From Solidesulfovibrio aerotolerans (GTDB lineage Bacteria > Desulfobacterota > Desulfovibrionia > Desulfovibrionales > Desulfovibrionaceae), in contig NZ_WVUD01000033.1 in the NCBI RefSeq assembly GCF_009856865.1, forward strand, positions 1 to 43,473: DNA of 43,473 nucleotides, read 5' to 3'. Positions 1-43,473 of the stretch are shown here, piece by piece (within the stretch, counting starts at the first letter, position 1; each line of letters starts with the position of its first letter). Below the pieces are notes generated by a model. The model was given only the letters and a program-made list of their open reading frames with translations, ran no database searches and was not told where the DNA came from. A program made the translations under genes and the position numbers.

Positions 1-109
1 TTGAACTTGATGTCATGGCAATTTATGCCATTTTTTCAAAATTGATCGCCTAAGTGGAAAGGCATCATGAGCTTGCACCAGTTGTCGCTTTCAGGCGTCA
101 AGCCTTTTC

Positions 110-280
110 TTAGCCGGACAGTAATGTGCCAATATAAACACCAGCTGGCGCACTCGTCAATTTTTCGTTGAAAACAACAACAAATTTGGCGCATTGCTTG
201 CTTTGCGCAGCCCTTGCGAAAAACAAATCCCCAAGCATTGCCAGCATCACAAACAGACCAACATAACGAAGAGCGTTCAT
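110..280 (-). CDS. Small secreted or membrane protein, unknown
   Basis: A 56-residue protein. I chose the start because GGAGAGG lies four bases upstream of this ATG; an in-frame ATG at 307 lacks such a site. The first 25 residues are hydrophobic (around LFVMLAMLGDLFFA) and look like a signal peptide or single membrane anchor, followed by a short polar tail with one Cys. I recognise no family. It lies downstream of the htpX remnant and Tim44-domain gene on the same strand, inside the AT-richer island. The ribosome binding site and leader are seen in the sequence; that the gene is real is an inference. Confidence 0.4.
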   Translation of the reverse strand: MNALRYVGLFVMLAMLGDLFFARAAQSKQCAKFVVVFNEKLTSAPAGVYIGTLLSG

Positions 281-443
281 CAAGCCTCTCCATGTGACTA
301 CATACAAGCCACAAAATTACAATTACATGGTAAAGCCTTCAGTACCCCATTGGAGGCCTATTGGCGAAGACTTGTGGTCAACGACACTGTAAAACCGCAT
401 AGCCAAGGTAGGCCGGACCGCGATTTCCGGTCCTGCCTGGTGG

Positions 444-764
444 TCATGAAAGTCTGGCCACGACTTCCAAACGTCCGATGCGTTCCTCCAGCGGCGGATG
501 TGTGCTGAAGAGCGAGGCGAACTTGGAGGCGCTGAAAGGGTTGACGATGAATAGGTGGGCCAGGGCGTCATGCGGGGCCACTTCCTGTGCATTGTACATG
601 GACAGGACGATTCTATCCGAAAACCAGTAGCTGCCCACATTCATTGCCGAAGCAAGCACTATCGCAATGACGAGGCCCTCCTTGCCACCCACCATCTGCC
701 CCATGAGGAGCGTCAGGCCGGTGAGCAGGCCGAGCAGAAGAAGAGTCTTGAATTGGCTTGTCAT
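444..764 (-). pseudogene. htpX: htpX remnant with internal in-frame deletion
   Basis: The first 62 or so residues match the start of HtpX, the inner-membrane M48 zinc metalloprotease: MTSQFKTLLLLGLLTGL, then a second hydrophobic stretch and YWFSDRIVLSMYNAQEV. The last 40 match its end (AHLFIVNPFS, then FSTHPPLEERI). The roughly 180 residues between them, which in HtpX carry HExxH and two more membrane segments, are missing with no loss of frame; full HtpX is about 285 residues. The product of 106 residues cannot be a protease but could still insert in the membrane. The start is set by AAAGGTGG before this ATG; an ATG 21 bases upstream has none. It follows the Tim44-domain gene by 74 bases on the same strand and is probably co-transcribed. 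Confidence 0.7.
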
Positions 765-838
765 CTTTCCACCTTTGATTCTCATGGCGGTTTCATCGTG
801 CCAAGCCCGCGGCCGTAGTCCCGGGCGGTTAGCTAAGA

Positions 839-1870
839 CTATCTCTTCAACTGTTGGATGCCTTCAAGAATCCATTCTGGCTTTGTGGCAGACTGGTCAC
901 GACTGATGTGCCATACTTCACGAATTTGCGACGGCTGATCGTTGGCTTGGTTTTCGCGCAGTAGGACATCATAAAGTACCGAGATCACGGTCTGTGTTCC
1001 TTCTGTACCGGCCTCGATCACACGAGCTTCAATCATGAGTATGTCTGTTTTGCCGGGTGTAGGGTCTTCACTCGCTTGGTGGGCGATTTCGGCATAGACT
1101 TCGGGGCTGGTGAACCCACGGATGTCGGTGAGGTCACGACGATCCCAGGAGGTCTGTAAGCGGTTGTAGAGAGCCTTGGCTCCGGCGAGGAACTCGGCCT
1201 CGTCCAGGCCAGCAGGCATGACAACGGGGGGTATTGTGTCGTTAGCGCCACCAGGGGAGGCTGCGATCGTTCGCAGAGTGCCCCAGGAACGTGTCTCCAG
1301 ATTCGGGGCGACATCCCCAGCAGGGCCATCGGCATAGGCCAAGCGATCATGTACGCCGGGAGCGGTCTGCTTCACACGGGTGGTTCCCCCCGCCTGCGCT
1401 CCACGCCGGGCACGGATGAATCGGAAGAGCAGGAAACCGCCGACGCCGAGGAGCACCATTTCAAGGATTCCAAAGCCGCCGAAGCCACCTCCAAAAAAGA
1501 GTGACCCCAACAGGCCACCCATGAGCAGACCACCGACCAGTCCGCCCATGCCACCAAATTTTGAGAGAAACCCGCCAGGAGCCTTCGCCTGGGGTGGCGT
1601 TGACTGCTGCATGTTCGATGCGCTCGTATTCGGGGGAGTGGGCTTATCGTAGCTCTTGGAATAGGAATCCTTGCTGCCAAAGGACTTGTTGCCGCCGAGC
1701 CGCTTGGCTTCAGCGAGATCAATAGACAGGAGGATTAAGGCCAGAGCAAGGAGAGGCAGGCTGAGCCAGCGCAGCACAGTTACCGGATCAGGGGCATTGA
1801 TGGTGAGTGCTTTGGCGTGGGAACCGCCAGCCATCGGCAGATACGTGAAAAGGGGCAGACTTTTTTTCAT
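839..1870 (-). CDS. Tim44-like domain membrane protein
   Basis: A 343-residue protein. Its N-terminal segment is membrane-anchored (hydrophobic run near residues 32-52, ending LLSIDLAEA). A Ser/Lys/Pro-rich linker follows, then a Gly-rich double hydrophobic segment (GGMGGLVGGLLMGG, and LEMVLLGVGGFLLFRFI). The C-terminal 130 residues resemble the Tim44-like fold (FLAGAKALYNRLQTSWDRRD, later REVWHISR and PEWILEGIQQL). Bacterial Tim44-like proteins are envelope proteins of poorly known role. GGAGG lies four bases before the ATG but is buried in a hairpin (separate entry). The htpX remnant follows directly, suggesting an envelope-stress pair whose protease half has decayed. The family call is fairly firm; the role is unknown. 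Confidence 0.75.
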   Translation of the reverse strand: MKKSLPLFTYLPMAGGSHAKALTINAPDPVTVLRWLSLPLLALALILLSIDLAEAKRLGGNKSFGSKDSYSKSYDKPTPPNTSASNMQQSTPPQAKAPGGFLSKFGGMGGLVGGLLMGGLLGSLFFGGGFGGFGILEMVLLGVGGFLLFRFIRARRGAQAGGTTRVKQTAPGVHDRLAYADGPAGDVAPNLETRSWGTLRTIAASPGGANDTIPPVVMPAGLDEAEFLAGAKALYNRLQTSWDRRDLTDIRGFTSPEVYAEIAHQASEDPTPGKTDILMIEARVIEAGTEGTQTVISVLYDVLLRENQANDQPSQIREVWHISRDQSATKPEWILEGIQQLKR

Positions 1871-1898
1871 AGGGCCTCCAGGTTAGGCTGGAGGTCCC
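1871..1898 (-). promoter_or_regulatory. Hairpin masking the Shine-Dalgarno site of the Tim44-domain gene
   Basis: Read on the minus strand, GGGACCTCCAG, a six-base loop CCTAAC, then CTGGAGGCCC, then T and the ATG. CCTCCAG pairs with CTGGAGG (7 bp), and GGG pairs with CCC across one bulged A. The GGAGG ribosome binding site is therefore wholly inside the stem. Such masking is typical of RNA thermometers and translational switches. A chance palindrome is possible. Confidence 0.5.
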
Positions 1899-2331
1899 GA
1901 ATAAGAAAACGAGACATCCAGCATGATTACTCATGCTGAAGGTCTCGCTCATCGGTGGGGACCGACGGCAAGGCCAAGCGCCGGGTATAAGCGCCAGTAC
2001 TGTTGACCTTGCCCGAAAGAGCTACTCCCCTTCAGTTGGTTTGAAACTTATACATCTCTTCGGAGATGTCAACAGGGGCAAAGGTGAATGTCTGGGTATT
2101 TCGGTGAAGTTAGAAAGCCAGTAGTAGATTATAGCATGGAGTCGCGCGATCTTAGGGTGTAATATGGGGAGGCTGACGTGCTTGCTGTGCTTGCCATCAG
2201 GGGTGCTAGTTCGTTTTAGCGAGCAATAGGTGATGGCATATATGTCTGTGGATGTTGAACTTTTGACATGGACTTGTTGTGCTGCTAACTGGTTGGTGAA
2301 GATCATAACCGCCAAAAACGGATAACTTTCT
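1899..2331. other. Intergenic stretch without a convincing gene
   Basis: This is the divergent region between the Tim44-domain gene and the thermonuclease gene. Short open frames on both strands lack ribosome binding sites and recognisable content. Promoters for both neighbours are expected here, but I could not pick one with confidence. Confidence 0.5.
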
Positions 2332-2991
2332 ATGTATCGATTCGTCATGCTTGCCGTTCTCATGTTTTTCCCGTGCTGGTGCTGGGCGTTTACGGGGAAG
2401 GTAATCAATGTAGCCGATGGAGATACGATAACCATCCTGACTCCAGAGAAATCCCAAGTAAAGGTGCGCCTCTACGGTATCGATACACCCGAGAAGGGCC
2501 AAGCCTTTGGCTCGAAGGCAGCAGATTTCACCAAGGAAAGGGCTGCGCTTCAAGACGTTGATGTCCGTGAGATCGACCGAGACCGTTATGGGCGCACTGT
2601 CGGTATCGTGAAGCTTCCGAGCGGCGCGATTCTTAACGAGGAGATTCTCCGTGCAGGATTTGCCTGGGTCTACCGGCAATACTGCAAACAGAGTTATTGC
2701 TCACAGTGGGCTGAAGTCGAACGTCAAGCCCAGGTCGCAAAGATCGGACTCTGGGCTGATCCAAACCCAACCCCACCTTGGGAATGGAGGCATGGGGGAG
2801 CTGGAAAGGCGACGGATGCGACCACCAACGCCAGTCCCAAAGCTGCGACATTTCATGGAAATACGCAGAGCAGGGTGTTTCATTCTCCTGAGTGTAAGCA
2901 TTATGCTTGTAAAAATTGCGCTGAAGACTTTAACTCTCGTGAAGAAGCTATAAGCGCTGGGTATAAATCGTGCCATATTTGCAGACCGTAG
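2332..2991 (+). CDS. Secreted thermonuclease (SNase-like) with C-terminal Cys/His domain
   Basis: A 219-residue protein. Residues 1-20 form a signal peptide (MLAVLMFFPCWCWA). Residues 21-145 are a staphylococcal-nuclease fold: GKVINVADGDTITIL, VRLYGIDTPEKGQAFG, the catalytic-type Arg in REIDRDRYGRTVG, and the terminal GLWADPNPTPPWEWR. The last 45 residues form a small Cys/His domain (SRVFHSPECKHYACKNC, then SCHICRP), of the metal-binding kind that often follows SNase domains. It would cut DNA or RNA in the periplasm or outside the cell, using calcium. The ribosome binding site is weak. It stands alone in the island, and whether it is cargo of the element is unknown. Confidence 0.85.
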   Translation: MYRFVMLAVLMFFPCWCWAFTGKVINVADGDTITILTPEKSQVKVRLYGIDTPEKGQAFGSKAADFTKERAALQDVDVREIDRDRYGRTVGIVKLPSGAILNEEILRAGFAWVYRQYCKQSYCSQWAEVERQAQVAKIGLWADPNPTPPWEWRHGGAGKATDATTNASPKAATFHGNTQSRVFHSPECKHYACKNCAEDFNSREEAISAGYKSCHICRP

Positions 2992-3186
2992 TCTTCAAAA
3001 GACCCAATATGTCACATTATGAACATCTTGTTAAATTGTTGTATAGCTAAAATATAAAATTAATTTCTCAATAACTACGTACGGCCTGAATATTTATGCT
3101 ATGCATGCCTAGCGGAAAACGGATGTAGATAGCAATGCTAACACTGCTGTGGTCCATGGACCAAGATTGACGACGGAGATGCCCAG

Positions 3187-3393
3187 ATGAATAAGGCCAA
3201 TTTGAAGAAGCTTGAAAAAGCCGCAAACTTCTTGCGCGAAGTGTATGATGACCTTGAGACCTCAGAGAACAATGATTTCGACGAATTCGGCTCCCGGCTT
3301 GATGAAGCTGCTGCTGCGATAGAAGCCATCCTTGAAGACGTTGAAGCAGCGTCTAAAGAGGATGACGAGGATGAAGGGTTTGAAGTAGATTGA
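3187..3393 (+). CDS. Small acidic helical protein, unknown
   Basis: A 68-residue protein with a GGAG site 8-12 bases upstream of the ATG. It is strongly acidic, especially the C-terminus (KEDDEDEGFEVD), and is predicted helical with heptad-like hydrophobic spacing (FLREVYDDLE, IEAILEDVEAA). There is no signal peptide or Cys. Acidic small proteins in mobile elements are sometimes DNA mimics or antitoxins, but nothing in the sequence proves that here. An interrupted membrane-protein gene follows after 13 bases, so the two may be co-transcribed. Confidence 0.55.
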   Translation: MNKANLKKLEKAANFLREVYDDLETSENNDFDEFGSRLDEAAAAIEAILEDVEAASKEDDEDEGFEVD

Positions 3394-3406
3394 AAGGTTG
3401 TAATTT

Positions 3407-3616
3407 ATGAACAACAAAATCACCACCTTATTCGCGTGGCTCGTCGGCGGCGCTGTCTTGGTCTACCTGTCCGTATTTGGGGTGGGGACGGGCACATGCA
3501 CCCCTTGAATGGCCGTAGGTGCTTCTGGAGTCGCGGGTTACGGCTCCTTAATTTTGGCCAAGTGGTTCGGCAAGAAAAAGCCCAAAGATCGGGACCATGA
3601 CGAATCTGAGCGTTAA
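3407..3616 (+). CDS. Small two-helix membrane protein interrupted by an in-frame TGA
   Basis: Reading from ATG 3407 gives 33 residues with one membrane helix (LFAWLVGGAVLVYLSVFGVG), ending in CTP and then TGA at 3506-3508. The same frame continues at once with ATG and 34 more codons: a second helix (VGASGVAGYGSLILAKWF) and a charged tail (KKKPKDRDHDESER). Read through, it is one coherent hairpin protein of about 69 residues with a CTPxM loop. Three explanations fit: a nonsense mutation, two coupled mini-genes, or selenocysteine at TGA giving a CxxU motif. A 6-bp stem (GCCGTA with TACGGC) lies just downstream, but its loop is long for a bacterial SECIS. I do not recognise the family. Confidence 0.4.
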
Positions 3617-3700
3617 CTGCGCCACTTGCCATCCTGGTCCGCCGGATTTTTTCCAGACATTTTCATGCCGGACAATCCCTGCCTGCTGATGGGACAATTA

Positions 3701-4526
3701 GGGCCTGTCTCCAAATCATCGTAGCCAGATAAGGCATGATGCAATGGTGAGCATGGTCAGAAATGTTCTGGCCAATTTTTCATAACGCGTAGCGATACGC
3801 CGGAAATCTTTAATTTTACAGAAGAAGCACTCCACCAAGTGTCGCTCTTTGTAGAGATGCCTGTCGTATTCGCGCTGCACGCGGCGGTTTTTCTTCGGAG
3901 GGATTACCGGCACAGCGCCCTGCTTGAGGATAAGGTCGATGAAATGTTGAGCGTCGTAGGCCTTGTCGGCGGCGACATGGTCAGCCGCAAGCCCCTCAAT
4001 CAGCTCGGTGGCAGGCACAATGTCGTGAACTTGGCCCCCGGTGAGTTTCAGACGAATGGGGTTGCCCAGGGCATCAACGACGGCATGGATTTTAGTCGTT
4101 AATCCACCGCGACTGCGCCCGATAGCCTGAGAATCGCGCCCCCCTTGCCTCCGGCCGCATGCTGATGCGCTCGGACATACGAACCGTCCAAGAAGACGGC
4201 CTCAAGGTCGGCCTCACTGGAGAGTTTGCTCAAAACATCCTGCCAAAGCAGTGATTTGGACCAAGCATTGAAACGTTTGTAGACGGTCTTCCAGGAGCCG
4301 ACCTCATCAGGGAGATCGCGCCAGGGAGCGCCTGTATGAAGAATCCAGAGGATACCGTTGAGGATAAGGCGTGAATCCTTGGCTGGCCTGCCACGGCGCT
4401 CCTGCCGAGGAGGACAGACAATTGGTTCAAGGCGTTGCCAGAGTTCGTCGGGGATGTCGTACCTGCTCATGCGGGAAACATAGCACAATAGTCTGAAATA
4501 TCAAGGCATTATTTAGAGACAGGCCC
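3701..4526 (-). mobile_element. IS5-family insertion sequence (IS427-like), 826 bp
   Basis: The ends are imperfect inverted repeats: GGGCCTGTCTCCAAAT on the left and the complement of ATTTAGAGACAGGCCC on the right, with one mismatch in 16. Both are flanked by TA (3699-3700 and 4527-4528), the target duplication expected of the IS427 group. The size, split DDE transposase and terminal GGGCCTGTCTC fit that group. It inserted between the interrupted membrane-protein gene and a small unknown gene. It looks complete and possibly active. Confidence 0.9.
3716..4488 (-). CDS. IS5-family DDE transposase made by frameshift
   Basis: Two frames make up the transposase. Frame A (4488 down to 4099) has the N-terminal DUF4096-type region (YDIPDELWQRLEPIVCP, LNGILWILHTGAPWRDLP) and the first catalytic Asp in VFLDGSYVRAHQHA. 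Frame B continues as GRDSQAIGRSRGGLTTKIHA, then the second Asp in AADKAYDAQHF and the Glu in HLVECFFCKIK with RRIATRYEK, ending at 3716. The frames differ by -1, and a run of six G (minus strand, 4139-4144) at GGKGG is the likely slip site. Programmed frameshifting at such runs is usual in the IS427 group. A plain mutation cannot be excluded, but no other damage is seen. Confidence 0.88.
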
Positions 4527-4563
4527 TAGTAACAATGAAAGCGCGGCCCTGCTATGGTCAAGT

Positions 4564-4770
4564 ATGACCAGACCCGTGCTGGCGATCTATCTTCGTGGTG
4601 ATCAAGGCAATCGGCGCTTTCTCCTTGCCGCCGTTGCCGCGCTTCGCCGATCAGGACAACTCGCCGAAGCGAGGGAAATGCTCCGACGGGGTATTGATGT
4701 GAGAAACTGGCGGGCCTTGCTGTTGCTTGTTGCCGAGTACGTTGACCTAGATCTCATTATTCGAGGATAG
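4564..4770 (+). CDS. Small protein, unknown
   Basis: A 68-residue, Leu/Arg/Ala-rich protein (LLAAVAALRRSGQLAEAREMLRRG) that looks like one TPR-type helix pair, with a hydrophobic C-terminal stretch. No good ribosome binding site is visible. It starts 38 bases after the insertion sequence, so it may be the tail of a gene that the IS disrupted. I recognise no family. Confidence 0.3.
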   Translation: MTRPVLAIYLRGDQGNRRFLLAAVAALRRSGQLAEAREMLRRGIDVRNWRALLLLVAEYVDLDLIIRG

Positions 4771-4852
4771 TCGCTTGGAACATTTGCCCCTCATTTGGTC
4801 ATGAACTCATAGCTTGTGTGCGGGGCAGTGGCCTAAGGTATGATATTTAATT

Positions 4853-4881
4853 TTGTCATTTGTATTGTTATGCGTTGTAAT
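4853..4881 (+). promoter_or_regulatory. Candidate sigma-70 promoter of the exporter gene
   Basis: TTGTCA (4853-4858), 17 bases, then TGTAAT (4876-4881), in an AT-rich stretch 70 bases upstream of the exporter start. Both boxes differ from consensus by one or two bases. Confidence 0.4.
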
Positions 4882-4951
4882 AATCGATGCACTGTCACGA
4901 TGAGAGAGGAATTCAATACAATAGTTCTTTTAATAATGAAGGGAACTGCCA

Positions 4952-6523
4952 ATGAGTGAAACGAATAGCAGGGCCAACGCCAGCGCCTGGGGGATTCTGG
5001 CAGCCATGAGCTTTGGCGCGCTCATTGCCCAGATGTTCAGCACGGTGATCGGTCCCGCCTTGCCTACAGTCAAAGATGATCTCGACCTGTCCCTGTCGAT
5101 GCAGACCTGGACGATCACTTCATACAGCCTTGCCTTCGGCACGGCGCTGATCGCTGGCGGTCGCCTCGGCGACCTCGTCGGCGAGGTCCGCATGATTGTG
5201 ATCGGCTATATGGTTTTCGGCGGCGGCCTCATCCTGTCCGCCATGGCCACGAGCGGCTTGCTCATGGTGTCCGGGCGCACAATGCAAGGCATCGGCATCG
5301 GTATTTCAGCACCGGCCACCCTGTCCATCGTCGTAAACGCATTTTCCGCTTCCCGATGTGGATTCGCTGTCGGCGTGTGGGGATTTGCCCACGGGTTCGG
5401 ATTGCTGGTCGGTCCGATATTCGCGGGCTACATGCTCGATCTGCTGAGTTGGCGCTGGGTCTTCTGGCTCGCCGTGCCGCTGACTGCCGCAGTCATTCTC
5501 GTCACTCTGGCGGCTACAAGGAACTATTGCAGCGTACTGTCTTCCGGCCGCTATGACATCATCGGTCTCGTCCTCGGCGGCCTTGGGATCACCTTGGTTA
5601 CCTATGGATTGCAAAACGCCAGCAACGGCTGGGGTACCCCTAGCACCTGGGGGGCTCTGGCGGTCGGCGTTGTGCTGCTCGCCTTGTTCGGCATTGTCGA
5701 GACCCGCACAGATTATCCCCTCGTCGATTTTTCCCTGTGGCGTGAGCGTCTTTTTTCCGGCGCTTTTTTTGCCGAAAGCGCCGTCGGTTTCGTCTATATC
5801 CCTATGCTGACCGTCGTGGGATCACTGTTTTTCATCGAAGTTCTTGGTTACTCGCCAGTGATGGCCAGTTGGGTCATCGTCATCACGACCGGAACTTGCA
5901 TGGTGCTTGAACCGCCCGCAGGTCGCCTTATCGACCACATCGGACCGGGAATTCCCATTGTGGCTGCACTGGCCATGCAGGCCGTCGCGTTGTTCTGGAT
6001 GGGCACCTTCTGTCCGGAGACAACCCTGGGCGAACTCATCATCCCCTTGGCGCTGATGGGAGCAGGCGTCGGAATCGCCTTGCCAGCCTGCAATGCGGCC
6101 GGGATGCGTACACTCAAGCCCGAACAGGCAGGCATGGGCTCCGGTCTTCTTCAGATGACATTCAACGTACCGGCCGCGCTAGGTGTCGCCCTGGTCACAT
6201 CGATCATGGGGGCTCATTCTCTTGACAAGGTGTGGACAGCTTTGGCCGGAAAGCCGTTTCTCCAGCAGGGCCTGGAATATGCGCAAGCCGTCAAAGACGG
6301 GAACGATGCAGTAGCCGCAGCCATCCTCGAGTCACTGCCCTCCGATTCAGCAGCAATGGTGGAAAACGCCATGGTTTCAGCGCAAGCCTCAACAATCGCT
6401 ATGAGCATGACGGTCCTTGGAAGCATTGCACTGGCTGGGGCGATCATGGCTCTGCTGATCATCGGCCGCCGCAGATGCCCAAAGGAAAATCCACTTGCTG
6501 GCTCAGTCCAGGATGATGAGTGA
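4952..6523 (+). CDS. DHA2-family MFS drug exporter, 14 membrane segments
   Basis: A 523-residue protein of the EmrB/QacA type. It exports drugs or other organic compounds by proton antiport at the inner membrane. Visible motifs are the DHA2 start with a hydrophobic helix and VIGPALPTVKDDL, motif A (GGRLGDLVGEVRM), motif B (SGRTMQGIGIG) and motif C-like GVWGFAHGFGLLVGPIFAGYM, followed by RWVFWLAVPL. Hydrophobic segments continue to residue 508. The length is usual for the family. GAAGGGAA precedes the ATG. There is no membrane-fusion partner or regulator beside it, so it may act alone. It is plausible cargo of the element; the substrate is unknown. Confidence 0.88.
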   Translation: MSETNSRANASAWGILAAMSFGALIAQMFSTVIGPALPTVKDDLDLSLSMQTWTITSYSLAFGTALIAGGRLGDLVGEVRMIVIGYMVFGGGLILSAMATSGLLMVSGRTMQGIGIGISAPATLSIVVNAFSASRCGFAVGVWGFAHGFGLLVGPIFAGYMLDLLSWRWVFWLAVPLTAAVILVTLAATRNYCSVLSSGRYDIIGLVLGGLGITLVTYGLQNASNGWGTPSTWGALAVGVVLLALFGIVETRTDYPLVDFSLWRERLFSGAFFAESAVGFVYIPMLTVVGSLFFIEVLGYSPVMASWVIVITTGTCMVLEPPAGRLIDHIGPGIPIVAALAMQAVALFWMGTFCPETTLGELIIPLALMGAGVGIALPACNAAGMRTLKPEQAGMGSGLLQMTFNVPAALGVALVTSIMGAHSLDKVWTALAGKPFLQQGLEYAQAVKDGNDAVAAAILESLPSDSAAMVENAMVSAQASTIAMSMTVLGSIALAGAIMALLIIGRRRCPKENPLAGSVQDDE

Positions 6524-7086
6524 GTTGCCGCCAAGAGGCGCTGATTGCCCTTGTCCGGACGGACTGGGGTTGCTGCTCCGCGTTTGAATTTAGTCGCTTC
6601 CGACCAACTATGAGCCAACAAGCGCCAACGTTATGTGGTAGAGTACCGAAAGATTTTGGCCTAAGAAACAGACCCGGACACGCCAAGTGTCAGGAGGGTG
6701 GAGTAGGTAAACCTAGTCGGAACCCATAGGATTTGACCGGGTTTGCTCTGGCCTAAGTGGCTGTAAATATGGGTGAAGTTCGCTAAATGAAAGCTTTTTC
6801 ACACCTTAGCAATAACGTTCAGGTTCTTATCCCACTGTAAAGCGTCGCGACTACGATAAAAGGTAAGCTGTTTTTTGGAAGAAACCGATGTATAGCCATG
6901 ATGTGTCGCTATTTTAGGTTGTTACAAATTTGTGAAAGGTCGTAATGGTCGTAAAAAAATCTACATACAATTACAAAATAAACAGACGACAAGGAATTGT
7001 ATATTTTTTGCGTTGGCAGGTTTCCCTAGTTGATATTATAGATTTCTTGATCTAATGTAGCTTAAAATATGGACTCGGTGAGCACA
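6524..7086. other. AT-rich intergenic stretch before the recombinase
   Basis: There is no convincing gene here. The GC content falls sharply after about 6760, and long A/T runs appear (for example around 6950-7060). It probably carries the recombinase promoter; TTGATA near 7030 is a weak -35 candidate. The short open frame 6520-6729 has no ribosome binding site. Confidence 0.5.
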
Positions 7087-8724
7087 ATGAATAGCACCCC
7101 TCCCGCTAGCGCAGGTATATATGTTCGAGTATCTACTGCCAACCAAATCGACAAAGATTCGCTGCATACGCAAGAGGAAAGACTCCGTGCATATTGTGTA
7201 GCAAACCAAATACCGGTTTTTAAGTTGTATAAGGACGCGGGCTTTAGCGCCAAAGACACTAACCGACCCGCACTTAAAGACTTGCTTAGGGATGCAGAAT
7301 CAGGATTGATAACATCTGTTTTTGTGACAAAACTTGACCGAATAACAAGGTCAACGAAAGATTTGATGTACTTAACAGAATTTTTTGAAGGGATTAGCAT
7401 TCGCTTCGCAAGTATATCAGAAAATATCGATACGACCTCCGCACATGGTAGGTTATTACGTCAGATTATAGGAGTTCTTTCACAGTTTGAGAGAGAATTG
7501 GTAGCTGAACGTGTGTCTGTAGACATGTCGCATCGTGCTCGATTAGGCAAATGGAATGGAGGTGTTGTCCCATTTGGTTACACTACTCAGGAACTGTACT
7601 CTAAGCACCTCATTGATTTAGGCACTGAAAGCCCAGACGCTTCCTTGCAAAGTGCCAGTTTATATCCTGAGCAGAAAAAATTATATGTATACCAAAGCGA
7701 GGCTAAAGTCGTTAATAATATATTTCAGGTCTTTATTTCTCACAATAGCATAAGAAAGACTGCCCACGCTCTTAACAATCAGGGTTTTAGAACACGGAAT
7801 GGTGGGCACTGGGGAACTGTTTCAGTCCATAGAATTCTTACAAATCCTACATATATAGGTAAAACGTGGTATGGTAAAAGGAGGAGTGACCCTGTAACTG
7901 GTAAGTTAATTGCTCAAGACAAGCAGGATTGGATTATTTGTGACGGACAACATCCTTCGATAATTGATGTTGATACTTATGAGTCTGTCCAAGTGATGCT
8001 AAAGTCGATATCGACGAAGCCGACGAACAGTAAACGCAACTATTTGCTTTCAGGCATATTGAAATGTGGTTTGTGCGGCGGAGCGATGGCTGGCAATACT
8101 ACTTCCAAGAAAAATTCTGACAAAACTTATGGGTACTATAAATGCGTAAATCGCATGCAAAAAGGTCTTGAAGCCTGTTCTGGGTTAAATATACCTTCCG
8201 TAGAAATAGAGAAGTATGTTGCTGACAGTTTGTTAGCACTTTCGGAAAACAAAGAATTTTTGACTGACAAGCAAAAAATTTTAGATCTATTTTTTACACA
8301 AAATTCTAATAGCAAAATAAATGCTTGTGACTTGTCGCAAATAGAATCAAACATTCAATTGTTACAAAATCGTCTTGACAACTTGTTGGGTGCTTTAGAA
8401 TGCAATAGAATAGATGGTGACGATTTTGATCGAAGATACGCTGTTCTTAAGAAAGAAATAGACGAGGCCAAGGCGGCAAGGGATCACCTTGTCGGGTTAA
8501 TCAATGAGAAGGACACAACTAAAACGTTTCTTCTAACCTCTTTCGAAAACCTCTGTTCGTTTGCCACAAATTGGGAATTTTTAGACGATGTGGGGAAGGC
8601 TTTGCGGCTCAAATCTATTGTTAGAGAAGTTCGGGTTACAAGCCAATTCGTTGATATTGATGTATTTATTGATGTTGGAGAAGTGTTCCACACGGGCAGG
8701 GATTCATGGCGCAAACCAGCATGA
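7087..8724 (+). CDS. Large serine recombinase (site-specific integrase)
   Basis: A 545-residue protein from ATG 7087, which has GGTGAG four bases upstream; an ATG at 7069 has no such site. Domains in order: the resolvase catalytic domain (GIYVRVST with Ser16, then TKLDRITRS and [11 protein letters not shown]), the PF07508-type recombinase domain (VPFGYTTQ to [18 protein letters not shown]), a zinc ribbon from about residue 326 (KCGLCGGAM, with the second pair KCVN and ACSG), and a coiled-coil tail. Large serine recombinases integrate and excise elements between short att sites. Codon use is AT-rich, unlike the host. Its final codons, [11 protein letters not shown] and the stop, are antisense comM sequence, so the gene lies at the very end of the element. 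No directionality factor is recognised. Confidence 0.95.
8685..8712. other. Attachment-site junction inside comM
   Basis: On the minus strand comM reads normally up to ATGAATCCCTGCCCGTGTGG (MNPCPCG) and then becomes foreign (TLLQHQ, stop). On the plus strand this same point is the 3' end of the recombinase gene. The crossover must lie at or next to the NPCPCG codons. The exact two-base core cannot be set without the other end of the element. Confidence 0.75.
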
Positions 8725-9754
8725 CGTCGGCCGGATAGGACAGCGACATTGCCGCCCGGGCAATGGTCACCTTGCCGTCTTCAAGGGGCTGGCGCAGCAC
8801 TTCCAGCACCGATTTCTTAAATTCCGGCAGCTCGTCGAGAAACAGCACCCCCCGATGGGCCATGGACACCTCGCCCGGCCGGGGATACGACCCGCCGCCG
8901 ATCAGCCCGGCGTCGGAAATGGTGTGGTGCGGGCTGCGAAACGGCCGCACCGTCAAGAGTCCCTCGCCGTCGAGCCGGCCGGCCACGGAATAAATGGTGG
9001 TGACCTCCAGGGCCTCCTCGAAGCCAAGGGGCGGCAGCACCGTGGGCATGCGCTTGGCCAGCATGGTCTTGCCCGAACCCGGCGGGCCGATAAACAGCAG
9101 ATTGTGCCCTCCCGCCGCTGCAATCTCCACCGCCCGCTTGGCATGCTCCTGGCCCTTGACCTCGGAAAAATCCTCGGCAAAGGCCGCGTCCACCACATCC
9201 GGCACAAAGGGCTGGGGCACAACCGGCGAGAGCGGTTCCTCGCCGGTAAAAAAACGCAGGGCTTCCAGGAGTGTCCCCACGGCATAGACCGAAAGGCCCT
9301 CCACCACCGACGCCTCGGCCGCATTGCCGCGCGGCACAACAAGCCCCCGCGCTCCCTCGCGCCGCGCCCGGGCCGCCAAAGGCAAAATGCCGGGCACGGG
9401 CCGCAGTTCGCCGGTCAGCGACAACTCGCCGGCCAGGAAAAATCCGTTCGTGGCCTCGGCCGGAAAGGCGTCCACGGCCGCCAAAAGGGCCAGGGCCAGG
9501 GGCAGATCGTAGGCCGACCCTTCCTTGCGCATATCGGCCGGGGCCAGATTGACGGTGATGCGCGCCGGCGGCAGCTTCAGGCCCGCATTGCGCAGAGCCG
9601 CGAACACCCGTTCCTTGCTCTCGCGCACCGCCCCCTCGGCCAGCCCGACCATGGAAAACGACGGCATACCCTGGCGCGCCAGATCCACTTCCAGGGAAAC
9701 GGGATAGGCTTCGATGCCAAGGAGCGCTGCTGTGCGAATCGTGGAAAGAGTCAT
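8690..9754 (-). pseudogene. comM: comM (YifB/Mg-chelatase-like) 5' fragment cut by the element
   Basis: The N-terminal 355 or so residues of the ComM/YifB AAA+ family are intact: the LonC-like domain ([35 protein letters not shown]), Walker [11 protein letters not shown] and Walker [12 protein letters not shown]. The sequence stops being ComM straight after MNPCPCG, where the element joins; six foreign codons follow to a stop. Full ComM is about 500 residues, so the sensor and C-terminal helical parts are missing. ComM is a hexameric helicase that aids branch migration during natural transformation in studied species. The fragment probably lacks function while the element is present. Confidence 0.93.
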
Positions 9755-9906
9755 GATGGTTGTACAACCGATATCGTGGCTCCGCTAACGGCGCAAGGAT
9801 TTTAGCGCAGCCGGGCTTTTCATTTTACAACGCCGATGCTATCAAGAGCATGTTTCACCGCTTGGCTCACCGTTCATCCTTCGACCCATCGGAAGTCTTA
9901 ACAGCA

Positions 9907-11856
9907 ATGAAGCCACCACGCTTTTCCCTGACGCGTTCCGTCGGCGGCGCGGTCCTCGTGACGCTTATATGCGTCAATACATTGCTGTTGGCCGTTTTTG
10001 GCCTCATCGACTATTTCGGGGAGGATCGACGCCTGCAAGAGGAGCTGCGCTACGACCTGTCCGTCATCACCGAGCAGCTCGCCGCCAATCTGGGCGAACC
10101 GTTGTGGTTTATGGAAAACGCCCATGTCCAGCATCTGGTGGACGGGGCCATGCAAAATGAACGCGTGGCTGCTGTGGTGGTCACCGAACCGGCGGACGGC
10201 AACATCGTCATCGGCCGCAGTCGTGATCGCAGCTGGAGTCCCTCGCCCGTGGCCTTTCAACCGGCCCTGGAAAACGCGATCAGCAAAAAAAACGATATCT
10301 ATTTCGGCGAGGCCCTGGTCGGGAAGGTGGAAGTCCAGATGAGCCGGCGCTTTATGGACAGCGCCCTGCAAAACTCCCTGATCCTTATTGTCCTGCGCAT
10401 CTTTGGTCTCAACGCCGCCCTGGCCGTCGTCCTGGTCATGGTGCTGCGCCGCCAGATCATCGGGCCTTTGACCCGCCTGGAACGCTACGCCGCTCAGGTG
10501 GCCCAGGGCGGCAGCGCCGACGACCGGCCAACAGGCCTTTATGGCGAACTCGACAGCCTGTCCCGGGCCATGGAAGAAATGGTGCACCGCATTTCTTTAG
10601 CCCAACGCAAATACCGCGATATCTTTGAACACGCCACCGAAGGCATCTTCCAAAGCACCTTGGACGGCCGCCTGCTTTCGGCCAATGCCGCTTTGGCCAA
10701 AATGCTCGGCTACGAATCTCCGGCCGCCATCCTCGACAGCATCACCGACATCGACAGCCAACTGTACTACGCCGCCTCTGACCGGCAACAGCTCCTGGCG
10801 CGTCTCATGCAAGAGGAGTTCGTCACGGGTTTCCAGGCCCGCTACGTGCGCCGCGATAAACAGACCATCTGGGTGCTCGTCAATATCCGGCTCGTGCGCG
10901 ACAACGCCGGGCTGCCGCTGTATACCGAAGGCACCATCTCCGACATCACCGCCCGGGTGCGGGCCGAACGACGCCTGGAAATTCTCATTCGCCATCTGCG
11001 CGAAGCCGTCAAGGAACGCAGCGGCCGGCTTGCCGTCAAAGCCGCCGAACTCGAAGCCGCCAATCTGCGCCTGCAGGAACTCGACCGCCTCAAATCCGGC
11101 TTCCTGGCCACCGTTTCCCACGATCTGCGCACCCCGCTGACTTCCATCATGGGCTTTGCCAAACTCATCTCTCGCGATTTTCTGAAATATTTTGCGCCGT
11201 TTGCCACAGGGCACGACCGCCTTGCCCGCCAGGCCGAGCGCATTGCCTCCAATCTCGCCATCATTGAAAACGAAGGTGAACGCCTCACCCGGCTGATCAA
11301 CGACTTCCTCGATCTGTCCAAAATCGAAGCCGGGCGCGCCCAATGGCGCGATACCCAGGTCGATGTGGCGGCGGCCCTGACCCGGGCTGCCGATGCCGTC
11401 AGCGCCGATTTCGACGCCAAACCCGGTGTCCGTTTCACCATGACCATCGCGGAGAATCTGCCGCCCCTGACCATCGATCCCGACCGGTTGACCCAGGTGC
11501 TCGTCAACCTGCTCGGCAATGCCGCCAAATTCACTGACGAAGGGTTTGTCAAACTGCACGCTTTTGTCCGCGACGATCTGCTGCGTATCGAACTCACCGA
11601 CACCGGGGAGGGCATTCAAAGAGAATCCCTGGAGAAAATCTTCGATAAGTTCCATCAGGCCCAAGCCAGCGATACCGTCGAGGAAAACCGCCGCCGCAAA
11701 GGCACCGGCCTTGGCCTGGCCATCTGCCGTCAGATCGTTGAGCACTACCAGGGGCGCATCTGGGTCGAATCCGAACTGGGACGCGGCAGCACCTTCATCC
11801 TGGAACTCCCCCTGGCCCAACCGCCGGCCGTTGCAGCTTCCGGCCCGGATGCCTAG
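9907..11856 (+). CDS. Membrane sensor histidine kinase (HAMP-PAS-HisKA-HATPase)
   Basis: A 649-residue protein from ATG 9907, with GGAAG upstream; the frame is open earlier but the extension is not kinase-like. TM1 is at about residues 13-37, a periplasmic sensor region at about 38-155, TM2 at about 157-178, then HAMP and PAS from about 234 (YRDIFEHATEGIF). The HisKA phospho-acceptor is His405 in ATVSHDLRTPL. The HATPase has the N box VNLLGNAAKF, G1 DTGEGI and G2 GTGLGLAICRQIVE. It phosphorylates an unknown response regulator; none is adjacent. It diverges from comM with a 152-base gap. The signal is unknown. Confidence 0.92.
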   Translation: MKPPRFSLTRSVGGAVLVTLICVNTLLLAVFGLIDYFGEDRRLQEELRYDLSVITEQLAANLGEPLWFMENAHVQHLVDGAMQNERVAAVVVTEPADGNIVIGRSRDRSWSPSPVAFQPALENAISKKNDIYFGEALVGKVEVQMSRRFMDSALQNSLILIVLRIFGLNAALAVVLVMVLRRQIIGPLTRLERYAAQVAQGGSADDRPTGLYGELDSLSRAMEEMVHRISLAQRKYRDIFEHATEGIFQSTLDGRLLSANAALAKMLGYESPAAILDSITDIDSQLYYAASDRQQLLARLMQEEFVTGFQARYVRRDKQTIWVLVNIRLVRDNAGLPLYTEGTISDITARVRAERRLEILIRHLREAVKERSGRLAVKAAELEAANLRLQELDRLKSGFLATVSHDLRTPLTSIMGFAKLISRDFLKYFAPFATGHDRLARQAERIASNLAIIENEGERLTRLINDFLDLSKIEAGRAQWRDTQVDVAAALTRAADAVSADFDAKPGVRFTMTIAENLPPLTIDPDRLTQVLVNLLGNAAKFTDEGFVKLHAFVRDDLLRIELTDTGEGIQRESLEKIFDKFHQAQASDTVEENRRRKGTGLGLAICRQIVEHYQGRIWVESELGRGSTFILELPLAQPPAVAASGPDA

Positions 11857-12065
11857 AGACCCGGGACGCCGTCCCAACCCCGCCGGGAAGCTGTCCCGGA
11901 CCCCACCGGGGCAGAGCCCCGAGAATCACAGCATTGCGTGTCGCGGATGTGCCAGCTCCCCGGCCAAGGGCAGACAGGCCCTTGGGTTGACGGGGGGGCT
12001 GGAAGTAGATAAATATAATATATCCGGCGAATTAACGCCTCACCACGTCCAGGATTCGTGTTTCC

Positions 12066-12845
12066 TTGAGAAGAGATAAAGTCCTTTTGTTGCTGCTGCT
12101 TGGCTGTCTCGTCTGCACGTCCGGCATTGCCATCTATTGTAAGCTGGACAGTGTCCGTATGGACAAACGTATGCGAGACGCCGACGCCACCGCCACCACC
12201 GCCACCAACGTCACAACGGCTTTGAATGACCTCAGCGGGTTTTATAAGCGCACGCGGAGAGGTGTTTGCCTCAGCGAGTTGCGCTCCCAGAACGATCCCC
12301 TGATCGTCCTGTTCGGCGATAGCATCTTGGAACAGTTGTATTTTCCGGCTTTGGACGGCATCAATGCGTTCAATGCCGGTGTTTCAGGAGCCAAGGCTCT
12401 GGAGTCACTGGAGTTTGTGGGGGATGTTCTGGCCGCTTCGCACGGCCCGTTGGTGATCCTGGCCCTGGGGATCAACGACGCTTTCGGCCCACCTGCCTCC
12501 GCTCCGGAACAGTTTGCCGCCGTGTATGAGGCGTTGGTGCGCGCAATTTTGGCCAGCGGCCGCAAGACAGTGTTGGTCACCCTGCCGCCCTTGGAGAGCG
12601 ACAAGTCGGAATCCCAGCTGTTAAGCGGGACCAATCTGGATGCCTACAACGCCGTCATCCGGGAAACCGGGGCCCGCCATGCGCTGCTCGTGGCCGACAT
12701 CAATGCCGTGCTGACGCAGCGGCGCCTCAAAAATTACGTCTCCCAGACCGTGGACGGCGTGCATCTTACTGCCGCCGCTGCTGTCGTGTGGCGCGATACC
12801 GTCTACGCTGTCGCCCGCCAGGCCCTGGCCCAACCCGTGAAGTAG
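12066..12845 (+). CDS. SGNH/GDSL-fold hydrolase-like protein, membrane-anchored
   Basis: A 259-residue protein with a probable TTG start and AGGA about ten bases upstream. An N-terminal hydrophobic anchor (VLLLLLLGCLVCTSGIAIYC) is followed by the SGNH fold: block I LFGDSILEQ, block II with Gly in FNAGVSGAKA, block III LGINDAFG and block V DGVHLT. The catalytic Ser, Gly, Asn and Asp/His positions are all present, so it is probably an active esterase or acyl-hydrolase acting outside the inner membrane, perhaps on sugar acyl groups. A second SGNH protein lies at 17309-17953. The start is uncertain. Confidence 0.78.
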   Translation: MRRDKVLLLLLLGCLVCTSGIAIYCKLDSVRMDKRMRDADATATTATNVTTALNDLSGFYKRTRRGVCLSELRSQNDPLIVLFGDSILEQLYFPALDGINAFNAGVSGAKALESLEFVGDVLAASHGPLVILALGINDAFGPPASAPEQFAAVYEALVRAILASGRKTVLVTLPPLESDKSESQLLSGTNLDAYNAVIRETGARHALLVADINAVLTQRRLKNYVSQTVDGVHLTAAAAVVWRDTVYAVARQALAQPVK

Positions 12846-12887
12846 CGACTGCCGCCGCCCGGTGCGGCGATCCGTACAGGCAGCCGG

Positions 12888-13451
12888 CTACTTGTGGAAG
12901 GTGGCCATGGATTTGTTGAGTTCGTAGAGCAGGGTGGTCAGGCGAACGAGATAGCTTTCATAGAGCTTTTGCACGTCGGTAGACGAACTCAGCTCTATCT
13001 CCTGATTGCGGGTGGTCAGGAAGTAGACCATGTTGTTGAGAAAGGCGACGATGTTTTTGGTGCGGTTAAAGACGTATTCGTTGATGTCCGTCTCTGTGGA
13101 ACCCACCAGATTGAGATAGATATAGAGGACATCGACGAGGTTATTCAAGCTCGTCGTCACCTTTTGATGCGTATCGAACAGGAACCGCAGCTTGCGATAT
13201 TCCTGGCTGTCCTTGTTTTTCTCATAGACCGGCAGCAGGGTCAGAATCTGACTCTCGCTCGCCCGGGGTTCGCTGTAATATTTGACCACGTCGTCGAGCA
13301 TGGTCACCAGCGTGGCTTCGTCAAAGACTAACGGCGGTGCCGGCTGCGGCGGCGTTTCGGCCAGGGCAGACCCGGCCCCAAGACACAGCATCAAGGCCAC
13401 AAGAACGGCCGGGCCGAGGCCGACGCAGCGGCGGAAAAGACGGGCGGTCAT
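12888..13451 (-). CDS. Secreted helical protein, unknown
   Basis: A 187-residue protein. I chose ATG 13451 because GAGG lies nine bases upstream and a clean signal peptide starts there (MTARLFRRCVGLGPAVLVAL, ending ALA). ATG 13466 is the alternative. The mature part is helical, with many Tyr, Leu and Asn (VTTSLNNLVDVLYIYLNLVG, VAFLNNMVYFL), and has no Cys. It follows the DsbA-like gene by 34 bases on the same strand and is likely co-transcribed with it. I do not recognise a family. Confidence 0.7.
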   Translation of the reverse strand: MTARLFRRCVGLGPAVLVALMLCLGAGSALAETPPQPAPPLVFDEATLVTMLDDVVKYYSEPRASESQILTLLPVYEKNKDSQEYRKLRFLFDTHQKVTTSLNNLVDVLYIYLNLVGSTETDINEYVFNRTKNIVAFLNNMVYFLTTRNQEIELSSSTDVQKLYESYLVRLTTLLYELNKSMATFHK

Positions 13452-13485
13452 GGCGGAAAGCCTCATTTCGGGACGCGTGCCGGGA

Positions 13486-14283
13486 TCACTGTTTTTTCTT
13501 GTCGCAGGCAGCACAAGGCGCTTCCTGGCCACCGGAACGGGAGACCCGGCGCAGCACGTCTTCAAATTCGTCCAGGGGGGCGGCCCCGCGCACGGATACG
13601 CCGTTAATGACAAAGGTCGGGGTGGCGTCGAACCCGAAAGACCGGGCCTCGGCCGTGTCGTCGTCGATGCGCTTGGCCAGTTCCGGTTTTTTCAGATCGC
13701 GCTTAAGCTGCCCCACATTGGCACCGAGCTTGACAGCCAGGGCGTAGACCATCGGTTCCCCGCCCTGCTCGATCTCGGCCTGGGCGGCAAAAATGGCGTC
13801 GTGGAAGGCAAAAGCCAGCTTGGGGTCTTGGACGGCCAGGGCTTCATAGACCAGGGCGGCCTGCTTGGCCAGTTCGTCTGTGGCGTAGTGTTTAAAGAGC
13901 ACCCGCACCGAATCCGGGTGGCGCGCGGCGAAGTCTTTGAGGGTCAGCGCGCCTTTGGCGCAGTACGGGCACAGGAAGTCGGAATAGACCACCACGGTGA
14001 CGGTGGCGTCGGCCGGTCCGCGCAAGGCCCGGGCCGGGTCGATGACCGGGGCGAGCGGTGTTTTGAATTCCGCCTCCTGTTTGGCCTGGCGCTGGCTGTC
14101 CTGGTAGCTTTGCTGGCCCTGCATGACCAGGGCGAACAACTCAGCCTTGCGCTCGCCCAGGGCGTCGAGGACGATGTCAGGGTGCTCTTTGAGGGCGTCT
14201 TTGACGCCGTTCCCGGAAGAGGCCGGGGCGCAGGCAACAAGGGCAACGAGGGGCAACAGGGCCAAAATGGTGCGCAAGAGCAT
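13486..14283 (-). CDS. DsbA-like thioredoxin-fold lipoprotein
   Basis: A 265-residue protein from ATG 14283, which has AAAGGA eight bases upstream. A lipoprotein signal (LLRTILALLPLVALVAC) precedes a helical spacer and a DsbA/Com1-type domain: VVVYSDFLCPYCAKGALTL carries the CPYC active site, and the cis-Pro loop is in FDATPTFVING. Family members make or reshuffle disulfides in exported proteins. The tail ends in CAACDKKKQ, two extra Cys that could bind metal or relay electrons. No DsbB-like partner is adjacent; the next gene encodes a Cys-free secreted protein. Confidence 0.88.
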   Translation of the reverse strand: MLLRTILALLPLVALVACAPASSGNGVKDALKEHPDIVLDALGERKAELFALVMQGQQSYQDSQRQAKQEAEFKTPLAPVIDPARALRGPADATVTVVVYSDFLCPYCAKGALTLKDFAARHPDSVRVLFKHYATDELAKQAALVYEALAVQDPKLAFAFHDAIFAAQAEIEQGGEPMVYALAVKLGANVGQLKRDLKKPELAKRIDDDTAEARSFGFDATPTFVINGVSVRGAAPLDEFEDVLRRVSRSGGQEAPCAACDKKKQ

Positions 14284-14323
14284 GGGAAACGTCCTTTGCA
14301 TGGAATTATCCACGACGTGCAAG

Positions 14324-14338
14324 CCTACCCTGGGTAGG
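14324..14338. promoter_or_regulatory. Palindrome upstream of the DsbA-like gene
   Basis: CCTACCC, T, GGGTAGG: perfect seven-base arms around one base, 41 bases upstream of the DsbA-like start and 139 bases before the cytochrome start. The position suits an operator, but the factor is unknown. Confidence 0.3.
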
Positions 14339-14476
14339 GGGAAATGCAACAAAAATTTCTGAAAAGCAAGGGAAACGCGGTGAAAGCATTGCATTATTTC
14401 TATGCCGGTGTATGGTTTTCCCTGGCTTTGCCCGCTGTGGGCCGCGATTGATCCCATTGTTTGAAAGGGGGAATCC

Positions 14477-14761
14477 ATGAAACGCATCGGTATATTTCTT
14501 TTTCTTTTGGTCTTCGGACTGGCCGCCCTGGCACTGGCCGCCGGTGATCCGGCCAAAGGCGGCGAACTGGCCAAAGGCTGCGCCTGCCACAAAAGCAAGG
14601 GCGATCTCGACGGCGTGGACGCCGCAGCTTTGACCGCCAAAATGCAGGCTTATAAAGAAGGCAAGGGCGAGAATAAGGCCATGATCTCCATCATGAAAAA
14701 GCAATCCGACCAGGATATGGCCGATCTGGCCGCCTACTACGCTTCCCTGCCCAAGAAATAA
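14477..14761 (+). CDS. Small class I cytochrome c-like protein with CxCH motif
   Basis: A 94-residue protein with AAAGGGGGA before the ATG and a signal peptide ending ALALAAG. The mature protein is laid out like Desulfovibrio c553: a haem-binding region near the N-terminus, a Lys-rich middle and a Met-containing segment (NKAMISIMKKQSDQDM) with a C-terminal helix (ADLAAYYASLPKK). The haem motif reads GCACH, so only one residue separates the two Cys instead of two. Either this protein binds haem unusually, or a codon was lost and it is no longer a c-type cytochrome. It would act in periplasmic electron transfer. Confidence 0.75.
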   Translation: MKRIGIFLFLLVFGLAALALAAGDPAKGGELAKGCACHKSKGDLDGVDAAALTAKMQAYKEGKGENKAMISIMKKQSDQDMADLAAYYASLPKK

Positions 14762-14784
14762 CCCGGATTGATTGCCACACCGGA

Positions 14785-14820
14785 AAAGGCCATGGAACCC
14801 CATTCCAGGGCCTTTTTTTT
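14785..14820 (+). terminator. Rho-independent terminator after the cytochrome gene
   Basis: AAAGGCC, A, TGGAA, loop CCCCA, TTCCA, G, GGCCTTT, followed by a run of T to 14820. It sits 24 bases after the stop codon. Confidence 0.85.
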
Positions 14821-14823
14821 TGA

Positions 14824-15102
14824 GGAATCTCCCCGAGGCACCACGTCCTGTCCCTGGCCGCCCGTTTCGGGCTGGCCGCCGCGTGTCTGGGCTACGCTTT
14901 GTGGGGTGTCGATGTATCCAGGCTGTGGCAGGTGTTGGCCCTGGGCTGGTTTGGCGTGGACCGGGAGCGGGCCTTTGCCGTGGAGCTGGCCCTGCACCTG
15001 CTGCACTCCATCCCCGTGACCCTGGCCGGTCTGTGGGTGCTGACCGCCAGCGGCCTGTCCCTGGACGATCCTCGCCTACAGGCCGACCGGCCCGGCCTGT
15101 AG
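14824..15102 (+). pseudogene. Remnant of a UPF0104 flippase-like membrane protein
   Basis: An open frame without a good start codon joins two pieces of the lysylphosphatidylglycerol-synthase/UPF0104 transmembrane family. The first is an N-terminal helix (LAARFGLAAACLGYALWGVD, then SRLWQVLA). The second is the typical C-terminal end (GVDRERAFAVELALHLLHS, then IPVTLAGLWVL and GLSLDD). Full members have about 300 residues, so most membrane helices between are gone, without a frame break. It begins right after the cytochrome terminator and lacks a ribosome binding site, so it is probably not expressed. The family call rests on pattern recognition only. Confidence 0.5.
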
Positions 15103-15206
15103 GGGCACGCGTACGTCCAGCCTGTCAGTTTGGGGTGAAAGCGCAATTCGTGAGGCCAAGGGTTTTGCCGGGCAAGCCCGGTTGGCCGCTGCCCGGGCAA
15201 CGGGGG

Positions 15207-16037
15207 TCAGGTCTGGCGTTCGCGGTGGCGGTCGAGGTGCCACAGGTAGAGGATATCCGCGAGTTCCGGGATAACGTGGCTTTCCACCGGCTTCCAGCGG
15301 ATCTTGCCGGCCTTGGGGTCCAGGGTGCCCAGAGCCAGAAATTCCAGGCCCAGGGTCAGGTCGTGGTTGACCCGATCCATGGCCGCGTGGCTGACCTTGG
15401 CCACCATCCAGAATTCCCCGCCGCCGGCGGCGCGCGGCTCGCGCAGTTCCAGGCGCACCACCAATCGGTCGCCCCGCACCGCAGCCAGGCCGCGTTCCTG
15501 AGCCAGGGGCCCACCGAGTGTCAGGCAGAGTCCGCCGGCCGACACGTTGGCCAGCCGGGCCGCGCCGTTGTGAAAATCCCCGGAACGCAGAGCCGGTGTG
15601 TCGAGGCAAAACCCGGCCTTGCGGTCGTAGCGCCAGAAAAACGCTGCGGCCAACCGGCCCAGGTCAGGCTCCAGCCGCAGGCTCTTGCGCCGCTGGCCGA
15701 AAACCAGGGCCTCGGGTTCCGCCAGGCGCAAGCGGGCCAGACCGGCCGGACTGCTCGCCGCCGCCAGAATATGGCTGTCGAAGGTGTAAAAAATTTCTTC
15801 CAGGCTTTTGCGGCGCAGCACCACCTGAAAATAACCCTTCACCGGCTGGCCCACCCAGTGCGGACCGGCCGCCGCCTTGCCGATGCTTTCCAGCAACAGC
15901 CCGCGGGTGGAAGCCTCCAGGATGGCGCAGTCAATTTCCTTAAGGCCCACGATTGGCTGGGGCAGTTTCAGATGGCAGCGGGAACGCTGGGCGAGGGCCT
16001 CTTCCAGCAGGCGGCGTGGGGTGGCAGATGATGACAT
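15207..16037 (-). CDS. PilZ-domain protein (copy 1)
   Basis: A 276-residue protein with a YcgR-like layout. An N-terminal beta-rich domain (residues about 1-115) is followed by a PilZ domain that starts at the c-di-GMP-binding RxxxR in GQRRKSLRLEP and has the (N/D)xSxGG motif as ANVSAGGLCLTL. It ends with ADILYLWHLDRHRE. PilZ domains bind cyclic di-GMP and adjust motility or surface traits; this one is cytoplasmic. It is a paralogue of the next minus-strand gene (16196-17029), with near-identical ends (LLEEALAQRSRCHL). The ribosome binding site is weak. Confidence 0.87.
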   Translation of the reverse strand: MSSSATPRRLLEEALAQRSRCHLKLPQPIVGLKEIDCAILEASTRGLLLESIGKAAAGPHWVGQPVKGYFQVVLRRKSLEEIFYTFDSHILAAASSPAGLARLRLAEPEALVFGQRRKSLRLEPDLGRLAAAFFWRYDRKAGFCLDTPALRSGDFHNGAARLANVSAGGLCLTLGGPLAQERGLAAVRGDRLVVRLELREPRAAGGGEFWMVAKVSHAAMDRVNHDLTLGLEFLALGTLDPKAGKIRWKPVESHVIPELADILYLWHLDRHRERQT

Positions 16038-16195
16038 CGGCTCTAGCTATGCGCTTGGAGTGGGGAGGAATGATCGCGGCGGGGTGGCGGATGTGCGTCG
16101 TTTGGGTCGCGCGGTTTCGTCGCGGCGCGTCAGCGGGCGGGCGCGGCGAGCGCCCTGTCCGGTCTGCGTCGGAAGCCGGCCGGCCCGGCTTGGCC

Positions 16196-17029
16196 TCAGG
16201 CCAGCCGCTCGCGGTGGCGGTCGAGGTGCCAGAGGTAGAGGATGTCGACCAGTCGCGCGATGGCGTTGTTGGCCACGGGCAGCCAGCGCATTTTGCCGGT
16301 CTTGGGGTCAATGACGCCCTCGGCCAGAAATTCCAGGCCCAGCGACAGGTTTTGGCTCACCCGGTCCAGGGCGAAGTGGCTGACCTTGGCGACAAGCAGG
16401 AAGTCCGTGGCCGTGCTGGCCCGTGGTTCGCGCAGTTCGAGGTGCAAAACGAGCCGGTCGCCCCGGGTGGTCGGCAGGGCGCGCTCCCGGGCCAGGGCGG
16501 CGCGCAGGGACAGGCACAGCCCGCCGGCCGACAGGTTGACCAGCCGGACGAGGCCGTTTTGGAAATCCGAAGAGCGCAGGGCCGGTGTGTCCCGGTTAAA
16601 CCCTGTCTCGCGGTCGTAGCGCCATAAAAAGACCGAGCGCAGCCGGTCGAGTTCAGGCTCCAGGCGCAGGCTTTTGCGGCGCTGTCCGAAAACCAGGGTC
16701 GCCGGTTCGTTCAGACGCACCCGCAGCAGGCCGCCTGAACCGGCCGTCCCCGTCTGGATACGGGTCTCGAAAGTGTAAAATTGCTCTTCCAGCAGGGCTT
16801 CACGGCGCTGCATGACCCGGAAAAACCCCGTGACCGGCAACCCGGTCCAGTGCGGTCCCGGTGCCGCCTTGTCGAGACATTCCAGCAACAGCCCGCGATC
16901 CGAAGCCTCTACAATGTCGCAGTCGAGTTCCTTAAGCCCCCCGATAATTTTGGGCAACGTCAAATGGCAGCGGGATCGCTGGGCCAGGGCTTCTTCCAGG
17001 AGGCTGCGCGGCGTGGCGGGCGAGGTCAT
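16196..17029 (-). CDS. PilZ-domain protein (copy 2)
   Basis: A 277-residue tandem paralogue of the gene at 15207-16037. It has the same order of parts: an N-terminal YcgR-type domain (SLLEEALAQRSRCHLTLP), RxxxR in GQRRKSLRLEP, the NxSxGG motif in LVNLSAGGLCLSL, and the shared C-terminus VDILYLWHLDRHRE. Both c-di-GMP contact motifs are intact, so both copies probably bind the nucleotide. A TTG at 17041 is an alternative start; neither has a clear ribosome binding site. The 158-base gap to copy 1 holds no gene. Confidence 0.86.
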   Translation of the reverse strand: MTSPATPRSLLEEALAQRSRCHLTLPKIIGGLKELDCDIVEASDRGLLLECLDKAAPGPHWTGLPVTGFFRVMQRREALLEEQFYTFETRIQTGTAGSGGLLRVRLNEPATLVFGQRRKSLRLEPELDRLRSVFLWRYDRETGFNRDTPALRSSDFQNGLVRLVNLSAGGLCLSLRAALARERALPTTRGDRLVLHLELREPRASTATDFLLVAKVSHFALDRVSQNLSLGLEFLAEGVIDPKTGKMRWLPVANNAIARLVDILYLWHLDRHRERLA

Positions 17030-17308
17030 GAGAGCGTGCAATTTTTTGCCTGTTCCCGGTGGCCGGCCTTTCCAGGGAGGAGGGCGGGACAGCTTGGGTT
17101 GACCATGTTACAAAATGGATTGCTCGGGTACTGTGTTTCAGGACGAAATCCATTGTCAATTCCAATCTGGCCCGGCGCGAAACAATTGCCTCATGAAAGC
17201 GCGGGATTGGGGCTTTGGGGCACTTTTCAACCAAGCCCGGACATGCTACCAGCTGCCCCGTTGGGCAAGGGAACAAGGGATGGCTCGATGCGTAAGGGGA
17301 GGAACGAG

Positions 17309-17953
17309 ATGATGGCGGCTTGGTTTCGGATGGGTGTCGTATTGGCGGCGTTGGTTTTGGGCAGCGCACCCGATGCGCTGGCCAAAACGGTTTTTCTGGG
17401 CGGCAGCCAGACGGCCGGCTGGAAGCAGATGGGGATGTTTAAGGACGTGCTCAATAAGGCGGCGGTGAGCAACACCACGGCCAAGATTCTCAAGGGACTC
17501 GGCCCGGTGGTGAGCCTTAAGCCCGAGAAGGTCTTTATCCTGGAAGGCATAAACGAGCTGTACAGCCCCAATCAGGCCATTTTGGCCCGTTACCGCGAGA
17601 TTTTATTGCGTATCAACAAGGGAACGCCCAAGACCCTGATTTTCGTGCAGAGCGTGCTGCCTGTGGTCAACAGGCCGGATCTGTCCAACGACAAGATCAT
17701 GGAACTCAACGCCGGCCTCAAAGCCTTGTGCGCCGAGCTGAGCAACTGCATCTATATTGACCTGTTCAGCCATTTTGCCGTCAACGGAGCGCTCAACGAA
17801 AGCCTGACCACCGACGGCGTCCATCTGCGTCCCGACGGCTACAAGCTGTGGCAGGCGCTCATTGAAAACTACGTGGTCCAGCCGGGCGACAAGCTGACCC
17901 GACCTGAAACCGTGGCCGGTCTGGCCCCGCAGCAGGCCAGCAGCGCCAACTGA
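17309..17953 (+). CDS. Secreted SGNH-fold protein
   Basis: A 214-residue protein from ATG 17309, which follows GGGGAGG by six bases. The signal peptide ends DALAK. SGNH-like blocks are present: FLGGSQTAGW in place of GDS, LEGINELYS as block III, and TTDGVHLRPDGYKLW as block V with the Asp/His pair. The family Asp of GDS is Gly here, but the Ser remains. It probably has esterase or sugar-O-acetyl chemistry in the periplasm, or is a non-catalytic relative. It diverges from the PilZ genes and ends in a terminator. Confidence 0.75.
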   Translation: MMAAWFRMGVVLAALVLGSAPDALAKTVFLGGSQTAGWKQMGMFKDVLNKAAVSNTTAKILKGLGPVVSLKPEKVFILEGINELYSPNQAILARYREILLRINKGTPKTLIFVQSVLPVVNRPDLSNDKIMELNAGLKALCAELSNCIYIDLFSHFAVNGALNESLTTDGVHLRPDGYKLWQALIENYVVQPGDKLTRPETVAGLAPQQASSAN

Positions 17954-17978
17954 CCGGCGCGCGGGCTGCGACATTTTG

Positions 17979-18006
17979 AAAGCGGGCTTCGGCCCGCTTT
18001 TTTTTT
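17979..18006 (+). terminator. Rho-independent terminator
   Basis: AAAGCGGGC, loop TTCG, GCCCGCTTT, then more T to 18006. It is 25 bases after the secreted SGNH-fold gene. Confidence 0.92.
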
Positions 18007-18097
18007 GCGCGAGCCGCCGTCGACCCCTGCCAAACGGTTCGACCCTGTGTTACGGAAATACAACGTCACCCAAACCCGTCGCCCAAGGAGGAACCCC

Positions 18098-18685
18098 ATG
18101 AAGCGCGCCCTGTTGACTCTGATCGTGGTGCTCACGGCGTTGGTCCTGGCCGCACCGGCCCAGGCCTGGAAGAAACCCCCTTTTGACAGCGTGGACAAGA
18201 ACCGAGACGGCGTCATCGTTTTCGATGAAATTGTGGTGTTTAACTCTGGTCTGACCCTGGAGCTCTTCGGCGAGGTGGACGTTAATAAGGACAGCAAGAT
18301 CGACAAGGCCGAATACACTGCCATGGGCGGCCGTCGCGCCCACATGGCCAAGGCCGGCAAGACAGGCAAGGGCGGCAAGGTCTGGTGGCGCTGCTCGAGC
18401 AAGGAAGGCGTTATGCTTTTCACCAAGGGCACCGATCTGCTGCTGGCCGGCAAAAACGCCGAAGGAGCCGCCATCCTGCGCCAGGCCATTGCCACGCCGT
18501 TGTGCGTGGACTACCTGAGCTTTGCCTATTACAATCTGGGCGTGGCCTGCATGCGCCTGGGCGACGACGCCTGCGCCAGAGCCAATCTGGAAAAAGCCCG
18601 GGCCCTGGATGTCAACAATGTGATCCCGGACAATAAGTTCGGCTTGCAAGGCTGGCCGCGTAAGCCCGGCGTCCTCGTCAAATAG
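18098..18685 (+). CDS. Secreted EF-hand and TPR protein
   Basis: A 195-residue protein; AAGGAGG precedes the ATG by six bases. The signal peptide is MKRALLTLIVVLTALVLAAP with AQA. Two EF-hand loops follow (DKNRDGVIVFDE and DVNKDSKIDKAE), then a Gly/Lys-rich linker and one or two TPR-like helix pairs (YLSFAYYNLGVACMRLGDD, CARANLEKARALD). It is likely a calcium-binding periplasmic or outer-membrane adaptor. In the second loop Ser replaces the usual Gly, so that site may be weaker. The partner is unknown; it stands alone between terminator and activator gene. Confidence 0.8.
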   Translation: MKRALLTLIVVLTALVLAAPAQAWKKPPFDSVDKNRDGVIVFDEIVVFNSGLTLELFGEVDVNKDSKIDKAEYTAMGGRRAHMAKAGKTGKGGKVWWRCSSKEGVMLFTKGTDLLLAGKNAEGAAILRQAIATPLCVDYLSFAYYNLGVACMRLGDDACARANLEKARALDVNNVIPDNKFGLQGWPRKPGVLVK

Positions 18686-18837
18686 CCGACCGCAGCCTGT
18701 CCGGCAGCGGCAACGCAGGGGCGAAGACGGCCGGCGTCTTCGTCCCTGCCGCCCGGCCGGCCCTTGACAGGCCGGGGCGCGGTGGTCATCCCAGTGAGGC
18801 GCTGCAAGCGCCAACCGCGCGCTCCGGAGGAATTCAC

Positions 18838-20253
18838 GTGGGCACTGTGCTCATCATCGACGACGATCCGCAAATCCGCGACGCCCTGGCCCGGGTGGTT
18901 GTGCGCCTGGGACATGCCCCGACCCAGGCGGCAACCCTGGCCGAGGGTCTGGGGCAGGCTGCCAGCGCCGACGTGGACGTGGTCTTTCTTGACGTGCGCA
19001 TGCCCGACGGCAACGGCCTGGACGCCATAAGCGACATCCGCCGCTCCCCGTGCGGCCCGGAAGTCATCGTCATCACCGGCTGGGGCGACCCGGACGGTGC
19101 CGAACGGGCCATGCGGCAAGGGGCCTGGGACTACATCGAGAAACCGCCCACGGTCAAAACCATGACCGCGCCGTTGCAAAGCGCCATGGAGCACCGTCGC
19201 CGGGGGCGGGCCAACGAACAGGCTGCGGCCGCCTTTCGCTTCCCCGGCATCCTCGGCGGCAATCCCCGCCGCGCCCAATGCGTCGAACAAGCGGCCAAGG
19301 CCGCCGCCAGCGATGTCAACGTGCTGCTCACCGGGGCCACCGGCACGGGCAAGGAGCTGTTCGCCCGGGCCATCCACGACAGCAGCCCCCGCCGGGAGGG
19401 GGCCTTTGTGGTGGTGGACTGCGCCGCCCTGCCGGCCTCCATTGTGGAAAGCGTGCTGTTTGGCTCGGAAAAAGGCGTCTATACCGGCGCGGACCGCAAA
19501 CGCGAAGGTTTGCTCCTGCGCGCCCACGACGGAACGCTTTTTTTGGATGAAGTGGCCGAGATGCCGCTGTCGGTGCAAAAGGCCTTTTTGCGGGTGCTCC
19601 AGGAGCGCCGGGTGCGTCCTGTGGGCGGGCTGGAAGAGACGCCGTGCCATTTCCGGCTGGTGGCCGCCACCAACCAGGATCTGGAAGCCATGGCTCGCGA
19701 CGGCCTGTTTCGGGAAGATCTGCTCTTTCGCCTCCAGGGCGTGGGCATCGAACTGCCCCCCCTGGCCGGGCATCCCGACGACATCCTCGATTTTGCCGCC
19801 TATTTTGCCGACGCAGCCGCCAGACGCCAGGGGGTGCCGCCGCGCCCCCTTTCCGAAGAGTTGTCCCGGGCGCTTCTGGCCTATCCCTGGCCCGGCAATG
19901 TGCGGGAACTCAAAAACACCATGGAAGGGGCTTTGGCCCTGGCCGCCATCGACGAAGCCCTGCTCCCGGTGCATCTGCCCCTGCATATCCGGGTCATGGC
20001 CGCCCGCAATCGGGTCGTGGGCCGTTTGGGCGAGCCCGGGGAGGCCGAGCCCGTTGCTGGCAACGGGCTGCTGTCTGCGGCGACGCTGCCGGGCTTTCGG
20101 GAATATAACGACACCCGCGAAGCCCAGTACCTGCGGGCCATCGTCGCCCGCCACGGCGGCGATATCGGACGTATGCTCGGCGTTTCGGGCCTGTCGCGCT
20201 CACGGCTCTACGCCCTGTTAAAAAAACACGGCATCGCCGCCACCCGTTCCTGA
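18838..20253 (+). CDS. Sigma-54-dependent response regulator (NtrC type)
   Basis: A 471-residue protein with a GTG start after GGAGG. The receiver domain spans 1-120, with the acidic pair near DDDP, Asp52 in VFLDVRMPDG and the Lys in EKPP. The AAA+ domain has Walker A GATGTGKE at about 166 and Walker B GTLFLDEVAEM. The sigma-54 contact loop reads GVYTGA rather than GAFTGA. The C-terminus is a Fis-type helix-turn-helix (AIVARHGGDIGRMLGVSGLS, then RSRLYALLKKHGI). When phosphorylated it should open sigma-54 promoters. No kinase is adjacent; the orphan kinases in this window are candidates. Tyr for Phe in the loop is tolerated in known activators, but Val for Ala is unusual. Confidence 0.92.
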   Translation: MGTVLIIDDDPQIRDALARVVVRLGHAPTQAATLAEGLGQAASADVDVVFLDVRMPDGNGLDAISDIRRSPCGPEVIVITGWGDPDGAERAMRQGAWDYIEKPPTVKTMTAPLQSAMEHRRRGRANEQAAAAFRFPGILGGNPRRAQCVEQAAKAAASDVNVLLTGATGTGKELFARAIHDSSPRREGAFVVVDCAALPASIVESVLFGSEKGVYTGADRKREGLLLRAHDGTLFLDEVAEMPLSVQKAFLRVLQERRVRPVGGLEETPCHFRLVAATNQDLEAMARDGLFREDLLFRLQGVGIELPPLAGHPDDILDFAAYFADAAARRQGVPPRPLSEELSRALLAYPWPGNVRELKNTMEGALALAAIDEALLPVHLPLHIRVMAARNRVVGRLGEPGEAEPVAGNGLLSAATLPGFREYNDTREAQYLRAIVARHGGDIGRMLGVSGLSRSRLYALLKKHGIAATRS

Positions 20254-20374
20254 TTGCACCCGCCTGCCCCGGCCGGGCTAAAGACCGCCCTGTCCGTCGC
20301 CGATGAGTCGTAAAAGGGGAAAAAGGTCTGGCCGGCGCTCCTGCCCGCCGCCTTGACCCCAACGGCGGCGCGGC

Positions 20375-20704
20375 GTGAAATACATCCTGGTGCTCATCAT
20401 CATTATAGGCATCGTGACCTATATCTTCCTGGGCAGCCCCAAGCCCAAGGAGGCTGACGCAGGCCCGACCAACCGTCGCGACGTCGTCTGGGAACGCATT
20501 GCCTCCCTCGAAGCCCAGCGACGGGATATGCTCACCCGGGCCAAGGGCCGCCTGGGTTCCGGCTCTTCCCGCTCCCGCCTGGCTTCCACCGGGGCCTACT
20601 CCGCCGGCTTTCGCGACGGCTTTAACGAGGGCTACTTCGAGGGCAGCTTCCTGTCGGCCAGGACCGGACCCAATCCGCTGTTTTTCAAAATCCCCAATCC
20701 GTAA
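20375..20704 (+). CDS. Single-pass membrane protein, unknown
   Basis: A 109-residue protein with a GTG start and no clear ribosome binding site. The N-terminal helix (YILVLIIIIGIVTYIFLG) anchors a basic, Ser/Arg-rich cytoplasmic or periplasmic part and a Gly/Phe/Tyr-rich segment (AYSAGFRDGFNEGYFEGSF). No family is recognised. Codon use matches the host. It lies 121 bases after the sigma-54 activator. Confidence 0.6.
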   Translation: MKYILVLIIIIGIVTYIFLGSPKPKEADAGPTNRRDVVWERIASLEAQRRDMLTRAKGRLGSGSSRSRLASTGAYSAGFRDGFNEGYFEGSFLSARTGPNPLFFKIPNP

Positions 20705-20825
20705 GCCCCGTTCCGGTCAACCCGGGGCGAGTCGTCAACAGGGCCGCAGCAGTGAGGCAACAGGCGCTTGGCCAAAAGGCCTTTGCGCCTGTCTCCAGGC
20801 CGGCATGCCCTGGAACGCCGCCGCG

Positions 20826-21767
20826 CTAACCGCCCAGCCGCGCCCGGATGCGGTCCGCCACCGTGGCCACGGCCAGCACGTAGAGATCGCTGTGGTTGTA
20901 GGCGTAGATCACCTTGTCCCGCTCGGCCGGGGTCATGCCCGGCTTCCAGCCATGGCCGCGCAGATAGCTGGCCACGCTGACGATGGCGTCGGCGGGCGTG
21001 AAAAGATCCAGCACGCCGTCGTTGTCGCCGTCCACCCCGAAGCGCAGGGCGTTTGAGGGCATGAACTGGCAGATGCCGATGGCACCGTATATGGAGCAGG
21101 GCAGGCTGCTGGGGGATTGCTTGTTGGTGGCGGCATAGCGCAACAGCGCCGCCAGTTCCCGATAGGCCCACTCGGAACGGTCGCGGGCGGCCCCGTCGGC
21201 ATAGGCGGCCCGGTCGGCGTCACCGCGCAGCGTCTTCATGTACGGCTCAATAAGCCCCAGTCCCGAGGACCGGGCCAGACTGGCCAGGACGCCAAGCGCA
21301 TCCCGGTCGCCCAGATACGTCCCCAGCTTCGTCTCCACCATCACAAACGCGGCCACAAGCTCCGGCGGCGGGCCGAACTCCCGCTGGGCCCGATCAAAGG
21401 CCGCCCGGTTCTCCCGGATGTAGCGCACGCCGCTTTCAATCGACGCGGGTGTGAGGAACTGCTTGTAATTGCTGCTTTCCAGCGTTTTTTTGGTCGGTGG
21501 CGGCTTGGGCTCGAACTGTTTGCGCACCATGGCGTCCACCTTGCGCGCCATAATCGCCGGGTCATAGGCCAGACCCGGACCGGAAAAAATCCGCTCCAGC
21601 CAACCCCGGTCCAGTCCTTCCCCGGCCAGCCGGGTAATCAGCGGCTGCCAGCCGGCATCCGTTGCCTGGGCCGTCCCCGGCCCGGCCGCCAGGGTCGGGA
21701 CGGGGCAAACACAGGACGCCGCAACAATGACCGCTGTCCAGAGGAGACGTTTGGTGATGCTGTTCAT
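20826..21767 (-). CDS. mltB: Lytic murein transglycosylase (MltB family)
   Basis: A 313-residue protein with a signal peptide ending PTLAAG. The SLT_2/MltB domain starts at GWQPLITRLAGEGLDRGWL. The catalytic Glu is in AFVMVETKLGTYLG, and the substrate-site motifs include YGAIGICQFMPSNAL, the metal-type loop DGDNDGVLDLF and VIYAYNHSDLYVLAV. It cleaves peptidoglycan glycan strands to 1,6-anhydromuramoyl ends in the periplasm. There is no lipobox, unlike E. coli MltB, so it is probably soluble. The length is usual for the family. Confidence 0.92.
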   Translation of the reverse strand: MNSITKRLLWTAVIVAASCVCPVPTLAAGPGTAQATDAGWQPLITRLAGEGLDRGWLERIFSGPGLAYDPAIMARKVDAMVRKQFEPKPPPTKKTLESSNYKQFLTPASIESGVRYIRENRAAFDRAQREFGPPPELVAAFVMVETKLGTYLGDRDALGVLASLARSSGLGLIEPYMKTLRGDADRAAYADGAARDRSEWAYRELAALLRYAATNKQSPSSLPCSIYGAIGICQFMPSNALRFGVDGDNDGVLDLFTPADAIVSVASYLRGHGWKPGMTPAERDKVIYAYNHSDLYVLAVATVADRIRARLGG

Positions 21768-21804
21768 GGTGCAAACCTAGCCCCGATTCGGGTTGTTAGG
21801 CAAC

Positions 21805-21852
21805 CGCCGGGCCAGACGCCGGGCCAGACGCCAGGCCAGACGCTAGGCCAGA
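21805..21852. repeat. Four 12-bp tandem repeats overlapping the fcl stop codon
   Basis: CGCCGGGCCAGA occurs twice, then CGCCAGGCCAGA and CGCTAGGCCAGA, with no spacers. The last copy contains the minus-strand TAG that ends fcl. Readthrough would add RLA-type repeats, so the change of CGCC to CGCT may have shortened the protein. Confidence 0.9.
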
Positions 21853-22802
21853 CGGGCGGAGTCGCTATGCTCCAAAAACCACCGGTAGGTCTGGTCCAGG
21901 CCGTCTTCCAGGGAGAACGCGGGGCTCCAGCCCAGGGCTTTGAGGCGGCTGACGTCGAGGGCCTTTCGGGGCGTGCCGTCGGGCTTGGTCGGGTCGAAGA
22001 TGATTTCCCCGGTAAAACCGGTGATTTTGGCCATTAAAGCGGCCAGATCGGCGATGGTGATTTCCTCGCCGGAGCCGATATTGATGATTTCCTCGTCGTC
22101 GTAGCGGTCAAGGCAGGTCAGGCTCGCCCGGGCCATGTCCGCCACGTGGAGGAATTCGCGAAGGGCTTGGCCGGTGCCCCAGACCGTGACGGCCGCGTCG
22201 CCGTTAAGGCGCGCCTCGTGGAAGCGGCGCATGAGCCCGGGGATGACGTGGGAGTTTAACGGGGTGAAGTTGTCGCCGGGGCCGTAGAGATTGGTGGGCA
22301 TAAGGCTTATGGCCGAAAAACCGTATTGGCGGCGGTAGGCCTGGCACATTTTGATGCCGGCGATTTTGGCGATGGCATACCACTGGTTGGTTTCTTCCAG
22401 GGGACCGGTGAGGAGGTCTTTTTCCTGCATGGGTTGGGGGGCGAATTTGGGATAGATGCAGGAGGAGCCCAGGAAGACGAGTTTGGCCACGCCGGCCTTG
22501 TGGGCGGCGTCGATGACGTTGGTCTGAATCAGCAGATTGTCCCGGATAAAATCCGCCGGATAGGTGCTGTTGGCGTGGATGCCGCCGACTTTGGCGGCGG
22601 CCAGGATCACGGCCGCTGGGCGGGTTGTCTGGAAGAAATCGCGCACGGCCGCCTGATTGGTGAGGTCGAGCTGGGCATGGGTGCGGGTGACCACGTCGCG
22701 GCCCTGGCTGGCCAGGGCCGCGACAATGGCGGCACCGACAAGGCCCCGGTGCCCGGCAACGTAAATGGGACCGGCGATGGCGGCGGCTACGGGGGTGTTC
22801 AT
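21843..22802 (-). CDS. fcl: GDP-L-fucose synthase
   Basis: A 319-residue short-chain dehydrogenase-type epimerase/reductase. It has the nucleotide-binding GHRGLVG near the N-terminus, AAAKVGGI, the catalytic Ser region [16 protein letters not shown], YxxxK in [18 protein letters not shown], and the family signature [11 protein letters not shown]. It converts GDP-4-keto-6-deoxy-mannose to GDP-L-fucose with NADPH, for surface polysaccharide. The partner GMD dehydratase is not in the window. The stop codon lies in a 12-bp tandem repeat. A strong palindrome sits 22 bases before the start. Confidence 0.93.
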
Positions 22803-22824
22803 GAGGGTGGTCCTCGTGTGGCGT

Positions 22825-22852
22825 TCACAAAAAACAAGTATGTTTTTTGTGA
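22825..22852. promoter_or_regulatory. Perfect 12-bp-arm palindrome upstream of fcl
   Basis: TCACAAAAAACA, loop AGTA, TGTTTTTTGTGA. It lies between the Hpt gene and fcl, followed upstream by TATATATAATAAAT. No T-run follows on the transcribed strand, so an operator or 5' leader hairpin is more likely than a terminator. Confidence 0.55.
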
Positions 22853-22940
22853 CTATATATAATAAATTCAGTGTGTTGATAATGGGAAAGCCAGAGCAGC
22901 AATTGCCGAACGCGACACTAGCATGGTCGCCGGGCGCTGC

Positions 22941-23273
22941 CTAGTGCCGGGGCAGCAGGGGACTGAGGGCCAGGGCCAGGGTCTGGCCGGCGGCCCGAAC
23001 GTCGTCGAGGCGGCCTTGACGGGCCGTGTCGGTGGCGTATTGGGCGGTTTGGGCCAGTTCAGGCAGGCCCAGGTTGAGCAGGTTGCCTTTGAGGCTGTGG
23101 GCGGTTTCGGCGCACAGGGGGGCATTGGCCGTGTCGGCGGCCTCCAAGAGTCGGGCGAGGCCTTTGTCAAGAACGGTGCTCGCCACGGTCAGGGCTTCTG
23201 CGGCTTCGGCCGGGGTGAGCCGGTGGTCGCCCAAGAGAAAAAACAGGGCACGCTGTCTGGCGTCGTGCGTCAT
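22941..23273 (-). CDS. Hpt-domain phosphotransfer protein
   Basis: A 110-residue four-helix protein with the histidine phosphotransfer motif AHSLKGNLLNLG; His59 is the phospho-acceptor. Its ATG overlaps the TGA of the hybrid kinase gene (ATGA), so translation is coupled and the kinase is its evident donor. It would pass phosphate from the kinase receiver (Asp601) to an unknown response regulator. It ends 88 bases before the palindrome upstream of fcl. Confidence 0.9.
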   Translation of the reverse strand: MTHDARQRALFFLLGDHRLTPAEAAEALTVASTVLDKGLARLLEAADTANAPLCAETAHSLKGNLLNLGLPELAQTAQYATDTARQGRLDDVRAAGQTLALALSPLLPRH

Positions 23274-25297
23274 GATGTTTTCCGGGGCGTTTTGCCGGAG
23301 GCGAACTCGGTCAGCACGGCCTCCAGGTCGTTTATACGGTAGGGTTTGGAGAAATAGGCAGACATGCCGGCCTGGCGGCAGCGCAGGGCGTCATCCTCGG
23401 CGGCCTGGGCGGTCAGGGCCACGATGGGGGTGTCGATGCCGGCCTGGCGCAGGGTGCGGGCGGCGCTGAGGCCATCGAGGCCGGGCATGCGCAGATCCAT
23501 GAAAATGATGTGGTAGGGAGCGCCGTCGGCCACGGCGGCCAGGACATTTCTGACGGCCTCGTTGCCATCGCCGACAAAATCCATGCGGCCGACACCCAGC
23601 TTTTCGAGAATTTTTTGCAGCAGGAAACGGTTGAGCGCGTTGTCCTCGGCCACCAGAATTTTAAGCCACCCGAAATCGGCCAACGGCGGCAGGGGCAGGG
23701 CGGCTACGCGGGTGGAAACCGCAGCAGGCTCGGTCAGGGGCAGGGTGAAAAAGAAGGTGCTGCCCTGGCCCGGCTGGCTGGACACGTCCAGGCCTGTGCC
23801 GCCAAGCAGCCGGGTCAGCCGGTTGGAGATGGACAGGCCAAGGCCGGTGCCGCCGGGGTTTTGGACCAGGGCGTCTTCGGTCTGGACAAAGGGCTCGAAG
23901 ATGCGTTCGTGCATGGATTCGGGGATGCCGGGACCGGTGTCTTTGACCTGGAACCGGGTCCATATCGGGGGGTCTTCGCCGCCGTGCAGCCCGGGGAGCG
24001 GGGCCGCGCGGGTCACGGACAGCGCCACCCGGCCGGAAAGGGTGAATTTGATGGCGTTGGACAGCAGGTTGAGCAGGATTTGTTTGAGGCGCACCGGGTC
24101 GCAGACCAGCACGCGCGGCAGGGTCGGATCGCGTTCGATGGTCAGGGTGAGGCCCCGGTCGCTGGCCGACTGGGCCATGACCCGGCGCACTTCCTCAAGG
24201 AGGCGGTCGATGTCCAGCGGCGCGGGCCGGATTTCCAGACGGCCGATCTCGATGCGGGAAAAATCGAGGATGTCGTTTAAGATGACGAGCAGCCCCTCGC
24301 CGGCCGAGCGCATGGTTTCGACGTATTCGCGGTGTTCCGGGGGCAGCCCTGCGGTCAGGAGCAGTTGGGACAGGCCCATGATGGCATTTAAGGGGGTGCG
24401 GATTTCGTGGCTCATGTTGGCCAGAAAGACCGATTTCATGCGGCTGGATTCTTCGGCCTCGTGCTGGGCCCGGATGAGATCGGAGACGTCCACGAAGGAT
24501 TCGATGCCGCCGCTGGCGCGGCCGTTGGCATCGCGCAGGGGGGCGGCGTTTTTTAAAATGGTGAGCCGGTGGCCGGTGCGGGTGAGGATGCTCGACTGGC
24601 GCTTTTGCACGGTGGCGTCGGTGGTCTGGGCCGGGCAGGGGGAAGGCGGCGATTCGCGCAGGAGTTCGGCGCGTTGCCGGCCCAGGGCCTGATCGCGGCT
24701 ATAGCCGGTGATGGCAGTGAATTCGTCGTTGATGGTGACCACCACGTCGTCGCGGTTGACGATGCAGATGGCGGCACCGGCGATGGTGATGACCTGTTCG
24801 AGAAAGCTTTTTTCCCGCTCGACGCCAAGGCGCGCTTCGACCAGGGTGGTGACGTCGATCAAGGAGACGATCAGTCCGGTGAAGACGGCGGCTTCGATGA
24901 CGGGCTGGAGTTTGACCGTGACCTCGCGGCCGGCAATGTGGCTGGCAAAGGAGACCGGGGCATGGGCGACGCCCCGGCGAAAGAGGTCCAGGAAGGCCTG
25001 GGCCTGATAGTCTTCGGTCTCCAGGTCAAGGACGGCCAGGTTTTCGCCAAGCACGTCCTGGCGCGACCGGCCAAGCCAGGCCAGGTAGCGGTCGTTTATT
25101 TCCGCAATGACCCCGGACGGCGTGACAAAGGCGATGGCCTGGTCCAGGGCGGCGATAATGGAGGTCAGGCGGGTCAGCCGGCATTCGCAGTCGGCCGAGG
25201 CCGCGACGCACGCAGCCAGTCCGGCAACCGGCAGCGGTTGCCGGCGGCGCGGCGCCAACCGGCCGGGGCGCTTAGGTCGGGCGGTTTGCGGCCGCAT
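23270..25297 (-). CDS. Hybrid sensor histidine kinase (PAS-PAS-HisKA-HATPase-REC)
   Basis: A 675-residue protein. ATG 25297 is chosen because everything upstream in frame lies over rpe. There is no clear membrane segment, so it is probably a soluble sensor. The first PAS is at about 40-150 (IIAALDQAIAFVTPSGVIAE) and the second at about 160-280. The HisKA acceptor is His297 in ANMSHEIRTPLNAIMG. The HATPase has LLNLLSNAIKF, DTGPGIP and GTGLGLSISNRL. The C-terminal receiver has Asp601 in IIFMDLRMPG. It overlaps the 3' end of rpe by 26 bases and the Hpt gene by 4, a tight rpe-kinase-Hpt operon. The signal is unknown. Confidence 0.93.
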   Translation of the reverse strand: MRPQTARPKRPGRLAPRRRQPLPVAGLAACVAASADCECRLTRLTSIIAALDQAIAFVTPSGVIAEINDRYLAWLGRSRQDVLGENLAVLDLETEDYQAQAFLDLFRRGVAHAPVSFASHIAGREVTVKLQPVIEAAVFTGLIVSLIDVTTLVEARLGVEREKSFLEQVITIAGAAICIVNRDDVVVTINDEFTAITGYSRDQALGRQRAELLRESPPSPCPAQTTDATVQKRQSSILTRTGHRLTILKNAAPLRDANGRASGGIESFVDVSDLIRAQHEAEESSRMKSVFLANMSHEIRTPLNAIMGLSQLLLTAGLPPEHREYVETMRSAGEGLLVILNDILDFSRIEIGRLEIRPAPLDIDRLLEEVRRVMAQSASDRGLTLTIERDPTLPRVLVCDPVRLKQILLNLLSNAIKFTLSGRVALSVTRAAPLPGLHGGEDPPIWTRFQVKDTGPGIPESMHERIFEPFVQTEDALVQNPGGTGLGLSISNRLTRLLGGTGLDVSSQPGQGSTFFFTLPLTEPAAVSTRVAALPLPPLADFGWLKILVAEDNALNRFLLQKILEKLGVGRMDFVGDGNEAVRNVLAAVADGAPYHIIFMDLRMPGLDGLSAARTLRQAGIDTPIVALTAQAAEDDALRCRQAGMSAYFSKPYRINDLEAVLTEFASGKTPRKTS

Positions 25298-25943
25298 GAA
25301 AAACATCCAGGCGATCTTTATAGGGAGGATGTCCGAAAAAGGCGGAGCCGGAAACCAGCACATCGGCCCCGGCTTCCAACAGGGCGGCCGTGTTGTCCGG
25401 GGTGACGCCGCCATCGACCTGGATGCGAAAGGACAGTCCCTGGCTGCGGCGCAGTGCGGCCAGATCCCGGACCTTGTCCAGGCAAAAGGGAATAAACGAC
25501 TGGCCGCCAAACCCCGGGTTGACGGTCATGACAAGCACCATATCCAGTTGGGGCAGGAGGTATTTGACGGCGCAAAGGGGCGTGGCCGGATTGAGCGCCA
25601 CGGCCGGGGCCGCGCCCAGGCGGGCGATTTCGGCCACGGTGCGCTCCAGGTGGACGGTGGCTTCGGCGTGGACGCAGACGAGGTTGGCTCCGGCCTCGCA
25701 AAAGGCGGCGACATAGCGCTCGGGCCGTTCGATCATGAGATGGGTATCGAAATAGAGTTTGCTGCGCCGGCGCAGGGCCGCGATAATCGGCGGCCCGAAG
25801 GTGATGTTGGGCACGAACAGGCCGTCCATGACATCGAGATGGACCCACTGCAGGCCTGCGGCCTCAAGGGCGGCCACTTCGTCGGCCAGCCGGCCGAAGT
25901 CGGCGGAAAGAAGCGATGGCGACAGGATAAACGGTGGGGTCAT
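25272..25943 (-). CDS. rpe: Ribulose-phosphate 3-epimerase
   Basis: A 223-residue TIM-barrel enzyme interconverting ribulose-5-phosphate and xylulose-5-phosphate in the pentose phosphate pathway. Typical segments are all present: LSPSLLSADFGRLADEV, VHLDVMDGLFVPNITFGP with the metal-binding His and Asp, THLMIERPERY, VMTVNPGFGGQSF, and IQVDGGVTPDN with the second catalytic Asp. The length is normal. It is the first gene of the operon with the hybrid kinase and Hpt protein, an uncommon pairing. Confidence 0.96.
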   Translation of the reverse strand: MTPPFILSPSLLSADFGRLADEVAALEAAGLQWVHLDVMDGLFVPNITFGPPIIAALRRRSKLYFDTHLMIERPERYVAAFCEAGANLVCVHAEATVHLERTVAEIARLGAAPAVALNPATPLCAVKYLLPQLDMVLVMTVNPGFGGQSFIPFCLDKVRDLAALRRSQGLSFRIQVDGGVTPDNTAALLEAGADVLVSGSAFFGHPPYKDRLDVFHAAANRPT

Positions 25944-26125
25944 GGCGGCTCCGACGACGAATTTTGACGCGCACGGTCGTAAACCGCCGCCTCAGCTTCC
26001 TGGATAGACCGGCCGGCGGACGGGGTCAAGGCAGCGGGCGGTGGTCGGGATTGTCGTATGACGCATTGTAACAAACCTCCGGCCGGGATATAGGGAAAAT
26101 GGCCCGTGCGTCGGGCGCGCGGCGG

Positions 26126-26164
26126 CGTCACGCGTTTTCCCTGGCCGCGTCACCAAACCGTAAC
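26126..26164 (+). promoter_or_regulatory. Candidate Pho box upstream of pstS
   Basis: CGTCAC at 26126 and 26148 and CGTAAC at 26159 are spaced by 22 and 11 bases. The last two read CGTCACCAAAC and CGTAACCGAGC, close to the 11-base direct repeats PhoB binds. The site lies 83 bases before pstS. No phoB gene is in the window. Confidence 0.5.
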
Positions 26165-26246
26165 CGAGCCTTTCTACCTTCCTGGCCGTGACGTCGGGCA
26201 TTTCGCGCCATACGCGGCGCGACCACCTTATTTACGGAGGATTCGG

Positions 26247-27050
26247 ATGAAAAAGCTTATTGGTATCGTTGCTGCGTTTTTACTTATGGCTTCGACCGCC
26301 CTGGCCGACACCACCATCAAAGTTGATGGTTCCACCACCGTGCTGCCCATCATGCAAAAGGTCGTCGAGGCCTACATGAAGGCCCACCCGGATGTGAAGA
26401 TTTCCGTGTCCGGCGGTGGTTCGGGCAACGGCATCAAGGCGCTGATCGATGGTGCCACCGACATCGCCATGGCCTCGCGCGCCATGGAGCAGAAAGAAAT
26501 TGATCTGGCCAAGACCAAGAACGTGGCCGCCAACCAGATCGTGTGCGCCATCGACGCCATCGTGCCTGTGGTCAACCCGGCCAACAAGCTGAGCGAAATC
26601 ACCCTGGCCCAGCTCAAAGACCTCTACATGGGCAAGATCACCACCTGGAAGGATCTCGGCGGCGACGGTCCGGTGGTGGTCATCTCCCGCGACACCTCGT
26701 CGGGCACCTACGAGACCTGGGAAGGTCTGGTCATGAAAAAGGAACGCGTCTTCCCGGGCGCGCTTATGCAGGCTTCCAGCGGCGCCGTGGTCCAGGCGGT
26801 CAGCAAGAACAAGAACGCCATGGGTTACGTGGGCATCGGCTACCTCGACGCCTCCACCAAGGCGCTCAAGGTTGACGGCATCGAAGCCACGGCTGAAAAC
26901 GCCAAGTCCAAGAAGTTCCCCATCTCCCGCGACCTCTACCTCTACACCAACGGCGCTCCGGCCGGCGCGGTCAAGGGCCTGGTCGATTTCCTGCTCGGTG
27001 CCGAAGGCCAGAAACTGGTCAAGGAAGCCGGCTTCGTGCCGCTGAACTAG
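26247..27050 (+). CDS. pstS: Phosphate-binding protein PstS
   Basis: A 267-residue periplasmic phosphate-binding protein. GGAGG precedes the ATG. The signal peptide is MKKLIGIVAAFLLMASTALA. Phosphate-contact segments are seen: VDGSTTVLPIM, ISVSGGGSGNGIKALIDG, DIAMASRAM and ISRDTSSGTYETWEGLVM. It hands phosphate to the PstC-PstA channel encoded next. It lies behind a candidate Pho box. It is shorter than E. coli PstS but normal for this subfamily. Confidence 0.96.
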   Translation: MKKLIGIVAAFLLMASTALADTTIKVDGSTTVLPIMQKVVEAYMKAHPDVKISVSGGGSGNGIKALIDGATDIAMASRAMEQKEIDLAKTKNVAANQIVCAIDAIVPVVNPANKLSEITLAQLKDLYMGKITTWKDLGGDGPVVVISRDTSSGTYETWEGLVMKKERVFPGALMQASSGAVVQAVSKNKNAMGYVGIGYLDASTKALKVDGIEATAENAKSKKFPISRDLYLYTNGAPAGAVKGLVDFLLGAEGQKLVKEAGFVPLN

Positions 27051-27129
27051 GCAACCCGCCGCACATCCAAGCATCGCTTGCGCCCCGGTTCGCGACAAAC
27101 GGACCGGGGCGAATCCCCGGGGAGACGCC

Positions 27130-28023
27130 ATGGCCCTTTCGCGCAAGTCCCAGGACACCTTGGTCCGCAACTTCTTTTTCCTCACGGCGCTCAGTTCCAT
27201 CGTGATTCTGGCGCTGATCATGGTCTACCTTTTTATCGAGGGCCTGCCGATATTCGGCCTCGTCTCGGTTTCCGATTTCCTCTTCGGCTCCTTCTGGTAT
27301 CCCACCTCTGAGCCGCCGGAATTCGGGATACTGCCGCTGATTGTGGCCTCCCTGGCCGTGACCGCCCTGTCCTCGGCCATTGCCATTCCGCTGGGCGTTA
27401 TGACCGCCATCTATCTGGCCGAGATCGCCAGCCGGAGAACCCGCGACATTTTCAAGCCCGTGGTGGAGCTCCTGGCTGCGCTGCCTTCGGTGGTCATCGG
27501 CTTTTTCGGCATGGTGGTGATGGCCCCGTTTCTTCAGGAAACATTTGATCTGGCCACCGGGCTCAATCTGTTCAACGCCGCCATCATGTTGGCGTTTATG
27601 TCCGTGCCCACCATCTGTTCGGTGTCGGAAGACGCCATCTATTCCGTGCCCCGCGAGCTCAAGGAAGCTTCCCTGGCCCTGGGGGCCACCCATTTCGAGA
27701 CTATCGCCAAAGTGGTGCTGCCGGCCTCGCTCTCGGGCATCTCCACCGCCGTCATGCTCGGCATGTCCCGGGCCATCGGCGAGACCATGGTCGTGCTTAT
27801 GGTGGCCGGCGGCGCGGCCATGATTCCCAACTCCATTTTTTCGCCGGTGCGGCCCATGCCGTCGAGCATCGCAGCGGAAATGGCCGAGGCCTCCTTTCGG
27901 GGCGACCACTACCGGGCGCTTTTTGCCATCGGCATCGTACTTTTTCTCTTTACCCTGGTCTTTAACCTCGTCGCCAGCCATGTTGCCGAAAAGCACAAGC
28001 AGGTCGGCGCGGCCACGCTGTAG
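27130..28023 (+). CDS. pstC: Phosphate ABC transporter permease PstC
   Basis: A 297-residue inner-membrane permease with about six helices. GGGGAG precedes the ATG. The permease coupling loop reads EASLALGATHFETIAKVVLPAS (quoted in part as EASLALGATHFETI). Typical segments are LPSVVIGFFGM and MSRAIGETMVVLMVAGGAA. It forms the phosphate channel with PstA. It starts 79 bases after pstS, in the same operon. Confidence 0.95.
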   Translation: MALSRKSQDTLVRNFFFLTALSSIVILALIMVYLFIEGLPIFGLVSVSDFLFGSFWYPTSEPPEFGILPLIVASLAVTALSSAIAIPLGVMTAIYLAEIASRRTRDIFKPVVELLAALPSVVIGFFGMVVMAPFLQETFDLATGLNLFNAAIMLAFMSVPTICSVSEDAIYSVPRELKEASLALGATHFETIAKVVLPASLSGISTAVMLGMSRAIGETMVVLMVAGGAAMIPNSIFSPVRPMPSSIAAEMAEASFRGDHYRALFAIGIVLFLFTLVFNLVASHVAEKHKQVGAATL

Positions 28024-28044
28024 CCTCCGGCAAGGAGCCTTGTC

Positions 28045-28926
28045 ATGAATCACAGCGCCCTCTTCGAAGTCGGGTTGACCCGGCGTCATCGCACCCAAAA
28101 GCTCATGTGGGGTGTGTTCGGTCTGGCCTCGGGCATCAATATGGCCGCGCTGGTCCTTATCTGCGGCTTTTTGCTCATAAAGGGCCTGCCGGCCATCTCC
28201 TGGTCGTTTTTAACGGAAATGCCGCGCGATTCCATGACCGCCGGCGGCATCCTGCCGTGTATCGTCGGCACCCTGTGCTTAAGCCTTGGCACCATGTGCG
28301 TGGCCTTTCCCCTGGGCGTGGCCTCGGCCGTGTATTTAAACGAGTACGCCCGGCCGGGCCGCACCTTGCGGCTGATTCGCCTGGGCATCAACAACCTGGC
28401 CGGCGTTCCGTCGGTGGTCTTCGGCCTGTTTGGCCTGGCCTTTTTCGTCACCTTTTTCGGCCTGGGCGTCAGCCTGCTTTCCGGTATCCTGACGCTGTCC
28501 ATCCTGGTCCTGCCCGTCATCATCGGCACGGCCGAGGAGGCGCTTAAATCCGTGCCCCAGACCTACCGCGAAGCCTCGCTGGGCCTGGGAGCCACCAAAT
28601 GGCAGACCATCCGGCTGGTGGTGCTGCCGGCGGCGCTGCCCGGCATGCTCACCGGGGCCATCCTCGGCCTGTCGCGGGTGGCCGGCGAAACGGCGGCCAT
28701 CATGTTTACGGCCTCGGTCTTTTTCACCCCGAACCTGCCGACCTCCCTGACCGATTCGGTCATGGCCCTGCCGTATCACATCTACGTCCTGGCCACGGCC
28801 GGCACCGACATCGACAAGACCCGGCCGCTCCAATACGGCACGGCCCTGGTGCTGATTGTCCTGGTCCTCGGCATGAACCTGGGCGCGATCATCTACCGGG
28901 CCAAGCTGCAAAAGCAGCGTCGTTAG
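28045..28926 (+). CDS. pstA: Phosphate ABC transporter permease PstA
   Basis: A 293-residue permease with about six helices. AAGGAG precedes the ATG. Family segments are LAGVPSVVFGLFGLAFFV, the coupling loop REASLGLGATKWQTIR, and LSRVAGETAAIMFTASVFF. It starts 21 bases after pstC. The ATPase gene pstB and the regulator gene phoU, which normally follow, are absent; a terminator-like hairpin and phoH come next. PstB must be supplied from elsewhere. Confidence 0.95.
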   Translation: MNHSALFEVGLTRRHRTQKLMWGVFGLASGINMAALVLICGFLLIKGLPAISWSFLTEMPRDSMTAGGILPCIVGTLCLSLGTMCVAFPLGVASAVYLNEYARPGRTLRLIRLGINNLAGVPSVVFGLFGLAFFVTFFGLGVSLLSGILTLSILVLPVIIGTAEEALKSVPQTYREASLGLGATKWQTIRLVVLPAALPGMLTGAILGLSRVAGETAAIMFTASVFFTPNLPTSLTDSVMALPYHIYVLATAGTDIDKTRPLQYGTALVLIVLVLGMNLGAIIYRAKLQKQRR

Positions 28927-29042
28927 GTCGGGACAACCTCCGGCGAATTAGGCAATCGCAACGCAGGATGCAGGGGGCGAAGCCATTTTACACAAGAGTT
29001 TGCGCAACCGTCCGGGGATGGCTTCGGCGGTTGGAAGAGCGG

Positions 29043-29081
29043 AAAAAGCGGCGTGGCGCGATGAGCGTCCCGCCGCTTTTT
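29043..29081 (+). terminator. Terminator-like hairpin after pstA (repeat copy 1)
   Basis: AAAAAGCGGCG pairs perfectly with CGCCGCTTTTT (11 bp) around a 17-base loop, ending in five T. It is 116 bases after pstA. The same element recurs at 29153-29195, and the core GGCGTGGCG(C/T)GATGAGCG is shared. Confidence 0.7.
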
Positions 29082-29120
29082 GCATGGCCTGTCCCGTTTG
29101 GACAGGCCGGCTGTTCACGA

Positions 29121-29140
29121 CGCCAAAGAACACTTTGGCG
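29121..29140. repeat. Perfect hairpin between the two repeat copies
   Basis: CGCCAAAG, AACA, CTTTGGCG. It has eight-base arms and lies between two copies of a terminator-like repeat in the pstA-phoH gap. Confidence 0.6.
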
Positions 29141-29152
29141 GTCAGGCAGGCG

Positions 29153-29195
29153 AAAGGAGCGGCGTGGCGTGATGAGCGCCTCGCCGCTTTCTGCA
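29153..29195 (+). repeat. Terminator-like hairpin repeat (copy 2)
   Basis: AAAGGAGCGGCG then CGCCGCTTTCTGCAT, closely matching copy 1 at 29043-29085 over about 43 bases, including the loop. It looks like a dispersed intergenic element rather than two independent terminators. Confidence 0.65.
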
Positions 29196-29314
29196 TGATG
29201 CATCCGGCCACCCGGCCGGACGCAGCAGCACACGGCTGACCGGGACCGGCCCGATGTCTCGCCGGGGGGCGGGGCAGCGGCAGCGGGCCTGGCGGCAAAC
29301 CAGGGAGGAGCGGC

Positions 29315-30523
29315 ATGACCGACGACGGCAACGTTTCGGGACGCAAAAACTACGTCCTGGACACCAACGTCCTGATCGAGAATCCGCAGTGCGTGCTCAA
29401 ACTGCGAAACGGCGTGGAAAACGCCATCCACATCCCCTACCATGTGCTCATGGAGCTTGAGGGGCTTAAAAAAACACCCAAGCTGCGCCATATCGTGGCC
29501 AACGTCATTGGTGTTTTAAGCGAACACCGCGACGCCATCCACTTTATCCAAAACGACAAGAGCCATTCGGCTTTCACCGACATCGTTGACAACCACATCC
29601 TGGACGAAATCCAGGCATCGTCCATCGAAGACCCGATCCTGGTCACCAACGACCGCATCCTAAAGCTGCAAGCCGAGCTGCGGGGCCTCAAAAGCGAGGA
29701 ACTGCGCGATTCCAAACCCTTTGAATCCGAGTCCCAGCGCTACACCGGCTTTGTGGAGGAGGGGGAGGACATCGTCCCCAACTGTTTCACCTGGCGCGAG
29801 GGCAAGCCGGTGCTGCACGCGCCCGACGGCGAGCGGGTTATCGCCCATACCTGCGACGTGTGGAACGTGCGGCCGCGCACGGTCTATCAGAATCTGGCCC
29901 TGGAGCTGATCATGGCCCCGCATATCGATCTGGTTTCCATCCAGAGCGAGGCCGGCTACGGCAAGACCTTCCTGGCCCTGGCCGCAGCCTTGTTTGCGGT
30001 GCAGGAGAAAAAGCAGTTTGAAAAGATTTTTGTGCTCAAACCCACCATCGAGATCGGGGCCAAGATGGGCTATCTGCCGGGCGACGTTTCGGAAAAGATG
30101 GAACCCTACGTCAAATATGTGTTTGAGTTGTTGGTCAAACTGCACCGCTGCCGGGCGGCCAACAAGGTGTTTTTAAATCCCAACGACGAGATGCTGCGGG
30201 TCAATCCCAAAAAGTTCGAGATTCTGCCCCTGGCTTTTGTTCGCGGCATGAACATCGAAAACGCCTTTGTGGTCATTGACGAGGCCCAGAATCTGGCCCG
30301 CTCGGAAGTGCGCGCCTTGCTCACGCGCATGGGCGAGGGCGTTAAATGCGTGGTCCTTGGCGACACGTCGCAGGTGGACAACCCGTATCTCAACGAAGCC
30401 AACAATGGCCTCAACTGGATCGTGCGCAAGTTTAAGGGCTTTAGCAACTACGCCCACATTGTGCTTAAGGGCGAGCGCTCGCGCGGCCCCATCACCGACA
30501 TGGTGCTGCGCTCCAAGCTGTAG
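29315..30523 (+). CDS. phoH: PhoH-family ATPase with N-terminal PIN domain
   Basis: A 402-residue protein; GGGAGGAG precedes the ATG. The PIN nuclease-like domain spans residues 1-140 (YVLDTNVLIENP, acidic residues in VLMELEGL and ILVTNDRIL). A linker is followed by the PhoH ATPase with Walker A SEAGYGKTFLALAAAL, Walker B AFVVIDEAQN and a helicase-like VVLGDTSQVDNPYL. PIN-PhoH proteins have RNA helicase and ribonuclease activity in studied bacteria and archaea. It lies downstream of the pst genes, though hairpins separate them. A link to phosphate starvation is suggested by the name and the neighbours but not shown. Confidence 0.93.
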   Translation: MTDDGNVSGRKNYVLDTNVLIENPQCVLKLRNGVENAIHIPYHVLMELEGLKKTPKLRHIVANVIGVLSEHRDAIHFIQNDKSHSAFTDIVDNHILDEIQASSIEDPILVTNDRILKLQAELRGLKSEELRDSKPFESESQRYTGFVEEGEDIVPNCFTWREGKPVLHAPDGERVIAHTCDVWNVRPRTVYQNLALELIMAPHIDLVSIQSEAGYGKTFLALAAALFAVQEKKQFEKIFVLKPTIEIGAKMGYLPGDVSEKMEPYVKYVFELLVKLHRCRAANKVFLNPNDEMLRVNPKKFEILPLAFVRGMNIENAFVVIDEAQNLARSEVRALLTRMGEGVKCVVLGDTSQVDNPYLNEANNGLNWIVRKFKGFSNYAHIVLKGERSRGPITDMVLRSKL

Positions 30524-30595
30524 CCGTGGTGCCTGCGGCGCGGCCGGCAGGCAGGTGAGCAGCCGGTAGAGCAGGAGACGGCAGGGGCGGTTCGC

Positions 30596-30615
30596 AGGGC
30601 GGGCCGCCCTTTTTT
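30596..30615 (+). terminator. Weak terminator after phoH
   Basis: AGGGC, loop GGGCC, GCCCT, then TTTTT. The stem is short (five pairs) but GC-rich and followed by T, 73 bases after phoH. Confidence 0.5.
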
Positions 30616-30745
30616 CGATGGCGCGCCCAGTTCGTGACACGCCCTTGCCGGCGCAAAGCCACTCCCCGCCCGGCCAGGGGAGCCGTAGTCCCGTCGTTAG
30701 CGCGCCTCGCAGCCGGCCTTTGGCATTGCGTCGCAACAGGTACTA

Positions 30746-30762
30746 TTTCGCTCAAATGCGCA
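30746..30762. promoter_or_regulatory. Operator-like site 1 upstream of the UPF0251 fusion gene
   Basis: TTTCGCTCAAATGCGCA, an imperfect palindrome matching site 2 (30805-30821) at 14 of 17 bases. It is 59 bases from site 2, in the same orientation, and overlaps a TATAAT-like CATAATATAG. Confidence 0.55.
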
Positions 30763-30804
30763 TAATATAGTCGTGTCGCCTTGACACCGGCCCAGGGCTG
30801 CCTA

Positions 30805-30821
30805 TTTTGCTCATATGAGCA
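30805..30821. promoter_or_regulatory. Operator-like site 2 upstream of the UPF0251 fusion gene
   Basis: TTTTGCTCATATGAGCA, containing the perfect palindrome GCTCATATGAGC, only 16 bases before the start codon. It is probably the autoregulatory site of the protein encoded next. Confidence 0.6.
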
Positions 30822-30837
30822 CTAAAAAGGAGCCGAT

Positions 30838-31644
30838 ATGCCCAGACGACGTCTGTGCCGCCGCGTGACGGCCGCCCCGGCCGCTGTGTACTTCAAGCCG
30901 CAAGGCATAGTCCGGTGCGACCTTGGGGAAGTGGTCCTGGCCGTGGAGGGGTTGGAAGCCCTGCGGCTGGCCGATCTGGAAGGGCTGACCAGCGATGCGG
31001 CCGCTGTTGGCATGGGCGTGTCGCGCCATACCTTCGGCCGGGTGTTGGCCGAGGCCCGGGCCACGGTGGCCCGGGCGCTGGTAGGCGGCCTGGCCCTGCG
31101 CATAGCCGGCGGCGCATACCAATTGGCCGGCGATGAACCAGCGGCAGCACAATCGGAAAATGAAACCAGTAACGCGCCGACGCAGACAGTTGCGGCAAAC
31201 CAGGCGCTCAAGGAGCATACCATGCCAGGACGAGGCACTTGCGGCCGTAGCGGCCAGGGCCAGGGAACGGGCCAGGGCCAGCAAAACGGGACAGGAAGGG
31301 GCCAGGGAATGGGCCAGGGCCAGCAAAACGGAACGGGAATGGGCCAAGGCCAGTGTCTGGGGCAGGGCACCGGGCGGGGCCAGGGACGCGGCGGGGGCCG
31401 TGGACGAGGCCTGGGCAACGGACTGGGACAGACCACTGCTCCAGATCAGGCCACTGGCCCGGGCCAGGGCGGCCGCGCCGACCTGGAACACGTCGGCGGA
31501 CCGCAGCAGGCGTCGGCCATGCCGGCGGCCCTCAGCGATACCGTCACCTGTCCGCGTTGCGGCAAGACGGTGGTTGCGGTTGCCGGCGGGGCTGGCCCGG
31601 TGTGCCCGCAGTGCGGCCTGGGGGTGTCGCCGCAGCAGGGCTAA
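30838..31644 (+). CDS. UPF0251 (DUF134) DNA-binding protein fused to Gly/Gln repeat and zinc ribbon
   Basis: A 268-residue protein; AAAAGGAG precedes the ATG. Residues 1-95 match the UPF0251/DUF134 helix-turn-helix family: PRRRLCRRV, YFKPQGI, VEGLEALRLADLEGLTSDAA and the recognition helix MGVSRHTFGRVLAEAR. Residues 129-220 are GQG/GRG-rich with two exact-length 14-residue repeats. Residues 236-265 form a zinc ribbon (CPRCGKTVV, CPQCG). UPF0251 genes elsewhere often sit near iron-sulfur or Mrp-type genes and separate Gly-rich small proteins; here the two are one frame. The joint carries its own ribosome binding site and ATG (31222), so a second 140-residue product is likely. Two palindromes upstream suggest autoregulation. 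Confidence 0.85.
   Translation: MPRRRLCRRVTAAPAAVYFKPQGIVRCDLGEVVLAVEGLEALRLADLEGLTSDAAAVGMGVSRHTFGRVLAEARATVARALVGGLALRIAGGAYQLAGDEPAAAQSENETSNAPTQTVAANQALKEHTMPGRGTCGRSGQGQGTGQGQQNGTGRGQGMGQGQQNGTGMGQGQCLGQGTGRGQGRGGGRGRGLGNGLGQTTAPDQATGPGQGGRADLEHVGGPQQASAMPAALSDTVTCPRCGKTVVAVAGGAGPVCPQCGLGVSPQQG
31210..31224 (+). promoter_or_regulatory. Internal ribosome binding site and in-frame start
   Basis: AAGGAG, six bases, ATG at 31222, at the boundary between the UPF0251 domain and the Gly/Gln repeat region. The spacing is ideal. The nested product would begin MPGRGTCGRSGQGQG. Confidence 0.6.
31258..31353 (+). repeat. 42-bp tandem repeats coding GQG units
   Basis: Two full copies begin at 31258 and 31300 with GGCCAGGGAA and share GGGCCAGGGCCAGCAAAACG; a partial third starts at 31342. 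They code for 14-residue units GQGxGQGQQNGTGx. Confidence 0.85.
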
Positions 31645-32018
31645 CACCCGGTTGCCGGCCCGGGCAGGGGCCAAGCCCGGCCGGCCCGAGTCTGACGTAT
31701 AACGCCAAGGGCGGCCGGTTGCAGCACGGCCAGCGCCCCGCCCGCCTTGGTGGAGCGCTTCATCGGAAACTCCAAGGGGCGGCCAGTTGCAACTGGCCGC
31801 CCTAGCCTGGGTCTGCTGTCTGCGACCCTGTCGCGTCGTTCGAATAGGCCGGCCGTGGGCGATTCCCGGGCCTTCTTCCTTTCTGCCGCGGGGCGTTGCT
31901 CTGCGTCGTGCGCTGGCAGCCCGCCGGCAAGGGCGTCCTGCGCCACCGCAGCGCTGCCCGGGGGCGCAAACAGATTGCCCGCTCCGCTTTGAACAACATC
32001 CGGTCCTTAAAAAAGTTG
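31645..32018. other. Intergenic stretch with a 26-bp perfect palindrome
   Basis: There is no convincing gene. At 31777-31802 GGGCGGCCAGTTG meets its exact complement CAACTGGCCGCCC with no loop. A near-copy of the left half, GGGCGGCCGGTTGCA, lies at 31709-31723. No T-run follows, so a factor-independent terminator is not obvious. Short frames over it on both strands look like shadows. Confidence 0.6.
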
Positions 32019-32282
32019 CTACTTGTTGGTCGTCGGGAGCTTGCTGGAAAATCCCAAGTAGACCGGCTCGTTGCTGATGCGCAGCAAACTGCCGGCAGTG
32101 CCCTGGTAGACCGGCTCATTGCTGATGGCCAACGGATTGGTCTTGCTGCTGGAGATTGCCGCCCGTGTTTGACTCGGCTGATCCCCGTCCTCAACAATCC
32201 CGAACAGATCGAAAGCATGCGACGGAGCCGTCAAGGAAAGGACGATGGTCACAGCGGCGGTCAGGGTGCGCAGCGCGTTCAT
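32019..32282 (-). CDS. Small secreted protein with duplicated ISNEPVY motif
   Basis: An 87-residue protein with AAGGAG seven bases before the ATG. The signal peptide MNALRTLTAAVTIVLSLTAP ends SHA. The mature part is about 63 residues and contains ISNEPVY twice (ISNEPVYQGTAG and ISNEPVYLGF), 17 residues apart. No Cys is present. I do not recognise the family. It is the only gene between the UPF0251 fusion gene and tRNA-Asn. Confidence 0.65.
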   Translation of the reverse strand: MNALRTLTAAVTIVLSLTAPSHAFDLFGIVEDGDQPSQTRAAISSSKTNPLAISNEPVYQGTAGSLLRISNEPVYLGFSSKLPTTNK

Positions 32283-32498
32283 GGTCGTTCTCCTTCAAGG
32301 GTTGGACGTTGCGAGTGCTGCGATGTGATGAGCATGCGTTGTGCCAAAGTGGCCACGACACTTAACAGGCAAGAATAATAGTCTAATTTAACGAGGCTGA
32401 TTGTACAGGGAAGGGCCTGGGCGGTGTATTTGTCGGTATATCGCTAAAATGGCGGGATGCGAAGTGCGCGACGCAGGGGGAAAGGAAAAGCGGACACC

Positions 32499-32531
32499 AA
32501 AAAAGGGCGTCAGGTCTATGACCTGACGCCC
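32499..32531 (-). terminator. Terminator of tRNA-Asn
   Basis: On the minus strand GGGCGTCAGGTC, ATA, GACCTGACGCCC, then TTTTTT. It has twelve perfect pairs, starting ten bases after the tRNA. Confidence 0.95.
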
Positions 32532-32540
32532 TGAATATTC

Positions 32541-32616
32541 TGGCTCCCCGGGACGGACTCGAACCGCCAACCTAGTGATTAACAGTCACCCGCTCTGCCA
32601 ATTGAGCTACCGGGGA
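32541..32616 (-). tRNA. tRNA-Asn (GUU)
   Basis: A 76-base cloverleaf with encoded CCA. The acceptor TCCCCGG pairs with CCGGGGA, the D arm is GCTCAATTGGCAGAGC, the anticodon loop is CTGTTAA with GTT, and the T loop is GGTTCGAGTCC. Confidence 0.97.
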
Positions 32617-32844
32617 TCAGCGAAGCGAGGAAGCTGATTATCCCCACGCGGCTGTTGCGTCAAGGAGTTTTTGCCGCTCGCCAAAAAAAAAGCGGCCCAG
32701 GCGATTTGCCGGGGAGGCTGCCTGCGGTCGGCAGGGAAAGCGCCGTCTCGACATTGTTGACGCCGGGCGGTATTTCTCGTAGGCAAATGCGCTTGCTCGC
32801 CTGAATGGGGCGGCACAACCGATTTGCAGCAACGGAGAACCGCC

Positions 32845-34434
32845 GTGGGCAGCGACGCGCCACGTAAGAAAGAATACAAGCTCCCGGTCAAGTCCAAGCG
32901 GGTGGAGGATTTCCGTCCTCTGCTCGAAAGCCTGGACGCCCGCGACGAGCTCAACGAAGTCTTTAAGAACCGCATTGCCAAGGCAGTCCAACTCCTTGAC
33001 GACGGCGTTCCCCTTTACCCCAACGACTTTGAAAAAGGCGATGACATCGGGCCTGTGTCCGCCGGCTACGAAGCCCTGGACGACGAAGCCCTGGCGGCCC
33101 TGGGCCGGACCTTTCGGCTGGCCGGGCGCATCGTTTCCCTGCGCTCCTTTGGCAAGGTGGCCTTTTTCACCATCCAGGACGCTTCCGGACGCATCCAGGT
33201 CTTTGCCGAGCGCGAGACGCTCGGGCAGGATGTCTATGCCGTTTTCAAGAAATTCGACATCGGCGACATCGTGGGCGTGGGCGGCAAGCTCTTTCGCACC
33301 AAGACCGGCGAGCTGACGCTGCACGCCGACTCCGTGCGGCTGGTCACCAAGTCCATGCGGCCGCTGCCGGAAAAATACCACGGCTTAAAAGACGTCGAGA
33401 CCCGCTACCGCCAGCGCTATGTCGATCTGATCGTCACGCCGCGGGCGGTGGAGATCTTTAAGATCCGCACCACCATTATCCGGGAATTGCGCGCCTTCCT
33501 CGACGAGTCCGGCTTCATGGAGGTGGAAACCCCCATGATGCAGGCCATCCCCGGCGGGGCCACGGCCCGGCCGTTCGTCACGCACCACAATGCCCTGGAC
33601 ATGCCCCTTTTCATGCGCATCGCCCCGGAGCTCTATCTCAAGCGGCTGCTCGTGGGTGGCTTTGAGAAGGTCTACGAGGTCGGACGCCAATTTCGCAACG
33701 AAGGCGTGTCCACCCGGCACAATCCCGAATTCACCATGTGTGAGTTTTACTGGGCCTATGCCCGCTATACCGACCTCATGGACCTGACCGAGCGCCTTTT
33801 TTCGCGGCTGGCCAAGGCCGTTTCCGGCTCGGACACGGTGGAATACCAGGGCAACGCCATAAACCTCGCCCCGGGTTGGGCGCGGCTGACCTTTCACGAG
33901 TCCATCGAAAAGATCGGCGGCATCGACCCGGCCATCATCAACGATTTCGACGCCGCCAAGGCGCTGGTGGAAAAAAACGGCGAAAAGGTGCTCAAGGGCG
34001 AAAAGCTTGGCAAGGTGCAGGCCAAGCTCTTTGACATCTTCGTCGAGCCAAAACTCATCCAGCCCCATTTCATCTATCACTATCCCACGGAAATCTCGCC
34101 GCTCTCGCGGCGTAACGCCGACAACCCCGAGATCACCGACCGCTTCGAGCTGTTTATCGCCGGTCGGGAAATGGCCAACGCCTTTTCCGAATTAAACGAC
34201 CCCGTGGACCAGCGGCAGCGGTTCGAGGACCAGGTGCGCGAGAAGGAAGCCGGCGATGACGAGGCCCACCGCATGGACGACGACTACGTCCGGGCGCTGG
34301 AGTACGGCATGCCCCCGGCGGCCGGCGAAGGCATCGGCATTGACCGGCTGGTCATGCTGCTCACCGACCAGGCCTCGATCCGCGAAGTGATTCTGTTTCC
34401 GTTGCTGCGGCCCGAAGGCCAGCCGGGTTCATGA
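32845..34434 (+). CDS. lysS: Lysyl-tRNA synthetase, class II
   Basis: A 529-residue protein with a GTG start; GGAG lies seven bases upstream, and the earlier TTG has no site. The N-terminal OB-fold anticodon domain (FRLAGRIVSLRSFGKVAFF) precedes the class II catalytic core: motif 1 around FLDESGFMEVETPMM, motif 2 in YEVGRQFRNEGVSTRHNPEF and motif 3 in GIGIDRLVMLLT. It charges tRNA-Lys with lysine. Its TGA overlaps the lolC ATG, so the lipoprotein-export genes are translated in the same transcript. The length is normal. Confidence 0.96.
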   Translation: MGSDAPRKKEYKLPVKSKRVEDFRPLLESLDARDELNEVFKNRIAKAVQLLDDGVPLYPNDFEKGDDIGPVSAGYEALDDEALAALGRTFRLAGRIVSLRSFGKVAFFTIQDASGRIQVFAERETLGQDVYAVFKKFDIGDIVGVGGKLFRTKTGELTLHADSVRLVTKSMRPLPEKYHGLKDVETRYRQRYVDLIVTPRAVEIFKIRTTIIRELRAFLDESGFMEVETPMMQAIPGGATARPFVTHHNALDMPLFMRIAPELYLKRLLVGGFEKVYEVGRQFRNEGVSTRHNPEFTMCEFYWAYARYTDLMDLTERLFSRLAKAVSGSDTVEYQGNAINLAPGWARLTFHESIEKIGGIDPAIINDFDAAKALVEKNGEKVLKGEKLGKVQAKLFDIFVEPKLIQPHFIYHYPTEISPLSRRNADNPEITDRFELFIAGREMANAFSELNDPVDQRQRFEDQVREKEAGDDEAHRMDDDYVRALEYGMPPAAGEGIGIDRLVMLLTDQASIREVILFPLLRPEGQPGS

Positions 34435-35660
34435 GTTTCGAACTTTTTATTGCCCGGCGCTACTTAACGGCTCGCCAGAAGCAGGCGTTTATCTCGGTTA
34501 TCTCGCTTATCTCCATCCTCGGGGTGGGGCTTGGGGTGGCCTCGCTGATCGTCGTGGTCGGCGTCATGCACGGGTTTTCCACCGAACTGCGCGACAAGAT
34601 CCTTGGCATCAACGCCCACATGGTGGCGGCCGTGGCCGGCGGGGCCGTGCACGATTACCGGGAGCTTATGGCCAAGGCCGAAGCCGTGCCCGGGGTGGCC
34701 GGAGCCACGCCCTTTGTCTATACGGAAGTCATGTTGTCGAGTCCGCGCGGCGTCAAGGGCGTGATCCTGCGCGGCGTGGACCCCGCTTCGGCCGGGAGGG
34801 TGCTGGCGCTTCCCCGGGAAATGATCAGTGGCAGCCTGGATGATCTGACCGCTCCGGGGCTGTTTGCCGGCATCATCGTCGGCCGGGAACTGGCCGACCG
34901 CCTGGGGCTGTCCGTTGGCGACACGGTCAATCTCATGTCGCCGGCCGGCAAGGAAAGTGCTGCCGGATTTTCACCCAAAGTGAAGACCTTTGTGGTGTGC
35001 GGCATGTTTCGCTCGGGCATGTACGAGTACGATTCCACCCTGGCCTACGTGTCCATTCCGGCTGCCCAGGAACTTTTGGGCTTTAAGCGCGATATTGTCA
35101 CCGGCATTGAACTCAAGGCCGATGACGTTGACGCCGTGGACAAGCTGGCCCCGGCCGTGCGTACGGCCCTTGGCGGCCCGCCCTTTTTCGTGCGCACCTG
35201 GATCGACATGAACGGCAATCTGTTTAAGGCCCTGCACCTGGAAAAGACGGCCATGTTCATCATCCTGGTCATGATCGTGGTGGTGGGCTCGTTTTCCATC
35301 ATCACCACCCTCGTCATGCTGGTCATGGAAAAGACCCGCGACATCGCCATCCTCATGTCCATGGGGGCAACCCCGGCGGCGATTCGCACCATTTTCATGC
35401 TCCAGGGGGCCATTATTGGTCTGGTGGGCACGGCCCTGGGCTTCGTGTTGGGGCTGGGGCTGGCCTTGGCCCTGGAAAAGTATCAGTTCATTAAGATTCC
35501 CGGCGACGTGTATCCCATGGACCATCTGCCGGTGAAGCTCGACTGGCCCGATCTGGTCATCATCGGCCTGACCTCCCTGACCCTGTGCTTTCTGGCCACG
35601 CTGTACCCGGCCCGCCAGGCAGCGGGGCTCAAGCCCGTGGAGGCCCTGCGCCATGAGTGA
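34431..35660 (+). CDS. lolC: Lipoprotein-releasing system permease LolC/E
   Basis: A 409-residue inner-membrane protein of the LolC/LolE (MacB-FtsX) type. It has one N-terminal helix (VISLISILGVGLGVASLIVV), a large periplasmic domain (about residues 45-270) and three C-terminal helices (for example MFIILVMIVVVGSFSIITTL), ending LYPARQAAGLKPVEALRHE. With LolD it extracts mature lipoproteins from the inner membrane for the outer membrane. Only one permease gene is present, so it probably forms a homodimer (LolF-like use). It overlaps lysS by 4 and lolD by 8 bases. Confidence 0.93.
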   Translation: MSFELFIARRYLTARQKQAFISVISLISILGVGLGVASLIVVVGVMHGFSTELRDKILGINAHMVAAVAGGAVHDYRELMAKAEAVPGVAGATPFVYTEVMLSSPRGVKGVILRGVDPASAGRVLALPREMISGSLDDLTAPGLFAGIIVGRELADRLGLSVGDTVNLMSPAGKESAAGFSPKVKTFVVCGMFRSGMYEYDSTLAYVSIPAAQELLGFKRDIVTGIELKADDVDAVDKLAPAVRTALGGPPFFVRTWIDMNGNLFKALHLEKTAMFIILVMIVVVGSFSIITTLVMLVMEKTRDIAILMSMGATPAAIRTIFMLQGAIIGLVGTALGFVLGLGLALALEKYQFIKIPGDVYPMDHLPVKLDWPDLVIIGLTSLTLCFLATLYPARQAAGLKPVEALRHE

Positions 35661-36351
35661 GGCGCTGTATGAACTGCGGCAGGTCCGCAAGGTCTATCAG
35701 GGCCCGGCCGAGGAAGTGACGGTTTTAAGCGGGCTGGACTTCACCATCGCCCCGGGCGACTCCCTGGCAATCCTTGGAGCCTCGGGTTCGGGAAAATCTT
35801 CCCTGCTGCATCTTTTGGGCGCATTGGATCAGCCGACCTCGGGAACGATCCATTTTGCCGGTCGCGATCTGGCAAAATTGACCGTGAAAGAGGCGGCAAC
35901 GATACGTAACCGTGAGATTGGATTCGTTTTTCAGTTTCACCATCTGCTGCCCGAATTCAGCACGCTGGAGAATGTGGCCATGCCGGCCCTGATCGCCGGG
36001 GTCGAAAGAAAACAAGCTTTTGCCCAGGCCAGGGAATCTTTGTCGCTCGTAGGACTTGATGAAAGGGCCGAACACAGGGTAACAACCCTTTCCGGGGGAG
36101 AGAGACAGAGGGCGGCCATCGCCCGTGCTGTGCTTTTGCGGCCGTCTGTTCTGTTGGCCGACGAACCCACCGGTAACCTCGACGAAGCCACTGGCGGCAG
36201 GGTCGGCGAAATGCTCGCCCGCCTCAACGCCGAGCTTGGCATGACGTTGGTTGTGGTAACCCACAACCATAACCTGGCCGCTCTGATGGGCCGGAGACTG
36301 GAGCTGCAGGGTGGAGAACTCTATGCGCGGAATGAAACACTTCGGTCTTAA
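35653..36351 (+). CDS. lolD: Lipoprotein-releasing system ATPase LolD
   Basis: A 232-residue ABC ATPase with Walker A LGASGSGKSSLLHLLGALD, a Q-loop with FVFQFHHLLPEFSTLENV, the signature LSGGERQRAAIARA, Walker B VLLADEPTGNLD and a switch His in VVTHNHNLA. It powers lipoprotein release with LolC. The gene overlaps bamA by 29 bases at its 3' end, which points to coupled translation of two outer-membrane biogenesis steps. Confidence 0.95.
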   Translation: MSEALYELRQVRKVYQGPAEEVTVLSGLDFTIAPGDSLAILGASGSGKSSLLHLLGALDQPTSGTIHFAGRDLAKLTVKEAATIRNREIGFVFQFHHLLPEFSTLENVAMPALIAGVERKQAFAQARESLSLVGLDERAEHRVTTLSGGERQRAAIARAVLLRPSVLLADEPTGNLDEATGGRVGEMLARLNAELGMTLVVVTHNHNLAALMGRRLELQGGELYARNETLRS

Positions 36352-38971
36352 AGGGCTGTTGCTGGTCGCGTGCCTGGTATTGGCCGCCGGACAGGCCTTG
36401 GCCCAGTCCGGCAAAGTACTGGTTGTGCCCTTTGAGATTAATGCAGCCGATGCGTTGCGTTCCGTCCAGGGAAGCCTGCCTCAAATGCTGGCCGACAAGC
36501 TCAAAGCCGGCGGCGTCGCCGCCCAGGCTGAAAGCGGCAAGACCGCAGCGGATCTGGCCGCAGCCCGCAAACTGGCCGCCGGGGTGCGGGCCGAATACGT
36601 CGTATTTGGCAGCATCTCCAAAGTCGGTGAGGGATTAAGTCTCGACGCCCGGGTGGCCAAAGTCGCCGGCGGCGAGGCCCAACCCGTGTTTGCCTCGGCC
36701 AAAAACGTCATGGCCCTGGACGCCGCTGCTGCCGAACTGGCGGACAAGATCCGGCCCCTGGTTTCGGCCGTGGGCGGGTCCGACCGCATCGTTGCGGTGG
36801 ATGTCGAGGGGAACTCGATCCTCGACAAGGAAGTGGTCATCCTTAAGATCCAAAGCCAGGTCAACCAGCCCTACGACCCCAAGACCGTCAATGACGACGT
36901 CAAAAAACTCTTCGATATGGGCTACTTCGACGATGTTCAGGTTCGCCTTGAAGCCGCTCCCGGCGGCAAACGCCTGACCTTTGTGGTCAAGGAAAAACCC
37001 CGCATCCAGGCCATCGGCGTCACCGGCAACGGCGACGTGAAAAAAGACGATGTTCTGGAAGCCATGTCCACCAAGTCCGGCGGCGTGCTCAACTTGAAAG
37101 TGCTGGCCGACGACCTGGGCAAGATCCGCGAGCTTTACAGCAAAAAAGGCTACTACAAGACCGAAGTCACCTACGAGTTGGAGCAGACCGATCCCCGCAT
37201 CGCCCGCCTCAACATCGTCATCAAGGAGCCCAAAAAGCTCTATATCAAGGAAGTCAAGGTCGAAGGGGCCAAGCAGATCAGCGCCGGCGACCTGACCTCC
37301 GAACTGGCCACCTCCACCCGCCATTTCTGGTCCTGGGTCACTGGTTCGGGCGTGCTCAAGGAAGAAATGCTGGAGCGCGACGCCGCCGCCCTGGAAGCCT
37401 ACTACGCCAACCGGGGCTTTGTGGACGCCAAAGTCGGCCAGCCCGAGGTCATCTACGGCGACGACGGCATCACCGTGATCTTCCGGGTGGAAGAGGGCGA
37501 TCGCTACAAGGTCGGTACGGTCACCTTTAGCGGCGACCTCCTCTACGATCAGCCCAAGCTCATGGAGCGCATCAAGCTCGACGAGTTGGCCTCGTCCGGC
37601 GAATACTTCAATCGGTCAGTGGTTCGCGACGACTTAAACGCCCTGGCCGAGTTGTATGCCGATGACGGTTACGCTTTTGCCGAAGCCGATGTGGACATGC
37701 AAAAGCACACCGACACCAAGTCCATCGACATCGCCTATCAAATCGTTAAGGGCCGCAAGGTCTACGTGCGGCGCGTCACCATCGAAGGCAACGACAAGAC
37801 CCGCGACAACGTCATCCGCCGCGAAGTCAAACTGGCCGACGGCGATCTGTTCTCGGGCTCCAAGCTGCGCCGCTCCAACGAGCGCCTGGACAAGCTCGAA
37901 TACTTTGAAAAGCTCGATATCGAGACTGTGCCTACCGACAATCCGGCCGAAGTGGACATCAAGGTCAAGGTCAAAGACAAGAACACCGGTGCCATCAGCC
38001 TCGGTGCAGGTTACTCCACCTCGGACAGCGTGTTCTTCGGCGGTTCCGTCGAAGAGAAGAACCTCTTCGGCAAGGGCTATAACGCCAAGTTCCAGGGAAT
38101 GTTTAGCGGCACGTCCAGCCGTGGCATCCTCTCGTTTACCAACCCCCATGTCTACGATTCCAAGCTGGCCATGGGAACCGACATCTATCAGGTCTATAAG
38201 GCCTACGACGACTTCAAGAAATCAACCACCGGTGCCAAGCTGCGGTTCGCCTATCCGCTTGGCGAATATACGATCCTGTCCTGGGATTACCGCCTGGATC
38301 ACTACCACATCTACCACACCAACTACATGGCCTCCAGCGTGATCACCGAATCCGCCGGTTGGCACTGGACCAGCGCCGTCTACGCCCAGATTGATCGGGA
38401 CACGGTGGACAGCGCCACCAAGCCCACCAAGGGCACCAAGAACACGTTGTCCTTTGAATATGCCGGTGGCATCGTTGGCGGCGACGACGCCTACGTCAAG
38501 CCGATGTTTACTTCCAACGTCTTCTACCCGCTGCCCTTTGACAGTGTTTTCCACTGGCGCGGTCAGGTCGGAACCCTGCTCCCCAACATGGGCGGCGACA
38601 TTCCGGTCTACGAGCGCTTCTACCTTGGCGGCATCAACAACGTGCGCGGCTACGAACTCGACAAGATTTCGCCCCGCGATCCCTGGACCCATGAGCGTAT
38701 CGGCGGCAAGGCCGAATTCTTCACCAACTTTGAAACCATCTTCCCTCTGAGCAAGTCCAACGGCCTGTACGGCGTGGCCTTCTTTGACGCCGGTAATTCC
38801 TGGATGTCTGTCACCGATGTCGACTTCGACATGTACAGAGGCGTCGGTGCCGGCGTACGCTGGTATTCCCCGCTGGGACTCATCCGGGTGGAATACGGCT
38901 ACGGTCTCGACGCTGCAGACCACAACATGAATCCGTCGCAGGTCGGTTTCTCCATGGGGTCCACGTTCTAG
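36323..38971 (+). CDS. bamA: Outer-membrane assembly factor BamA with extra N-terminal domain
   Basis: An 882-residue protein; ATG 36323 follows GGTGGAG by seven bases. The signal peptide ends GQALAQ. Residues about 27-155 form an extra domain resembling the TolB/FlgO N-terminal fold (KVLVVPFEINAADALRSVQG, AEYVVFGSISKVGEG). Five POTRA domains follow (starting near DRIVAVDVEGNS, RIQAIGVTGNG, LYIKEVKVEGA, KVGTVTFSGDL and VYVRRVTIEGN), then the 16-strand barrel with the VRGYE motif in GGINNVRGYELD, ending with the beta-signal Phe (GFSMGSTF). It inserts outer-membrane proteins. E. coli BamA is about 810 residues; the excess is the N-terminal domain. Confidence 0.95.
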   Translation: MRGMKHFGLKGLLLVACLVLAAGQALAQSGKVLVVPFEINAADALRSVQGSLPQMLADKLKAGGVAAQAESGKTAADLAAARKLAAGVRAEYVVFGSISKVGEGLSLDARVAKVAGGEAQPVFASAKNVMALDAAAAELADKIRPLVSAVGGSDRIVAVDVEGNSILDKEVVILKIQSQVNQPYDPKTVNDDVKKLFDMGYFDDVQVRLEAAPGGKRLTFVVKEKPRIQAIGVTGNGDVKKDDVLEAMSTKSGGVLNLKVLADDLGKIRELYSKKGYYKTEVTYELEQTDPRIARLNIVIKEPKKLYIKEVKVEGAKQISAGDLTSELATSTRHFWSWVTGSGVLKEEMLERDAAALEAYYANRGFVDAKVGQPEVIYGDDGITVIFRVEEGDRYKVGTVTFSGDLLYDQPKLMERIKLDELASSGEYFNRSVVRDDLNALAELYADDGYAFAEADVDMQKHTDTKSIDIAYQIVKGRKVYVRRVTIEGNDKTRDNVIRREVKLADGDLFSGSKLRRSNERLDKLEYFEKLDIETVPTDNPAEVDIKVKVKDKNTGAISLGAGYSTSDSVFFGGSVEEKNLFGKGYNAKFQGMFSGTSSRGILSFTNPHVYDSKLAMGTDIYQVYKAYDDFKKSTTGAKLRFAYPLGEYTILSWDYRLDHYHIYHTNYMASSVITESAGWHWTSAVYAQIDRDTVDSATKPTKGTKNTLSFEYAGGIVGGDDAYVKPMFTSNVFYPLPFDSVFHWRGQVGTLLPNMGGDIPVYERFYLGGINNVRGYELDKISPRDPWTHERIGGKAEFFTNFETIFPLSKSNGLYGVAFFDAGNSWMSVTDVDFDMYRGVGAGVRWYSPLGLIRVEYGYGLDAADHNMNPSQVGFSMGSTF

Positions 38972-39089
38972 ACTGTCGATTTGCGGGGTCGGCCGGCGGC
39001 CCCCCAGAGTCGCGGCGGTCCGTTTGCGAGAGCAAAGCACCGGGGGGCAGGCGCCCCCTGCAAACAGGAAATCTGGAAGGAGCTTTATA

Positions 39090-39596
39090 ATGCGCGTTAT
39101 GTTTCGGGTTCTGATCGTGTTGGCCGTTTTGGCTGTGCCCCTGGCGGCTCAGGCCCAGGGCAAAATCGGCATCATCAATCTTGATGAAGCCATGTCCAAC
39201 TCCAGTGCCGGCAAGTCGGCTCTCGGCAGCCTCAAGTCCAAGTTTGAATCTCGTGAAAAAGCCTTGGCTGCCACGGGCGACGAACTGAAAAGAATGCAGG
39301 AAGAGCTGCAAAAGAAAAGCGTGGCGCTGTCCCAGGATGCCATGAAGACCAAGGCCGCTGACTTCGAAGGCAAGGCGCGCAAGTACCTGGAAGACCGCAA
39401 CAAGCTCCAGCAGGAAGAGCAGCAGGCCCAGCAGGGCGTGCTCCAGCCCCTGCTGACCCGTTTGCAGAAGGTCGTCAGCGATTATGCCGTTAGAAACGGC
39501 TACACCGTGATCCTGGAAGCCCGCAGTGTCCCGTATTTTGATCCCAAGCTCGATGTGACGGCGGCCATCCAGGCCGAGTTCGACAAGAGCAAATAA
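39090..39596 (+). CDS. skp: Periplasmic chaperone Skp/OmpH
   Basis: A 168-residue protein; GGAAGGAG precedes the ATG. The signal peptide ends PLAAQAQ. The Skp layout is clear: a short beta core (GKIGIINLDEAM), a long coiled-coil tentacle pair (ALAATGDELKRMQEELQKKS to EEQQAQQGV), then the core again (VISDYAVRNGYTVILEARS type) and YFDPKLDVTAAIQAEFDKSK. It holds unfolded outer-membrane proteins on the way to BamA, encoded just upstream. LpxD, which often follows, is absent. Confidence 0.93.
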   Translation: MRVMFRVLIVLAVLAVPLAAQAQGKIGIINLDEAMSNSSAGKSALGSLKSKFESREKALAATGDELKRMQEELQKKSVALSQDAMKTKAADFEGKARKYLEDRNKLQQEEQQAQQGVLQPLLTRLQKVVSDYAVRNGYTVILEARSVPYFDPKLDVTAAIQAEFDKSK

Positions 39597-39618
39597 GGCC
39601 AAGCCAGGCAACTTTCAG

Positions 39619-39650
39619 GGCCGGGACGCACAACGTCCCGGCCTTTTTTT
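39619..39650 (+). terminator. Rho-independent terminator between skp and fabZ
   Basis: GGCCGGGACG, loop CACAA, CGTCCCGGCC, then seven T. It separates the lysS-to-skp operon from fabZ unless read through. Confidence 0.95.
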
Positions 39651-39667
39651 ACATGGAGGAACAGACT

Positions 39668-40135
39668 ATGACCGCAGAACAAACCGCCGGCGTCATCACC
39701 ATTGCCGAGATCAAAAAGCTGTTGCCCCACCGCTATCCCTTTTTGCTTGTGGATCGGGTGCTTGCTTTTGTCCCTGGGGAATCCATTACGGCCATTAAGA
39801 ATGTGACCATCAACGAGCCTTTTTTCCAGGGGCATTTCCCAGACGCCCCCATCATGCCCGGCATGCTTATCCTGGAAGCTCTGGCCCAGGCCGGCGGCAT
39901 CCTGGTATCCAAATCCCTGGAAGGACCCTTGGGCAGCCGGATCTTTATGTTTACCGGGGTGGAAAAGGCCAAATTCCGCCGTCCGGTGGTTCCCGGCGAC
40001 CAGCTTGTTTTGCGCTGTTTTGACATCAAGCGCCGGCTGACCCTGTGCAAAATGCGGGCGCAGGCGTTGGTTGCCGATCAGGTGGTGGCCGAGGCCGAAC
40101 TGAGCGCCGCCGTAGTTGAGGCCGGGGCGCTGTAG
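39668..40135 (+). CDS. fabZ: 3-hydroxyacyl-ACP dehydratase FabZ
   Basis: A 155-residue hot-dog-fold enzyme; GGAGG precedes this ATG, so an ATG 15 bases upstream is not the start. Motifs are LLPHRYPFLLVDRVL, the catalytic His in GHFPDAPIMPGMLILEALAQ with the catalytic Glu, and FTGVEKAKFRRPVVPGD. It dehydrates 3-hydroxyacyl-ACP in fatty acid synthesis. The start codon lies 18 bases after the terminator T-run, so its promoter must overlap the hairpin, or expression depends on readthrough. Confidence 0.96.
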   Translation: MTAEQTAGVITIAEIKKLLPHRYPFLLVDRVLAFVPGESITAIKNVTINEPFFQGHFPDAPIMPGMLILEALAQAGGILVSKSLEGPLGSRIFMFTGVEKAKFRRPVVPGDQLVLRCFDIKRRLTLCKMRAQALVADQVVAEAELSAAVVEAGAL

Positions 40136-40374
40136 AGCCTGTCGGTCATTCGACGGGGGAGGCAGCCAAGGGCCGCGTGCTGTTTTCCCGGCAATGCGGG
40201 CTCCTGTGGCCCGGGGAGATGGTCCGACAAAGCCACGCCAGCGCCCTGGGGCGGTTTTCCAGTGACGACGGCCCCGTGGCGCGGGGATATGGTTCCACAG
40301 ATATCGGCCTGCGCCGGGTGCCGGCTTCCTGGCGACGAGGAACCGGACAGCGGTGGCAGTGGGGACCGTGTGGT

Positions 40375-42087
40375 TTAGGCGGGGGCCGGGCCAGCGAGGA
40401 AATCGCTGAGGTCCAGGCGTCGTTCCAGGCGGGCGCTGTCGGCTTCCACCACGTCGATATTGTCGTCAAGAAGGCGCACCAATCGCTGGTCGATGCGACC
40501 GGCCCGGGCCTCCTGCCACAACACGCCAAGGGCCTTTTCACGGGGCAGGGCTGGTTTGTAGTGGCGGGCCATGGTGATGGCATCGTAGATATCGACGATG
40601 GCAATGATGCGGCTTTGCAGCAGGATGTCCGGGGCCAGGAGTTTGCCCGGATACCCGGAACCGTCCAAGCGTTCGTGGTGCTGGGAGATGATGGGCAGCA
40701 GGCGCCGCATGTTTTCGGGAAAGGGAATGTGCTTGAGGATTCGGTGGCTTTCCTCGGGGTGGCGCTCGATCTCCAGACGTTCATCCGGGGTGAGATTGCC
40801 CCGGGCGATGAGCAGGCAGGCGATTTCCGCAGCGGTAAGCACCGGCAGGCTGGCGTCGCCGATACGGATCTCCCTGGCCCCGAGGCGGGTGACCAGCGCG
40901 GCATCTTCTTCAGAAACAGTGTCTGCTGCATTGATCCGGCACAGTTCGGAAAAATCCATGGCGTAATTCTGGCCGGCCGTCATTTCAAGCAGACTGATCC
41001 GCTGGCCGATGACTTTCATGACGCCGGCCGAAAGCCGTGTGGCCTTGGTCAGGACTTCCTCGCGGATGCCGATCTTGCCGACGTCGTGCAACAGGCCTGC
41101 GTAGAGCAGTTCTTCCAGGTCATGGGGCGAAAACGTCACATCCGGGAAAAACGTGCGGTCCAGGTGCACGGTGCGGGCCAGGGCCACACCCAGACGGGCC
41201 ACCCGTTGGGAATGGCCGGCGGTGAACGGATCGCGGGCATCGATGGCTGTGGCCAGGGCCTGCATGAGGGAATTGATCAGCGTCTGGATGGATTCAAAAT
41301 GCAGGGCGTTGCCTGTGGCAATGCCGGCCACCGTGGCCAGGGTGCCTATATATTGGAGATGGTTGGCCTCAAAGAGCATGGGGGCAGCACCGCCAAGGAC
41401 CAGCATGCCCACACACCGGTTGGCGGCAACCAGGGGCGAGAGCAGCATGGAGGACAGGGGCGCTTCCTGGTTCCAGCGGCTGTCGGCGTCAAGGTCATTG
41501 ACGATCTCACCTTTCTGGCTGCAGTCGATGGCGCGGAACAGGGCGGAGTTGGCAACCGGGTCGAGGCAACTCCGGGCGTTGTCGCCAAAGGCGCAGGCTG
41601 GGATGAAATCCGTTTCACCCGGGGCGCGCAAAAAGACCATGCCCACTTCGGCCGGCAGTTCCCCGCGCCGGCATTCATCCAGCAGCGCCTGGGCCACATC
41701 GCGCGGTCGCAAAGAACCGTTTAAGCCGAGTGTGGCCCGGTGAAGCAGAGAAATTTCACGGTATTTGGCCAGGGTTTCCCCAGCCAGGGCGCGGCGCAAG
41801 GCCTCACCGTCAATGAGCGCTTCCAGGCAGCCGGCTACAAACCGGATAAGTTCTGGCAGGCGATCATCGGCACTGTCCTGGGGGATGTGGTCGGGCGGTG
41901 GGGAGACAGCCAGGTAGCCAAGGAGACAGCCGTCAAGGCGAAGCGGTTCCAGGCGGCACTGCGGTTCTGGTGCCGCTGCGACAGCATCAAGCACCGCGAC
42001 GCGCCAACCTGGTCCGAGCAAGGATTGGGCCTGAGCAAGCAGTGGGGCTAATGCCCTTTTTTTGAGCAGTCGCTGCAAAGGAACCAT
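40375..42087 (-). CDS. GAF and HD-GYP domain phosphodiesterase
   Basis: A 570-residue protein. The N-terminal half is GAF-like (EISLLHRATLGLNGSLRP to VGMLVLGGAAPMLFEANHLQ). The HD-GYP domain starts near DARDPFTAGHSQRVARLGVA, with the HD pair in YAGLLHDVGKIGIREEVLTK and the signature HHERLDGSGYPGKLLAP. HD-GYP enzymes break down cyclic di-GMP. Between the HDxGKIGI helix and the LTPDERLEIERHPEES helix lies an insertion of roughly 75 residues, absent from the core fold. The response regulator gene 23 bases upstream is probably co-transcribed, and the PilZ proteins in this window are possible effectors. Confidence 0.9.
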   Translation of the reverse strand: MVPLQRLLKKRALAPLLAQAQSLLGPGWRVAVLDAVAAAPEPQCRLEPLRLDGCLLGYLAVSPPPDHIPQDSADDRLPELIRFVAGCLEALIDGEALRRALAGETLAKYREISLLHRATLGLNGSLRPRDVAQALLDECRRGELPAEVGMVFLRAPGETDFIPACAFGDNARSCLDPVANSALFRAIDCSQKGEIVNDLDADSRWNQEAPLSSMLLSPLVAANRCVGMLVLGGAAPMLFEANHLQYIGTLATVAGIATGNALHFESIQTLINSLMQALATAIDARDPFTAGHSQRVARLGVALARTVHLDRTFFPDVTFSPHDLEELLYAGLLHDVGKIGIREEVLTKATRLSAGVMKVIGQRISLLEMTAGQNYAMDFSELCRINAADTVSEEDAALVTRLGAREIRIGDASLPVLTAAEIACLLIARGNLTPDERLEIERHPEESHRILKHIPFPENMRRLLPIISQHHERLDGSGYPGKLLAPDILLQSRIIAIVDIYDAITMARHYKPALPREKALGVLWQEARAGRIDQRLVRLLDDNIDVVEADSARLERRLDLSDFLAGPAPA

Positions 42088-42110
42088 GGCAAGGAGTCCC
42101 GAGGCCCCGA

Positions 42111-42497
42111 TCAGGGGTCGAGCTTTAAAAGTTCCTTGGCCACCTTGAGCACTTCGTCCGGGTCGAAGGGTTTGGTCATATAGCGGCTGGCCCCAAGTTC
42201 AAGGCCTTGGCGGCGGTCGACTTCCTGGCCTTTGGCGGTCAGCAGCACGATGCCGATGTCTGTAATGGCAGGGTCGTCCTTGACGCGCTGGCAGACTTCG
42301 TAGCCGTTGAGTTTGGGCATCATGATATCCAGGAAAACGACGTCCGGCTGCTGCGACTTGATCAGCGCCAAACCTTCCTCGCCGTTTTGGGCCGAGAGGA
42401 TGTCGATGCCGAAATCTTCTTCAAGTTCTTCGAGTGTTTGCTCCAAGAGCATGCGAATATGCACCTCATCGTCAACGATGAGAATTTTGCCGGGCAT
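42111..42497 (-). CDS. Single-domain response regulator (CheY-like)
   Basis: A 128-residue receiver; AAAGGAGA precedes this ATG. It has the acidic pair in ILIVDDEVHIR, the phospho-Asp in VVFLDIMMPKLNG, Thr in VLLTAKGQ and Lys in YMTKPFDPDE. There is no output domain. The HD-GYP gene follows by 23 bases, so it probably relays a kinase signal to the c-di-GMP phosphodiesterase or reports to it. Confidence 0.94.
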   Translation of the reverse strand: MPGKILIVDDEVHIRMLLEQTLEELEEDFGIDILSAQNGEEGLALIKSQQPDVVFLDIMMPKLNGYEVCQRVKDDPAITDIGIVLLTAKGQEVDRRQGLELGASRYMTKPFDPDEVLKVAKELLKLDP

Positions 42498-42630
42498 GAA
42501 CGTCTCCTTTCGATGGCACCAACCAATGTAAAGAATAATAAATGGGCCGGGTAAAGGCAAGGACGCACACCCGTTGGCTGGAGAAATCCCCCTCTCTGAG
42601 AGGGAAATTGCCGCACATCAGCCCGACGGG

Positions 42631-42966
42631 TTAATGGTGGCCGTTGCAGGCTCCGCCGCAGTTGCCGCCAGCCTCGGAAAAATCAAGGCTCGAATGGATG
42701 ACAAAGCCGTCCGGTCCGCAGTCGACCGTGATCGGGGCGGCCTGGGACAGCAACAGGGCACTGATGACGAGCCGCCAGCCGCCAAGATCAAAGACCGCGT
42801 CCTCGGCAGACGCGGCGTCCGGGGCAATATCCAGCCGCGGGCCGGATGTGTGCAGAAAGGACAGGAACACCCGCAGCTCCGGTCGGGGCTGCGCGCCAAG
42901 CAGATTGTCCAAAGCGAGGCGTGCGGCGTCTGTCAGCCTGACGCAATTCTCTGCGTGCATATCCAT
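42631..42966 (-). CDS. HesB/IscA-like protein lacking a conserved cysteine
   Basis: A 111-residue protein (start uncertain, 42966 or 42960). It follows the HesB-like pattern: CVRLTDAARLALDNLLG, a strand pair ending TSGPRLDIAPD, AEDAVFDLGGWRLVISALLL, ITVDCGPDGFVIHSSLDF, and a Cys-rich tail AGGNCGGACNGHH. In IscA proteins a Cys precedes SGPRL and the tail is CGCG; here that first Cys is Thr and the tail is CxxxC plus His-His. It may bind metal rather than assemble Fe-S clusters. No isc or suf genes are nearby. Confidence 0.65.
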   Translation of the reverse strand: MDMHAENCVRLTDAARLALDNLLGAQPRPELRVFLSFLHTSGPRLDIAPDAASAEDAVFDLGGWRLVISALLLSQAAPITVDCGPDGFVIHSSLDFSEAGGNCGGACNGHH

Positions 42967-43000
42967 AAAAATACCATACGATTCCAGGCTGGCAGTGTCA

Positions 43001-43047
43001 ACGCGCACACCCGGACGCGCGCAGGCGACGCGCACACCCTGACGCGC
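43001..43047. repeat. Two 20-bp direct repeats, 27-bp period
   Basis: ACGCGCACACCCGGACGCGC at 43001 and ACGCGCACACCCTGACGCGC at 43028, with one mismatch. They lie 35-80 bases upstream of the HesB/IscA-like start, so they may be regulatory; with two copies they are not a CRISPR. Confidence 0.7.
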
Positions 43048-43473
43048 ATACTTAAACAGGTACGCACCAGCCGCGTGCACTTTGCTATGCGCGCACCAGG
43101 ATTGGCTGCGCATGCAGTTGCCATGGATCAGGATTTGAAGAGAGAGACTTAAACAATGCGCTGGCGTTGCATTCTGGGAAATATATTTTGACCTTGCCGG
43201 CCTCAATGGTCACCATGTCAAGGCGGTGCTCGATATCGCAAATAAAATTCTTTGTGATTCCGAGCTCTCTACTGACGCGTTTAAAAAAATATAGTCTTGC
43301 TCGTGTGCTTGTGCGTCTTAAATCGCTCTGGAATCATCCTCTCGAACCATTTCTGTCCGGCTAATTTAGAAGAGATAGCCTGCTAGAATTGTTTGGTTTT
43401 AAGCGTTGCCGTCGCGGGTCAATGAGGTCGAGAATTTCACATTGCTGAAACAGATTTCGTTGCACCAGCCGGG
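43048..43473. other. Right-edge stretch without a recognised gene
   Basis: I see no supported coding sequence. Short frames on both strands lack ribosome binding sites. The composition becomes more AT-rich after about 43140. Confidence 0.5.

Follow-up and report, generated by a model that had tools for sequence, protein, structure and literature searches.

A large serine recombinase (LSR) gene in a genomic island of Solidesulfovibrio aerotolerans runs into the comM gene that the island has cut, which raises the question of whether the integrated island and the excised circle encode the same enzyme. We addressed this in the window, the whole 43,473-nucleotide stretch that was analysed, which is contig C88 of the draft genome G000 (161 contigs), and in related elements from other genomes, viral contigs and phages. 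How a serine integrase decides between integration and excision is a central question, for which the usual answer is a separate directionality factor.

The recombinase frame ends inside comM

The features at the junction are as follows.

Positions 7069-8724, plus strand: LSR in its integrated form, 551 aa, ending ...VFHT+GRDSWRKPA before TGA (Pfam profiles and open reading frame).
Positions 8695-8724, plus strand: tail of the LSR (nine codons) and its stop codon, from antisense comM (hybrid-site reconstruction).
Positions 8694-8698, no strand: crossover interval GG-G-CA of the right hybrid site; the crossover dinucleotide is GG or CA for the window family and GG in the family of Desulfovibrio sp. 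A2 and contig L060.
Positions 8666-9754, minus strand: N-terminal fragment of comM, 362 aa; the comM sequence breaks off immediately after NPCPCG, and the island supplies the last six residues, TLLQHQ, and the stop.

The window LSR matched the Pfam profiles Resolvase (3.9e-36), Recombinase (1.8e-23) and Zn_ribbon_recom (5e-14), all above their cut-offs, and the order of the domains, Resolvase followed by Recombinase and zinc ribbon, is that of a serine integrase. It also matched the integrase family phrog_95 at 2.7e-122. The predicted structure of the protein alone had a mean pLDDT of 35.8.

The first-pass annotation had the recombinase frame running through the integration junction, and this was borne out: the frame crosses from island to comM uninterrupted and stays open as far as a TGA at 8722-8724, within antisense comM. 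It had also assigned the last 11 or so residues and the TGA to comM. The comM origin stood and the length did not, as the comM-derived part comprises eight or nine residues (GRDSWRKPA) plus the stop codon, and the H and T before it belong to the island. Part of codon one, or of codons one and two, of GRDSWRKPA also comes from the island, according to the crossover point. We looked for an att core well outside the recombinase gene and found none; the core at 8694-8698 is inside the LSR gene.

The joined flanks restore a single comM

The only Mg_chelatase_C match in the G000 genome was found on contig C91, where island DNA adjoins the missing half of comM ('...AACCCTTGTCCCTGCGGCTATCTGG'), and a search of G000 for an intact comM copy elsewhere found none. 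With this left end in hand, the flanks from C88 and C91 could be joined, and comM was restored in frame through NPCPCG. Since the sole Mg_chelatase_C match adjoins island DNA and the joined flanks are in frame, the island/comM junction is not a chance one. The right hybrid site, AATCCCTGCCCGTGTGG, and the left hybrid site, AACCCTTGTCCCTGCGG, differ at codon third positions on either side of the core, so the island attP itself resembles the NPCPCG codons.

Among 13 other genomes of the genus, comM is an open frame of 513-551 codons in nine and is cut in three (G003, G004 and G007); the remaining one, G002, is an incomplete genome without a comM match. Across the class, 299 of 348 genomes have a comM match, and besides G000, G003, G004 and G007 at least six carry comM frames shorter than 460 codons. 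Five of these short frames were retrieved, leaving out G243, in which comM starts at contig base 2. LSR elements occupy the same comM point in two of the five (G066, Desulfovibrio sp. A2, and G153, a Desulfovibrionaceae MAG); in G204 comM is intact up to the contig end, and in G229 and G328 it lies near contig ends. In G015 (C38:107022-120144) comM is split near residue 200, not at NPCPCG, and about 12 kb separate its two parts.

The insertion point within comM is thus fixed, with the same NPCPCG position used in G000, G007, G003, G004, G066 and G153 and in the viral contigs L059 and L077. That the element targets a conserved comM stretch, as first suggested, agrees with the many LSRs described as using this target in the available part of PMC10083194.

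Arms and cargo of the island

Positions 1-8698, no strand: stretch of C88 taken to be the island's right arm, carrying SNase, transposase, MFS transporter and other genes; the extent of the island is inferred.

An IS4/5-type transposase lies in two ORFs at 3702-4526 of the window. The flanking stretches 3396-3701 and 4527-4779 adjoin each other in G007 (L041, 8338-8893), so the IS either inserted in the window copy or left that of G007. Part of 4577-4779 is present twice in L041. On C91 the island cargo (L040:858-11628) includes PAP2 and DagK lipid enzymes, HU, a Ros/MucR regulator, a cellulose-synthase-like glycosyltransferase, a 961-aa TPR protein and a GH8 hydrolase, and from these gene contents looks like an exopolysaccharide (cellulose-like) cluster.

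The reconstructed circular frame continues into an HTH domain

Contig C91 (L040:12887-13156), minus strand: left-arm HTH ORF, outside the window (HTH_3 profile).

In the reconstructed circle of G000, the LSR frame passes attP and continues for 108 codons into this ORF, which matched HTH_3 at 4.2e-7 (30.3 bits; cut-off 23). The left end of the island lies outside the window, and loss of the HTH was therefore invisible to the first-pass annotation. Elements at the same comM position in G007 and G003, whose LSRs are 98% and 79% identical to that of the window, behave alike, so that all three family members have long circular tails (108 codons in G000, 108 in G007 and 101 in G003), with HTH_3 at 4e-7, above cut-off, in both the G000 and G003 tails. 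The other two frames across the joint remain open for 15, 15 and 15 codons and for 16, 16 and 23 codons in G000, G007 and G003, respectively. As a control, we used 900 start positions per left end and found frames open for at least 100 codons at 0.9% (G000), 2.2% (G007) and 0.1% (G003) of them. The same control gave 0.4% for G004, 0.1% for G066 and 30% for G153; a 100-codon open tail is not rare at the G153 end, but it is rare at the others (0.1-2.2%).

In each of G000, G007 and G003 the two island ends are on separate contigs, as they would be if the ends on C88 and C91 came from two different tandem elements and the window LSR and HTH were never neighbours in a circle. We consider this very improbable, because the same pair of ends recurs in three genomes, there is a single comM that is in frame once restored, and both ends share one contig in G004, G066, G153 and L077. 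Searches of the G000, G007 and G003 assemblies and of the viral contigs for the attP pattern of the window family returned no exact match.

We also compared shared stretches between window positions 1-12000, C91 positions 1-14000 and 10-20 kb from the contigs of four relatives. Within these stretches, what G000 and G003 have in common is limited to the region from the LSR to comM, about 1.3 kb of left arm and a further 229-base stretch, and the island ends that they share adjoin each other only in the circular form. G007 and G003 have about 6.9 kb of the left arm in common, the comM piece included. Between G000 and G003 the DNA of the HTH and linker is 93-94% identical and that of the LSR only 69-76%. 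The linker has a dN/dS of 0.85 from few sites, with no clear constraint on its amino acids, and the HTH a dN/dS of 0.31. Beyond the HTH stop the alignment (L040 vs L044) is visibly worse than between att and the HTH stop, and the latter segment (L040:12887-13156 vs L044) seems to have been exchanged or to be under unusual constraint.

At E <= 1e-50 the window LSR was found in three of 348 class genomes, its own included, with no close relatives beyond the genus; a first scan of the genome contigs returned none, the viral contigs one weak relative, and the phage and plasmid records, among the matches listed, sequences below 60% identity only. The window-family HTH alone was present in two of 297 class genomes, G000 and G007, in a set that does not include G003. 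Two plasmid records with an HTH beside an LSR were considered as examples of a fusion and rejected, as the HTH is upstream and not fused.

An unsplit attP in a second lineage

The LSR of G066 is only 22% identical to that of the window and belongs to a second family, to which G004 (54% identical to G066) and G153 (53%) contribute further members. Both comM halves are on a single contig in each of these three genomes. The circular tail of G066 is 101 codons long and encodes a MerR-like HTH. Those of G004 (12 codons) and G153 (18 codons) are short and without an HTH, so that one member in three has the domain. HTH fusion is therefore not needed by all comM LSRs.

Scanning the IMG/VR viral contigs with this family identified two contigs. 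L059 is an integrated element whose LSR has the tail GRGSWPPPA. L060 carries an unsplit attP as predicted from G066, with one of the eight bases before the crossover different, and sets the crossover of the G066/L060 family at GG. Its sequence follows the island flanks of G066 (290 of 308 and 282 of 308 bases identical) and not the comM flanks (27 of 100 and 26 of 100). A single open frame at 1754-2746 of L060 leads from the LSR into a MerR-like HTH, which matched MerR_1 at 5e-4 (20.5 bits, just below the curated cut-off of 21.6); in this record the LSR is frame-broken further upstream. The early suggestion that circular and integrated forms encode different LSR C-termini thus holds in reconstruction, and the unsplit frame was seen directly in this relative. 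The HTH of G066 has its own ATG with GAGGA seven bases upstream and could be made as a separate protein; the corresponding codon in L060 is CTG. The C-terminal stretch of L060 had no match in phages by tblastn.

A third lineage in a provirus and a phage

Next, the viral contigs were scanned for antisense comM, and all 24 contigs found were tabulated for an LSR frame through the hybrid core. Two had such a frame of more than 500 codons: L082, the contig of L059, and L077. The contig of L077, an AT-rich LSR provirus, runs as far as the comM-derived stop of the LSR; the first 64 bases of the contig read PCGNFLNQSKACSCNDNKIKT on the comM strand, too short for a Mg_chelatase_C search. Over 541 columns the L077 LSR shares 25% identity with the window LSR; with that of G066 the identity is 20%. 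The circular tail of L077 spans 144 codons and matched HTH_3 at 1.2e-10 over residues 25-75, and its first 83 codons contain no ATG, GTG or TTG.

The tail of L077 had no match in phages by tblastn. The LSR of L077 is 49% identical to that of Paenibacillus phage Paisley, a 695-aa protein annotated as a serine recombinase, with two HTH_3 stretches at its C-terminus (1.7e-13). The tails of Paisley and L077 are 32% identical over 69 residues (1e-11), and phage Harrison is identical to the Paisley LSR over the last 153 residues.

These lineages bear on a simpler explanation, in which attP overlaps the 3' end of the LSR gene incidentally, the LSR tolerates its tails, and the HTH belongs to an independent regulator gene beside attP that is in frame by accident. 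The short circular tails of G004 and G153, the plausible start of the G066 HTH, the unequal divergence of LSR and HTH in the window family and the wide range of comM-derived tails (4 to 86 codons) would all fit it. An accident of this kind sits poorly with an open in-frame continuation across three lineages, an HTH without a usable start in L077 and with a lost start in L060, and a 695-aa LSR in Paisley that already includes HTH_3 stretches; we regard it as unlikely. What differs recurrently between circle and integrated form is an HTH domain, which is present at the end of the circular frame and missing after integration.

In the record of Acetoanaerobium phage ANDSL2_ph1 (L095; PP197248.1 13603-20210), an LSR is followed by a host comM piece ending AAMNPCPC, and past this piece by three small ORFs and then an endolysin and a holin. 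The depositors give culture supernatant as the source and list the genome as that of a complete phage; it seems to carry captured host DNA and an integrated-form integrase.

Tails and att cores across elements

Both ends are known for seven elements (G000, G007, G003, G004, G066, G153 and L077), which were found through a cut comM or an LSR and are not an unbiased sample. All seven have an LSR frame that crosses the comM junction. An HTH is present in the circular tail of five, or of three in five when the window family is counted once; in this count the G007 and G066 copies were judged from near-identical relatives.

We compared the last codons of related comM-inserted recombinases, as had been proposed, and found comM-derived tails of 9, 9, 41, 24, 86, 9 and 9 codons in the seven elements, 9 in L059 and 4 in L091. 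Host codons set the length and sequence of the tail, which is consequently poorly conserved. The proposal that the tail acts as a sensor of integration state was not supported, and a degradation tag or sensor was rejected as the leading explanation. The tail gained from comM is probably of little importance, and what matters is what the LSR loses on integration.

The reconstructed attP and attB differ except for 2-6 core bases, as in serine integrase systems. The shared core is GG in G000, G066 and G153, GGACA in G003, GGG in G004 and GGACAT in L077. In a palindrome analysis centred on GG, attP scored 16/20 in each of G066, G153 and L060 and 12/20 in G004. L077 gave 14/20 with CA as centre, where the best of 500 shuffles gave 13. 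The window family, at 10/20, was no better than shuffles, 223 of 500 of which reached 10.

A proposed record of integration state

We propose that the island inserts into comM by an LSR whose own gene holds attP. By sequence, the LSR of the integrated island ends a few residues past the core, in comM-derived codons; in the reconstructed circle, the same frame passes attP and reaches a DNA-binding domain of the HTH type at the C-terminus. The two states of the island would then encode different enzymes, with a state-dependent LSR C-terminus. We infer that the LSR-HTH fusion serves the integration reaction, restrains its own expression, or both, and that it exists only in the circle, with integration trimming the HTH. 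After integration there would remain the basic LSR, plus an HTH ORF for which no promoter or ribosome-binding site can be recognised. The element would in this way record its own integration state in a single step, and we think that this account is probably right. If it is, DNA rearrangement itself changes the domain make-up of the integrase, a form of state-dependent control.

Two sequence searches bear on the integrated state. No sigma-70-like site was found in 800 bases of the window-family left end, a weak absence where 0.4 are expected by chance, and no Shine-Dalgarno-like stretch precedes the ATG of the window-family HTH. For these reasons the separated HTH is probably silent when integrated. 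A further element may be regulatory.

Positions 6772-6805, no strand: inverted repeat, a possible operator, that precedes the LSR by about 260 bases; G007 has the identical sequence and G003 retains part of it.

From sequence, the HTH may aid integration, restrain expression or be a tethered directionality factor. In the last case the fusion encoded by the circle would favour the excised state by blocking attP x attB, and integration would require LSR made in the donor cell or LSR separated from the HTH. Such an effect has a precedent in engineered integrase-RDF fusions, which in the available part of the report reverse direction and lower attP x attB recombination (PMC5737554). The circle would then encode an enzyme ill suited to the single reaction that it requires, and the family matches included no known LSR directionality factor; we judge this reading improbable.

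Returning to the LSR-HTH fusion as a record of integration state, we put forward a more general version tentatively: comM-targeting serine integrases may have repeatedly evolved a self-switching gene, with attP separating the LSR core from a DNA-binding domain at the C-terminus. The circle would make an integrase-regulator dedicated to entry, and integration would trim the enzyme and silence the regulator, a protein-level memory without a separate regulator.

The split gene also has a practical side. When LSRs are mined as tools for genome engineering, those that come from integrated elements may end in host-derived codons, here 4 to 86 of them, and may lack their natural C-terminal domain.

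Comparison with known systems

SSV-type archaeal integrases are tyrosine recombinases whose gene contains attP and is disrupted by integration. Integration thereby breaks the SSV-type enzyme, whereas the domains of the window LSR stay whole. Our searches of open-licence literature turned up no paper describing an LSR-HTH gene that its own attP splits. For phage SV1, attP was proposed to lie downstream of the integrase gene, as given in the available text (PMC4068962).

The preference for comM is already known: in the portion of Durrant et al. 2022 at hand (PMC10083194), the 'magnesium chelatase/ATP-dependent protease' gene is the target of 12.4% of predicted site-specific integrases. Those LSRs belong to the same enzyme class and, by name, share the target gene family with the window LSR; that portion makes no mention of attP inside the LSR frame or of an HTH lost on integration (PMC10083194).

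Engineered integrase-RDF fusions (Olorunniji et al. 2017, PMC5737554) resemble the predicted circular LSR-HTH in placing a small protein on the LSR C-terminus, and linker length was not critical in the tested variants described in the available text. They differ in being man-made and in that the fused part is an RDF; the window LSR-HTH would be natural, with an HTH part predicted for the circle only (PMC5737554).

A parallel in design comes from mycobacteriophage integration-dependent immunity, in which, according to the available sections of the source, attP lies inside the repressor gene, viral and prophage forms differ in their C-termini, and the repressor stop codon may involve host DNA (PMC8092301). 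Systems of this kind are defined by a repressor that integration makes shorter and active. The window island is alike in having attP within a gene and state-dependent C-termini, but its attP lies inside the LSR gene and not inside a repressor gene. In integration-dependent immunity a repressor is split by a tyrosine-family integrase, whereas in the window island the integrase itself is split and would lose a DNA-binding domain (PMC8092301).
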